This document shows positions 1 to 64,000 of a stretch of 64,000 nucleotides of DNA, piece after piece. The notes beneath the pieces were generated by a model. That model had not been told where the DNA came from and did not search any database. It was given only the letters and a program-made list of their open reading frames with translations. This DNA comes from Physcia stellaris (lineage: Eukaryota; Ascomycota; Lecanoromycetes; Caliciales; Physciaceae), in the NCBI GenBank assembly GCA_018902385.1, contig JABSSW010000013.1, forward strand, positions 744,001-808,000, written 5' to 3'. Both the position numbers and the translations under genes were made by a program. Positions within the stretch are counted from its first letter, which is position 1; each line of letters begins with the position of its first letter.

Positions 1-867
1 GACGCCCTAGGCAACGACCCATCCACAACCTCCAAACCAACCCAACCATCGCACGACCCGCTCTCCCTAGGCCGGCGCATCGACATCCTCAGACGCTCCA
101 ACCCTAACGCCCTAACCTCCTACCTAGCCTCCGAATCCAAATCCCCAAACTACCTCGAAACGCCCTTCTCCAACTTCTGCCTCGCACTAATCGACAACGC
201 AACGGCAGAATACACCTTCCTAACCACATTCTTCTCCCCCTCCCAATCCTACCACCAAATCTCCCGCTCCTTCTCCTCCATCTTCTCGCCCACCTTCGCC
301 CTCGGCACCGCCTACACAAAAGCCCTCACCGAAACCACCTACGACAGCCTCGGCCTCCTCCTCTGCGTGCGCCTGAATCAGCACGGCGCCTTCGAGCTGC
401 AGCGCCGCAAAATCCCCGTCGCGGACGGCTACATCAACGCCACGAACATGCTCCTCTGGCCCCGCTTCCAGCTCGCCATGGACGCCCAGCACGACTCCAT
501 CCGCCGCGCCACCTCCTCCCTTTCCTCAACCGCCCGCGCGCTCTCCTCCCTCGGCTCCTCGTCCTCCGCGCAATCCACCGCGCCGACGCCCCTGACGCAG
601 CGCTTTGGACTGCTGCTGCAGGGCATCCTAGCGTTGAGCGCGGAACATGGCGCCGAGGAGAGCGAGCCTGTGGGGAATAGTGTGGGGAGATTGATTGGGG
701 AGATGGAGGCTTATTTGGGGAAGGCGGCGAGGGGACTGCAGGCGGGAAGGAGGGAGAGGTTTTTGAGCAGTAATTGGAGCCTTGTGAGGACTATTGTGGG
801 GGATGGGGGTGGGCGCTTGGGGGAGGGGGTTAGGGAGCGGTTGGAGGGATTGAGGGATGGGGTGTGA
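1..867 (+). CDS. VPS52: Vps52 (GARP complex subunit), 3' part
   Basis: Last 288 residues of Vps52 (Sac2 family), a subunit of the GARP tethering complex that captures endosome-derived vesicles at the trans-Golgi. The frame is open from base 1, so the N-terminus lies outside the window; no intron is needed in this part. The diagnostic segment is CVRLNQHGAFELQRRKIP followed by GYINATNMLLWPRFQ, at about residues 122-155 of the fragment, then a Ser/Ala-rich linker and a helical C-terminus ending in TGA at 865-867. The coding strand is strongly C-rich up to about base 600 and strongly G-rich after 640, a switch made mostly through synonymous third positions. Family assignment is from remembered conservation; the skew is seen directly. 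Confidence 0.9.
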   Translation, partial: DALGNDPSTTSKPTQPSHDPLSLGRRIDILRRSNPNALTSYLASESKSPNYLETPFSNFCLALIDNATAEYTFLTTFFSPSQSYHQISRSFSSIFSPTFALGTAYTKALTETTYDSLGLLLCVRLNQHGAFELQRRKIPVADGYINATNMLLWPRFQLAMDAQHDSIRRATSSLSSTARALSSLGSSSSAQSTAPTPLTQRFGLLLQGILALSAEHGAEESEPVGNSVGRLIGEMEAYLGKAARGLQAGRRERFLSSNWSLVRTIVGDGGGRLGEGVRERLEGLRDGV

Positions 868-1671
868 GGTTTTTTTTGGGGGAGGGGGTGGGCGAGTGGG
901 ATTTTGGTATGAGTGGTTCTGGGTGGCGAGAGGAGGAATATGAGTGAGAGATTTGAAGGGGTACAGAAATTTCAATGATTATGTAGCTACTTAGACTGCG
1001 GATTGTTGTGGATGACTGTTCCCTCTGAGTAGCCAAGTTCCCCAATGGAAAATCGAAACCTGGCCTTCTACCTCGCTCACCATTTTATGCCCTTACACAT
1101 TATTCTCTCCTTTCACACTCCTATCCAGGCTCAACCCCAACTCCACATCTCGAAAACACCTCGGAAACTTAAACGCCCCTTTCAAAACCATCTCTTGGTT
1201 TTGGCTGAACAGCTGGCAGGGTATGTTCCCTATGTGCTTAGTACAAGAGCAGGTCACATACAAACTCAGAAGGACGATGAAAACACAATAGTGAGTGCAG
1301 AAACTCATCATGTAATTTGAAACAAATTGACAACAAAAGCAGTGATATCCAATTAATAAAAAAAAGTTGGAAGATCTGACCAATGATTCAAAACATTTTT
1401 GTATCTCGAATAAATTTACTAGATGGGTTCGCTCGGGTCCTCCTCCCCGTGGTAAAAGCTTGGAAAACAGGGCCTCCCGAAAAAAGAAGAAGGAAAAAAC
1501 CCTCGGAAATCCACCCAAACCTGCCATGATTCATACAAGGAAACCCAAAACCCCAGAGACCATCGCCCGAACTCCTGACGCTTTCCCAGCTGTATGTGCT
1601 CATATGGTACACTCAAAGTCTCCTTGCACCTCCCACGCCCACCAACCCAACTTCCTACCCACTGCAACTCC
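868..1671. other. Tail-to-tail intergenic region, no gene seen
   Basis: Lies between the 3' ends of VPS52 and the membrane-protein gene. It opens with T/G runs continuing the G-rich end of VPS52. The short open frames on both strands show no family resemblance, no composition bias and no convincing splice partners. I see no RNA gene or repeat. Confidence 0.5.
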
Positions 1672-3511
1672 CTAGTATATCCTACCCAGCAGTGGGACCG
1701 GATTTATCGCATTCAGCGAGAACTCCTCAATACTCTTCGCATCCTCGATCTCACTACCCATCAACGTCCCCAGTCCATCCTGGCTAATCCGCGGACTGGT
1801 GCTGACGACGCTACTATCTGGCGTATCCTCTATAACGGTGGTATATCCCGGTGGTAGCGTCCCCTCGCTCTCATACCCTGGAAGCGTGCACATACTCTGT
1901 CTCCTCCTCCTCCTACGCTCTGAACTCTCGCTTTCGCTGTCGTAGAGGAAGTCATTGCGACCCTCCTCCGCAGCCGCCATACTGTTTATGTGGCGATTGC
2001 GATGAGGCCGGGTGGCGTGGCGGAGGTTGTTGATATCGCGTTGAGTGACGGCTTCGAGGATAGCTTCTTGCTCGAGTACTCGGCTTCTTTTTTCATCCCA
2101 GGTTTCGCAGGTGCCTGTACCTCGAGAGCGAGGACAGCCTCGGTGCCGGAGAGCACAGATGCGGGTTTGGAACCAGTGTCGCCATGCGGCGCGGCGGTAT
2201 AGATGTTTGTTATGACGTTCTTCACGGCGGGCGGCACGATCGGCGCGTCGTCGGGGATCGCGGATGTAGATGACGATCCATGTCAGGAGGGAGAAGAGCA
2301 GGAAGGCGATAGAAACGAGTTTCAGGAAGTGAGTCGCTGTTGTGGGAGGGGAACTGAGTGGTGAGAGTGAGGGCGTTGATGATGGAAAGGCTGAGTCAAT
2401 AGGCGAGGAGGCGGTTGGGGAGGCGGTCGGTGTATGGATGGAACGTGTTTGAGCAGGAGGTAGAGCTTCGGTCAGACGGTCGGGAGACGAAAGAAGGGGA
2501 TGATTGGTGGTAGAGGAGCTTGCTGTCTCGAAAGTACTCAAGTGGTCCTGGTTCTCTTGTCCATGGTCGTGATCGGGACACATCTTTGCCATGGCTTTGT
2601 GAAGACTCATACCAAGATTCTTCAGGTGGGTGTGGCATGACTGCACAACCCTGCCTGCAGTCTCTCGGAAAGTGGTTAATTGCTTTTTCAAGTATTGTGT
2701 AACCGTATTGAGAGATTTGAGAAGACTCTTTTGTTTCTCGTCGCTGGGCTCGACTGTGTATCCTTCTTCTTCGTCCTCTTCTTCTACTAGGTCTTCACTG
2801 GTTCGAGTCTGGTCTTGAGCGATGAATGTCGGAGACGGCGTTCGCCAATGCTCGACATTAGCTTCGATGTCGTTCCAGTTAGTGGAATGCGGGCTAAATT
2901 GGAGTACTGTCGGAGCTCCAATCTGTTTGTATGAGATCGTAAACCCTACGTTCAGATCTTCTCTGGTTCTTTGTATGCCGAAACTCAATACTTGAGCGAC
3001 ATCTTCTCTCTTTGAATTACTCCCATCCGAGGACGCGGTATTGTAGAGACAGTGGATCTGCCAGTTGGCGAGTATGGGTGGGAAGACGGTTGGTAGAAAG
3101 AGCTCGCCCCTGGCCGACGTTCCATCCCATATGGACTCGAGATGGTGACCGAGGAAAGAGACATTGTTTTCGCCACATGGCTTTTTAGATGACTTGATCT
3201 CGATGGTAAAATTCTAGGAAGTCTTAGTCATGGGTCCATTTGAAGACATCAAGGATCTTGTACTCTGTCATTGCCAAAAGGATCTTGTCGGTGGAAATTA
3301 TCGATGTCAAACGATAACAATGCTTCTGAGGAATCTATAAAGGCCTTAGCATCGTCGACTTTGCTTATATTTTCAACGGGTTCTCAGGCTTACGGTACTC
3401 GACAACAGGCTTAGATGGGCCCACGGTTGATGATGATGGCGATTCGGGGAGGACAAAGGCTCGAGCGAAGGTCGAGGACAGCAAAGCTGCCGCCTTGGTG
3501 AAGCCACGCAT
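1672..3511 (-). CDS. Single-pass membrane protein with signal peptide, unrecognised family
   Basis: Three-exon model on the minus strand: 3511-3394, 3334-3264 and 3213-1672, with introns of 59 and 50 bases; phases agree and give 513+62 residues, about 576 with the split codon. The start was chosen at the Met beginning MRGFTKAAALLSSTFARA, a good signal peptide with AXA-type cleavage; an upstream in-frame Met at 3667 would bury it. The large exon stays open upstream of its first apparent start, reading ILANWQIHCLYNTASS, which supports splicing. The order is signal peptide, luminal domain of about 200 residues, an acidic EEEDEEEG patch, a helical segment, a Ser/Pro/Thr-rich linker, one TM helix (LVSIAFLLFSLLTWIVIYI), then a basic Arg-rich cytosolic tail with a DSESESSERRRRRR cluster. 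I infer a type I membrane protein. No function is assigned. Confidence 0.75.
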
Positions 3512-3743
3512 GGCGGCGGCTTCTTGGAAGAGAAACCGACTCTTGACGGGTCGAGTCAGTGACAGTTCACATGACGATGAGGAGAGAGAGGGAGTTTGGT
3601 GGTTGCCTGGAAAGCCTCTCGTAGGGCTGTGCTTGCTGCTGAGCCGCAACGCTAGTAGTCTTGGCATCAGACCCTGAGAAGACCCTCGGTCATGTGAATG
3701 TCAACACCACTTGGGAGGTTGAAGCTATTAATCCTACACAAAG
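3512..3743. promoter_or_regulatory. Divergent promoter region, membrane protein / LSM4
   Basis: The 232 bases between the two divergent start codons must hold both promoters and 5' UTRs. No TATA box or clear motif is recognisable by eye. Confidence 0.5.
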
Positions 3744-4229
3744 ATGGTGAGCAGCAATAGATTACCCTTATTCCCTTCTCATGGTCTGACCCTGTTCTAG
3801 CTGCCGTTAGGCCTCCTCAATGCCGCTCAAGGCTCACCAATGCTTGTCGAGCTCAAGAACGGCGAAACACTCAATGGCCATCTCGTCAATTGCGATACCT
3901 GGATGAATCTTACATTGAAGGAGGTCGTGCAAACCAGTCCAGATGGCGATAAGTTCTTTCGACTACCTGAAGTCTACGTCCGAGGCAACAATGTGGGTAA
4001 TAATAAAAGTTTTTGTAGTCAAAGCGCATGACCTACTAACAAGGCACAGATCAAATATCTACGAGTACCTGACGAAATTGTCGATCTAGTCAAGGATCAA
4101 CAGCAAAGCCAACCGTCGAGTCGGGGAAGAGGTGGTGGGGTGGGACGCGGCGATCATGCTGGGCGTGGTGACAGAGGAAGAGGTGGCGCCAGAGGCGGGC
4201 GTGGTAGAGGCAGGGGAAGAGGTGGATGA
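3744..4229 (+). CDS. LSM4: LSm4, U6 snRNA-associated Sm-like protein
   Basis: LSm4 is a subunit of the nuclear LSm2-8 ring on U6 snRNA and the cytoplasmic LSm1-7 ring in mRNA decay. Exons are 3744-3746, 3801-3992 and 4050-4229, all in phase, giving 124 residues. The first exon is only the ATG; the intron starts at once (GTGAGC), and exon 2 continues [19 protein letters not shown]. The Sm1 motif ([20 protein letters not shown]) and the Sm2 region ([14 protein letters not shown], restored across intron 2) are intact. The C-terminus is an RG/RGG-rich tail typical of Lsm4, which drives P-body association in yeast. Intron 2 has a CTAAC branch site shortly before its CAG acceptor. The product is of normal family length and looks functional. 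Confidence 0.96.
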
Positions 4230-4544
4230 AGCTTCATGAGATAAGCAGCAATGATGAGTCCACAAGAGCATGCCCCGGATAGTTAGCTGTCTGCAGAGTG
4301 ATGCATGTTGAAAGAAGCTCGGGGCCGGTTATGGAACCGGTATTTCCGAATGGGTTACGAAGGCATCCAGCAGAAGCACAATCTATCCTACGCCTCAGGG
4401 AGTTGAAACCCATGAAGGACCCTGCAAGGAAAGATTCGTCGAACAAATCGATGCTTCATTAGCTAGCTTCCAGGCTCGCGCCAGCTGTCGGTCTTCATCC
4501 TACCACAGTATACACAACCGGCAGTCTAACTCAGATTACAGCCA

Positions 4545-5105
4545 TTAATAATTCTGTCCCGTCACTCCCAACCTTGCTACATCCCGTACCACCATCAAGC
4601 TGATCCTAATAGACTGCTCTGTCGCCATGTGTACGTAAACGGCGTTGAACTGCGCGGTGAACCCTCGTTGGGTCATAGCAACCATCTTCGCGGCAAACCT
4701 AGCGATGAACCCCCACGGAATTGTTGTAGAGTCGCTCGAAAACTCTAGCCTGAGATTATCCCATTCAAAGGCCCGAAAGGTGTCTGGGTCACCGAGGCTG
4801 GAAGTGCCGCCTCGGACCTCCTCGATGACCGAAGAGTAAAAGTGGCTGAGCGTTGTAGCTGCGAATTGTACTGGTATGTAGGACTCCCAGGTTTGATAGT
4901 AAGCAGCCCAGCCATTGCCCAGGTTCGTAAGCCACTCATCTCGCTCCAGAAGAAGGCTGGCTCTGTGTGGTGGAGAGTCGTAGGCTGTAGGACCTGGGTC
5001 GAAATTTGGGAGTCGTTTGGAACTATCATCAACGGGCGTGGCCCTGCTAAGAAAAGCAATATTGAGTAGCCAGGCCCCCACTGCCACCGCCGTTTGCAGT
5101 CGCAT
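4545..5105 (-). CDS. Small secreted protein, unrecognised family
   Basis: Single-exon 186-residue protein. The first 23 residues (MRLQTAVAVGAWLLNIAFLS, then RATP) form a clear signal peptide. The mature part has no cysteine cluster but is rich in aromatic residues, with WAAYYQTWESYIPVQFAAT near the middle and WDNLRLEFSS later, suggesting a compact folded domain rather than a cell-wall repeat protein. It lies 3' to 3' with LSM4, 315 bases apart, and that gap holds nothing obvious. No enzymatic motif is visible. The clean signal peptide and the absence of stops over 560 bases support a real gene; the function is unknown. Confidence 0.7.
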   Translation of the reverse strand: MRLQTAVAVGAWLLNIAFLSRATPVDDSSKRLPNFDPGPTAYDSPPHRASLLLERDEWLTNLGNGWAAYYQTWESYIPVQFAATTLSHFYSSVIEEVRGGTSSLGDPDTFRAFEWDNLRLEFSSDSTTIPWGFIARFAAKMVAMTQRGFTAQFNAVYVHMATEQSIRISLMVVRDVARLGVTGQNY

Positions 5106-6544
5106 ACTTGATCATGGAAACATCATTGTGGATTGCTGGTCGTTTCGCTCGAATGTCATGCCGGAGTTGTTAGACATGGTTCAGACTAAGGATAGGCCAA
5201 TTAGCTCTTATTTATCCTGAGTGGTTTTATCGACCCCGTTCTTGAACTGCTCTCCTGGCTCTATGAGAGATGATAATTTCGCATGTCGCTTGAAGCTTGG
5301 GCAGGGCTTGGATCTGGGGAAAGCTCCCCCTGCGCATCGTATTAGTAAGATCCTGTGCCAGAGTCGTGGAATCATTTGATAAAAGTCTCCGGTATCCGTA
5401 AGTCTTACTTGCTGACTGAGGTATGCCTGCATCACCATGTGGTTTCCCGCAATACGAAGACCCTGTGTTTGGAATCCCTGCTAAATTGAGATCATGAATG
5501 ACTGTCGAGATATCCTACGCAAATTGTTCAAGCAGGATGCCCGTTTGCTTGCGAGCTGTTAAATCCTGTCGCAACTAGGGTAATATACCCTTCTTGGCTC
5601 TTAGTGTCCTTCTATGAGTATTGAGAATCAATGATACTCGAGACCGCGATCTGGAGGATTTTGTTCTACATGTCAGCTTCGACAGGCTAAGGTTTATTTG
5701 CAGGCGCAAATATTGATGCACGAGCTGCCTCGGAAAACCTGAGACGTTTCTGAAAGCCGTGGTACCTTATCTCATGCAATGCAGAAGCTAGTCTATCATC
5801 TTCGACGATTTAGCGGGCGAACAGCAGCGACTAATTGTCTAAGCGGTGCTGCTTCGACTATGAAAGAGCGTTTGCTGCGGTCAAGCGCCTTGATTGCGCA
5901 ATAATTGAAGCTGGTCGGAGATGACTCAAATTCTCCAGAGATATGGATTCTCATGTCGTGTGTTCAATAATGATGTCTCTATCTTGTGATTACCTCATGG
6001 GAAACCAGAACGACGAAACATATGAATAGATGACTCGAATTCTAAGACCGATATTAGATCTGGACGTTGCAGCTGTCTGACAAGATTTGTTAATCAGTTA
6101 AAGTCTGATTCTTTGTTGTGTCATGCGTCCTCACTGGTTTACTGTTAGTGGGAAGTATCTCGTAACTCGTTCCTGGAATGCCATCGGCACAGAATCAGGC
6201 TCCAACTGGAGAAGTCAACTTTGAGATCCTCTTAGATATACTAATCCATGTATCAGGTTGAGTAGAAGGCGTCTATTGCATTTGTCGTCCTGCGGTCACT
6301 CAATACTGCTCAAGTTGCACTCCTGGCGTAAAAGTCACACTCGGCTTTCTCCTCTTCTACTTAGGTAGTAAGCTCGTTCCCCGCAGACAAGATTCGGGCC
6401 CGAGGGAAGTAAGACATCTTAAGGATCGGTCAAGTAGCGTATTACAAGTGTAGCTTTGGAACTGAGGTGGTTTCCCCGTCGGTTCACGTTACTTCGGCAA
6501 TCAATTCTGTCCGGATCGAGTGGTCTCGGAAACTTCTTTGACTC
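5106..6544. other. Intergenic region, no gene supported
   Basis: About 1.4 kb upstream of the secreted-protein gene and downstream of the phosphatase fusion. Open frames are short and stop-ridden. I find no repeat ends, RNA gene or splice-consistent gene. Confidence 0.45.
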
Positions 6545-9500
6545 TCATTCATTATTACTGTTTTCTAGATTTTCAACATCTCTTTGCTGCCTTTCTGGGC
6601 TGTCGTCAGAAGAGTAATAGCGTTGAGCTTTCTTCTTCTCTTGCCAGGAATCGTCAGAAGAGTAATATCGGAGCTCGTCCTCCTTTCGAGACGAGCTTTC
6701 TCCTAACTGGTGCTTTTCTACGATTTTCACGATTTACTCGTGTTCTCGTAACTTTGAGATGGTCTTAGAGCACTTGGAGTCAGCAATGCGGGAGGAGTCT
6801 TTGGAAAGCAGCTGCCTATGACTTACCTATCGGGTTCTGCACCCGACTCTCGCGCAACCTCCTGGTATGCTCAAAAAGAACATCCTGATCGGCTTCGGGA
6901 ATCCATTTTTTTATGATCATGTAGTCTGCATCCCTCTAAGAATTGTTAATAATACCATCATATGTCTTGTTTCGGTAGCATTTACCTTGTCCCATTCCCA
7001 TGGAAGCTCATAGAGATCCAAGGTATCTGGACTCATGTGCTTACGGTGGACCTTGATATATGTAGGTCGAGTTAAGTCCATGAGCTTTTTATTATCTCGT
7101 CCATGACTCTTCCAAGTCTTTTCGACGTCTTCCTCTGAGAATCCCGCTTTCAAAAGAGACGTTCTCATCCGCTCTCGAAGGGCATCTTCTTCCTTTTCCT
7201 CCAGGCTCTGCATTTCTTGCCCTGGCAGACTCTCATACTTGCTTTGATTGACGGGTGGCAGATCTAGAGGGCGCTCTTCCATTTCCAAAAAGTCACGGAA
7301 AGATCTTTCTGAATCTCCATCCCGAGGTTCGAAGAATCGGAGAACACTCAGATTGTAGAATACCTGTGGAGGCGACGAGATTATATTATTGAGGTATTGA
7401 TTTATATGCTTTGCGGAATTGTAAAGTTCGTCTAGAGAGTCTTCCTTGATGCAATCTCGAAGATCACCACGTATGTCTTCAAGTGATCGGAATATGTAAT
7501 TATGTCGTCCGTCCATCAAAGTGCAGTCTATCCAAAATTGGTTGTCTGTTGCTTCAGGCCAATTGATCACTACGGAAAGAGGCCCCACAGAGCGGAACCA
7601 TGTTTCGAAGTTCTTTCTAGCGTCGGACTCTAGCTTCAAGGTAAGCTCTTCTCTCAGCGTGTCGTACAGGAAATGGTACATCTCAGGAGTCTGAGCCATC
7701 AGCATTCGCTGCTTCCTCAATGAGTCAACAGTGTCGAAAACGATATCGGTATCCGCCTCGCCATCCTCCAAAGAGCCCTTATTAAGCTCTCCCAGCAGAA
7801 AATCAAGAGCAATGAAGGTCCCGGTACGTCCACTGCCAGAGCCAGAATGGATAATACGTGGAGTCCCATTATTTTCAAGCTCATCACTTCTCGTAATTCC
7901 GCACAGGTCGATGAGAGCCTTCCGATCGTCTCGTTCGGGTAACGTGAAGTCGGACCATCCTTCAAAATGGTAATGGTTAACGACTCTAGATAGTGGAGCA
8001 CTTTCTTGATTGAGGTGGGTCTCATTTGCTCTCAATCGATTCTGACTTTCGAAGTTGACGCCCATCTCTATGCCCCGGATGGTTGAAGACCTAATTACAT
8101 CGGAACGGATATATTCGAAAGTCAGGACAGCCGTGAAGTCGTCAGTAGAATCAGTATCAGCATACTCAGCCGGTGAACTATCATGACCAAATAGAAAATA
8201 TTGTAATGATTCAACCCTCCCTTCTTCAACAGTTTTTGTCAACATAACCACTACAGCGCAGTCTTCTGTTTCTTGCCATACCATACGCCAGAAATGGCTT
8301 GCATTTCTCGGATGCTAGATGGAGTTAGTATACACATCACCGAATATGCGTCCTTGCAGGTTTGCAGTGCTGACCTGAGTTGCGATATACCTCCGAATTT
8401 CTCCATCGCGAGAGCTTCGTAAGCATATGGGTGAGGCGTTAATGTAATCGCATGCCCCTGGTGGGACATCAAGATGTATTCTATTGTTATCCCAGGGGTA
8501 AACGTTCATGTTTCTATTTCTTGCCTTCACTGCAGGCTGCAACTGCATAGAATTCTGGAAATCAGGCCCTACATGCCTATGTTCTATCCGTTCCCGGTCT
8601 AGATCTTCTAGTTGCTTGAATTTCTGGTCAATTTCTACAGTCAAGGCTCAGTGACACGGCTATAAAGGGTTCTCGGAAAGTGTTAATACGTACCTCCAAT
8701 ACCCATCTGCAGAAAAAGAGGCAGGGGCTTCATCCAAAATTTACCATAGCGCTCGGCAGCGGCGGGGAGCTGTGAAAGCCTGAGCTCTTGTAGGTATTGG
8801 ATGGCCTCGTCAGTTGAGTCCGCCTCGTCTGTTCCAGGCACTGTAAGATTTTCGATAACCGAGTTGATGTTGGTTGGCATTTGCGGGTCCGTCTCGGGGA
8901 TGTCCACCGCTGCATCCTCAGCAACCTCAGACATCTGGTCAGAATCCGAAAGCGCTTCGAACTTTGCGTCGACATCCTCATGCTCTTCAGAGCCTCCAGT
9001 CTGGACACCATTGGAGTCAACGTCATCGCTATCAACGTTGGTTGTTTTTGGCAGAACAAAGAGCGCCAGAGTCCGCAAATGCCGAGCTAGGTGGCTACGA
9101 AGGTGCTGTCCCTCTTTAAGGCATAAAGGACACTGCTCGAATGAGGTCTTATCAAGTGGTACCATACACATGTCGATCAATGCCTGTAGTTGATGTGGTG
9201 CGTATGCCGTCGAATGTTCGAGTTTCAGATGATGGGAGAATTTAGACTCAGACGAAGAAGTCTCTGCGCAGTACTTGCAGGTCCACCGTTTGCGATGTTG
9301 AGCCTCATGACTGAACCATTGCTGACGGCGCGAAAAGACTTTGTATGGTTGTGTACAGTCAGGAAATGTGCAACTGTACGGTTGCAAATCCCTGATAACA
9401 TGCATCCTATATGTACGATCATATCAGTCAGATCCACATAGAGTTGTTACCAACATCAGGCCATGAGGGAGCCAATTTCTGGTACTTTAGACTCTACATT

Positions 9501-10891
9501 TTCAAAGCATCCTTAAATGGAATTTCCTCTCAGAATAGTAGGCTTACCTCCAAGTCAGCAGGCTCGAGGTCTTCATCATCTCAAAGCAGTAAGGGCATTC
9601 GAAAGGAGCACTATCAAGCGCGCCTTGGGGCGGTGCTGGGATATAGAGTTGAACTGCCTCAGATACACCGTCAGAAGCAGCGGAAGAGGTCTCTGAAAGA
9701 TTGTCATCAACGAATACGTCTCTGTCGTCTTCTCGATAGGTAGCGACCGTCGTCTGTGTATTCTTAGTAGCTATCGTCGTTGGCGTACTCGCTGCAATAC
9801 TGCGAGGACCGAATTCCACAGCCCGCTCCTTTGGCTGATCCCTGGCATGTTCGCTGGATTCTGTCCTAGGAGCTAGCGGCACTTCATGTGCAGCATCAGC
9901 ATAAGCTCCTAAAGCTAATTTGTCATGGTGCTTTCTTAAGTATTTGAAATATTGCCTTCTCTTACTATTAGCACATGCTAGTCGTTTTATCAGGGCGGAG
10001 TTCGCATGTGGAAATTTGTGTTCGACATGCATTGTGTCCCATTGCTCGAAATGAGACACATCAATAGCACCTATCTTGAGAAGTCGATCTCGAGGGGCAG
10101 GATCACGAATCATTATTGATATTTCATATAAAGAGGAGATGATGTCGTGTATGTCGCCCATGGTCTCTTGCAGCTCCGATGCTGTCGCCTTGACCAAGGG
10201 CAGTTCATCGCGCCCAGAGTCAGAAGAGTTGGAATCTGACTGTGATTCATCATAAGGTCGTCTTTGACCGGAGACGATCTGAACAGCTGCACATATCATC
10301 AGTGAACTTTCTATGGCGACGTGGCCAATACTAGAGAATCTGAGAGCTAAAAGTCTTAAAAACAGCTCTACCCTTTTCTTGTGACGTTGAGTGCAATGCC
10401 TAGCTATGGATTACCTCGCAAACTCTCATGACCTGGGATCAGCGGGAAGCCTAGGGAGATTGTTTGGACTGAGCCTGCGTTCTTTGTCGCATTTGGTTGG
10501 GTACCTGTTTGGAAGCGCCCGTTTGGCAAATCGAAACGGCGAGTGGGCAGACTGGCCATTGTTGACATTTTTAAACGTTTTAAAAAAGTCGTTACCTACC
10601 GTCTGATAAATTTTCTTTCAGATCGTCGAGAAGCTCAAGTACACTCTGCCGCATGTGGGAAGCCTCCCGAAGACGATAATCCAATGATACCCGACCAGAC
10701 CGGTGCGCACCAACGTTCGCAAGCCAAACGCGGAAACGTCCGAGCTCGTCTTGTACAAGAGATCCTGAGACTTGCTCATGATAGTGCGAGTTCGAAGACA
10801 TGACATGAATAGTACTCGAAAGCTCGTGGAAGGAGCTGCTACAGGCTCCACACCGAGCAGCGATAGTAGTGGTCCGTGCATGGCTAGCCAT
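6545..10891 (-). CDS. C2H2 zinc-finger / protein tyrosine phosphatase fusion, predicted pseudophosphatase
   Basis: Seven exons on the minus strand: 10891-10600, 10286-9548, 9406-8694, 8634-8375, 8314-6986, 6935-6827 and 6717-6545. All phases match, giving 1,204 residues. Order: an N-terminal module of fungal C2H2/NLR-associated proteins (GRFRVWLANVGAHRSGR, then RRQYFKYLRKHHDKLALG); C2H2-like fingers (FECPYCF, CTFPDC, WTCKYCAE, CPLCLKEG) at about 330-450; an acidic linker; then a PTP domain from about 580 (YPWDNNRIHL, DYINAS, RYIATQ, HFWRMVW). The P-loop reads HSGSGSGRTG: the catalytic Cys of HCxAGxGRTG is Ser (TCT, 7844-7846). The WPD loop is WSD, with the acid Asp kept. Past the PTP comes RDADYMIIKKWIP, then a Lys/Glu-rich tail with RYYSSDDS twice. 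I infer a phosphotyrosine-binding or trapping protein. The 313-base first intron is the least certain part. Confidence 0.8.
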
Positions 10892-11230
10892 GACGAGGAC
10901 TCAACAAGCCTAGAGCATCTTGGAAAACATTCGATTACGCTGCCAGACATCCAGACATCTACTGGCATCGATAGCTTGAGGCAATGAAATAGGTAGCATA
11001 ACAGGCTCGCCTTTGTTCCGAGCTTCGGACGGTGACAGTATCCGATTGGTGGAAATTGGCGAACCACTACGATATCTCCGAGTACTCGAACATCTCGGGT
11101 CATTCCATCCTCCGAGCGTTGTCGCAGACAATCGACTTCCTTCTTGCGTATCGCATCGTCCCAGTTACTTCTTGATGTGAGGATTAGGACAGAACAATCA
11201 AAGTATGTCTCGTACACTCGCGCATCGCTG
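10892..11230. promoter_or_regulatory. Divergent promoter between phosphatase fusion and DUF7580 gene
   Basis: The 339 bases between the two start codons hold both promoters. Open frames cross the region on both strands but do not resemble proteins. No motif is identified by eye. Confidence 0.5.
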
Positions 11231-13384
11231 ATGGCAGAAGCAGCAGGTTTCGTTCTCGCAGCCTTGCCGCTGCTCGTCGAAGGCCTCCGTTGTTATTTGA
11301 AAGGCATTGAGTCAATCAAGAAGTACTGGCAATACACCAAAGTCTTGAAACGCCTGATCCGCAAATTTCAGGTCGAGCAAAGAAAATTCGGAAACACGTG
11401 TGAGGAGCTGCTTGTGGGGCTTGTGGATGACGCTGAGCTTAGCGACTTACTGGAGAAGCCCGGGGGAGCAAAATGGCAGGAGAAAGGTCTACAGCTCAGC
11501 CTGAGAGTGCGACTAGGCGAATCATACCAAGTCTTCTTTGATGCGGTGACCGACATGACGGAGGTGACCGAAGAGTTTGAAGAAAAGCCAGAGCTGGATC
11601 AGGACCATAAGGTGAGCAGGAATCTACTTATTGGCTCTGTACTGAGTCTTTCTACCAATTCATAATGGCAGTAGCGGCCAAACTGTTGCACGATACAGTC
11701 ACTTTGTCTAATGTAGCAAATGGCATCCTGACCGTTAGCATCACCAAATATAACCCCAGCTGGACCCCCTAAAAGCAGCATCTTTCTTTCGTCCTGTATG
11801 ATCCTTATTCGCTTACCCGCAGTAACACAGTTGCAAATACATAGCCTCTTTTATTATGTGCTGATGTCTGCCATAGCCTCGATGGCTTGACTATAGCACA
11901 TCTAAGCGGGAATGGAAACGGGTGTTATTTAGTCTTTCCGAAGATGCAAACGGCTCGCTTATCCAACGCTTAGAAGAGAGCAATAAAGATCTTCGTGAAC
12001 TACTTGGGCATGGTCTCCGCATGGAATCCCTTCGTGTTCCTAAAAAATCATCTAGCAACGCAAAATACTATGACCGGATTCACGAATATGCGAAAAGCCT
12101 CTATCATATATTCAGACAGAGCTTTACGACATGGCCCTGCGGATGTTCGGTTCCACACAAGGCCAATCTACGTCTGGAGGCGAGGCAAGAGAGCGTGGGA
12201 AATGTTGAGTCGGGATCCAACATTCATTTCAATGTGCTATTTTCTTTCGACGCCGACTTGATGAAGGCGGGGCTTCTGCCGTGGAACTGGCGCGAGACTT
12301 GGATAGAACCTATGGACTACAATGACAATACAGATCCACCGCTAGCCAACCTTACCCTCAGTGGTCGCAAAAAAGTATCATTTGCACCTGCCATAACGAG
12401 GCCCTCTAATACCAATGGTGGGAGAGTTATTCAGTTGAAGAGGATCGACTGCCTCTGCCATGCCATGACTATCCAAGATCCTCGTGATGAAGCCTGCCTT
12501 GGAGTCTTGGTAGACGAGCTACAACGCCAGCACCGTATCAGTGTCCGAGATGGATCTGCTTGGGAGAACGGAACGCAAGCCATTTCTTTAAGAACCCTTC
12601 TGGATGATGCAATCAAGCAAGAAAAGCGACAGAGATTAGCACTTGGGGTCAAGCTAGCATCGTCGCTGCTGCAACTCCACCAGACTGTGAGTAATCTCAT
12701 AGCATAGCATCAAAAGTCGTCCGATCACCCTGACAAATTCATTAGCCTTGGCTTCCAGAGAATTGGGGAAAAAGGGACATAATGTTCCCTAGGCTCAAAG
12801 GGAATGGGAACCATTCTGTTCTTATCCGAGCACCAATGATTACGAAGCATTTCAGTGCCCCAGATTGCAACTTCCCATTACGCCAACCTACTGATCCAAT
12901 CGGTCCTGCCTCCACCGAAGTGCGCAATCAGAGCACATTTGGTCTCGGTGTACTCTTGATTGAGTTATGGTACCACCAACCTCTTGAAGCTCTACGCATC
13001 CCTGAAGACCTTGACGAGAACGGCGAGGCTAACCAGATAACCGATTTTGCGACCGCAAGACGGCTTACTGAGGAGATATACAAAGAGGCGGGAGATTGGT
13101 AAGCCTCTTGGTTCTCAATCCATAGGTGGCGTTCTTCCATACTTTTGCGCTTTAGTGCGGCCCCAAAGAGTATTCGATCTCAACTTGCAACTTCCGGTTG
13201 ACTGACATGTACAACTAGGTACGGCCATGCGGTTAGAAGATGCATATATTGCGAATTCGATCAAAGACACAACGATCTCGGTCTTTCTTCAATGAAGGAA
13301 GCGGTTCATCAAGGGGTATTATCACCTTTACAGGAGAACCTGAAATCATTCTGCGGGGGCGAATCAGATGATTTACTGGCTTGA
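11231..13384 (+). CDS. DUF7580 / HeLo-like fungal protein
   Basis: Four exons, 11231-11611, 11877-12686, 12746-13098 and 13219-13384, in phase and giving 569 residues. The start MAEAAGFVLAALPLLVEGL is the usual beginning of this Pezizomycotina family, whose N-terminal helical bundle resembles HeLo/prion-inhibition domains. The family pattern continues with KYWQYTKVLKRLIRKFQVEQ and EKPGGAKWQEK, and across intron 1 with PRWLDYSTSKREWKRV. The second half is a DUF7580-type, kinase-like remnant region: LHQT joined to PWLPENWGKRDIMF across intron 2, then STFGLGVLLIELWY. No catalytic kinase residues are seen. Intron 1 is long (265 bases). The biochemical role of the family is not established; HeLo-type relatives act in heterokaryon incompatibility and cell death, so a self/non-self role is inference. 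Confidence 0.85.
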
Positions 13385-14656
13385 GACAATTTCATCCTAT
13401 GCAAGTCTTATATAGCTATGGCTTCAATGGCATCTGTACCGCCTAGTCCACCTAGCGCAACGGTCCATTCAACTCTAGTAGTACGTGCTCTCCGTCCGCG
13501 CCTTCATATCCGTAGTAGCTATACGGATGGAGTGCGTGATGAGACATATCTCGTATAGTCTCTGTCTAATGTTGCTAGATGTAGAGTGGGCGACAACAAA
13601 CATCGTCTCTCCTCTACCCTCAATCAACACGTTGGTACACTTGTCTTCCCACATACGCCTCATTCCAGTTCAATATACTCTACGTACTAAGAGACAATCA
13701 CAACTTTCGGCCTACCCTACCTCACAATCTTCTTCAATCTAAGCTCCTCGACGCGCACCGCCACAACGCCTCTAACGATATGGAAGTCCCTACACCTTAC
13801 CATCCGCTAAAGAAGCGTTGGTGGTGCCTGTAAGTGCGTCTGTCGAGCCCGTTTTTCCCTCCGAACAAATGTTCAGCCACCTATATCAACTTATCAAGGA
13901 GCTATACTATCCACAGCGGCCTTCCAAGGAAGCGAAGCCTTCTTTTGCCGGATATTCATCAAGGAAACCAGAAACCCTTCGCAAACGATATCTCACTATG
14001 GTCAATTGGTCATTGAGCGCGACATGATGTGGCATCTCTTCCTGGAGCATTATCTCTCTTTTGACAGCAAGGCTACCATTCTCCAAAAAATGTAGGTTTA
14101 ATGTCGATGCGTTCGAATATGGACGACATGAATGAAATAATGGTTATCTAAAGGATTTTGATTGCCAGGGCTTGACCCAGCAGACCCGGGCCGACCCTAA
14201 ACATCATGACTGGTCCGGCAAAATCTATGCCCAGGCTGTACGAAGTATGCGACCAGAGATTAGATATTTCACCTTTACCCGCCAGCCGCGTCGTAGACAG
14301 TCTGACAGCACTACTGACAGCCCCATGGGCCATCCATCCATGGTTCGCGGCAACAAAATGCGCCATGGCACGGCGCTCATGCAAGTGTTTTTTCCGAGCC
14401 AATCAACAATGGTCAGCATAGGACGACCCAAATTAGAGCCAAAGTGATTTAAGTGAAAGCAATCCTATGTGTCAACATCAAACACCATCTAATTTGACAG
14501 CGGATCAAGGTAGCGTGTAAGGATCTACCTCCGTTTAGTGAAATACTAAGGACTTGAGGACATATGGAATAAAGCCTGACACGTAGATATAAACGGTATG
14601 TCTTTCCTTGTCCGCGTCCCACAGGCAATGATATCCGACATTCATTCCTTCACATC
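13385..14656. other. Intergenic region with a possible orphan exon
   Basis: From about 13911 to 14095 one plus-strand frame reads protein-like (STAAFQGSEAFFCRIF, then RDMMWHLFLEHYL), preceded by an AG acceptor and, at 13831, a strong GTAAGT donor. No start codon can be joined in phase, so it is either a remnant or part of a gene I cannot complete. The rest is unremarkable apart from the dispersed repeat listed separately. Confidence 0.35.
14161..14241 (+). repeat. Dispersed repeat, copy A
   Basis: Shares about 80 bases with 22994-23074. Both contain CCGGGCCGACCCTA, CATCATG, and later ATGCCCAGGCT at matching spacing, with substitutions between. The complement of each copy reads without stops and gives similar peptides (MMFRVGPGL here, MMARVGPGL in the other), so it may be a degraded coding piece of a transposon or gene family. 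Confidence 0.6.
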
Positions 14657-15712
14657 ATGAAGCTCTTTTCGACCGCGAGTTTGCACTGCCTTTTGATTTC
14701 TTCAGTCATTCCTTTTACCTCTGCTTATCCTGCCAGCGAATATAATACGGCGAGCTCCCGGAAACCTTTGCCACTATCTGTCGAAGTCGTACATGAGTTC
14801 CCACACGGGACCTGGGTAGAGAATCTTGCTGTGCGCAGCAATGGCAAAGTTCTTGTCGACATCCTGACAAGCCCTGATATATATCAAATCGACCCCTTTA
14901 CCAAGAAAGCCCCTATTCTTGTGCACCATTTCTCGGAACACTTGGGCCTGCTAGGCATTACCGAGACCACTCAGGATATCTTCTACCTCGTAGCTGGCAA
15001 TTACTCCGCCGCGACTAACACGAACCCTGTTGGCGCATACGATGTGTACGAAGTCGATGTTCGAAAAGGCGCCAAGCAGGCCAGAATCAACAAGATTGCA
15101 AACTTTCCCAAAGCTGGGCTCCTTAATGGCGTGACTACTCTCAACGCCAAGAAAGGCTTGATATTAATCGCCGATTCTGGCGCCGGCCTCGTCTACAAGC
15201 TTAACGTCAAGACTCGACAGATTCACGTCGTGCTCGATGATCCTACAATGGACCCGACGGCGGCAGTACCGTATGGCATCAACGGCATACATCTCCGCGA
15301 CGGAGCTCTGTTTTTCACCAACGGCGCGCAAGGTATCTTTGCCAAGTTTCCCATATCTCCGGACGGAGTGGCCAGAGGTCCCGTCACGGTCATATCTCGC
15401 GAAGGATTTTCCGACGACTTTTGTTTCGACGGTAAAGGAGATGCGTTTTTCGCGCAGAACAGCGACAATAATTTGGGATTCCTAGGTCCAGAGGGCGGCA
15501 AGGTCACGGTCTTGACGGGTGCGCCGCTCACAGACAAGACTCTGTTGGCAGGACCTACAGCGTGCCAATTTGGTCGATTAGCTGGGGACAAGAAGAGCTT
15601 GTACATCACTACCTCTGGAGGACAGAATTCGAATGCTAGTACTCCGACCTTGGGAGCTCAATTGACGAGGGTCAACCTTGCTAGCTCTGGATACTACAAC
15701 AAGGGGTCATGA
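14657..15712 (+). CDS. Secreted beta-propeller (SMP-30 / hetero-Diels-Alderase-like)
   Basis: Single-exon 351-residue protein with a signal peptide (MKLFSTASLHCLLISSVIPF, cleavage after TSA). The body has the spaced blades of a six-bladed propeller: HEFPHGTWVENLAVRSNG, DIYQIDP, LLNGVTTL, LILIADSGAGLVYKL, PYGINGIHLRDGALFFTN, DDFCFDGKGDAFFAQNSDN and LYITTSGGQ. This layout is shared by fungal SMP-30/gluconolactonase-like proteins and by the hetero-Diels-Alderases of tropolone-sesquiterpenoid clusters such as AsR5 and EupF. Fold and secretion are well supported. Catalytic role is inference, because no polyketide or terpene genes lie beside it. Length is normal for the group. Confidence 0.75.
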   Translation: MKLFSTASLHCLLISSVIPFTSAYPASEYNTASSRKPLPLSVEVVHEFPHGTWVENLAVRSNGKVLVDILTSPDIYQIDPFTKKAPILVHHFSEHLGLLGITETTQDIFYLVAGNYSAATNTNPVGAYDVYEVDVRKGAKQARINKIANFPKAGLLNGVTTLNAKKGLILIADSGAGLVYKLNVKTRQIHVVLDDPTMDPTAAVPYGINGIHLRDGALFFTNGAQGIFAKFPISPDGVARGPVTVISREGFSDDFCFDGKGDAFFAQNSDNNLGFLGPEGGKVTVLTGAPLTDKTLLAGPTACQFGRLAGDKKSLYITTSGGQNSNASTPTLGAQLTRVNLASSGYYNKGS

Positions 15713-16557
15713 GGCGGCCTATCGGTCGAGAGAACCACGCGGTTTCGACCGGTCAAGCATGGGCTGCCAAATTCAGTTGCACGCCCTTACGTAGTCTTAG
15801 AAAGCCGGTATACTATGTTATAGCGGTTTTGTAGAATTCCCAATGGCCAAATCTTCGCCATAGTGTGAAACGCTTGAGCTTCTCCGCTTCAACCTTGATT
15901 ACTGGCCCTGGATGCAAGGAAGGCAGCCGGGGAACAAGCCTCAATAACACCGCAACGCCGAGGACGCACATCGATACCAGGCATCTGACACTGGCGGGGG
16001 TGAGCCCTTTGATGTCGTTATTGCTTCCGTTTCCTGGCAGAGATCGTCGCTGAAAGCGCGACCTCGAATGTCTGATTAAGACTTGTGCATTCATACACGT
16101 TCTCACCTCAAGTGACAGAGCCGGCATATTGCGAGATGAATCTTGAAGACATCATCGAGACGATCACTTGATTAGCAGAATCTTATTAGTGAATTCGCTC
16201 GCTCGCATGATGACGTATTCAATTGGAATAGAGACTCCATTTTCAAAACAGCTGATGATTTGAAGTGGCGACTGGGACCTTGGGAAAGTCTCTCATCTTA
16301 AGTGGCAGAGTCGTGGCCTATATTCGTTCAGGATTGAGTTTCCTGATATCACTAATCAGACGGGATACAACCACGATTATTGAAGCAAGCTGACAGATGG
16401 TAAACTTCTTTACTCACCTCGGTATATTTCAGGGATTAGCCGAGGTTCGTCGCGTCGGATTTAAGGAACTCCAATCCCCGTGCTAAACCTGCACGCGTTG
16501 CAGGTTGATCGACAGGCAAAATCCCAACTCTTCGCAGCCATCTCATAGACTTCGTAA
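15713..16557. other. Intergenic region, nothing recognised
   Basis: About 0.85 kb between two plus-strand genes. It should hold the terminator of the propeller gene and the promoter of the F-box-like gene. No repeat, RNA gene or coding frame is supported. Confidence 0.4.
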
Positions 16558-17488
16558 ATGATGTCTGTGCAACCAAAGTCCCTTACTCTGCCACCGGAAG
16601 TATGGTCACGCATATTCAGCAACTGCGAAGCGAACGAAAAAGGTCTCACGCACCTTTGGACTGACTGTCGTCACGTCTCCAGAGCATGCATGAGCGAGGT
16701 CGAAGCTCTTTTCCGATCACGATACCTGCCCAAAGTCTGCATCAGCTTTGACTTGGGCGACTACTATCATGGCGGCTACGAGAACGGCTATAGAGTCTGC
16801 CTCATCGTTCACTTCGCCTTCAATCGCTTGGCATCTGATGGCAACACCGCTATCTTCAAGGACCATAGTTGCGCCGAGGACTTCATGCCAGTGGTATCGA
16901 ATCGTCTCTTGTCATATGTTGCACTGTACAACAACGGCGCAGCTATAAACAGCCCAAAACACGCCTTCAAATTGAAGCGCTGTGTCAACGACACAGAACT
17001 ACCTGAGCTAGCCTACGACCCGAAGGAAAGAGATTTATCCTTCAACTGGCGGCAGGCACTCACCTGCTTCTTCATCGAGGAGCGCGTAAAAGACGCATGT
17101 GTAAACCTTCGAGTAGGTCTAAATGTTTGCTATCCCTACGTCGGCATAATCTAATGATCGAACGACACAGTTGCTTACACCTAGCTCATCCGGAATGGCA
17201 GAAGTCCAACGAGTGAGAGCTGCACAAGACAATGGGCGCATGAGCATGGAAGAAGGTTTTATGTGCCTGCTAAAGCATTATGGTGGAACGCACCACGAAG
17301 GACAGCGGATTGCACGCCGAAAACGTATCTTTCGTCAGTGGAAGGCTCATGGGTGGACTGAAAAGCAAGTTTTGGCAGATGAGGACTTTGAGGCAGACGA
17401 GAGAGCTGCTTTGAGTACATTGAGGGATGGGGCACAGCTGCTTGACCTGCAGCAGTCTAGCGATGACGACGACGAAGAGGAAGAATAG
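16558..17488 (+). CDS. F-box-like fungal protein with acidic tail
   Basis: Two exons, 16558-17112 and 17171-17488, phase 0, 290 residues. The N-terminus has an F-box-like segment (LTLPPEVWSRIFSNCE) followed by LTHLWTDCRHVSRACMSEVE, a pattern common in Pezizomycotina proteins of unknown role that may be SCF ubiquitin-ligase substrate adaptors. The C-terminus is helical (KRIFRQWKAHGWTEKQVL) and ends in SSDDDDEEEE before TAG at 17486-17488. The same frame stays open for 37 more codons of equally acidic, Ser-rich sequence (EDMNENEEESHSDEDADG) to TGA at 17600-17602. Either a nonsense change shortened the tail or the TAG is sometimes read through. Two adjacent ATGs begin the frame; the first is used here. 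Confidence 0.75.
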
Positions 17489-17987
17489 CACGAGGACATG
17501 AACGAGAACGAAGAGGAGAGTCACAGCGATGAAGATGCCGATGGGTCTTCTGACGACGAAGACCAAGTTGAAGAGCAGGGTGAAACAACCGGCGACTCAT
17601 GACAGCAGGTCAAAAAACTTTAGAATCGCTTTCATACTGCAGGAGACGATGATAATATCGAAAAGACAGTCAGATCCCAAGGGCTGTAATCAAACAAAGC
17701 AAATAATCGACCTTCGCCGGCTCCATGCAGTTCCCTCGATCCAAATCATTATACTTGTAATCAATATCAAGGTAAAATAAACTGGCTCTATGTCATCGAA
17801 GAAGACCCTTTTCAAAAAACTTCCAATCCATCCCCACTCGAGCAACATCATCCACGGCTCTTCACAACCGATCAACCCGCGCGCACTCCCGAACAGCGAA
17901 ACTGCTTTGATCCCATCAAACTTCAAGAACGCGAGCCCTCGCAAGAGATACCCAACATCCCCTTCCGCGCCCGACCACCCTTCCCCA

Positions 17988-18458
17988 TCACTCCCTCTTG
18001 CTCCCACCCTCAGTCCTCCCCTCCAACCACTCCGGCCTCATCCAAAAAACCCACATCCTCCACCCCAAAAACGCCGACTGGACACCTATCGCCACAGCAC
18101 AAGAAACCCTACTCAGTCCCCCGACCCCCAGAACACTCTCCTCCGTCATCCCCAACGCCTCCGCCGCCCACAGCGGGAGCGAGCTCGCCTCGATAGTCGC
18201 CAAGGTCAGATACGCCGTCTTCCGCTTCCCCGCGCTCGCCGGGCCTTCGGGATAGCCGAATAGGATCAGCGCCGTGAGAGCGATGACCATGATGCCGAGG
18301 AAGCGCATTAGAAGGACCGCGATCGCGGGGGCGGGCGTGGGTAGCGGGTCCGTAAGGAAGAGGTTGAGCCACAACTCGGGGTAGAAGATCATGGCGATCA
18401 GGCCGGGTGGGTTGATGGCTGCTTCGAGGGCGAGAGCGATTTGGAAGGGGGTCGGCAT
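17988..18458 (-). CDS. Small multi-pass membrane protein, unrecognised
   Basis: 156 residues from the Met at 18458 (MPTPFQIALALEAAINPPGL). The frame is open 78 codons further upstream, but that part is basic and low in complexity and overlaps a homopolymer T run, so it is taken as 5' UTR. Three or four hydrophobic helices are visible, around PPGLIAMIFYPELWLNLF, AIAVLLMRFLGIMVIALTAL, AYLTLATIEASSLPLW and SCAVAIGVQSAFLGW. The coding strand changes from C-rich to G-rich along the gene. It resembles short fungal membrane proteins of unknown function. The 385 bases before its 3' end (17603-17987) separate it tail-to-tail from the F-box-like gene and hold nothing clear. Confidence 0.65.
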   Translation of the reverse strand: MPTPFQIALALEAAINPPGLIAMIFYPELWLNLFLTDPLPTPAPAIAVLLMRFLGIMVIALTALILFGYPEGPASAGKRKTAYLTLATIEASSLPLWAAEALGMTEESVLGVGGLSRVSCAVAIGVQSAFLGWRMWVFWMRPEWLEGRTEGGSKRE

Positions 18459-20563
18459 TGTCGTTGGTTGGCTGGAGATGGTGGTTCGATTGATGGAATG
18501 GTAGACTAGGCGGATTTTTTTTTTTTTTGGCAAGTTTGATTGAGGAAGGGGTTTCTTTTCTTGGTTTTTCTTCCTGGGGGTTGGGGGAGAAAGGAGGGAG
18601 TGAGAGAAGAAAGCGACAGGAATTAAATGGAAATGCTGATGCCTTGAGATGGGGGTTTGTTGAACGGTTGTTCGGGTTTTGTTGAATCGCATGCATATGC
18701 ATCTTGATGTAATCTGGGTGATCTACATAATTACATGTGAGAGGTTGAGGTGACTTGCTTGGTGTGGATCACGTTATTGGGGGCCAGAACCTCGGCGTAT
18801 TCGACCGCGAATTGTCATTTGACATTCGTAGGGGTAGCATCTTCTGTATTGCGCTTTTGCGATGCTATATCTGGCGTGAAAGAGCGTTTCGTGATGATCA
18901 ACTTGTTGAAAAATCGAAAATCGTCTGGTTTTCTTGATGCGGATCTTGGTGCGCCACGTGATGCACGTTTAACTTAGATACCGAGCTTTACGCCGCCTGC
19001 TGGCCAATGGGCCATGGCCATACTTGTAACAGTGTGTTGGCGCATGTTGTACAGCGGGCAGGATATATCCGTATACGAATTACTGTTAAAGGTTACTGTA
19101 CTGTTTCGCGGGGACGGGACAAGAAAACGGTAATTGGTCAATAAGCGAGACGTCACGTGATCAGCCTTGAATGCTTGGCACACGGCTACAAGAATTCCGC
19201 CTGTAGCTCACCCACATATTATGCACCCCAGAACCACCGTGACGATATCAGAACCAGATTACACTCCTTATTAGTGCCCTATTGTACCACCCCTGCGCAC
19301 TGCTAAGAACCTTATTATTTGTTAGAATAAATTAATCGGCTCTACGTAACCACCCGCTGTGCAAACTCACTGTAGGTCTTGTGCTGCCAAGGCTCTGGGG
19401 CATACGAGTATCAACTCCTTACATCCTCTCAACCCCACGTACGGAGATGTGCACCTAGGACCATAGATGAGTCGACCATCTACTACATATCTAAGTGAGC
19501 AAGACCTTCACATCTAACTTCTAAGCCCTGTCAGATCTTTGATCAAGGCTCGCTTGAGCCAGGATTATGAAACCCTCTGAAATTCATGTCATGCTAAAGC
19601 GTTCCTCTCCAGTCAAGTGTCGCCTTCTGCGTTCGCTTCACCCGGAAGCTCTTATCTCGCATCGGGGTAGAGATGCGTACAGTTGGCCCACTGCGATTGT
19701 ATCACGGACTCATTAGAACATTTCGGTAGGAGCACATGAGCATCTTGGAAACGTCAACGGCTTGGAATGGTGGGTTAGCTGGAAGCCCAGTCGCGAACGC
19801 CTTCGGCTCAACTTGTCTGCCAAGAAAGCATTGCCTTTGACGAAAGTCGAAACTATCCAATCCATCTGCTACCTCACCAGTGCACTTCGCGGGAACGTCC
19901 TTGCTGGCTGCACGATGAATGTCTTTTACAGGGTTTCTGCAGTCCTGGTGGTCTACATTCAAGTCCTCCGGTTTCTGATATTGAGGGCGTCCTTGTGTGA
20001 ACCTGGCGTTAACTCTTACATCCCCACGCCGTTCATTGATCAAACGTTGCGATCCTTCAATCAAAAAACGAGAAATCTTCATTCAATCAACCACCAACGA
20101 ATCGTGAAGATTCCCCTCAGATGTCAAGCACGCAGTCGCTGACCAAAACAACTGCGTTTGAACTGGCATTAATTTAAATATGTACAGCTGTATGCGATTA
20201 GTCAGCCACAAATCTTCTCTGCTCCATGCAGACTGCAGACCATTTGTCTACCAGTAGAAAACGGCTTGAAGCCACCCTGCGCTGGGCCAACTATGGGCCC
20301 GAGCTTGGAAATCGTCCCGGACCGGGCTTAGATTTCTCTTCCACGTTAGCCATAATTGGCAGATCTTGCATACATGTAGATATTCTCTGGCTCGATAAGC
20401 TTGCATCAAGCATTCATGTGGTCCCAGCGCAGGCGCTTCAAGCCACGCGTTGAAAACTGCCGGTAGCCTCAAGGATCCTTAGGTGTATATCTACAGGCTT
20501 TTCCTACGATTCTGATAAAGCTACCATGCTCCGGAGCGTGTGATTACGAGGAACGTCTTCGTA
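18459..20563. other. 2.1-kb intergenic region, no gene supported
   Basis: Begins with the upstream region of the membrane-protein gene, including a T run near 18515-18530 that is G-rich on the plus strand, then turns to ordinary sequence. Overlapping frames on both strands at 19702-20142 look like shadows of one another and lack splice-consistent partners. No tRNA-like cloverleaf, transposon end or tandem array was seen. Confidence 0.4.
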
Positions 20564-21930
20564 ATGACATCCAATCTGAAAACGTCGTCCATAGGGGACA
20601 AGAGCCTCGGTCACGCGCTTGATGCAGGTGCACTAGTCACTGCAGTCATAGCACTGCTTCTTTTTGGATTACGCATGTTTGTTCGCAGTCGTATAGTGCG
20701 CAAAGTTGGCTGGGATGACTATATTCTCATCTTGTCAATGGCAAGTGCCTCCATGAACACTTTGAGACTGTCACGGATCCCTAACCGAATTTGATAGGCC
20801 CTTGCCATGAATTCAACGGCTGTCGAGGTCGCTGCTGTCAGAAGTGGTATGGGGAGACATGGAGTATACCTCTCAGCTGGACAAGAACAGCAGGTCACCA
20901 AATATGGTCTTATCTCAATGGCGTTCTGCACCTTTTCCGGCGCCATGTGCAAAGTTTCTATATGCGCCTCATTCTTACCGTTCCTAAAGGGTACCCAGGC
21001 CCTGTTACAGAGAGCCTTCCTTTACTCCGTCGCAGCCATATTGTTGACTGTAAATGCTACCGTTGTGACAACGTTGTTCACGCAATGCCGGCCCTTAAGC
21101 AAAGAATGGAATCCAGACATCAAAGGCAGTTGTTGAAGTCCCAGTATCACAGCAGACCTACTATACTTCCAAGGCGGTCAGTTGACGCCTTGAAATTGAG
21201 GCGAGGGCTCACTAATATTGAGAGTAGTCGTCGCTGGCTTCAGCGATTTCCTGTTATCTGCTTTCCCAATATATATTTTCAGGAACCTGAAAATCGAAAG
21301 ACGTAACAAGATAGTATTATGTGTCCTCATGGGTATGGGTTGCATGTAAGTCAGAGTTACGCCGATTTTATCCACGATCGGTATTAAATTCAAGCAGTGC
21401 AAGTATTTTCACGATGGTCAAGACGAGCAATGTTGGCCCTTTTGTCACCTCCAGAGACAAGTCATGTATGCTTTAATCCCACAATTTGTTCAAAACAATC
21501 TGAAATGTTGACTTTGGCCTTAGACACGATTACAAACCAACTCTTTGGGCTACGTGAGCTTTCGCCGTTCTCAGTGCTTCTCTGTCCACTGATAGGCCAG
21601 TGCAGACTCGAGCGTAATATCGACATTATCATCGCTTGCAAACCTGCCATCAGACCTCTATTCTGCTCATGTGGCCGCTCAGTCGATAACCGAGTACTCA
21701 GGCCCCAAGTCAAGCATCGCTACAGCAGCGACAATTCAGAGCAAGGCTCTATCCCACCGTTGGGTGGAGAAAATGTGGTCCAACAACCAATGCACGTCGT
21801 TCACATCTACGCAGAAAGGCGATTCCAAGAAATACGAACCCCCAATCGATGCTACGTACACAGTACCAAGAATGACAATGGAGTAGCGGTAAAAAATGTT
21901 GCTTTCAGTGCCAGCCCTGTCAAAATTTGA
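20564..21930 (+). pseudogene. Fungal rhodopsin-domain membrane protein, one in-frame TGA
   Basis: Six-exon model: 20564-20740, 20798-21176, 21225-21345, 21398-21460, 21524-21553 and 21606-21930; every phase agrees. It matches the fungal rhodopsin-domain family (PF20684-like): ALLLFGLRMFVRSRIVRKVGWDDYI, cut here as FGLRMFVRSRIVRKVGWDDY, then AVEVAAVRSGMGRH, FTQCRPLSKEWNP, SPSITADLLYFQG, VVVAGFSDFLLSAFPIYIFR, FTMVKTS, DYKPTLWATLERNID and ACKPAIRPLF. Intron 1 is GC-AG (GCAAGT, with a CTAAC branch); the donor of intron 4 (GTCATG) is weak. At 21134-21136 the codon after KGSC is TGA where the family has Trp (CWSP), so the full protein is interrupted. Otherwise the frame is whole, suggesting recent loss, read-through or a sequencing difference. 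Confidence 0.7.
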
Positions 21931-22429
21931 ATATCTGTCGTTGACATAGGGCTACACAGGCTCGTCTGGGATGTTCACCTGTTGGAGCCTGAGTCGCTAT
22001 TTCGTAGTACGACAAAGGAATTTGTGTAGTATTGCGATAGGCGATTAAGTCAACTTCTACTCGTGGACATTTTTTCTTCCGGCGTTGGTGGCACGGCACG
22101 GAATTGTGGCTTACAATACAGGATGTCTTGACAGAGATCTTATGTGGAGCGACGCTTGCAGGGTACTTCTCGTCTTCATTCAGATTCCGATTTGTGGGAG
22201 TGCTTGCGACAGCGGGATTGCATTACAGGCGCTGGACGTTACAACGACAGGAAGAACGCATAAAGATTTCGACATGCTCGGGTTGCTGGAAGAGTAGCCT
22301 ATTGGCCTAATACAGTGTTACAGTGATATTAACGGAAACCTAAAGTTCCTGTATTCCATTTCGTTCAGCAAAGCAAGTTTATCGATATCAGTAAACTGAT
22401 CTTCGGTTTCGGTAAGACTTTTTCTACAC

Positions 22430-22520
22430 TGACATTCTCACGTACTGTTCTGATATTCTCACGTACTGTTCTGACATTCTCACGTACTGTTCTGACATTC
22501 CTGTCTACTGTTCTGACATA
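22430..22520 (+). repeat. 21-bp tandem repeat, about four copies
   Basis: The unit TCTGACATTCTCACGTACTGT is repeated about three times almost perfectly, with a fourth, diverged copy (TTCCTGTCTACTGT). It lies in non-coding sequence between the rhodopsin-domain gene and a solo LTR. Confidence 0.85.
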
Positions 22521-22697
22521 CGGTTCGCCGGATTCGACATATCTACCAGAGATACTCTAAATATTCGGAAAATTTTCCTGTAATATTCCTATTTCACATC
22601 AAAAGTCGGTCAATTTTTCAGAATTCTCGCAAATTCTCAAGTCACAAAGGATATCGTAGTAATAAAGATTCTATCAGAATAAGTCATTGGTGTGAAA

Positions 22698-22868
22698 TGT
22701 TAAAGTAGCTTTCGCAAGTACTGCAGTCAGGGTTCAGCTGTATGGACCGGCCAATTGGGTTTAGCACATTGGCACCCGAACACCTTGTGTGCTCCATTCC
22801 TGCATGTATCTTACAAGAACAACGAGGTTTCAGAGCAATGCAATGGTAGTCACCCATATCTTCCAATA
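22698..22868 (+). mobile_element. Solo LTR, same family as the 52.8-kb element (diverged)
   Basis: Aligns along its length with the 199-bp LTRs at 52801 and 55826: starts TGTT, shares CTGCAGTCAGG, CCTGCATGTA/CTGCATGTAA, CAGAGCAAT and GGTAGTCACCCAT, and ends CCAATA against TCAATA. It is flanked by a perfect 5-bp target duplication, TGAAA (22693-22697 and 22869-22873). No internal region remains. Strong divergence from the intact LTRs shows an old fossil left by LTR-LTR recombination. Confidence 0.85.
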
Positions 22869-22993
22869 TGAAACCAAGATCTGGAGGAGGCTGTCAGAGA
22901 AGCAAATCTTCCGGATGTTAATAGTAAATGGGGGTGGCAGTGTAGCATAAACCTTAATGACTGAAGGTCCATCTCAAGAAACCTGATGTACCT

Positions 22994-23074
22994 GATTAGA
23001 AGGGCCTCAACCCCGGGCCGACCCTAGCCATCATGTCCGGGCTTCCACTGGCAAGCTTCATGCCCAGGCTCTAT
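22994..23074 (+). repeat. Dispersed repeat, copy B
   Basis: Second copy of the repeat at 14161-14241, sharing CCGGGCCGACCCTA, CATCATG and ATGCCCAGGCT at the same spacing. It lies in a 0.9-kb non-coding stretch (22869-23750) where no other feature was recognised. Confidence 0.6.
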
Positions 23075-23750
23075 CGAGAAGCTTGACTCAACTTCAATTG
23101 CTAACTTGCCGATGTTCAATGAGAAGGTTAACTCTCATGCTATTAATAAGCAGAACATGGCAACTGTGAAATCTTTTACTGGAATATCATGGTTGCATCA
23201 TTGTCTCATTGCTTGGAGGTGGAAGTGCTATTTATGGCAACGCATTAAGCCACGTGCTAAGCCTCCTAATCGAGGTTAGCGTGTATCTCTAACATCCCAC
23301 ATTCTGAGATTCCGAATTTGAGTGGAATTCGGGATGGAATAACTTTAAAGCGGCAGATTCTGGAGTGGAGGCCGGGGGAACCGGGTTTTGGGGTAACTGG
23401 GGGTTTTCCTATCGCTTCGTTGCAACCAGCTCAAGACGAACATGTTCGTCAAGTCCAGGGGGTTGCTACATGATCCTGACGAATCGCAATCAACGCTTCC
23501 GACCTGAAGCGCATTATCCTATGTTTAGCCCATCGATCATGATTTTGGCATGTTATTGCTGACACCGCTCAATGAGGGGGGGGTGAGTCGAAGCGGCATA
23601 GCCTTCCTGTATGTAACACCGGGTAAGAATGAGGCTTAAAATCCATCACTAAAGATCGCTTGCAGTCCCCTTCTGCCTTCTGACCAATACATAAAACCTC
23701 CTCAGGCATCGCGTCTCACGCTTCAATAAAACAAGCCTTGACCACTCACG

Positions 23751-25485
23751 ATGCCTCCATTACATACCCCTCCTCCTCACCTCCATCGTGCCAAGTCAGC
23801 CAGCGAAACCCAGTGCGAAGAAGCTCGCGTCATTTTCAACAAGACCATCGAGGGGCACTATCGTCATGGGAAGACAGGATACAGACAGGTCGGAGCGCTC
23901 TTCCTCACGTGGGCGGACGACGATATGCAATGCAAAGACACAGAGGTAGGTATACCAACGCAAAGTATGATATGGTAGAAGCTCACACAGCCATGCAGGT
24001 CGCTAAGCTGCGGGACCTATTCAAGGATGAATTCCACTTCAAAACGGATTATTTCGAGATTCCCTCCGAACGCTGGGAAACGGCCCTACACAAGAGACTC
24101 GCAGACTTTTGCTATGAATACGACAGCCCTGAAGATCTCGCAATCATATACTATGGTGGACATGCCTATGAGGGTAAGGAGACGAAGGAGTTCAAGCTAG
24201 CAGCGTAAGTTGATGGTTCTGCAGCCCTCATCACACGGCCACCATGCGCAGACCTTCCTCCTGTCTGGACGACAAGACGCTGACCGTCGGTGTTGCTAGA
24301 AAATTCGAAAATGATGGACTCGGTGACCCTACGGCCTTCTTCAGCGACATCCGAACTTGTCTCCGCCTCCCACGATGTGACCAATTGATGATCCTTGACT
24401 GCTGCTACGCAGCGAAAGCCTTCGCTCGGGAACACGTTGGGAAGCGCAAGTTTGAGCTGCTTACATCTTCTGCGCACGATATCAAAAGTCCTGCTCCATA
24501 TCTAGAGCACTCTTTTACCAGAGCTCTTTACGACGCCTTAAAGCGCCTTATCGGAGAAAATCCAAAGGGTTTCTCCACATCCCACTTATACCGCGAGGTG
24601 TACCACACCATGCCAGCCAGTAAAGAACCTCAAAAACCAAATCCCAAGCCGCTCTTATTCGACCAAGCTCGCCATAGCCTGGGCCGAATATGGTTGCGAC
24701 CACAGGTGCTGAGCGATCGACCACCGAAAGCCACAGAAGAAGGCAGGTATCTTAAGTTAACATTTCGATTGAATGAGAGTCCCGACTTGGCCGTTATGAA
24801 CGAGCTTGCTTTGCACCTGCAATTTCTGCCTCACGTTGACCAAGTAAGATTTGAAGATCTCTACGCTCCTAAAGAACAGATTACGGACTTTATGAGACTG
24901 GTCTTCCTGGCCGCGAAGTTGAAACCCTTGGTACAAAAGTTACACGCAAGGCGTCAGCGACGGAAGCTTCTGCAAACCGAGAAAAAACCCCCCGCAAGCT
25001 TGGTCGAACTAACTATGGGGTCTCATGGCCGCCCAGCTTGCGATTGGAGCAGTGCGTCTCAAATCCCAGATCATGACCCCATATACACTCAAACTTCCCA
25101 AGATCGGCGCAAGAAACGCAGAACCTGGCCGCCAGCACTGGAAATGTCTTTGGCCAACGGTCGTCCACCTAACGACCAGCTGTCGTCCGTCGCCAAGAAA
25201 GAATTGCCCAATATGACAGGAACTCCGGCAACTGGCTCCACCCCTAGCCACGTCAACAGTGGCATGGCTCAATATAACCACCAGATGTTGATAGGTATGA
25301 TACACCGTTCTTAGACTATGTTTTGACGGAATTGTCTCAATACTAATCCTTCGATAGATTCCGTACATGCCTTATCGCCTGGCCGTCTTATTAGAAGTGC
25401 TACTGGAGATAGTCGTAAGCGTCGCCAGAGTGCGTCTCTGAACTTAGAATTTCGTCCAGAAAAATTCCAGAAGGTTGGTCAATAA
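23751..25485 (+). CDS. Caspase-like (metacaspase-clan C14) fungal protein
   Basis: Four exons, 23751-23945, 23999-24204, 24252-25294 and 25358-25485, in phase, 523 residues. The N-terminal half has a caspase fold: a first strand and Asp-rich turn (VGALFLTWADDDMQCKDTE), the helix VAKLRDLFKDEF, the His strand LAIIYYGGHAYEG (about residue 118) and the Cys strand QLMILDCCYAAKAF (about 190). His and Cys are the expected catalytic dyad, and the second Cys position after LD is kept. The C-terminal half has RYLKLTFRLNESPDLAVMN, then a basic, Pro/Ser-rich tail completed by exon 4 (intron 3 carries TACTAAT before its AG). Related fungal proteins are C14-like proteases or pseudoproteases, often next to NLR or DUF6594 genes. 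A cell-death role is inferred from the family, not shown. Confidence 0.8.
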
Positions 25486-25980
25486 GCCAATCAACGATCG
25501 TTCTCTCAACTTTTCACGTCTTTATGTCATTTTCTAGCACGCCTCAACTACCGGTCCAATGGTTTATTAGATTATGAGGGTGAATCCATTCGAATCAGCA
25601 AGCCTTCGTACACGGGATGGTTTTGAGCGTTAGCGGCACACCAATATTGGGGGAGTTACGCCTACCCTAGTATGGCCACCCACTAAAACCGCCACGAGTA
25701 TTGGGCATGTTTTTGAGCCCGCAGAGCCTCGCCCTGAGCTCCCGGCCCGCAGCCCTGAAAATGGTTAAGCTGCGGCTGCATTGCGATGTCATGAAGCAGG
25801 TGGACCCCTCACCAGACAAAAAGGCAAAAAGAGGCATCTGCCCCAGCCTCGTCGATGACCTCCGGGCTTCCAACCGTGAGTCATCCCTCGTAATATAAGG
25901 ACGAGAGGGCGGCGTTGCAGACATCCTCCACAAATTATAGCTCAGCATCGAATTTCGGGCGGCTATCATCAGTTACAACG
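25486..25980. other. Short intergenic region
   Basis: Holds the 3' UTR of the caspase-like gene and the promoter of the next small gene. Minus-strand frames here are not protein-like. Confidence 0.4.
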
Positions 25981-26381
25981 ATGAACGACCACAACGAGGT
26001 AATCCTACATGTCACGCAGCCAACAGAACCCAGCATGCTGAACAAGCCTCAGGTTGCCGTGTCATACAACGATGTGCCTCCAACAGCGCAAGGTCCCGAT
26101 GCAAGGAGTAGATATGTTAAAAATACAGACCTAGACCTCTTGACCCAGGTACGCGGTCTTCCACTATGGTGTCAGCGCATCAGCTAAGAGTCTTCTTCAC
26201 ATAGTCGCCCGAGTTGTACAATGAGGGGCAGTTTCCCATATACAAAAAAGGGCCTCGTGGGGTGGATCCTAGGCCTTATACAATCTCAAAGGTGCTTGGG
26301 AATGGGCAATACAAACTAGAGCGTGATGGAAGATGCGACGGCAAGGCCTATTTGCAGGAGAAGCTGCAGACAGAACCTTGA
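25981..26381 (+). CDS. Small protein, 114 residues, unrecognised
   Basis: Two exons, 25981-26148 and 26205-26381, phase 0, 56-base intron (GTACGC to ATAG). The protein begins MNDHNEVILHVTQP and after the splice reads SPELYNEGQFPIYKKGPRG, then DPRPYTISKVLGNGQYKLERDG and AYLQEKLQTEP. The second half (Pro-Tyr-x-Ile-x-x-Val ... Gly-x-Tyr-x-Leu-x-x-Asp-Gly) looks like a small beta-barrel such as an SH3/Tudor-like fold; similar C-terminal pieces occur in many short fungal proteins. No signal peptide or TM helix. Support comes from in-phase splicing and the abrupt change to coherent sequence after the acceptor. Confidence 0.6.
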
Positions 26382-26791
26382 TTGAGAGTGGGCAGAGGCG
26401 GGCGTGAGCAGGAATTTTGCTTGATCCAATTGAATGCTCGATAAAGTCGACAGCCAATGAAGCTTAAAGGATCTTCTACCGGTGTCTCCGGCTCAGCTGT
26501 CCCAAACCATGGGTGCAATCTACCGAAGGAGTGGCCCATGGGCTTTCATCCCGAGGCTTTGCCTCTTTTGTCTCCGTAATTCGTTTTCGGGCGCGTGCAT
26601 GCACCTAATCATGCGGAGTGTGGTGGGGGCGAGAGTGGCTCAGACATCCCTCGGGTCAGAGGCTTCCTGCGAGGCTGACCTGAGTGTTTTACTTACAGAC
26701 CCTCAAAAGGTTCAGCTATCACCTTCTTGCGAAATTGCACTCATGCTCCAGTCCCCGTTGCTGCTGACTCCCCTAGTTCGCTAAGGTCGAT
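26382..26791. other. Short intergenic region
   Basis: 410 bases between two small genes on the same strand. No coding frame with family resemblance and no repeat was seen. Confidence 0.35.
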
Positions 26792-27130
26792 ATGTCTATT
26801 ACGCAAGGGCCGTTTACTCCGCCTCCAACAGCACCAACTAGCCCAACGTCACCCACCAGCACAGATGACTTTGTTGATTGTGAGAAAGGACACCAACTCG
26901 ACGTTAGACATGAGAAGAGCTCATATTATGATGCGCAGAAAGGTTTGTAGACTGCGATGAATCGCGCAAGCAGAGCTTACGATTGATCAGCGCCCGCGAA
27001 TAATGAAAGCCTTCACCAGAGATTCTCCAAATACGTGAATGGTTTCCATTCGAAAAGCCCGACTTCCAGCTCCCAGTCAAAACATCGGAAGTCGGACGGT
27101 AGACCGAAATTGGTTCAGCGAAGTATGTAG
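26792..27130 (+). CDS. Small hydrophilic protein, 96 residues, unrecognised
   Basis: Two exons, 26792-26942 and 26991-27130, joined across a 48-base intron (GTTTGT to ATCAG) in phase. The N-terminus is Pro/Thr/Ser-rich (MSITQGPFTPPPTAPTSPTS), then DDFVDCEKGHQLDVRHEKSS, and after the splice a basic part, ESLHQRFSKYVNGFHSKS and KHRKSDGRPKLVQRSM. Likely soluble and partly disordered. It sits just upstream of the DUF6594 gene on the same strand (278 bases apart). The GTTTGT donor is weak and the frame short, so this is a tentative gene. Confidence 0.45.
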
Positions 27131-27408
27131 AAGCTGTTCCCTATCACTGATGCTCTTCTACCCTGTTGTGATTGTCCGCAAAGCAAACGCATGCCTAGCG
27201 AAGGCGTCATTCCGTCACAGACGAAGTTGAGTGCTGAATCGATGCGAGCAAATTATAACTAAAATTCGGAAAAGTATTATACCTAAAGCTTGGCCTATAT
27301 CACATGAGGTGGATCACCTCTAAGGATGAAGGAATCCTATCATGTGTCCATCACTTTGCGTCACTCAACATTGTCCAAGCCGAGTAGCCTCACGATTGCA
27401 GTTGCAAT

Positions 27409-28796
27409 ATGGACAAACTTTCCTCAACGATGATGCTTTATCAAGTGGGCAAGAGTTGTACTAACGGTCCGGCAGTCGACGATCACCCAAAAGGCTATCC
27501 ACAATTGGCTGCGTTTGTCAACAGCGACGAGAATTTCCTCATTGCGCGGAAATATGGCTATCTGCGGAACAGAGTACTCTTATATCGCCAGGACGAGCTC
27601 TCAGTCCTCGAAAAGGACCTCATCGCGCTGGACGCGGATGATGAAGAAAACCATCCCCTTAGGTTGGAATCGAGGAAACATGACGAAGAGACCGATAAAG
27701 ATCCAGTTTACTCACGAAAAGTCCTCATTCAAAAAATTGATGATAAGCTCAAGGAATATGGTAGCCCACTTCCCATACCACATGGAATGAGACTCGACGG
27801 ATTGGCTAACTATTGATTGCAGACAATATAGTAAGTAGAATACAAACCTACGTTTCCCTAAGGAACCCTACGGGCAGGAATGTCCGAAGCTTCATCGACT
27901 GGATCCAAGACCACAAGCCACTCTCGAGCGAAGAGTCCACCTTCCTTCAGCATGAAGACGATTTTGTAGCGCTCTCCGATGGCCAAGAAAACGGATGGCT
28001 TGATGGAGTCGTGGAGGATAGCCTGAACTGGTGTCTTCCTAAGAATGTTATGAAAGTATGCCAAGGCGTCGCCCCCTTCTGCAGCTGCTATCTTCCCAAC
28101 AAATCGACTGAAAGCTAAGCTGACCACCCCAGCGACTTTTCACCTCCTCTGCGCTCTCAAACCGCACGGATGACGAACATCTTCGACTCTGCAGCAAACG
28201 CCGTATCGACTTGGTCGTTCGTCTCGTACTCGTTGCGACAACCGTGGCGCTACTTGTTGGCCCCTCCGCGGTTCTCTTCTTAGTTGAAGGGCAGAGCTCA
28301 CTTAAGATTTGCCTGATACTAGTTTTTACGCTATTGTTTGCGGCGGCGCTGAGTGTATGTACTAAGGCGAAGAGGCATGAGATGTTGGCTGCTACTGCTA
28401 CGTGAGTGAACATTTCTTATTACTGTGTCTATGGATTAGAGTATCACCTATGCTCGCGCTTTCGTGTGGCCTTTGGGGATGTTGTAATATTTGATCCTTT
28501 TGTCTCGGACGCTCTGGTTGCTGTCAGTCACTGTTGTCTCTTTCGTAGAGTCTTTCCGGACATGGGGGAAGACGAGTCAATGCACAAAGACTGCCGTTCA
28601 GCGCACCCTGACACTTAAGAATAATACATGGGAAACCTTTGCTACATATTTTTTATCGTTCTCCATTATATCGTCTTGGCACGGCTCGATGCTTTTGATC
28701 CTAATTCGGTGTAATAGCTACGCCGCTGTCTTGGTCGTCTTCCTAGGGAACGTCAGTCCTAGCGTATCCCATGCCCGGGCAAATTGTGGCACGTAA
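27409..28796 (+). CDS. DUF6594 membrane protein, 3' end altered by a transposon
   Basis: Four exons, 27409-27760, 27823-28055, 28133-28401 and 28718-28796; phases agree. It fits DUF6594: GYPQLAAFVNSDENFLIARK, then KYGYLRNRVLLYRQDELSVL, PTGRNVRSFIDWIQDHKPLS and GWLDGVVEDSL, followed by SKRRIDLVVRLVLVATTVAL and two or three C-terminal TM helices (LVLVATTVALLVGPSAVLFL, SLKICLILVFTLLFAAALSV, and YAAVLVVFLG in exon 4). The family is abundant in Pezizomycotina and functionally uncharacterised. The usual C-terminus after VFLGN is short; here the last codons and the TAA stop (28794-28796) lie inside the left end of the piggyBac-like element at 28768, so about nine C-terminal residues are transposon-encoded. 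Intron 3 is long (316 bases). Confidence 0.8.
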
Positions 28797-28805
28797 GGCT
28801 TGGCA
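28768..28805 (+). repeat. Left terminal inverted repeat of the piggyBac-like element
   Basis: Matches the complement of 30801-30833 except for a 5-base insertion (AAATT) and one substitution. Contains the palindrome GCCCGGGC and supplies the stop codon of the upstream gene. Confidence 0.85.
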
Positions 28806-28834
28806 CCCCCTGTCAAATCGTCTGATATTGAAAA

Positions 28835-30690
28835 CTACCGTATTACTCGCAAATGCTCATTAAAACAACGCCCATTGTTACATAACGATATACCACAAAG
28901 CCTGCATCCATATACGGTTCTAGGAGCTCGTCGTCGTCGTTGATTACGTACCAAACTGTTACCAGAAATCTCCTGTAACGGCTTCGTTACTCGTCTCGTT
29001 CTGACGGCTGTGCATTGGGCCTTACTACACACTATACAGTATTTGTCTTTGTTTCCAAGTTTCTGTATCATTCCATGCTCCAATACGGGAGCATTGTTGA
29101 CGAATTCGGCTAGAGGACTTGATCTGATACCTGGTTTCGTACCTCTAGGCTGAGTTAATCGTTCAGAATGCTCGAATAGACCGGTAATGAGGTCTTGTCT
29201 GAAAGCTTTGTGAGCTCCGTTACTTTTCAATTCGGCGTATGGTCGTTTTTCGGTTGTATTGGCAATTTTATAACAATTGACAATCGTTGTATCCAATAGG
29301 AAATGCCAGAACGATTTTCACGTTTTACTACACGCTGTTTGCGTATCGTAATAACTCCGTAATTGATCCGCTACGTCCACTCCGTTCATGTAATGATTGT
29401 ATAGATCAATAAATCTCGATATAGATAGCGTTTTGACCGATTCATTATCAAAAACGGCCCTCGAGATTCTCGCATTAATAGCCGTTTTTGCAAGCTTTCT
29501 GCGTTTTCTTTCGACGTACTGTCGTTCCGTATCGATTGATGTCATGAATAAAATCACTTGTTGATCTTTCCAAGCGAATTGCAATACGTTGGCATCGTTA
29601 ATTATCTTTTCATACAGAATACTTCATTCAATTTGCGCTTCATGCTTCAATTTCAAATCTGCAAGACACGTATCCAAACCTCTATTGAATTCTTTACGTT
29701 GTTTTTGAGCTTTAGTGCTTTGTTTTTCTTTCAATTCTTCTCGTTTCGTCTTGATAATACGTACAGTATCAACAGCTCCGAAATCAATGTGTTTACAAGT
29801 CACGATTACATCAGCCGATGTAAACAAATTGTCAATCCATACAACGCAACTGAAATCGTCCGGAATATTTTCTTGTTGTAACAAATCGAATACTACGGCC
29901 TGAGTCTTAAAATACCCCCATTCTTTCGTGTAAACGGTATTTAAATTCACAGAACCTTCGTCTTCTTTGACATGATACAATCAATCGAGTACATAATCAT
30001 CGTTGACCAATATCCATATCTTGTAATCTTCCGGTTCTGGCTTGAAAGATATGTTAACGATAATAGAAGATCTCCCCATGAAGCGTTGTATGATTTCGTC
30101 GACGACTAAATGCGTATCAATGTTCCAATACAGTTTAAAAACGTACGCAAATGCTCAGAAAAATCGTCAATTTTCTGAAATACGTTGTCATGTATCGTAT
30201 TTGCTGAAGCGAAATGAAAAAAACGATTAATTTGCTGCCAACGCTTCAAAGATATATGTTTTGAAACGAATTCATGAATAGGTTTCGTCCGATTTGCGTT
30301 CCAGAAAGCTTCAATACACGTTTCAGGATGTAAGCCCATGTATATCCAAGTAACTATGTAAGCTCGTAACTTCTTTACAGTGATAGGAAACCAAGTACGA
30401 GCGTATGATTTATCCTCTTCGTCAATTTCATGAGCTTTTCCGTATTGATTGATGTAATTGATCAGTTTTTGAAGTATTTCTTCAGTAAAGAACAGACTGA
30501 AAATGTCATACGATGTACGTGATACATGTTGAAATAATTTATCAAGATCGTGTTGCAAACCGTTCTTTATTGGAAGTGATTCGAATTGAGGTAGGGGCCA
30601 AGGCTTGAGGGGGGGTTGTTTGGGCAGTTTCGTGGCCGTATGCTCGTCATTTACGTGATCTGCATCGTCAGATACGCGATTTCGACCCAT
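28835..30690 (-). pseudogene. PiggyBac-type (DDE_Tnp_1_7) transposase, interrupted
   Basis: Begins MGRNRVSDDADHVNDE (30690). Family landmarks in order: AYIVTWIYMGLHPE, RWQQINRFFHF, THLVVDEIIQRFMGRS, PEDYKIWIL, EWGYFKTQAVVFDLL, VVWIDNLFTSADVI, FIDLYNHYMNGVDVADQLR, SFWHFLLDTTIVNCY and a C-terminal zinc ribbon (YGCRLCGISLCNNGRCFNEH). The frame is interrupted by a -1 shift at a TTTAAAC heptamer (complement of 30133-30139) and by three TGA codons (29983-29981, 29626-29624, 29320-29318), each at a position where relatives have Trp. Some ten Trp codons remain TGG. No TAA or TAG interrupts it. The element looks recently inactivated. Confidence 0.85.
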
Positions 30691-30800
30691 ATTGTATTGT
30701 ATACAAGAAATAACGAGAATTGAAAAGGTATTGAAGATGTAATGTGGATGTAAAGTAGGTAGGAAACGCGTCGTCTGATGTTTTTGGTGGGGTACGCGAA

Positions 30801-30833
30801 TGCCAAGACTTACGTGCCACGCCCGGGCATGGG
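30801..30833 (-). repeat. Right terminal inverted repeat of the piggyBac-like element
   Basis: 33 bases; the outermost 13 are identical to the left end when read inward. It lies 110 bases upstream of the transposase start. Confidence 0.85.
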
Positions 30834-31809
30834 TAGCGAACATGCTGGATAAGGTCTTGGTTCACATGAGACTATACTGTTCCGAATATCCTAAACATCC
30901 TGAATGAGTCACCGATCTTACGAATGCAATGATTGATGAAGTCGATATCTGTATACTATTTCTTTGCTGCTGAGAGAGTGGCCTTATCTCTGGACATCTG
31001 TAACAATGATAAAGCATCGTATGTGCAAAATAAGTGAAGCATACTCAGCTATCATTTGATTTTCACTATTGAGCGGGAAGTGGTCATTGGCAAAGCAAAT
31101 TCCAAGAGTGATACCTCAATTCCTGTATTTTGTCTTTGGTACACCCTATTCCGGACCCCGCTGATTACAGCAATTACTTACAAGCTCGTTTCAAGACCTT
31201 GGGTCATCAAGTAGGGTCAAAATCATCATCTATATTGAAAAAGATAGTCTACTAATCTACCGAGGCTTACCAATCCGGAACGGAAAGGCATAAGTAGTAT
31301 TGTGAAGTTCAAAAAAACCCAGCGAGAGTCAGAAGAATAACCTATACTTGACTGTACGAATGTGAAGGATACACATGAGAGATCTAAGACTTGTTTTGGT
31401 AGTATAGATGTGGATACTAGCGGAGTCACACAAGCTAGAACTATGAAACAGCGAAGTACCGGACATGATTGGATTGATTCAAAACAAAGAGTGAGGAGTC
31501 TACGTGACTCGGGCTGACGGGCTCGCGTGAAGTATCCTAACCATGGAACTGTTATCGCGCCAGCCCCTTGAGAGTATTCCTCGCAGAGATACAATGCTTC
31601 GATATCGCGAATTCATCAAACTTTGGAATACATATTGGATGTCCCTTTTGACATTCCGAGCTTGCTATCTAGGACATGCCATTAAGTCACGAGGATCAAA
31701 ATATCGATTGCATCAACGAAACGTAGTGATTCATTCACCACCTGGAAAGCTTTGGTTCTAGAGGGCTTCAATCTATGGGCGATCCAATGTAGAACAGCAC
31801 ATACAAGAC
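30834..31809. other. Intergenic region after the transposon
   Basis: About 1 kb between the transposon and the 3' end of the Trp-rich gene. Frames on both strands near 31226-31761 mirror each other and lack family features. Nothing else seen. Confidence 0.35.
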
Positions 31810-33972
31810 CTAGCGTGATTGACGTGATCCTTGTTGGCTATCCCATTCATCACCAATCCAAACCAGACTCCGCCCCAACCCCTCATAATCGCTCCCTATA
31901 TCCCAAGTTTCCTCCCCATTTTGATCTCTGTGGATAACCGTGTCACAGTCACTGACTTCGAAATCGCTCTCTGTATCCCAACCTTCTTTCACACTTGGGT
32001 CCCTGTGGATCGACGTGTCACAGTCGCCGACTTCGATCCAAAGACTTTCATCGTCGCTCAAATCATTTGCCCTCTCACCACTGAAGAGGTCGTTTCCAGC
32101 CGCGTTCTCTTCCTCTGTGTTAGTCAGGCAGGAATAGTCAGCTTCCTTGACATCCGCCGTCGACATAAAAGCCTCATCGACTTCCGCATCCGTGTCCTGC
32201 TCACGGATGCAAGGAGCTTCCACAGCCGACTCTGTCTCATCGATGTCGCTCCAAGCATTTGCCATGTGCTGCTTGCATTTAAAGTACCAGCTCGAATCGT
32301 CGCATGCCCATGTCATCAGATTCGGTGAACAAGGCATGCTACAGCCTGAAAGTCCCTCAGTCCACTTTGACCAACTCCAGCTACTATCTGTACATCTCCA
32401 ACTATCTGCAGCAACTTCGTCAGTCGCGGCCTCGTCCCATCCTATGGAGTCAACGGAAGCTCTGTCAAGTTGCTCGGTCCCTATATTCGAGCTCCAGTCG
32501 CTCGCTGTAGCGCTTTCATCGCTCGTTGTATGGCCCCAGTCGTTTTCTGTAGAGCTCCAGTCTTTCGCTGTAGAGATCCAGTCATTCCCTCTATCAGTCT
32601 GACTACTCCACGAATATGACTCTGCGTCATTCGTGGTCACTATCGTGTTATTGACGGAAGCTACTTCATCCCATGTGGTGTTTTCTTTGAATGTCCATTC
32701 TTGCTGCCCGCTTCCGTGTACCCAGCAGCCTGAACCTCCGTCGCAGTCCCAACACGTGCAGGGCTTATCCTTCCCTGTGTCTTCTTCCTCTTTGGCGGCG
32801 ACCCACGTTGTGCTGTTTTCCAATATGGATCCATTCACATTCACCCCATCGTTCCAAAGTCCTTCTTTCAGATTACTGTCATAATTCTTGCACCGCCTAT
32901 TCTGTGTACAGTGCCAACATACACAGCACCATTCAGAGCGTTCATGTTCTTCGACAATAGCTTTATCCGGAGTGCCGCTATCATCCCAGGTTCCTACTTT
33001 GTGTAGCTGCTCTGGCTTCCAGCCCCAGGTATCGACGACGGTCGGAATTACGGTGCTGTTATCGTCCCAGATTCCTGCGTTCTGTTGCTGGGAATCTGGC
33101 CCCGATATCCAGGCATCGGGTGAGGCTGCAGATACCATGCCGCCATTAGCCCAGGCCCCTACTTCTTGCGGCTGGAGATCTGGTTTCAAAGCCCAACTTT
33201 CTTCCTCGCACTCTTGCTTTGAAGTTGGTGCAGCTGACATTGAGTCCCAGTCTTCAAATGCTCCAGCTGCCGCCGCTGCAGAGGTCGCACTCCAATGATC
33301 TCCTAAATCTCCACCTGCTCCATCATGCCAGACAGATGCTTCTTCTGCGTCATCATCAATGATAGCTTCTTCTCCCACAGAGGCTGAATACCAACCTGCT
33401 GTTACGTCTGTCTCTTCATCGTCTTTTCTTTCGAAGCCTTGATCCATATTTTGCTTTACAGGCGCCAAAGAGTCTTCAATAGCCTGATCAGATTCTTTTT
33501 CCACCACACTCGGGACAGCATATGTGCCTCGCTGTCTTCCGTCCTTGCCTTCTACCCCATCACAGATCTCCGCCCCCTCCCTCACATGCTCCCAAACCCT
33601 CTTCCCACCCCGCGCTTCCCTCTCAAGCAGCTCATGCTTCCGTTTCCATAACTCTCTCATATGATGCTCAAATCGACGCTCCGCAATCCATCCCCTAAGC
33701 CACTCGCGCTGGGTCTCAATCCATTCGCGCTGAGCGCATTGGCGCTCTAGGAGTACCTCAGCGCCGTGCTTCAATTTGTGGTACACGAGTGTTTGTACCG
33801 CGGTGGGGCTATCTAGTTTCTGGTAGTTGGAATGGAGCTTCTTTTGGAAGGATTTGGTACGGCGGATGGAGAAGAAGAGGCGGGAGGAGGCGGTGAAGAG
33901 GATTGTGGATAGTTCTTCTGAGGGGGTGTGAGGAGGGGGTGAGGAGGGGGGACGGGAGAGGAGGCTGCCCAT
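31810..33972 (-). CDS. Trp-rich acidic protein with N-myristoylation motif
   Basis: Single exon. The start at 33972 gives MGSLLSRPPSS, a fit to the N-myristoylation consensus (Gly2, Ser6); an in-frame Met at 34062 is less likely. It encodes 720 residues. The first 170 are basic and helical (RRTKSFQKKLHSNYQKLD, RQCAQREWIETQREWLRGW). The rest is acidic and disordered, with about 50 tryptophans, mostly isolated and followed by small or acidic residues (GTWDDSG, GIWDDN, GLWNDG, TWDEV, DWSST, GWDEA), a spacing reminiscent of Argonaute-hook (GW/WG) proteins. Cys-rich patches interrupt it (CCVCWHCTQNRRC, CTCWDCDGGSGCW). Near the end a roughly 25-residue unit is repeated (DCDTSIHRD and DCDTVIHRD, each followed by W and SDFE/SDYE). 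I recognise no family; AGO binding is inference only. Confidence 0.7.
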   Translation of the reverse strand: MGSLLSRPPSSPPPHTPSEELSTILFTASSRLFFSIRRTKSFQKKLHSNYQKLDSPTAVQTLVYHKLKHGAEVLLERQCAQREWIETQREWLRGWIAERRFEHHMRELWKRKHELLEREARGGKRVWEHVREGAEICDGVEGKDGRQRGTYAVPSVVEKESDQAIEDSLAPVKQNMDQGFERKDDEETDVTAGWYSASVGEEAIIDDDAEEASVWHDGAGGDLGDHWSATSAAAAAGAFEDWDSMSAAPTSKQECEEESWALKPDLQPQEVGAWANGGMVSAASPDAWISGPDSQQQNAGIWDDNSTVIPTVVDTWGWKPEQLHKVGTWDDSGTPDKAIVEEHERSEWCCVCWHCTQNRRCKNYDSNLKEGLWNDGVNVNGSILENSTTWVAAKEEEDTGKDKPCTCWDCDGGSGCWVHGSGQQEWTFKENTTWDEVASVNNTIVTTNDAESYSWSSQTDRGNDWISTAKDWSSTENDWGHTTSDESATASDWSSNIGTEQLDRASVDSIGWDEAATDEVAADSWRCTDSSWSWSKWTEGLSGCSMPCSPNLMTWACDDSSWYFKCKQHMANAWSDIDETESAVEAPCIREQDTDAEVDEAFMSTADVKEADYSCLTNTEEENAAGNDLFSGERANDLSDDESLWIEVGDCDTSIHRDPSVKEGWDTESDFEVSDCDTVIHRDQNGEETWDIGSDYEGLGRSLVWIGDEWDSQQGSRQSR

Positions 33973-34893
33973 TGTTCGTTTTGGGATGATGGTTCGGGAT
34001 GTATAGGGGGTTTTGGGATGGAGGTTCGTTGGTGTGGATGATGTGTGGAGGCGAGATTGCAAGAGATGATTACTTAATTATTTGGTGGAATCGAGAAAGG
34101 GAAAGAGAGAGATATTTGAGGAGGAAAAAAGATCGATGGAAAGCATGAGATATTTTATCTGTGAGAAAATGAGAGTGATTTTTTTTTTTTAATATTTGGT
34201 TCCGGTGAGTCATGCCTACAGCCCAACGAAATATTCTCAACATGTCTCTTTTAGCACACTTTCAAAGCCCAGTTTGAAGTATAATTTCCACGGCGGCCTT
34301 AACGTTTATCTATACGTTAAACAACTCGAGACCCGCGGATAACCTTCAAGCCCCTACCCCTTTATTTCTCCTTCTCAACCTTTCGCATATCCAGTGTCTT
34401 GCCATTACGGTAAATCAATGTTACTATCTCTAGCTCCTCAGAACGCTTATTTTGATTGTAGGTAAATGATCATTTTGCTTGTCTATAAGGCCTCAAAAAA
34501 ATATTAGTAGAAATCACTATTGCGCAGAGACTTTACCAATTATCCCCTTGATCTACTGTTAGAAAATCCAGAACACTGGACAAAATAGTACACCCTCAGC
34601 CTCCGCCCATGCTAGATGATACTCGCCAGAGAATGTTTCGTTGTATTATGAGCCGTCGCAATAGTCGATCCAGTAATGATGCTAACAATCATACAGGCAG
34701 ACCAATCGGAAAAAGGGGTATGCGATATTTTCTCCTTTCCGCGCAAGACGATCTATGCAACCAGCAGTAACAACCAGAGCATTGAGACATCACATCAGAT
34801 ACTCCGCAATCAGTCCCCCAGCCTTCAACCTCAAGAAAAGGCACACCTCCGAGAAAATCCAAAGCACCAATCCAAAAACCAACACAAAAGAAA
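33973..34893. other. Upstream region of the Trp-rich gene
   Basis: 0.9 kb between divergently placed genes. Contains purine-rich and A/T-run sequence near 34090-34200, plausible promoter material for the Trp-rich gene, and no supported coding frame. Confidence 0.4.
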
Positions 34894-35545
34894 ATGCGCT
34901 GGACGTCCGTTCTCCTCCTAGCAATCCATTTCACTCCCCTCGCCACACCCACTCCTCTACCCCCACTCCACTCCCAACATGACCCTCAATCCCCCATCCC
35001 TCCACCACCTCCCGCACCACCCCCACCCCCCAACACCCCATCCCACCCCTCCCACCCCTCACCTTCCTCGGCATAACATGCTACCACCTCCTCCCCACGC
35101 GCGTAACGCTACAAACCTGCCAACCGCTCTTCGCCGCCCTCGTCCAAGCCCACGCCCTACCCGATCCGCAACGGGTGGGTGTTCCAAAGCGTGCGTGATC
35201 CGGATCGAGTCGTCGGCGCGCGAGGATCGTGGGAAGAGTGTCAGGGTGTCGATGAGTCAGGTTGTGCTACTGGCGATGGAGGTTTTGGAGGCTTGTCGCG
35301 GGGTGGGGAGTGGAGGCGCGAATGGGTTTGAGGGGGTGGAGGTTGGTTGTTATGGGGGATCGGAGGGGGAGGAAGGGGAGGGTGAGGGAGAGAACGGGGG
35401 AGGGGGAGGGGGAAGGGGGAGGGAGGTGGTAGGGGTTAGGAGGGGGTTTCGGAGGGAGGCTGATGGATGGAGGAGGAGGAGATGGATTGCTTTTGGGGTG
35501 ATGGGTTTAAAGTGGGACGCGATCCCGGATGCTGGGTATTATTAG
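34894..35545 (+). pseudogene. Small secreted-protein gene, frame-broken
   Basis: Starts with a good signal peptide (MRWTSVLLLAIHFTPLATPT) and a Pro-rich stretch. Protein-like sequence then changes frame repeatedly: TFLGITCYHLLPTRVTLQTC with PLFAALVQAHALPDP in one, IRNGWVFQSVRDPDRVVG in another, and VRVSMSQVVLLAMEVLEACR in a third. The order (Cys-containing strand, Trp-Val-Phe strand, SMSQVVxxAMEVLEAC helix) resembles small secreted fungal proteins. No GT dinucleotide exists in the C-rich part, so introns cannot explain the first shift. The C-rich half turns into a G-rich half at about 35165. Either a decayed gene or a sequence poorly assembled because of its composition. Confidence 0.45.
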
Positions 35546-36321
35546 AATCTTGAGACGGTAGCTTGGGGCGCTGAGTTCGACCCCAACGCTTGTGCTGATA
35601 TATTTCAGTAGAAGTGAGAGTCTGGAAAGGCAATGAATGCACTTGATGGCAAAGAACGTATCCTGCTTCGGAGCTTGAAAATTAGTAGCCGGATTGTTAT
35701 AAGGGAATGGTGGGTGTTGAAGATCCTATAGATGAACCTTAAGATCGCTGTGAGATTGTCATCAAATTCGAGAAATTGTAGTTCATGATTGGATAAACTT
35801 GCGATATCAAGGTACGTACTGGATCTCTACGAGAGATCCTTCTTAAGCGGCCGGTGTTATGATGACATCTTAATTCAAGGGTGCTTGTATAGTTATACAG
35901 CCTTTCAGCCCGACACCAAGACCCTGTTTAATCCCGCTTCTACACCACCAATGTCGATTCCTCCAATTCACATCCGCCGGCCCCGTCTTCAAACGAAATG
36001 GCCCGAAATATTTGTCTTAAGTATTTCTGTTTCACATCCGCTATTGGTACATCCGCTATCGGTACATCCCTCCTTTCTCCCATCTTCCATACTTTTGCGA
36101 ATGCAAAGTACGATATCAAAGCAGCTACCATAGTCTGAGTACAAACACAGCTATGAATCCGACGAGGCATCACCGTCGGATCAACAGTGCATGAGTGAAA
36201 CTAGAAGTTCATGCACGCTGCGTTTTAGACCATGAAGCAAATCCGAACGAGTCTCTCCTGTTAAGGGTTACATACAATGCGTAGATGGTAACTTTTTATG
36301 TACATAGACAATCCAGCTTAC
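35546..36321. other. Intergenic region, nothing recognised
   Basis: 0.8 kb between the broken secreted-protein gene and the 3' end of the carnitine acetyltransferase gene. A short direct repeat, (CATCCGCTAT)-like, occurs near 36030-36065; no coding frame is supported. Confidence 0.35.
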
Positions 36322-38420
36322 TCATAACTTCGCCTTCGGCCCTTCCACAGTTGGCAGCAACAAGTCTCGAATATCGTTCGCCGCTTCATTGAGCCAGAAG
36401 CTCATACGCTCGCTGCCGAGACCTTTACTAACAATATTGAATTGGATACTGTGAATGCGTTAGCGATTGCCGAGGCCAGGAGCCAATACTGCAAAGAAAT
36501 GAAGGGAATCCATCACACTCACTTGTTCTCGTTAATCATGTACGCAATCCCCCACCCCTCATCCACAACCTGACTCCAACCATATCCATTGAAATACTCA
36601 CTACTCAGCTGACTGGTACTCAGATACCAAGTCCCACTGTAGGCGTAAGCCCTATCCTTGAATATCTCTGGTAGCTCTTCCCCCTCCTTAAGACATTTCT
36701 TCAGCCCGAATAGATGTCTATCAACACCTCTCCCATCACTCGCGTCGCTGATATACTGAACATGCGCATCCACCGCAGCACGGAACGCCTTTACGCATGC
36801 CTCAGGCGGAACGTCCGGATCAGCCATAGCGTTGACGAAAGCGACACTTTCTGTCGAGACGGAGCGGCAAGTTTCGGTTCGGCCTTGTTGGAAACGGCGG
36901 GTGGCGGCAGATTCGTAGGTCGGCCTGGAGATGCCGTACATTTTATGGTAAGCAAGCTGGATGATCATTTGGACGTAGGCATCTGGTGAGCATTTAAATT
37001 TCTTAATCAGGCCTTTGCCGTAGCCTTGATAGGCCTGGACCTTGAGATCGTGCTGGCCGATAACGAGGTCGAAATCTGCAGAAGCGCGGTGTATTTCCTT
37101 CTTGACTGCGTCGTTGATGTGGAAGTTCAGGGCTGTGGACTCAGGGAGGTCAGAGCGGATGGTCGAGTCTGAAAGGTCAAGTTTGTTGGTGAAGATTAGC
37201 ATGTTAGCGTAGTCGTTTAGGCGATGCGTGGGCGTGCCGTCCATCATGCTGTGTTCGCCCATGAAGCCTGAGGTGCCATTGTCGTTAATCACAAACTGAA
37301 GGGGCTTGTCGAACCAGCGGTTGCTGCCGTCACCATGCCAGTACTGGTGAGCGCGTTCTTCGAGGGTCACGGGGGCAGCATCGTCGAGGCAGACGAGGAA
37401 GGAGCTGGCTTCGATAGCCTGGAGGGGGGCAGCATTGGATGGATGAGCAGAGAGGAGGGCAGAGCGGGCAGATGTCCAAATATCTCGATTTTCTGTGGTG
37501 AGAATGCCGACCGCTGGGGCTTTTTGGGCGATTTGATAGATTCGATTGAATTGCTTTTCGAGCTCAGCAGCATTGAGTTGTTGCCCATTTATTTCGTGAT
37601 AGACCTTGAAGAATTGGTTCTTCCTTACCACTACAATATACTTGTGCTCGTTGTGATCGTACTTGACGGGGTGGTCTTTGGGTTGGGAAGGTATCCGGCA
37701 GGCATTGAACATCCATTGGTACGCATCCATACTGATTGGTAGCTTTTTCATGTACTCTGGCTCCAATGTCCCATGATCGACGTCTTTCTTGAATTGTAAG
37801 ACAGCGCTGGTCAAGGCCGCCGCTCGCTTCGCAGGATTCCGCCGCCTTCTATCATCTCGATGCGAGTAGAAGTAGCTAACGTACGGGACAACTGGGTCTC
37901 TGTATGCGAGGTATGCAGCATCATTCCACCACTCATGTATCCAGTTCTTGTGTTTTGGGTCATCACGACGGGCTATGAGTCGTTTCTGCAGCTCAAGACC
38001 AATACTTCCATGTTTCGTAAAAGCTTCTACGGCTTTTCGTGTGGCTGTGAACTTCGAGTCGTTCAAAATCGGCTTGACAGATTTGAGGTAGCGTTTGGAT
38101 GTCTCTTCGAGCGACGGTACTGGCAGACGAGGCAGCGATTCCTCAAAGCGCAGCATTGGGCCTTTGGAGGCATCTTCTCGGTATCCTGCGCCAATGTCAG
38201 TTTATGGGAGGGGCTTGATTCGGATGAGAGGAGACTAGTCCAACCTTCCGGTAGCGCACTTGACGCCTTTCGCACTGAGGCCTGCGCCATCGCGAGAGCC
38301 TATAAGACGGTCTTAGTGGGCAGCTTTATTATGCGGTTCCCATGGAAGTACCTTGAACGGTTGGGTTATAGTCGTACGTGCGGGAACTGCTGAGCGACCT
38401 CTTGCCAGGACATAGAACAT
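36322..38420 (-). CDS. CAT2: Carnitine O-acetyltransferase (CAT2/AcuJ type)
   Basis: Transfers acetyl groups between CoA and carnitine so that acetyl units can move between peroxisomes, cytosol and mitochondria. Exons 38420-38352, 38299-38245, 38185-36523 and 36448-36322 are in phase, 637 residues. The choline/carnitine acyltransferase domain is complete: LPRLPVPSLEETSKRYL, FKVYHEINGQQLNA, GTSGFMGEHSMMDGTPTHR (catalytic His in HSMMDG), GRTETCRSVSTES and GLGSERMSFWLNEA. Exon 1 encodes a basic, Ser/Ala-rich presequence (MFYVLARGRSAVPARTTI) that looks mitochondrial. An in-frame Met at 38290 (MAQASVRK) could start a form without it. The last residues, PKAKL, end in a PTS1 peroxisomal signal (AKL). 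The donor of intron 2 (GTTGGA) is weak. Confidence 0.92.
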
Positions 38421-38812
38421 TCCGAAGCGCTCAAGGGGCGTCCTTTCTTTTCAATGCGTCTGACTGGAAGAGAGTGCATGTGCGTCAAGGGGGAGAAGCC
38501 TCGGGAAATGTGTCAGTCTTATATTACACGCTGCGCCTTCATCAATGGCCAGGAGATGCACAGAACAGGTGACGTGCCAAGTCCATCATGCCGAGGTAAA
38601 AGGCCAAAAGGACGCTAGACCTAATGAGGGCCTGACGCCGCAACACTCCAGAGGCAGGAAATCCGTCATGAGTTCGGACGAACATATTGATCAGGTGCCC
38701 TGCAATTTAAACAATCAAACTGAGAGCACGAGAAGCTCTAATTAGTTATTACTGTAGTAGCATTCTGCTTTTCCGACACCAGCAATAATTTTATGTATGC
38801 AACATCAGGGTA
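38421..38812. promoter_or_regulatory. CAT2 promoter region and EAF7 3' flank
   Basis: 392 bases between the CAT2 start and the EAF7 stop, both genes on the minus strand. No recognisable acetate-regulator (FacB-like) or TATA motif could be assigned by eye. Confidence 0.4.
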
Positions 38813-39801
38813 TCACCGCTTCCGCACGCTTCTCCTCCGGTTGGCCTTGCTTCCCAAAGCTTTAGATCCACCTTTCGCGGTAGCCTTTGGAGTGGCCTTC
38901 TCCTCCTCCTCTTTGCCATCATCATCTTCCCCTTGATCATCTTTCTTAGCTTCTTGTTTCCCCCTGCCCGAGCGACCCCTGACCGTGATCGGTATTGACA
39001 CTTCCTTTAGTTGTGATCCGCCTCTTGGCCTTTTCCTTGTGCCCCTTACTGAACCTTTCCCTGGAGTCGATGCAGCGGAGGATTTGAGATCTAGGAAAAT
39101 TCAGCCAGTGTCAATGTCAATGGGTCGACGCTTACCCTCGGTGTCGTCAACAGTGCTTTGTCTTCTCGTATCTGGTGCACTTCCGCTTTCTTCTCCCTGA
39201 TATAGGGCTGGTGGTGACTGTGAACCTTCCGGAGCTTCCCGTCTTGCGATCATGTCGTCGCCAAAGTCATCTTCTGGCAGAGCGAAGCTGTAGAACGGTT
39301 CCGATGAAGGGTCTTTCTCGTCGACGTTGGTGTTGCCCACATCATTCTCCTACGCACGTCAGATATGGTGCCAGTAGTAAAGCCAAGGCGCTGAATAGTC
39401 GTACCCGCTCATCTAAGGCTTCAAGGTTGTAGAGGCCGTTGAGCTTTTCCCAAATCCCCGGTATTCTCGTGTGATCGTCTTTCGCTGAAGTGTAACCGTG
39501 ATTTCGAAGGTTCTCGGATATTGCGACCATGCGGAAGTGTTTGTGCATTCCTAGATAAGACTCAGCCATGATTGCACGTCTCAACTACAATTTAGGTGTT
39601 GAAGTACGAAAACAGACCTACAGGCTTCCATCGAATCATGCTCTTGAACAGGGACGTCTCTTGCTCGTCGGTCCAGAGATCTATGACAGAGTAATTCTTG
39701 CCTGGATCGATGTTCATCGGCTCCGGGGCCTCCTCAATGGCATGTTCGACGGCATTTTCTGGGGTTGGTGCTGCCTTTCGAGCTTTCTTCCTAGGCGGCA
39801 T
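38813..39801 (-). CDS. EAF7: Eaf7, NuA4 histone acetyltransferase subunit
   Basis: Eaf7 (MRGBP family) belongs to the NuA4 histone H4/H2A acetyltransferase and the TINTIN module. Exons 39801-39618, 39550-39405, 39349-39136 and 39090-38813 are in phase, 273 residues. The conserved core spans introns 1 and 2: WTDEQETSLFKSMIRWKPV, then GMHKHFRMVAISENLRNHGY, IPGIWEKLNGLYNLEALDER. The C-terminus is acidic (FALPEDDFGDD), then strongly basic (GTRKRPRGGSQ, KANRRRSVRKR), as in other fungal Eaf7 proteins. The donor of intron 1 (GTCTGT) is atypical, but only that choice gives KPVGMHKHFR in frame. It is divergent from the GCP gene. Confidence 0.9.
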
Positions 39802-40128
39802 TGCGGCTTTGATGTACTGCAGTCAATGATAACGTGCGCAGGGTTTGTCGCATCCTGTTCTTCTTGAATGATGCTGTCAGTTGTAAGTGACATCAATGCC
39901 CAAGGACCATCACACGAAAAGAAATGGTCGAACAGTCAACACCGGCTCATGCCGGCCAATGGCGGCCCATTTATTCCGTGCGGTACCTGGTAGGGCTGCG
40001 CTAGCCAAAGTCTTGGCACCACAGGGGTACGCGTCAGCCTCGACGCGCGACGGAATCGATGAATTCTATTGTTTACACGTCAGGATGGAGTTTACCCTAT
40101 ATACTCAAATCCAATGAATGAGATATAG
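39802..40128. promoter_or_regulatory. Divergent promoter EAF7 / GCP gene
   Basis: 327 bases between two divergent housekeeping start codons, presumably a shared bidirectional promoter. No motif recognised. Confidence 0.5.
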
Positions 40129-42858
40129 ATGGACGACCAACAGAATTATGGAGATCCGTTCGCCATCCCCGATTTCTGGGAAAATTCCAGGTTTGCGCCA
40201 ACGGAGGAAGAAACCCAAGGTCCCCTCCTCGAGGATTTGGACACTCAAGCCTGGCAAAGCGAACTATTATGGGAAAAACTAGATTATATCGAAAAGCCAT
40301 TGCCAGAATTAATATACGAAAGGCCGTATCTGATTGATCTGGAATTTGGCCCGCTTGACGATTTCCATCATGAGCCCCTGGAGGATATAGGGGGCTCGAC
40401 ACCTTCGCTCAGCGAAATAGGGACGAATAGCACAGATGATGATGATCACTTCTGGCTCGCGCCAGAACTGCGAGATGAAGAGAAGTCACATGCCAAGTCT
40501 AGGTCAGCGGGGTCGGTTTTCAACGACAACGCTCAGCATCCGCGAAGCAACTACAGTAGCGAAGTTCGGCCGGACGTGATCGATGGCATTCTCTCCTGGC
40601 AGAGCTCAAAGCCAGAAGTTTTCGGCTCTGAACGCTCTGAAGGTCAAAATCTGAAAGCGGAACCCGGTTTTGCCGGATTGGTGAATCTGATTCTGGGATT
40701 GGAGTCTACTATGTTTCGCTACAATGTCTCAGAACAGACATTCGAGTCCCAACGGGGCAGTACTAGCTTGTCTAGCTATAGTCGCGGAACACTGGCCAGC
40801 TTGATGGCGGATTCAATTGCATTTGCTAATCGTCTGAGAAACCTCCAAGTGATGGTGGAGGAACTCTATACTGTCAGCAAAAGCTCTCGTTCCCATATAG
40901 CGATTGCATGTTATCTCTCAAACTTCTTGCTTATGTTAAAAGCTAGTTTGAGCCAGTCCTCCAGAGACATTCAAAGTTTGTTTCAGTTTAAGGAGTTGAT
41001 CCGTGAGCCCAACTTGCTTTTGGGATGCTTCGAAGACCTGATATCGCAGTGCAGGAATGTGAATGAAGATGAAGAGATAATCGCTATACTATATGGGTTC
41101 GCACAACAGTCAGGGCACTCAACGTCAGTTCATAACCAGCTTCTGGGGATGCTACATCACGGTACAGCGCCTTGGCTTTTGAGTTTGAGTAATTGGCTAG
41201 GACTTCCAACGAATGGGCCGAGCCCAGACGATGGCGTTCCTGCTTTTGCTCTCAAGGTAGCTGCGTCTGACGAGCGTGGGAGAGAAGAGACCCGCCAAGA
41301 GTGGGAATTTGACATTACAGCATTACCGAGCTTCATCGACAGCAGCGACGGTGAAGTGATGTTAGAAGTCGGGCAGGGATTACGGTTGCTCCGTGCGCAC
41401 AAAGCTGAGCATCCTCTCGTCCATGTCGAGTCACCAGCATTTGAGGCTCCGGCTGTTGCATTCCAATTCTCATGGCAGGATATAGAAAGGATTGAAGCAC
41501 AAGCCAAGATATACGAATCAAATGTTCTAGCTGCTATTAAGAGATTCGATATAGGCGGAAGACCTACTAGCTCAATCCCAAAGTCAATGTATAAAGAAAC
41601 CTTGAACTCCTTTGATTGCAAGCGTACCTCGGACGTTGCCCCAGAGGCGTATATCGCTTCCTCAATAGCACAAATCGAGATGCCTCTCCCAGATTCGCTA
41701 GGCCAAAAGCAGGACTGTTCGGGCGTCGTAAGAGCACGCCTTTCCGAGTCGACAGTCAACGTAAACCCTGAGCAAGCTACCTCCCTCGGCCCACCACTCT
41801 CTCGCATCCCATCACTGTCCTTTAGTCCAATTGTCTCAGCCCAAGCCCGCCTCATCAATCAATCAACGCTTCGGCTTTTGTTCAAAGACCACGGACTTCG
41901 CTCACATCTCGTCCTCCAGTATCGCTACCAGCTGCTCGGCGACAGCGTCTTTGCTTCCAATCTGTCACACGCCCTTTTTGATGCGGATAGTCCTCTGCTC
42001 GGGCTGTCAGGCCTCAGACCAGGTTCTCGGACAAGCTCAGAGTTTCGGCTCATGCTGATGGGCATCCTCTCTGACAGCTACCACAAGACGGACATATCTG
42101 CCACACATGGATCTCGAGGCCTCCCAGGCGGTCTCAGCTTCGCTGTCCGCGCCATGTCCGAGACCGAGTTGCAAGAAGGTCTAGATCCAAACTCCATCTC
42201 CGCCTTCGACTTCTTGCGTCTGCAATACAAGCCCCCATCACCAATAGATACTGCTATCAGCCCATCCTCGCTTGAGATGTACGACACAATCTTTAAGCTC
42301 CTACTTCGGCTCAACCGTATGATGTATGCTGTCACGCACTTCTCTCGGCCCGACCACAATATCCACAGCGTCAATCAGCGCTTCAAGATCGAAGCCCACC
42401 ATTTCGTCTCTTGTATTTGTAGCTACCTGTTCGAGAACGTCACTTCCATTTGGTCCGGTTTTTCCAAGAAGCTTGAAAAGTTGGAGAGACGTATCGAGCG
42501 GTACGAGGTTGGTGAGCATGACTGCTTAAGTCGAATGAGAAGTATGCATGAGGGGATGCTGGATGAGTTGATGTTTGCGTTACTGCTGCGGAAGCAACAC
42601 GAAATAGTGATGGAGCTTTTGGAGGAGATCTTCATGATTGTCCTGACCTTTGCAAAGAAGGAAAGGGAATGTATTGGCGAAGATATGAACGATGACCATA
42701 AGAATTTTGCGGAGAAGGTTCGCGAATTCGTGGAAGTTTGCAGGGGACTGAGCGAGCGGAAGACCCTTCCGAATGGAGATCTGGTCGAGGACGATGGTAT
42801 TGCGAGGTTGTTGCTGAAGTTAGAGATTAGTGGGTATTATTCGAACCGTGACGAATAG
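40129..42858 (+). CDS. Gamma-tubulin complex component (Spc97/Spc98 family, GCP5/GCP6-like)
   Basis: Single-exon 909-residue protein of the Spc97/Spc98 (GCP) family, which builds the gamma-tubulin ring complex at spindle pole bodies. The N-terminus (DPFAIPDFWENSRFAP) is the form seen in filamentous-fungal non-core GCPs. The GRIP1-like region includes GFAGLVNLILGLESTMFRYN, MVEELYTVSKSSRSHIAIAC and HGTAPWLLSLSNWLGLP. GRIP2 includes INQSTLRLLFKDHGLRSHLV, QYKPPSPIDTAISPSSLEMY, IFKLLLRLNRMMYAV and FSKKLEKLERRIERYEVGEHD. Size and the long insert between GRIP1 and GRIP2 argue for GCP6 (Alp16) or GCP5 (Mod21) rather than the core GCP2/3. I cannot separate these two by eye. Confidence 0.85.
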   Translation: MDDQQNYGDPFAIPDFWENSRFAPTEEETQGPLLEDLDTQAWQSELLWEKLDYIEKPLPELIYERPYLIDLEFGPLDDFHHEPLEDIGGSTPSLSEIGTNSTDDDDHFWLAPELRDEEKSHAKSRSAGSVFNDNAQHPRSNYSSEVRPDVIDGILSWQSSKPEVFGSERSEGQNLKAEPGFAGLVNLILGLESTMFRYNVSEQTFESQRGSTSLSSYSRGTLASLMADSIAFANRLRNLQVMVEELYTVSKSSRSHIAIACYLSNFLLMLKASLSQSSRDIQSLFQFKELIREPNLLLGCFEDLISQCRNVNEDEEIIAILYGFAQQSGHSTSVHNQLLGMLHHGTAPWLLSLSNWLGLPTNGPSPDDGVPAFALKVAASDERGREETRQEWEFDITALPSFIDSSDGEVMLEVGQGLRLLRAHKAEHPLVHVESPAFEAPAVAFQFSWQDIERIEAQAKIYESNVLAAIKRFDIGGRPTSSIPKSMYKETLNSFDCKRTSDVAPEAYIASSIAQIEMPLPDSLGQKQDCSGVVRARLSESTVNVNPEQATSLGPPLSRIPSLSFSPIVSAQARLINQSTLRLLFKDHGLRSHLVLQYRYQLLGDSVFASNLSHALFDADSPLLGLSGLRPGSRTSSEFRLMLMGILSDSYHKTDISATHGSRGLPGGLSFAVRAMSETELQEGLDPNSISAFDFLRLQYKPPSPIDTAISPSSLEMYDTIFKLLLRLNRMMYAVTHFSRPDHNIHSVNQRFKIEAHHFVSCICSYLFENVTSIWSGFSKKLEKLERRIERYEVGEHDCLSRMRSMHEGMLDELMFALLLRKQHEIVMELLEEIFMIVLTFAKKERECIGEDMNDDHKNFAEKVREFVEVCRGLSERKTLPNGDLVEDDGIARLLLKLEISGYYSNRDE

Positions 42859-43023
42859 CTACTACATGTCGTCGTACGTCCATCGTTGATTGACTATCAA
42901 GCTCTTCGAGGTATAATGGGCGATAGTAGATACTGTGATACCCTATGATATTGTAGGTAAACATTCGTCCAAATTTGCTCTCTCATTGTTTGGACCACAA
43001 CTGTGGTACATAATAGGACCAAG

Positions 43024-44781
43024 CTAAGACTTAACCTTTCTCATGTATTCCTCATACTTCTTGCGAGAATTCCTTGCCAGGATCTGTAAGTAATCTCTAC
43101 CATCATTACTTCTCGCCTGGCGATCTGCACCTTGCGCAATCAGAAAATCTATCATCTCTATTCTCCCATAATACGCAGCCAACAGCAAAGGTATCCATCC
43201 ATCTGAATTACGTTCTTCGATATTGGCACCCACTGCCAAAAGCTGAGAAACAATCTGAATGCTACCCTTCCAAATTGCTACCATCAAGTGTGTCCAATCT
43301 CTATCGTCTCGGCTATCGAGCATAGCTTCGAGTTGCCCCAGCTGCTTTCCCCTTACAATCAACGCTTCTACAACTTTGGGCCGATTACGATGGATAGCGT
43401 ATTGCAGTGGCAGATGATTGATAGTTACCATATCAATTAAAGCAGATGCACGCCGTACTAAGACTATTGCAGTGTCATCGTCGTCTAACCCTATCGATAA
43501 ACCCAATGCAGTGCCACCATCACGATCGCGGGCTGCGATATCTGCGCCATGGTCGAGTAGTATTTCAACAATGCACGTATAACCATACCGAGCAGCATAA
43601 TGAAGAGGAGTCATGTTCCTGGGGTTTGAATTGAGATTTTTGGTATTGACATTCGCATTGTTTGCCAGCAATATAGCCACAATGTCTTCCCTGCCCCATT
43701 CAATGGCCATATGTAATGCCGTCATTCCGCTGTCTGGAACATGATTTACATCATAACCATCTTGAAGCAGCGCCTTGACTAAACTCAGATTATGATTTTT
43801 AATGGCCTCGTAGAAACGCCCAGCGCTTGAATGTGGCATGAGCGACTTGTGGATTGTGGAGTGGAAATTTGAGTCTTCGCTCGTCTCATTGGAATTGACA
43901 AGTCCCTTATATTGATTGGTAGCTTCTTGATGGCTGCTGAATGTTTCACTCGATGACCTATGCGGTGTGGAGTTGAGATCTGAGCTCCGATTCCCCACCG
44001 CTTCAGAATCAATTTCAACAGGGTTGCTATCCAACTCCGCTGGTAAGTCGATTCGAAACGTCCCACTTGGTGAACTATGCGGTGTGGAGTTTAAGTCTGA
44101 GCTCGGATTCCCCACTGCTTCAGCATCGAGTTCAGTAGGGTTGCTATTCATCTCCGCTGGTAATTCAATTCGATCTATCGTAGATAGGGCATCTAGTGGC
44201 GGAGATGTTGGTGCGATTGACTCAGCATACTCCCGTAAGACTGATCCAGCATCTAAATCGCGACTTATTGTAGATGCATGTGAGCTCCGCACACTATCAA
44301 CATCTTGACCAGCGGATCGAAGGCTGCAGAAGAATATGACTGATGTGAGGGCAGCATCAAGAGTAGATTTGGTGACTTCGAGACGATTCCTGCATTCAAT
44401 GATGTCTTTTTTCTTGAAGATCCATCGAACATCGATACTACTAATTCGAAATTTGCCGTCGCTTGTTGACTTCAGGTGAGTTTGTATACGAGGTTTTAAC
44501 TGAGTGAGAGCGTTTGAACAGTTCTGCAAGGGCGCTTCAAGCCTTACGACAAGTTCGCAGAGCTTTTTATCCCCTAACAGGGCTTTGATTACCAGTCTGT
44601 CCCTAATAGCCATCTGGACGGAGCTGACAACATCGTGGAATGAATGGATATCTTTCGAGATGGCCGAGAGCTCCACAGGGGCATTACGGACCTCATCTAC
44701 CATCTCGAATAGAGCACGGCTTGAGGTTAAGGCTGCTCCGGCCACACCAACGACACTTGCGATGAGACCAATTTCTGCCAT
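43024..44781 (-). CDS. Ankyrin-repeat protein with Fungal_N-type N-terminus
   Basis: Single-exon 585-residue protein. The start MAEIGLIASVVGVAGAALTS is the hallmark of a fungal N-terminal helical domain (azaphilone-cluster protein N-terminal type, PF17111-like), also seen in front of NLR and ankyrin proteins. A Ser/Thr-rich linker holds a tandem duplication of about 39 residues (starting RIELPAEMNSNP and RIDLPAELDSNP, both ending near SSDLNSTPH). Then come about seven ankyrin repeats (GMTALHMAIEWGREDIVAIL, MTPLHYAARYGYTCIVEILL, GWIPLLLAAYYGRIEMIDFL). No effector domain is present. A signalling or allorecognition scaffold role is inference. The 165 bases between it and the GCP gene hold only terminator sequence. 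Confidence 0.85.
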   Translation of the reverse strand: MAEIGLIASVVGVAGAALTSSRALFEMVDEVRNAPVELSAISKDIHSFHDVVSSVQMAIRDRLVIKALLGDKKLCELVVRLEAPLQNCSNALTQLKPRIQTHLKSTSDGKFRISSIDVRWIFKKKDIIECRNRLEVTKSTLDAALTSVIFFCSLRSAGQDVDSVRSSHASTISRDLDAGSVLREYAESIAPTSPPLDALSTIDRIELPAEMNSNPTELDAEAVGNPSSDLNSTPHSSPSGTFRIDLPAELDSNPVEIDSEAVGNRSSDLNSTPHRSSSETFSSHQEATNQYKGLVNSNETSEDSNFHSTIHKSLMPHSSAGRFYEAIKNHNLSLVKALLQDGYDVNHVPDSGMTALHMAIEWGREDIVAILLANNANVNTKNLNSNPRNMTPLHYAARYGYTCIVEILLDHGADIAARDRDGGTALGLSIGLDDDDTAIVLVRRASALIDMVTINHLPLQYAIHRNRPKVVEALIVRGKQLGQLEAMLDSRDDRDWTHLMVAIWKGSIQIVSQLLAVGANIEERNSDGWIPLLLAAYYGRIEMIDFLIAQGADRQARSNDGRDYLQILARNSRKKYEEYMRKVKS

Positions 44782-45158
44782 TCCAGAGGGATGAATCGTG
44801 GAAGTCCAATGCTTTGCACCGAGCTGTGTTTACAGCAACGATATAGCAGCCTAGAAATTCTGGAAGACTTCAAGTCCCTCACAAATGGTGTTCGGGGTGT
44901 CAAATTGGTACCTACACCCTCGTGCACTACTTGTGGCAAAGCCTTGCCGAAGTTTGGTAATTGGGAGTCTGAAAAATGACTCTTAACGGTTGAATGAGAC
45001 ATCAATTGTCAATGTGGAGACTCGTGCACGCGCAGTGAAAGCGCAGAACTTTCTCAAGATAGAATGCTGGCTGCGATGGGATGGTGGGGCGGAGTCCATC
45101 GACGCAGCTGCAGCCTGAGCATAATCTAGCAAGTCGTGCCGAGGCACACTTTCTGAAA

Positions 45159-45754
45159 GAGTAAGTTACTGAAATGTCACTCCCGACGTTAGTATTTACT
45201 GAAATGTCACGCGGCCCGTACGAGACTTGTTCAAGCGAAAAATGACGAGTGACCTAACTTTGTATGGATGGGCCACGGATTCCGAAGTCCCCTTCTACCC
45301 CCCCAGTATTGTTTCTCTTGCCAATTGGTTCGTTCCAAGCAAAGAGGACAGCGATTCACCCCTCAAAGGTACTTAATATTACTAACTACTGCCGCTCAAA
45401 TTCGAGTCACTCAGTCCGCTGCAATGCCTTGTCGTCGACGATTGATCGGAGACTCAACGACGTGGATGTGACATCTACAGCGATTGAGCTGTGTCAGAAA
45501 CACACTCTTCGATATCACAAAGCACGATTGACTGCTTCGCGTGTGTGTGTAAGTGTTGTTGACAATTATCTGACGTTGACTACGTACATAGTTTGGGGAC
45601 AATGATGATGTGAGGATAGAAGGGGACTCAAGAGTTGGTGGCGCATTCATACAAAGCTAGATCATTCGTCATCCTCGCTTAAACAAGTCTCGTACGGGAG
45701 ACTTGTCATTTCAGTAAATACTAGTCTCGGGAGTGACATTTCAGTAAATTGCTC
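45159..45754. mobile_element. Mutator-like MITE with long inverted repeats
   Basis: 596 bp with terminal inverted repeats of about 120 bp. The left end begins GAGTAAGTTACTGAAATGTC and the complement of the right end GAGCAATTTACTGAAATGTC; similarity continues through CCCGTACGAGACTTGTT and CTTTGTATG. Each repeat itself holds two TTACTGAAATG(T/A)C motifs. A perfect 10-bp direct repeat CTTTCTGAAA flanks the element (45149-45158 and 45755-45764), the target-duplication size of Mutator-like (MULE) elements. No transposase is encoded, so it is non-autonomous. The inner 350 bp resemble nothing known. Confidence 0.85.
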
Positions 45755-45764
45755 CTTTCTGAAA

Positions 45765-47725
45765 CTTTGGAGTCCTGGTTGGTGTTGCGACATCTTGAGA
45801 TCAGTGCAGTCCTGCCGTCAAAGGCCGACTGTTATTGAGTCACTCGCCACAGACAGGAACGCGTGCCTATTTGCTTCCTATACATGTGTCTAGAAACATC
45901 CCGAAACCCGACCCCCATTGGGGTATGGAGAGTCTGGTAGCCCGAGTTGGAACGGACGTCGAATCTGATGATTCATTCATGTTGCAATCAGAACTTTTGT
46001 TCCCACAACAGCTAAATTTGACTCCGTCAAGGATCTGTTCCATTCCGACGCTTGTTGTTGTCCCGGGCGAGTTCCTGGAGTAGTAGCTGGGACGAAGTCA
46101 AATTAACGTTTGGCTCCAAATCCAGCGAACCTGGCCTAGCGTCCATTAGGGTACTCCAATCCCATAAGTCAAGCCAACTGAAGCATTGTTGATCAACAAC
46201 TGCTCTCCTCGGCGGGAAGCGTATCAAAGATATCGATGATGAGATTTACCGAACGACATTCCAACGAAGATGATTGGATCTCACTGGGTGGCCATGCTGT
46301 GGACGGAACCCTGAGCTAGCACTAAGGCGGCCCATAGGCCCGTTAGTCCGCAACCCCCCTGATTCCAGGAATTTTCGAGCTTGTATTTCGCCGCCAGCAC
46401 TCACATTTTTGACGTAAAGCGCTTGCAGAAGAGCTCTTCAAGTTGTACGTTAGAGTCTTCCATTGTCTGAGGCGAACAAAATTGTGGGCGAAAATAAGAC
46501 CGAGGATACCTTCAACAAGGACAGCTCCTGTTGCTCACCAGAAGCCATTCATCGTGTCATCAACAAGGAGACATGTAGGTCCAGTCCGTCTTTTCTCTTG
46601 GACGCCCCAACTCGACGTTATGCCTATTCGCTAGGTCTTAAACCACGCAGATCAGTCCCGATGTGTAAGCGCGCAAGGATCCATCAACGAGCTGCTCCTT
46701 CGTTACAACTTCGAGGGTTGGTCTGGCGTTACTGTGTGTTGTAAGAACGACTCAGATACTCTCTTGAGATCAAGTCTCCCGAGCCACACAACTTCGAGGA
46801 TTACACAGTACATCGCGAAAGAGAACTTCGTCCAGCCCAACAGGGTAAAACCATTCTAACGCCGGGCAAGAAGTGGTACAATCACTCCTCAGCGGAGCAA
46901 CTAGCCCAAATGGGCCGTTGTTTCCACAAATTTGGATGACACCGAAGAAAAATCGTCAGGCTTGGTTCCACTTTATGTTCTGTTGCTAAGAATGGTACAC
47001 GAATTCCTATGATGACTTCGCACTACTGTGAAATTTCTGTTGACTAGCACCCCTGCAGGTCATGGGCACCATGAATATGGTGTCACGACTTTAGTACATG
47101 AATACACGAGATTGCATGTTCTATTTAAATCCCTGCTGTCACATAGGTAAGTGCTATAGCTTTCTAGATGTGGAACACGTGGCACCGAACATCGAATGCA
47201 AGTCATGCCAATGAGGTAATGAGTATAATATTGTCCTTGTTAGATGGATATAGTAGTCGCTACGATAATATAAGTCAGTGTTGAACTTATCTTTCCCCAG
47301 CACATCCTCCTAAGTCGTCAACAGCATTAGCTATTGAATTGCCTAAAAGGTGGGTAGTATATAATTCCACAGAACCCCATAGATCTAATACATGAAACGT
47401 AGTCTTGGAGGTATACTTTGCCCCTTAAATCGCTGGAGCCGGCGAGCATTTATCGGTCCGCCTTCTTCTTGATCCATTCGCACACACCTCTCTGTGGCTG
47501 TATTCGCTCCTTGAATTGACCTTTTATCTCGGCGGCTTGGGTAGAGGGCAGGCTTGTCGACTCCAGGCGTGAGATATGCGCTCGTCTTGTGCTTAGGTTT
47601 GACTTTCCTGCACTTTAGCACCTCACATCCACCTGGACGCTATCTAATAGCATCCCATCCGCTTACAACTGAGCACCTTACATCCACCTGGACCCTATTG
47701 CAATTGCATTCCCTCAGTCAAAAGT
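45765..47725. other. 2-kb intergenic region, no gene supported
   Basis: Several short frames (46027-46227 minus, 46463-46744 plus, 47385-47621 minus) lack family resemblance, signal peptides or splice partners. A pair of TTACATCCACCTGGAC-like repeats occurs near 47624-47693. No RNA gene recognised. Confidence 0.4.
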
Positions 47726-49288
47726 TCAAGAAGCGTAGCCAACGCGCCAATCCCAAATTTCACTTTCCGAATCCACATCATCATCTTCAGACGTTTCAAC
47801 ATGGTATCTTATACCTTCCGTGGGTTTTCCGCCTACACTCGAACGGGCGACAGTCTCTATATTTTCTGCTTCGGCGTCCGGTCCTAGTACATCTATAGAT
47901 GTATCTGTAGCGTCTCGCCTACCCAATGTCCGGCTCACTCCCGCTGCTAGCAACACCATCAGCACAACTACTAGACTGCTCCATTGTCCGACAGCTGCTA
48001 GCGACTCGCGCTCCAGAGCACTCCAGACACTGTGATTACAAAAATCTTCGATGACGACGAAGAGGCAGAATGACACAGCGCTAAAGGTTTGAGTAAAGAG
48101 CTGAATCAGTTCCAGGACGGTGACCGGGTATTGCGCCATTTTAGCTCCCTGTACATCTGATATGGAGGACGGAGTCGTAAGGGCAATCCGTGTAAGATAC
48201 CTGTTGATATACGACCCCAGTCCTAGAGATTGTTGGCGACAATGGACTGTGAACACCGTCTTGTGAACAAATCTAGGAAGCTGACCCTTTTTCTCCGTGG
48301 TGTAGAGGGTCATCAATGCGAGAAAGGTGTAAAACCACCAGAAAAAGGTGCTCACGGACTCAAAACTCTTTCCTAGAGATTGTGAGTTGAAAGCCATTGT
48401 GGTGTAGTCGACGATACCAATTTGCTGCACTGTCCGCCCGACGTAGGCTGTTGTGGCGAAGCATGAGTATATACAGCTGAGAGAGCCGTTTTCAGGCGAC
48501 TGAGGTGACTGATGTGTCATTGAGACCAGTGAATAGAAAGAGTCCCGCCAGACTTGATCCAGTGGGGATGGTTGAAAATTGGTTCCGGGCAAGGGTTCGG
48601 TGGTATCCCTGGGGCATACCTGAAAGTGGATGTTGATATCGGACTTAGTCTGCCAGTAGAGGCTGTGTCCTAGCGCTAGAATGAGAAGCCATACGATGAG
48701 AATAGGCTTCCTCGCAGATCTTTTAAATGAAGTTGACCAAGCTGCCATAGGAAGAGCACCCAGCATAACGCCGCTTATGATGATCATGATTACAGTTATG
48801 TCGGGATCGGAGACGCCGGCACAGGCAAGAAATGGATCATCTGCGCCAGGGATAGTCAAAGATTCGCAATGGGTCTTGATCTGCGCCGGATTGAACCTTT
48901 GGTTCGATGCGAACAGAACAATGGAATGGATGGCAGCTACTCCAGAATAGGTCAAAACAGAAGCCGCAGCACCTACAGCGAGCCATCTATGATTCCGAAA
49001 GATGACAGTGAACACCAAGAGGAGATAACAGATATACCTTGGCGTCCGCTGATACTGGTCGCTAATAGGGAATGTACAGCCAATGGGCTGGACGGTAACA
49101 TTTTGTATGTCGTACTTGTGTGGCTGTTGAGCTGCCAAAGCCTGTTCCTTTGAGGCGTAGATAGTATTAAAAACGCTATAGGTGATAAGAAATATAAATA
49201 TGATGAAGTAGAGTGCATTAGTAATTGTCTGTTTGTCAAAGCCTACTTTCAACGGGTACACACGACGAAAGCTGTGCCGAAAGAACAT
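47726..49288 (-). CDS. Eight-TM membrane protein, unrecognised family
   Basis: Single exon, 520 residues. About eight hydrophobic helices are visible: ALYFIIFIFLITYSVFNTIY, ICYLLLVFTVIF, WLAVGAAASVLTYSGVAAIH, TVIMIIISGVMLGALPMAAW, PILIVWLLILALGHSLYW, FFWWFYTFLALMTLY, LIQLFTQTFSAVSFCLFVVI and SSLVVVLMVLLAAGV. The loop after helix 1 has spaced cysteines (IGCTFPI, KTHCESL, FLACAG) suggesting lumenal disulfides. The cytosolic C-terminus is acidic (TSEDDDVDSESEIWDW). No transporter signature was recognised. It has normal codon use, and no homologue could be named. Confidence 0.7.
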   Translation of the reverse strand: MFFRHSFRRVYPLKVGFDKQTITNALYFIIFIFLITYSVFNTIYASKEQALAAQQPHKYDIQNVTVQPIGCTFPISDQYQRTPRYICYLLLVFTVIFRNHRWLAVGAAASVLTYSGVAAIHSIVLFASNQRFNPAQIKTHCESLTIPGADDPFLACAGVSDPDITVIMIIISGVMLGALPMAAWSTSFKRSARKPILIVWLLILALGHSLYWQTKSDINIHFQVCPRDTTEPLPGTNFQPSPLDQVWRDSFYSLVSMTHQSPQSPENGSLSCIYSCFATTAYVGRTVQQIGIVDYTTMAFNSQSLGKSFESVSTFFWWFYTFLALMTLYTTEKKGQLPRFVHKTVFTVHCRQQSLGLGSYINRYLTRIALTTPSSISDVQGAKMAQYPVTVLELIQLFTQTFSAVSFCLFVVIEDFCNHSVWSALERESLAAVGQWSSLVVVLMVLLAAGVSRTLGRRDATDTSIDVLGPDAEAENIETVARSSVGGKPTEGIRYHVETSEDDDVDSESEIWDWRVGYAS

Positions 49289-51560
49289 TGAGATCGTGAT
49301 CGGATAATCAACAAGAAGTAGGGTCGCGAGAATTGTAGTTTTCTTTGAGTCTTTTCGTCGAGGATCTCACGGATGTCACGAGGCCGTTCCCAATTATTAC
49401 AGGATACAGTGTAAATGCAGCGTCCACTCTGTAAAAGTCAGCTATAGTAGATCAATGGACAGTGGTATCTCACAGTGTATGGAGCAACTCTCGGAGGTCA
49501 GCCCCCCACACCCTTTTGCTTACTCGAGATGACTGGCCTGTGCATCACCTAAACCCAGGGATACACTACTGCACTTGGATATGGTTCTGTTTGATTGCGA
49601 TGGGCTGGTTGAATAACTTTGGTAATGTATATTTGAGAGATGGAGAGTTGACGTAAGCGTGTGGGGAGCTGACCGAAGAGTCTTACCCGAAAAAATACCG
49701 CCAAGAGCGCACATGTAGACCCCCTCGCAGTCTTCTCATTTCGTACGAGCATTCCTTCGGGAAACCAAAGAATGATGGCCGAAGTATGAATGAAAGTATC
49801 AGTACCAGAGCACTAACTTTGTTAGTGAAAGGAATTAGAGTATTTGCGAGGCAAAGAGCATGGCTTCAATAGACTCGTGGGACCAATCATTTCGTTGGAA
49901 GGTTCTACATCTATAACAACCAATCATTTTGTTGGAAGCTTCTACACCTATGCGATATTGGGAAAGCAGGTCTCTGTTATCGACAAGGTCCATCGATAAC
50001 GGCACACTCCCATAGATGTTTTCAAAAATCAGCTACAGCGATGCAATGTATGTTCGCAAGTTGTTGCTCCTTAGAGTCTTCTGGACGTGTTTTTCAGCCA
50101 CGGTTCTTTAAGTACTAGTTCGCATGATGTCTCGCTGAGTAGCTTGCCGAATGCCGCTACACCCGTACAACTGTTAATCCTGATGTCAGTGACGGTGACA
50201 AGCTTTGTGAGGCTTATGTCTGGAAGGTGATTGACATTGATCAGAGCTTCGCGGCAAAAATTACTCAGGGCAAACATTGCTCAGCTGGCTTTCGTACAAG
50301 TAGCAGCGATGAAGCTGGGCAACTTTGTATGGTACGTAGGCGATGCTTAGTCGTAGGACACTCACCGAATTCCAAGAGCGCTTTCCATGTCCTTCATTCT
50401 AAAGCTGAAGGTATTCTTGTCATACGAGATAGGTACATATTCTTTTTGTGTTTTCTTACAGGTCTGGAGTAGAGCAAGCTCAATTGCAAAGGGCGAGCTA
50501 CTTGCTACTATGTTGCGTAGTCCAAAGAAATTGTTTATTAAACGGATGCGTTTGGAAGGCACTTGGTGCATTATTGGTATCCGGTTAAATTGCGTTTGGA
50601 TATTCTTTAATTGCGTGATGGATGGTAACTTTCTATGGAAGCCCAGCAGGACATATATCATTGAACTTTGTTGCATGTGAGTCGAGAAATGCTGACGGCG
50701 CAGTAGGTTGAGGCAATAGAGACTTTCTACACTTTGCTGGCATTGCACGCGTCATTACGCTGTTATTGAATTGTCTGCTTTCTCTGTGTATGAAGAGACT
50801 GGAGGGTTCGAGTTTCTTAAGCGGTCGTTATGGGAGACACTGTCAATTAATATACAAAATAATAGGTGAAAGCACTAACAGGAGTTTTGGTTTATGGAAT
50901 TGTTCGATTGAAGGATGTGTCTGTGAATTGTGGTTGATTCTCGGACAAGAAAAGATCTGGAGCCTAGGCAACTGCCCCGATCTCGGACTATCCGCCTGAA
51001 ATGTCTGTACTGTTAGGTACGTACTCAGGCTGTTTGTTCAATGTTGTGGTTTCAAGCTTTCGGCTAGCATCTCGGCAGTTTACCTCACCGGTCTCGGCTC
51101 GGAACGCAGGTTGGCGGCCCAACACAAGCGCGCCAATACCGTCGCGTCTAGTTTGACCGGGACGCGTTCTTGCAAATTAAGTCGTGGCATTTGACAAAGC
51201 AAAGCTACAAGCAGCCTTGATAGATGCGCATCCTACCCACATAAGGGAAGCTGTTGTATCTGCATTTCACTTAAGTTATCCCGTTGAGAGGGTTGTGGCT
51301 GGATGAACGTACGAAAGCTCGAACAACACTTGTAACTTTCTAACAAGGTAAACGCCTGCAAAATGCAACAGCGCTTTATGTTAGGGTTAGGGTTATCAAT
51401 TATCACGGCTTTTGCCATCACCATCGCCCTGTCACCACCACCACCGCTCTGTTGTACGAAACACCACATTATTGACAATACACGATTATACGTTGAAGCA
51501 TTGATGATTTTGCGTTCGAATATACACACAATTACGTTCAAATCGCAAAAATCGAGCGTT
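49289..51560. other. 2.3-kb intergenic region with one doubtful minus-strand frame
   Basis: The best frame is 50748-50362 (minus, 128 residues, MQCQQSVESLYCLNLLRR). A possible donor (GTGAGT) near its end could lead to a short exon, but no family is recognised and the plus strand is open over the same bases. I do not call a gene. Otherwise ordinary sequence that becomes AT-rich towards the end. Confidence 0.35.
51381..51395 (+). repeat. Short interstitial telomere-type repeat
   Basis: TTAGGGTTAGGGTTA, two and a half units of the fungal telomere repeat, lies just before the transition into the AT-rich region. It may be chance, a telomerase-patched break, or a telo-box-like site. Confidence 0.6.
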
Positions 51561-51612
51561 TCGTTCAAGCAATTCTCAATTGACTTTTGATGAAATCAGC
51601 ATTCTCATTCTT

Positions 51613-51660
51613 TATATCATATCATATCATGTCATGTCATGTCATGTCATGTCATGATAT
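51613..51660 (+). repeat. Pentanucleotide microsatellite (ATATC)n/(ATGTC)n
   Basis: Three ATATC-type units pass into five TCATG units and then ATATC again, followed by related AT-rich near-repeats to about 51690. Confidence 0.9.
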
Positions 51661-51774
51661 ATCATACAATATGATATACAATATACTGTATATCTTTTAC
51701 AAGAATTCTTTTTAGCGTTTTTCTTTTTAGCGTCGTTTTTAGCTCGTCGCATGTCGCATGTCGTATATCGTTGA

Positions 51775-51985
51775 TTGCATTATTGCTTCGAGACTTGCAA
51801 CTCAACGAGACAGCGTATTACGAGACTTGCAATTCAACGAAACAGCGTTTTACGAAGTTTGCAATTCAACGAAACAGCGTATATATTACGAGACTTGCAA
51901 TTCAACGAGACAGCGTGTTACGAAATCAATTACGAAATTTGATTCAACGAGACAGCGTGTTACGAGATCAACGTGACAGCGTTAT
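51775..51985 (+). repeat. Degenerate tandem repeat, about six units
   Basis: Units of roughly 32-48 bases of the form CGAGACTTGCAATTCAACGA plus GACAGCGT(G)TTA are repeated about six times with length variation. No CC or GG occurs within the array. Two reading frames stay open through it, but the peptides are pure repeats. Confidence 0.85.
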
Positions 51986-52800
51986 CAAATTTTGAACAAT
52001 TTCTGATTCAGCTGCTCAATTTGTATGATAAATTGTATGATAATCAGACAGATGATTTGAAAACTCTTTCAAAATTTTCGTCGTATCTCAGAATTTTTAG
52101 ACTGAATACGAAATAGACTGTCTCGAAATAAGATTTATTCGCAGATCGTGCTTCTCACGCTAGAAAATCATTCTTGTACTGAGTTAACAAGACATTGCCG
52201 TTGAATATGCAACAGCGTTCTAAGAAAGAAAAACAAAAAATTAAAATTCATAAAATTGATTTCGGAATAAAGTTAATTCATGTCGATATTTGCATCAATT
52301 TCATTCTATCAACATCATGACTTGAAACAAAATGAATGAAAAAAACAGTTTGATCGCAATTGACGTGTATCAATTATGACGTTTGAATCAATGACTGTTA
52401 CAATGAAAAAAAAAAGTATTCGTACAATTCATTCGTGCTGATTAAAAATTCGTTGAAACGTGATTAATTCGAAAAATAATGACGAAAAGTATGTACAATA
52501 AAAATCATTTCATCGAATTCTTGTGTCAGAACATGATTTTGAAAGAACATTTGTTTGATAAAATCAATTGAATTTCAAGCAATGAAATCTTGTTTTCGTT
52601 GAATCAATGAATTAAAATGCTTATTCGTATCAACTCGATGAACTATGCAAAAATCAAAAAAAAAAAAAAAAAAAACAATGAAATTGATTATAACAAAAAA
52701 AATCAAAATAAATTTCTCAAAAATCGTTGAAATTTTTTTGCAACATCGTATATAACGACTTTTGCAATGAAATCGCTTCTCATTACAAAAATTCTCATAA

Positions 52801-52999
52801 TGTTGGAAATACAGCCTCCGCAGGTGTGCTGCAGTCAGGATCCAGTTGGTATAACCTGACGAAAGAAGGACTAGTGCGTCCTTGTTGGGACTAGTGCCTT
52901 GGCATCCGCACACTTCTTGTGCTTCCATCTGCATGTAACTTACCTAGAATAACGAGATTCAGAGCAATAGAATGGTAGTCACCCATGATTCTTTCAATA
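52801..52999 (+). repeat. 5' LTR of the young element
   Basis: 199 bp, TG...TA ends with TGTTGG start; one difference from the 3' LTR. A diverged solo copy lies at 22698-22868. Confidence 0.95.
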
Positions 53000-53356
53000 G
53001 GTTATGAGAACCGGGTTAGCAGCTTTCGCTACATCTAGTACCAGCTACAGCATGTCAGAGGACGAAGCGCAGTAGTAACTAGCCGCCAGGCAGTACAGCA
53101 GTGTACTCGCAGCAGTATCCAACTCCATTGGGAGTATCCAGTCTAGCCAGACCAGAACGGCCTAATTGCATCGAGCAATATCCAGTACCTTGGTACACAC
53201 GATCAGTACTATCCAGTACGCCCTCAGTTACATCGGTAACACCTATCTACCTACCTACCTACGAGCCCTTCGAAACAGTCACCTTTCGAACCCGTCACGA
53301 ACTCGCGTATCTACCTATCGAACCTCTACGCGAAACCTACCTATCACTCAGTCAGA

Positions 53357-54598
53357 ATGGCCGCTTCTACTCGTACCCCTGCGGTCACCTCCTCCGAATC
53401 GCCGCCTGCTTTCCTTCCTTGGTCACCTCTCCTTTGCACCTGCATTTCTGCGAATGACATCCTCACGAATCAATCAGTAACGCAAGATCTTCGATTCTTG
53501 TACGAGCAGCATCAACAGGGTCAAACAAGTCAGAAATGCTCTTGGTTCATTCAAGCAAAGAGGGCACAAGAAAGTTATCTGATGCGGAAGCACGAGGTGG
53601 AAGTGAAAAACAAGGTCAAGCAGGAAGCGAAGAAGTTGGCAAAGCAGAAAGAGGAGGCCCGCATAGCAGCGAAACGGGCTGAAGGATATACGTGCAGGCG
53701 TTGCAAGCATTCGGCCAGATTCGACAGCAACACCAAGCTCCACGAGCATATCCGCAGTCGGCATGCGAAGAAGCCGAAGCAGCCTGCTCAGCAATCTGTT
53801 GTTTCACCTGCTTCCGAATCGAAACCTCCTACGCCTCCTCAATCGGTAACCCCCTCACCTCCAACGTCGCCGAAACTCCTACCTCTCGCGATTCCCGCAC
53901 CAGAAATTGTACGCGAGCGTTCAGAGAGCACACCTCCTTCCGAAACCTCTTCAGTTTCCTCGTCGGTTGCAACACCAAAGAAACCGATATCTTGGGCAGA
54001 AATTGCCTCACGACCAGTCGTTGCACCGAAGCCCTCTCGTCTCCCGATTGCGACACCCAAATCGGTGTGCAAATCCTCGGAGAATGCAAGCATTGCTTGC
54101 CCGCCTACTCCGCCTCGAACCCCACCATCGAGGCCCTATTTGACCGTGGACGATCTATACCGCATGTTTGCTGGGAAGCCGAGTCCATTTGGCCTGCAGC
54201 CACGTCATAGCAAGCCGCTGTCTCCGCGCGGCCCTGGCAAATGCAGTCCTAGAAGCAATTGCAAATCTGGCCCCATACAAACGCGCATTACGTCATACTT
54301 TAATGCGGTGACCTTACCTACTTCCAAACCAGCATCAACGCATGACTCGGTCAAACAGTCGGCCCGCACGTCACCTTCCTTGTTTCGCCCTACTTCTCGA
54401 TTTGCCTCGATGCGCCCTCGTTTCTCGGCAGTCTCTCGCTCGCCTCCTTTTTGCAGGCATTGCCAAGGGCGTCTTGCCACCTATTGGCCTACTGGCTGGG
54501 CCACGCCAAATGCCACAAGAGTTGGGAACAATGGGATACCAATGGGGATGCGCTATTGGAGTTTCGCTCCTCCCCGCCCTACTTTGGGGGAGTATTGA
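53357..54598 (+). CDS. ORF of the LTR element: C2H2 finger and PIP-box protein
   Basis: 413-codon open frame inside the young LTR element. From the N-terminus: a hydrophobic/Pro-rich start (MAASTRTPAVTSSESPPAF), a basic coiled-coil (VEVKNKVKQEAKKLAKQKEE), a C2H2-type finger (CRRCKHSARFDSNTKLHEHI, ending RSRH), a Ser/Pro-rich linker, the motif YLTVDDLYRMFAGKPSPFGL, the PCNA-interacting peptide motif QTRITSYF (54278-54301), and a CRHCQG near the end. It has no Gag zinc knuckle or Pol domain. Related copies at 59.2-60.9 and 61.8-62.7 kb keep the finger, the YLTxxDLxRMF and the PIP-box motifs. Role unknown; nucleic-acid and PCNA binding are inferred. Confidence 0.65.
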   Translation: MAASTRTPAVTSSESPPAFLPWSPLLCTCISANDILTNQSVTQDLRFLYEQHQQGQTSQKCSWFIQAKRAQESYLMRKHEVEVKNKVKQEAKKLAKQKEEARIAAKRAEGYTCRRCKHSARFDSNTKLHEHIRSRHAKKPKQPAQQSVVSPASESKPPTPPQSVTPSPPTSPKLLPLAIPAPEIVRERSESTPPSETSSVSSSVATPKKPISWAEIASRPVVAPKPSRLPIATPKSVCKSSENASIACPPTPPRTPPSRPYLTVDDLYRMFAGKPSPFGLQPRHSKPLSPRGPGKCSPRSNCKSGPIQTRITSYFNAVTLPTSKPASTHDSVKQSARTSPSLFRPTSRFASMRPRFSAVSRSPPFCRHCQGRLATYWPTGWATPNATRVGNNGIPMGMRYWSFAPPRPTLGEY

Positions 54599-55825
54599 CC
54601 CCTCCTTGGGGGAGTCACTACTCTGGGGGAGTCAGAGCATGTTGTTTGTTTGTTTGTTTTGCCCGCCCGCCCTCCCTATCAACCGTTGATCGGCCTGGGG
54701 GAGCATAAAAGTTGTTGTTGTTTTAATGGATTGGAAGTCCCGCCCCTCCCACCCTGTTTCGGCCTGGGGAAGCTTGAAAAGTTGTTGTATGCTTTGTTTT
54801 ATTGTTTAACGAATATGGTAGGGACTTACCTCTGTTGTGGCTTCGTCTTGATCTAACACGACTGATCTACGATATCGCCTCCTTCCCTACTACCCTTGAG
54901 GCTTCAGTCGCCCGATAAATACGAGGGGGAGAGAGTGAGTACAGTCGCTAGAATGGACGAGGACAGTCGAGGGCAGTACAACTTCGGGGGAGTGTACTGA
55001 CCAAGATGCTCACGCTCAGATAGTACCGCTTCGGGGGAGCGTACTATGCAGTCATTACACCTCGGCCTTGCAGAGCAAGAACTCGATCAAGAAGGACAAA
55101 TAGTGCTGGAGATATCTGACCTTTTCGCATACTAATCGACCTGGTTCTCTGGCAGGGCTTAGTCAGGTCAGAAAAGCTCGAATCTGCACTCTTTGCATCG
55201 GTGTATGCCCGCAGAAGCCTGCCCGCATTCGATGCATTACCTTCCTGAACGATTTCTCGACCATCTCCAGCTTCTCGCATCGCATCGGCATACCTTATGG
55301 ACTTCCTACAGCCAAATTACGTAGGGATCGATCCATTGATGCCGCAAGAAGTACCTGAGAACCCTGAGACACAATGATGCTATCAGATCATGGTGTGACC
55401 TGCACTCTCGTTCAACATCGCAGAACTCAGGCAATTGGTACTTGCTCCATGGTGTACCGTCTATCCAATTCCAGGTACCAATCCCCGCATCGATGCTTCA
55501 CCTCATGGAGATCCAGAACACGGTCGCAATCCTTCAGATGCTCGGTCGCATGCCTTACAATTCGACCTTACGTCGTATCTGAAGCCAATAGGTCATCGGA
55601 CCTCGATTCGTTCGATTCTGCAGTCTTCGCATCGGTGTATGGCCAAGCCCTACAGGACCTACGTCATTGGGGGAGCTTGCTCGGAAGCTCCAGGCAACGC
55701 GTCGTTGGGGGAGCTACATCGCTGAGGGAGCTCCAGGACTCATCGCCGGGGGAGCTTGCACGGAAGCTCCAGACCAGGCTCGTTAGGATACAGGGCAGGT
55801 GGCACAAGCGGTTGCTGTGGGGGAG
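54585..55825 (+). repeat. Scattered polypurine GGGGGAG motifs in the 3' part of the LTR element
   Basis: TGGGGGAG or CGGGGGAG recurs at least ten times between 54585 and 55825 (for example at 54585, 54607, 54624, 54696, 54985, 55031, 55667, 55705, 55747 and just before the 3' LTR). The final copy is the polypurine tract adjoining the LTR. No protein-like frame runs through this part. Confidence 0.8.
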
Positions 55826-56024
55826 TGTTGGAAATACAGCCTCCGCAGGTGTGCTGCAGTCAGGATCCAGTTGGTATAACCTGACGAAAGAAGGACTAGT
55901 GCGTCCTTGTTGGGACTAGTGCCTTGGCATCCGCACACTTCTTGTGCTTCCATCTGCATGTAACTTACCTAGAATAACGAGATTCAGAGCAATAGAATGA
56001 TAGTCACCCATGATTCTTTCAATA
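55826..56024 (+). repeat. 3' LTR of the young element
   Basis: 199 bp, immediately after the GGGGGAG polypurine tract, followed by the CATAA target duplication. Confidence 0.95.
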
Positions 56025-57280
56025 CATAACATGATTTTATTTTTTTTCGCGCACATTTATCTTTTCATTTCGCTTTTTTTTTTCTCATTTTTTTTTTTTC
56101 GTTTTGTTTTTCGTCACAATTCGACTCGACGTCGCGTAAATTTTACGACATCATTCGAATCGAAAACACGCAAAAAGCGAAAATAAATTTTTTTTTACGA
56201 CGATTGATCGTCGTGAAATTGAAATTCAAAATTTATTTCGTTTTGAAAAAAATGTTTTTGTCGATTTTGTTTTTTCGATGACAAAAACAACATCATTCGA
56301 AACAAATTCGAAATCGAAATCGAATTCGTCGTCGTAATCGTCATAATGTTGTTCAAATTGAAAATTCTCGTTTTCGTTTTTTTTTTCGTTTTGAAACAAA
56401 AACAATGATAAGTCGTCGACAACGTTCGAACGATTATTTAATGATTCGTCGTCGTTGTCGTTTTTATTGAATCGCGCACGATCATTTGTCGTTGTTACGA
56501 ACATGTTTGACAAATAGATTTGACAAATAGATAGAACACAATCTATAAAAAAATATCTATCGTTTTCTTCTCAAAAAGTTTACTATCTTATTGAGTTAAA
56601 TCAATCTTGACGAAAAACATCAAAGTTTTGATGCAACTTCTTCGCACGTTGCACATCAATCAAGAACTTGATATGATTTTCGTCTATGTAGTCAAAACTG
56701 TAGAGTTCGATGAGAGAAATTCGATGTTGTAATATTTGTTGAATTCTGACGAAGGCGCATTTAGTTATTGAATTGCGAAGTCTCGATCGCACACAAATTG
56801 ATGAATTCAGAATTCAATTTCAACTTCATATCAACTCAAACAAAGTTTTTTTTAAAAAAACTTTCGGGCCTACTTGTAGTTGATATGATAAATGATTAGA
56901 CAAATATGTTTGAATCGAATTATGTTCTAATTTTCTGACGAGATTAACGTGATTTGAAATTTGACGTTCGCACATTGTTTACAATTTCATCATTTTGTAC
57001 GTATTTGTTTTTGCAAATTTATTGTCTTCGTCTAATTAGTCAATAATATGTCTATTCAAACACGACTCATAATATTACAATAAATTTTCAATTTTTATCG
57101 CTCGTCGAAATACGCGAACGTTCAAAAATAAAATCTCAAATCGATCAAATTCTTTTGACGAAACAAACGACGAAAAATTCTGTTGATCAAACAAATGATT
57201 TGAAAATTCTTTTGACGAAACAACGACGAAATTTTCGACGATAAAAGACGAAAATTGACTCGATTAATTTTTTTTCTTTT
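56025..57280. other. AT-rich tract 2, nearly free of CC and GG
   Basis: Continuation of tract 1 beyond the inserted LTR element. By eye only three CC/GG sites occur (near 56753 and 56866-56870), while CpG is very frequent (repeated TCGTCG, CGACGA, ATCGAA). Frames are low-complexity Asn/Asp/Phe-rich. Probably the interior of an old LTR element whose 3' LTR follows at 57281. Confidence 0.85.
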
Positions 57281-57496
57281 TGTGACGAGCGTGCATCGGT
57301 TTCAACATCTGAAATCAACATCTGATCAGTCACTAAAATTAACACTCTTATTTTATCACATCGGATGACAGGATCGAATTCCGTCTATGATCAAATCTTC
57401 TACATATGTCTTGTCAAATCTCTATGTATTTGCTTCTCACTTCGATATCCTCGTGTAATTATGTATTAGTATCATATCAATGCATGACATCTCACA
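57281..57496 (+). mobile_element. LTR copy A (hypermutated) of a second LTR family
   Basis: TGTGACGAGCGTGCATCGG to CATGACATCTCACA, 216 bp, TG...CA ends. It matches 62733-62949 along its length; the differences are overwhelmingly C or G in the other copy against T or A here. It follows directly on AT-rich tract 2, consistent with the 3' LTR of a fossil element. No clear target duplication. Confidence 0.8.
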
Positions 57497-57655
57497 TTAT
57501 ATCGAAGTCACTTTAATCTCTTCAAGCTGCTCGAGATACGACAGCTTATTCAATAAACAAAACTTCAAACAAACGCGAAGACCTAAAACGTCATCAAATT
57601 CTAGACGTGCAGCGAGAACGACGTAATTCTGCTCACGTGAGATCGAAAGCCTAGA

Positions 57656-57850
57656 TGTAAGGCGCGTGCCTAGGACTCAATAGGTAGCATAACGAGGATA
57701 TTTGATCTAGGGAGCAAATATGTACATGGAAGGCCGAATGCCAGAAGTAGGTTGTGGGCGCCAAGGCCCTAGATCGCACTAATCCCCATATGGCCTCCCG
57801 CTGATAAGATAAGGCCCTACCAAAGCTCCTCCCAAGGCATGCTCGTAACA
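57656..57850 (-). mobile_element. Solo LTR of a third family, intact target duplication
   Basis: 195 bp from TGTAAGGCGCG to GCTCGTAACA, flanked by a perfect 5-bp duplication CTAGA (57651-57655 and 57851-57855). Read on the minus strand it starts TGTTACGAGC and ends CCTTACA. It is rich in CC and GG, unlike the nearby tracts, so it escaped or postdates the mutation process. Confidence 0.8.
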
Positions 57851-57855
57851 CTAGA

Positions 57856-59233
57856 CGATTTGAGTGAGAGCGACGAAACTCTACTTCACCCAGATCACTT
57901 TCCAGAAAACAACGATTTCGAGTGTGAACTTCTACGAAAGAGCCATTCCGATGCTTTAGCGAGAACGAGATTGTTCAGCTATTGACCGAAGCGACGATTG
58001 TTTGATATTCTCGAACGTTGATACGCATCTATTAATCGACAGACTGTGAAAACGACGTTCGAAGTCACTTGTGACATCATAACCAATAAACCAGATCTAG
58101 ATCACCAAATTCAGAAAACACCATATCAGAAATACTCGACCAGAAACCGAATCAGAAACTCCGTTATTCGGCCAAAATTTTCACCTTCTCGATCGAATCC
58201 GAACCATTTATCTTCTTCGAGAATTCTTCAGAATCAAATCTATTTTACTAGCAACTCGACCATCCTCTTCTATCTATTCGATTGCTTTAATACTTTAATC
58301 AGAAAGCTGTACGAAAATAACTGTGATATCAAGTAAAAAAGTCCTCATATCTCGATTCAACATTTCGCCAATACGTCAACATCGAAGCTATTTTCTTTGC
58401 TCGAGAGCTCGCTCGAAAACATACTCATCGATCTATCAATTCGATGTCACTTTTCTACTTCGATGATAAACTCGATATCTAGTCAGAAAGTAAATATCAC
58501 TCCGAGTTTAAAAATTCTCAATATTCACATTGTCTCAATATCGAGACCACCTATCTCTTTGAAGAACATTGCGAAATTATATCTGTCTTTCTCAGTGAAC
58601 GGCCACACTCTCTGATCTCGACGATAATCTCAATATCGATCAGAAAGATTGTTCAAACCTTCATCAACGTCTAGTATTGCAACCATCCTCCTCACTCGAG
58701 AATTTTTCGATATTCTATCTATCTGTCTGGCAAATCAGCATCTGTCTTCTGTATCGATGTTGAACTCAACATCAAACCTTCAAAATTTTGCATTAAAGAT
58801 CATTGCACCCGAAACATCAAGAACCTTCTAGAACGCTCTGCATCAGCATTCGATATCAACACCATCCGAGTTGTTTGAGAATATTCAAGAATCACACCTG
58901 TTTGTCTAGCAAATCGGCCCTGATCTCCAGTTTCTGCGATGAAGCCAATATCATTTCCATCCAAAAAACTCATATCATTTCTTCAGAATCTCTTTCCCTT
59001 CCGCGTCAACGATGACATCAGAGTCAACGTGCGAAATCTCCGAAAACTCAACAATTTCTGCTTTAATTGTTTCATTTACTTCTTCTGCTTCACAGAAACA
59101 ACAGAAACAACAGAAGTTGAAATCAACTCCAAATCGCTGTCAATGATGTCAATTAGATTACGACTTTTGAGATTCACATCGTTTTCAATATTCTTCATGT
59201 GCTGTTCAAAATCAGCAAGCATACGAGTCCGCT
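57856..59233 (+). repeat. Relic sequence with a repeated module
   Basis: AT-rich but containing CC/GG. A loose module of the type TCGAGAATxxTTCAGAATC ... CTAGCAAATC recurs near 58214, 58698 and 58877, and again at 61735, together with ATCGATCAGAAAG and TCAATATCGA phrases. Frames are stop-ridden. It appears to be the 5' flank common to the PIP-box ORF copies. Confidence 0.5.
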
Positions 59234-60904
59234 TTGCAATTCCTTGAAGAGCAAATAAACGAAGACATCGAAAAATCAACAGTACTCGCTTCGTCTGCTT
59301 TGACCACTTCGTCTGCTCAACAAAAACAACAGAAATCAAATGCTCTGAAGATTGCGAAGAAGATCAAGATCAACGCGATCAAAAATGCTAAGCGAGTCAA
59401 ATCAAAAACAATAAAAGCTGAGAAAGTTGCAAAGTCAACATCAACACTTCAAAATATCGATATCTTCGATTCAACACTCACATGCGAGAATCGACGATTC
59501 AGCGAATTCGCGAAGTTCTTGCGACATCTTCAACAATGTCAGCACCTGTATCGGGAATCAGATCTGCTTTTGCTATTACTCACATGCCTATGGGGCCCTA
59601 CCTTCGATATCTGATACGATAAACAAAGCATCATGAAGTCAACATCCTTGAGTGAGTGAATTGAGACTCTGCGAGCCGATTTCGCCGATGCCCCGTTTGC
59701 AAAGCTAGCTAATTGCTCGAAAATAACCTGCATGCGATGCAAAGAGAGTTTCAACTCCAAAAACGAGCTTCGCAACCATGTCCGCAATCAACATGCGAAG
59801 AAGCCTGCCAGCAGCTCGAATCTCATGATCGATACAGCCAAATCAGCATGCAAATCCGTCGAGAAGCCAGCAGACATCTGCCTGCTCGATCCGCCTGCTC
59901 TGCAAGAATCGCTTGCCTCCTCCGCAACACCACGAAAGCACGTATCGGAATTTGAGATAACTTCAAAAGCGATTATCTCATCAACAAGTTCGGTTCTTTC
60001 GATTGCGACAGTCAATAATGTACTACAGTCGATGAAGAACGGATCAACTCAATGTTCTTCTGCTCCGTGAACCTCACCCCCAATGCTCAGTCAAATATCC
60101 AAATCAGCATTAACCTCCGAATCAATATCACCAAAGTGTTCGAATCTCCCTGTTGCGACACTCAATATCACACCGAAGTCGATGAAGAAACTACCAGCCA
60201 ATTCACTTACACCTCCGATTTCACCTCCTCAAACACCTGTACCGAAACACTTGAAATCCTATCTGACTATGAATGATTTGCACCGCATGTTTGCTGAGAA
60301 GCCTAAACCATTTGGCCTGCGACAGCATCAAAGTCGTTGTCGCTCTCCGCACGACTTTGACCTTCGTCAACCGGATCGACCAGCTTCGAAACAGCCTTAC
60401 CTCACTATCGAAAATCTATCCAGAATGTTCAGTGAAAATCTCAAAAGAAAGAACCTAATTTGCAGCCAAAAGAGTTTGTTCGAAGGCCGAAACCACGTAT
60501 CTTCCCGAGCATCCTCAGGCCAAGTGCAAATCACCGCCTACTTCAAGCCTACAGCCAATCAGAAGCCGCCAATTAGTCAAGCCTCGAAAGATTCAAAACC
60601 GAAGACTTCGAAGCAGCACATGCCTGCGGAATCAATCCGCACTGCCTCCAGCAAAAGCTTGCCTGAGGAATCTGCCAATTTACCATACAAAATGCCTGTT
60701 GTCTCCTGCACCCACTTGAAGCCTGCTGTCGAAACTCCTTTCTTCATTTCTATACTTCTCCGCCTTCTTCCGGCCTTCCTCCTTGCTCTCGCATTCGTTT
60801 CGACCATTTCCGCTGCAAGAATGAGCTGTATAAGCGCCTATCAACAAGCCATTTCGGCCATTGGCCGTGCCAATATTGAAATTGTCGCTTCGGAACGAAG
60901 CTGA
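59234..60904 (+). mobile_element. Fossil copy of the PIP-box ORF family (copy 2)
   Basis: Broken relative of the ORF at 53357-54598, lying in several frames. Recognisable parts in order: a Lys-rich coiled coil, the IDIFDSTLTC module with FLRHLQQCQHLYRESDLL, a C2H2 finger (CMRCKESFNSKNELRNHV, then RNQH), YLTMNDLHRMFAEKPKPFGL, a second YLTIENLSRMF, and the PIP-box QVQITAYF (60521-60544). It ends with GCTTCGGAACGAAGCTGAG, a sequence also found just before the LTR at 62733. Treated as a fossil; age unknown, but clearly older than the 52.8-kb element. Confidence 0.65.
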
Positions 60905-60956
60905 GAAGAGACGAGAAATAAACTGCTCGAATATCCAGTCACGAAACACCTTCGAA

Positions 60957-61325
60957 AAAAGATTTATTGCATACACGTTCTACTGAATGATTCGTACACA
61001 TCGACTATCGCATGCGTTCAAATATCGATGCGTTAATCGTTGTTACCCGGGTTTTACTAATACAGTGAAACTGCTTGTCTCATGATATAATCGATCTAAG
61101 GTTTTCAATTTGCTTACTAATGACCGCCGGAGCTACTCGTAAAAGATTGTATGAACTGACCACCTTGCAAAAGATTCATTACACTCATGCTCTGTTGAAT
61201 GCAATGTACACACCAACTCTCGCATATGCGTAAGTATCAATGCATTAAGCGCTGTTGCGAAGATTTTACCAACATGACGAAACTGCTCGTCTCATCGTAT
61301 AATCGACCTGATGTTGCAAAAATTC
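60957..61325 (+). repeat. Diverged tandem duplication, about 210 bp
   Basis: The segments 60957-61110 and 61167-61325 align: GATT(T/C)ATT...CTCTGTTGAATG/TTCTACTGAATG, TGTACACA, CTCGCAT, ATCAATGCATTAA/ATCGATGCGTTAA, and GAAACTGCT(T/C)GTCTCAT with TATAATCGA. Located between the two fossil ORF copies. Confidence 0.7.
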
Positions 61326-61798
61326 AACGCCTACATTAATGCGAAACATCTACATTAATGCCTTCATTACTTGCAAAAAGCTCGAGTCTCCGATTCTTTA
61401 CACTCTAAACTACATTATTCTAAACTCTTACAAACCCATCGAAACATGTCTTCGTACATGCTTCAACCATAGCCTGTAGCAAGCAGTTGGACCGAGCACT
61501 GCGAACTCCATTTCGCAACAGAGCTTCGTCGACCAAATTCTAATTTCTAGACCACCACCAACGAATCTCGATTCCTCCCTTCACACGCCTACTCAGATCA
61601 ATACACCTACCTACACCCTCGTCGAGGTACGCGAGCTCTAAATAAGACCTCACTTCAATACATTACGTCACCGAAGAACGCCTGTACCAGAAACCCTGTC
61701 ACAACCCCTTCAATATCGAAGCCATCCTCGCTGTTCGAGAATCCTTCAGAATCCTACCCAATTACCTAGCGAATCGTTTATCCTCTCCTATTTTTACG

Positions 61799-62672
61799 AT
61801 GCATTGTCAATACTGTGACCGCGAGCTTCCTGAAACGCTTACAATTAGTCAGCACTATCAGCGATCTACCAGATGCCCTGAGGCTATTCGGCATCGAATC
61901 GCACAATACATTCAAGAAGCTCAAAAACAAGCTGAATTGACCGAGCAAAAGACTGCAAAGCGAGCAAAAATTGAGACCATTGAAAATGCCAAACCAACAC
62001 CAACACCTTGTGATATCGATATATTTGATCCAACACTCATATGTGATATCCTGGAATTTGACCTAAACAACAAAGTGATAGTCTTCCTGCAACACCTTCA
62101 GCAAATCCAACACCAATATCGAAAGTCAGATGTGCTCGACCTATTGTCCAAATGCGTTCGGGACCCTGCTTTCGCATGATTCAATAGTCAATCAAGCTTC
62201 AACACCATACAGAACTTCGACAAAGGCCTGACCTGTGCATTTCCTACATTCGCACCGAAAACGCTCTGCTTCTCCGCAGCGTTTCGACGCCCGACCACCT
62301 GCCCCATATCAGTCTCGCATCACCGCCTACTTCCTGCCTGCAACCAACCAGAAGGCACCGATTAGTCAAGATCTGAAAAACCCGAATCCGAAGAGTTTTC
62401 AGCAGCATACGCCTGCGAAACCGATCCGCCCTGCTTCTGCTCTGCCAGAGAAATCGGCCTTTTCGCCATACAAAAAGCCAAGCATCTCCTACACCTCGCT
62501 GCCGCCTTCGCATGACCTCGACCTACGTCTCCGCCTACGTCTCCGCCGCCCTTTCGATCTCCGACCCCAGATCACGTTTGTTGCACCTGCTTCGATCATT
62601 CCAGCTTCCGCTATGGCCCGTTCAACTACCCACGCCCTAGCCAACGATACCCCTCGAACCGCCGGCCGATGA
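61799..62672 (+). mobile_element. Fossil copy of the PIP-box ORF family (copy 3)
   Basis: Two open stretches. The first (61799-62179) starts MHCQYCDRELPETLTISQHY, a C2H2-like finger, then a helical part and DIDIFDPTLICDI with FLQHLQQIQHQYRKSDVLDL. The second (62235-62672) has the PIP-box QSRITAYF (62310-62333). The middle finger and YLTxxDLxRMF region seen in the other copies are missing. It ends 60 bases before the LTR at 62733 with the purine-rich GAGAGAGAACGAGAAG, which may be a polypurine tract. Broken; treated as a fossil. Confidence 0.65.
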
Positions 62673-62732
62673 GAGGAGTGAAAGAGATGAATTAGTCGCT
62701 TCGAAACGAAGCTGAGAGAGAACGAGAAGTAA

Positions 62733-62949
62733 TGTGACGAACGTGCACCGATTCCAACACCTGGGGCCAACACCTGGCCAGTCACTAGGGCTAACACCCT
62801 TATCTTATCACACCGAGTGGCAGGGCCGGGCCCCGCCTATGACCAAACCTCCTACATATGCCCTGCCAGACCTCCTATGTATTTGCTCCCCACTTCGATA
62901 TCCTCGTGTAGTTATGTATTAGTACCATATCAATGCATGACATCTCACA
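62733..62949 (+). mobile_element. LTR copy B (not hypermutated) of the second LTR family
   Basis: 217 bp from TGTGACGAACGTGCACC to CATGACATCTCACA, rich in CC and GG. It can be read either as the 3' LTR of an element whose 5' LTR is copy A (57281-57496), given the purine tract before it, or as the 5' LTR of an element running off the right edge, given the gag-like frame that follows. Confidence 0.8.
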
Positions 62950-64000
62950 CTTTTTATCATTTTCAATTTTTCATTTTCAATTATAACTCGAAATCATCAC
63001 GAAACAATTTTTTCGAATTTTCTATTTCGATGAAACAACGTCTCAAAACGTTACGCGTCAACGTGAATCGTATGCTGCATAAAATTAACGATAATTTTTT
63101 TGACGAAAATTTCGCTGATCAATTCAAACGTCGTCGATTTGTATCAACGATCGATTTCATAAAAGTGAAAAATGAAAAAATCATTCATTTTCTGAATATC
63201 GTCATCATCGATCAATTGAAATGATGAATCAATCATAAAATCGTCGACTTTTTAAAGAAATTTGATCGATTACGCATCGATCGTGACAATTATTTGAACG
63301 CTTTGACTCAATATCAAAATTTGTACAATATTGTCAACGTCGATCGTGACGAATTGATCAATACGAATGTCGAATTAAATGAAATTCGTCGAAAATTGAA
63401 TATTTTGAAAAGCGAATACGAAAAACAACGTGATTTATTTTTGATCAAGCAAAAAAATTACATTTTTTTGAAAAAAAATCACGACGTTTTGCTGATCAAA
63501 ATTCGCGATCGTGCACGAAATTCGAACGTCGACGATGAAAAAAACGACGATAAAATCAACGTAATTAATTTTTTTCAAAAGAACAAACGACGTTTCAAAA
63601 CACACTCAGATTTTTTTAAATTTATCGATGAAATAGAATTCATTTGACGTGTTTGAAAAACAAAAATACACGATAAAATGACGATCAACGTTGATCATTA
63701 CGACACGAACATGATCGCAATCATTATTGTGATTGATTGAATTGAAAATGATGTCGATGATCACATACAATCGATTCGTGATATTGATATGAATCATTTC
63801 AAAATTTGACATATGATGTTGAAATTTTTGAACATTATTTACGAAAATTTTGATTTCAAACGCAATATGCGTAATCAATTTCGAGCATTAATCATGAATA
63901 TTCAAAATTTTCAATTTTTCTATTTTATTTTTTTTCGTTTTAGCAATTCAATTGACTATAACAAAATCATCAAAATCGAAAAGTTGATGAACAAAATTTT
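62950..64000 (+). mobile_element. AT-rich tract 3: interior of a fossil LTR element with a gag-like frame
   Basis: From about 62930 to the end of the window I find no CC and no GG at all, yet over 40 CpG in the first 540 bases (63001-63540). Plus-strand frames at 63030-63224 (MKQRLKTLRVNVNRMLHKIN) and 63294-63647 (coiled-coil, Lys/Asp-rich, IRRKLNILKSEYEKQRDLFL) look like a degraded Gag-type coiled-coil protein, but no defining motif is present. The element continues beyond the window. Fossil, heavily mutated. Confidence 0.6.

Follow-up and report, generated by a model that had tools for sequence, protein, structure and literature searches.

As given in the accessible sections of the reports cited here, RIP in Neurospora crassa depends on RID and changes cytosines in the order of preference CpA>CpT>CpG>CpC (PMC5496416), and in the Tad1 copies of this fungus CpT changes outnumber CpA changes, according to the authors of RIPCAL (PMC2621366). 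RIP of Trichoderma reesei acts first on CpA and CpG at about equal levels, and CpT is hit more than CpC (PMC5496416). A comparison of ten fungal genomes revealed CpA, CpT, and CpG signatures, with a RID gene in every genome that showed CpA or CpT, and its authors linked three CpT-biased species (Botrytis cinerea, Sclerotinia sclerotiorum, and Magnaporthe oryzae) to a RID motif of their own; the term CpC is absent from that text (PMC4352252). The inter-nuclear SNPs of Rhizoctonia solani AG8 have genome-wide mean distances of 214 b for CpC, 370 b for CpG, 422 b for CpA, and 491 b for CpT (PMC4014442). The repeats of S. nodorum are depleted of CpC and GpG, and also of CpA, CpG, and TpG, and a CpC index was defined in RIPCAL (PMC2621366). 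In Monilinia repeats, CpC-to-TpT double changes stand alongside classical CpA RIP (PMC8959702).

The window analyzed here, a 64,000-nucleotide stretch of Physcia stellaris DNA, contained transposon-rich DNA in which the target of C-to-T mutation was CpY (a cytosine followed by a pyrimidine), with CpC ahead of CpT. The dense C:G to T:A transitions on both strands resembled those of N. crassa RIP, but here CpC was hit more than CpT and no change was seen at CpA or CpG, with CpC moved from the last place to the first. In many copies of B. cinerea, S. sclerotiorum, and M. oryzae the context is likewise shifted, to CpT, but these species also carry the CpA signature, whereas here CpA was untouched and CpC led. 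Transposon-linked C-to-T changes with a 3′-base rule are also found in Microbotryum and other basidiomycetes of the CpG type and in Tuber, where CpG is joined by CpA (PMC4352252, PMC2621366); CpG is the main target of the Microbotryum type, but it was spared here (0/16 in the LTRs of element B, described below). T. reesei is another ascomycete whose RIP context differs from that of Neurospora, although its preference for CpA and CpG is unlike the one found here. R. solani AG8 shares the C-to-T excess, and CpC is its commonest class by raw count, but it was described by its authors as CpG-biased, with CpA, CpG, and CpT also hit, in genes as well as repeats (PMC4014442). Sparing of CpA is not described for R. 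solani AG8, S. nodorum, or Monilinia in the accessible parts of the reports (PMC4014442, PMC2621366, PMC8959702). Among the listed titles and abstract openings and the text passages covered, none reported CpC-led, CpA-sparing RIP, and the search for “CpC to TpC” or “CpC dinucleotides” together with “repeat-induced point” returned 0 papers; a CpC-led species may be described in the 2011 survey of ascomycete RIP by Clutterbuck.

One old tract and two inserted elements

Dinucleotide analysis of positions 62930-64000 revealed 0 CC and 0 GG, where about 44 were predicted from base composition, in agreement with a sequence-only reading of this DNA made earlier. The same reading had noted over 40 CpG in 63001-63540, where 46 were counted, and common CpA and TpG, for which the odds in 62930-64000 were 1.26 and 1.31; the other odds were 3.24 for CG, 0.37 for TA, 0.27 for CT, and 0.18 for AG. 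It had also given five exceptions to the CC/GG loss at two further tracts; the near-absence held there, but the number became six overlapping CC and GG dinucleotides (2 + 4). The GC content was 28.5% in 62930-64000 and 28-30% in the three tracts, versus 47% in the whole window. Base composition alone, which that reading had considered as a cause of the low CC/GG, did not explain it: mononucleotide shuffling of 62950-64000, repeated 20,000 times, gave a mean CC+GG of 41.8 and a minimum of 19. The CpA depletion of normal RIP, also considered there, was seen in none of the three tracts within the window.

The features of this region were as follows.

51466-52800, no strand assigned: old CpY-mutated tract, piece 1, which lies to the left of element A and ends in CATAA (52796-52800)
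52801-56024, plus strand: element A, an LTR element in the tract, with LTRs at 52801-52999 and 55826-56024
56025-57280, no strand assigned: old CpY-mutated tract, piece 2, between elements A and B, with CATAA at its start and CTTTT at its end
57281-62949, plus strand: element B, an LTR element with LTRs of 216 and 217 b (TGTGA...TCACA) and CTTTT on either side
57281-57496, plus strand: 5′ LTR of element B, CpY-mutated after insertion, with 41 transitions relative to the 3′ LTR
57497-62732, plus strand: interior of element B, with patchy CC/GG loss
62733-62949, plus strand: 3′ LTR of element B, almost free of mutation, with the second CTTTT copy directly after it at 62950-62954
62950-64000, plus strand: old CpY-mutated tract, piece 3, continuing past the window end and carrying a decayed reading frame

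The three CC/GG-poor tracts were pieces of one older tract, about 3.6 kb of which was in view, because the gaps between them were the LTR elements A and B, each with a target-site copy on either side. Neither this splitting by insertions nor the depletion of CpT/ApG had been brought out in the sequence-only reading. Piece 1 contained one CC and one GG versus 61.5 expected, and its CT+AG was 86 versus 140.7; piece 2 contained one CC and three GG versus 55.5, with CT+AG of 61 versus 131.6 and 85 CG; and piece 3 contained 0 CC+GG versus 42.1, with CT+AG of 24 versus 106. The old tract thus retained between roughly one quarter and three fifths of the CpT/ApG expected. Cytosine was present before A and G, nearly always gone before C, and mostly gone before T, and TC was enriched (odds 1.53). 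The CpG odds of the three tracts were 2.0 to 3.4, and the CpG loss expected of 5-methyl-CpG decay was not found; the high CpG needed no separate cause because the remaining cytosines were mostly those before purines. Two-state segmentation returned 51467-52803, 56009-57287, and 62951-63999, together with a short weak stretch at 30084-30278. The log-likelihood ratios were 173 for piece 1 and 255 for piece 2, but the segmentation had been trained on parts of the tracts later found, including most of piece 2, and its scores are descriptive rather than an independent test. The longest CC/GG-free run outside the three tracts was 241 b, within element B, and the longest outside both the tracts and element B was 131 b.

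Element A was young and unmutated. Its 199-b LTRs were flanked on either side by the target repeat CATAA, as is typical of LTR elements, and the alignment showed a single difference between them, a CpC-to-TpC change on the minus strand. A G-rich run lay ahead of the 3′ LTR, and an ORF occupied 53240-54598. The CpY index of its interior was 1.08, versus 0.88 in the gene-bearing stretches. The Pfam search of the ORF gave no confident match, and among the stretches fitting its pattern, 2 in viral contigs and 40 in genome contigs, none was confirmed as a relative. Diverged internal stretches were common to A (53240-54598) and B (59747-60333), 59-76 b long at about 75-81% identity and with more found by tblastx, and the LTRs of the two elements were different. 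Judged from these sequences, A and B may possibly be non-autonomous elements with the same captured gene.

The unmutated LTR ends abutted CC/GG-free DNA directly and the borders were sharp, so either mutation of the old stretch preceded the insertion of A and B or the process halts at such borders. Within piece 1, a 41-b match recurred in five irregular copies, spaced 32-42 b apart, at 51784-51966. Two tandem telomere-type TTAGGG units at 51381-51392, about 75 b ahead of the left edge of the tract, could be due to chance or to a healed break.

Target bases of the mutator

The two LTRs of one LTR element are identical when inserted. Those of element B, which together with the 5-b target duplication CTTTT identified it as an LTR element, differed by 41 substitutions, all of them C:G/T:A transitions, and by two single-base gaps. 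To count the contexts, both strands were read with the 3′ LTR, taken as the less changed copy, as the reference; its use as the ancestor was an assumption, the pair being unrooted with no third copy, and the T-rich state of the 5′ LTR agreed with the neighboring tract. The 5′ LTR was the changed copy in 38 of the 41 differences, and the other three, in the reverse direction, were all at CpY. The results showed that 31 of 37 CpC and 7 of 23 CpT sites were changed, whereas CpA and CpG were not changed at all (0/52). In the shorter of two alignments, which differed in length by a few bases, the changed sites were 0/35 for CpA and 0/16 for CpG (0/51 together), and in the longer one CpA was 0/36. 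The contrast between CpY and CpR (38/60 versus 0/52) had a Fisher p of 1.3e-14, and that between CpC and CpT a p of 6.5e-5, although sites within C runs are not independent. Both strands were hit, with 24 C-to-T and 14 G-to-A changes in the 5′ LTR, a split that was not significant (binomial p=0.14); clustered C:G to T:A changes on both strands, a trait of RIP, accounted for all 41 LTR substitutions.

The base on the 3′ side determined which cytosines were changed. Within CpY, changes followed every 5′ base (A 10/15, C 9/23, G 14/15, and T 5/7), whereas TpCpR was never changed (0/13), nor was the second C of CpCpR (0/15), and a run of at least two C ahead of a purine always retained its final C (15 of 15). 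The sequence-only reading had proposed a C-to-T mutator with a CpC target: a mutator sparing CpA and CpG was borne out by these LTRs, but CpC was not its only target. Its view that the footprint was not that of canonical RIP agreed with our results, since the CpA preference with TpA gain was missing (CpA 0/35 in the LTRs, TA odds 0.37 in 62930-64000).

In simulations, the CpY rule fitted the tract best of ten rules; the LTR counts were independent of the simulation rates. For this rule, 45 unmutated 1-kb stretches of the window received random C-to-T changes at CpC and, at a lower rate, at CpT, and the resulting sequences had a GC content of 0.286 (0.283 observed), odds of 2.60 for CG (3.34), 0.36 for TA (0.37), and 1.50 for TC (1.53), and 0 CC/GG. 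Over the 16 odds ratios, the RMS of the CpY rule was 0.22, and those of the nine other rules were 0.62-1.24. The rules rejected in this comparison of ten were CpC-only (0.62), CpA-only, CpG-only, CpT-only, Neurospora-like, and all-C, the APOBEC CC and TC rules based on the 5′ base (0.85 and 1.16), and the UV-type YpC rule (1.24). The comparison somewhat favored CpY because its rates were set by hand after the data had been seen; alternative CpY rates behaved similarly.

The interior of element B was at an early stage of the mutation process. In 57482-59481 (ten 200-b bins summed), CC+GG was 89 versus 169 expected and CT+AG was 247 versus 234, and one bin (57682-57881) was without depletion. 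The CC/GG loss was found in the left 2 kb, where CpT was near normal, and around 60.9-61.5 kb. The mutation load was heavy in the 5′ LTR, and the 3′ LTR was almost clean although it adjoined CC/GG-free DNA. This difference may stem from a partner copy with partial homology or from a conversion event that replaced the 3′ LTR, and it is not predicted by a RIP that treats all copies alike.

The indices in common use did not register these mutations. The RIPper uses TpA/ApT (product) and (CpA+TpG)/(ApC+GpT) (substrate), with recommended thresholds of product >=1.1, substrate <=0.75, and composite >0, according to the accessible part of its description (PMC6714961). The values of product, substrate, and composite were 0.34, 1.45, and -1.10 in 62950-64000, and 0.48/1.04/-0.56 and 0.51/1.44/-0.94 in the other two pieces, and by these thresholds the tract was unmutated. 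Such indices score a rise of TpA and a fall of CpA, and a CpY mutator would therefore be invisible to them.

Piece 3 carried a frame on the plus strand (62928-64000) of 357 codons with 6 TGA, 0 TAA, and 0 TAG, and only 0.17% of 20,000 Markov simulations had any of the six frames free of TAA/TAG. When it was read through, the frame contained no Gly and no Pro. A CpY mutator would remove the Gly (GGN) and Pro (CCN) codons from coding DNA, turn Trp (TGG) into TGA, and spare CAA, CAG, and CGA, as in this frame; the Gln and Arg codons would therefore give no stops, unlike in RIP of the CpA or CpG type. The frame may be a decayed gag of a Ty3-type retrotransposon. A match to gag or capsid was unlikely because every Gly and Pro codon had been lost: Pfam gave no match at E up to 10, the PDB sequences gave one match to an unrelated protein (E 1.3), none of 17 pattern-matching stretches in viral contigs was confirmed, and the fold model was unusable (mean pLDDT 40.7). 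No comparable frame was found in pieces 1 and 2.

Candidate agent and competing explanations

The cytosine methyltransferase of RIP is credited with setting the target base. The locus is likely to reflect a repeat-directed CpY C-to-T mutator acting on a nest of transposons, a RIP-like process with a putative enzyme of the RID/DIM-2 class whose choice of the 3′ base was altered. Such a mutator would have acted on the nest in more than one episode. On both strands it would convert cytosines to thymines only where a pyrimidine comes next, beginning with CpC and proceeding to CpT, and it would not touch CpA or CpG. Under its repeated action, CC/GG would vanish, CpT/ApG would become rare, CpG would rise to two to three times expectation, and TpA would be low. 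The direction and order of the changes are strongly suggested: the oldest tract would have been mutated, A and B would then have inserted, and the 5′ LTR and left part of B would have been mutated afterwards, with A almost untouched. The agent would be a cytosine methyltransferase of the DNMT1 class, of the RID/Masc1 or DIM-2 type, with altered recognition of the 3′ base, and its targets would be recognized by their repetition; the RID motif peculiar to the three CpT-biased species is a precedent for a change of context (PMC4352252). RIP depends on RID or DIM-2 and takes place before meiosis. The process is better called RIP-like than a proven member of RIP: it does not behave as canonical CpA-type RIP, and it agrees with RIP in the wider sense in its transitions, its action on both strands, and its transposon setting.

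Slow decay of silenced repeats is an unlikely source of the same changes. Non-CpG methylation by a DIM-2-like enzyme during the vegetative phase, followed by deamination of 5-methylcytosine, would need no RIP event, and the graded, unfinished state of the interior of element B is in keeping with it. DIM-2 methylates all CpN with a preference for CpT, as stated in the accessible part of the report (PMC13297926), but an all-context enzyme preferring CpT would not change CpC first (31/37) and leave CpR at 0/52. Moreover, the time span was probably short, because only two single-base gaps accompanied the 41 transitions of the LTR pair.

An AID/APOBEC-type deaminase working on cytosines of single-stranded DNA (retroelement cDNA or exposed strands) is very improbable, although pure C-to-T clusters in retroelements would fit it and CC is the target of APOBEC3G. 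The target of these enzymes is set by the 5′ base, but all four 5′ bases were followed by changes before Y and none before R, and the 5′ rules of the CC and TC type fitted poorly (RMS 0.85 and 1.16). Both strands were hit, and the LTRs of element B diverged after insertion. Dipyrimidine damage of the UV type has hardly any claim: CpC and CpT are dipyrimidines and its products are C-to-T, but TpC is also a dipyrimidine, yet TpCpR was 0/13 and TC was enriched, the UV-type simulation had an RMS of 1.24, and damage is not expected to halt at element borders. Equally negligible is an AT-rich composition or foreign insert (organelle or virus) naturally without CC/GG, which the GC content of the tract would suit, but none of the 20,000 composition-matched shuffles reached so low a count and the same kind of change separated two copies of one sequence, the LTRs of B.

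The repeat-directed CpY mutator, if true, may have been overlooked in fungi scored as free of RIP. It seems rather more probable than its opposite that some ascomycetes have a defence mutator with a reversed 3′-base rule, in which the next base must be a pyrimidine (with CpC ahead of CpT) and a purine prevents the change, invisible to the usual indices. TpA/CpA indices can give false negatives, as a tract of 28% GC with zero CC/GG scored as unmutated, and a measure independent of context would be needed in surveys of fungi with RIP. An enzyme in which the rule is naturally reversed would reveal which part of RID or DIM-2 reads the 3′ base.

The rest of the window

The gene-bearing DNA at 1-29 and 32-51 kb was unaffected, with the CpY index of 0.88 given above; Pfam matches among the window genes included PigL_N/ankyrin and DUF7580, and no RNA families or tRNAs were found in the window. 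Within the window, where the old tract was present in one copy, the strong tracts lay around or in the LTR elements and a weak one lay over a transposase remnant.

29201-30600, minus strand: weaker CpY signature over and beside a transposase remnant (remnant ORF 30106-30861)

The remnant ORF matched DDE_Tnp_1_7 of Pfam (E 8.3e-14). In the seven 200-b bins of 29201-30600, the counts seen and expected were 63/96 for CC+GG, 113/163 for CT+AG, and 80/46 for CG. The signature at 29-31 kb was diluted, and CpT was as depleted as CpC, so the CpC-first order was not displayed there. Elsewhere, an inverted-repeat pair at 45156-45757, with 83-b arms that were 86% complementary and 436 b apart, is possibly a small DNA transposon.
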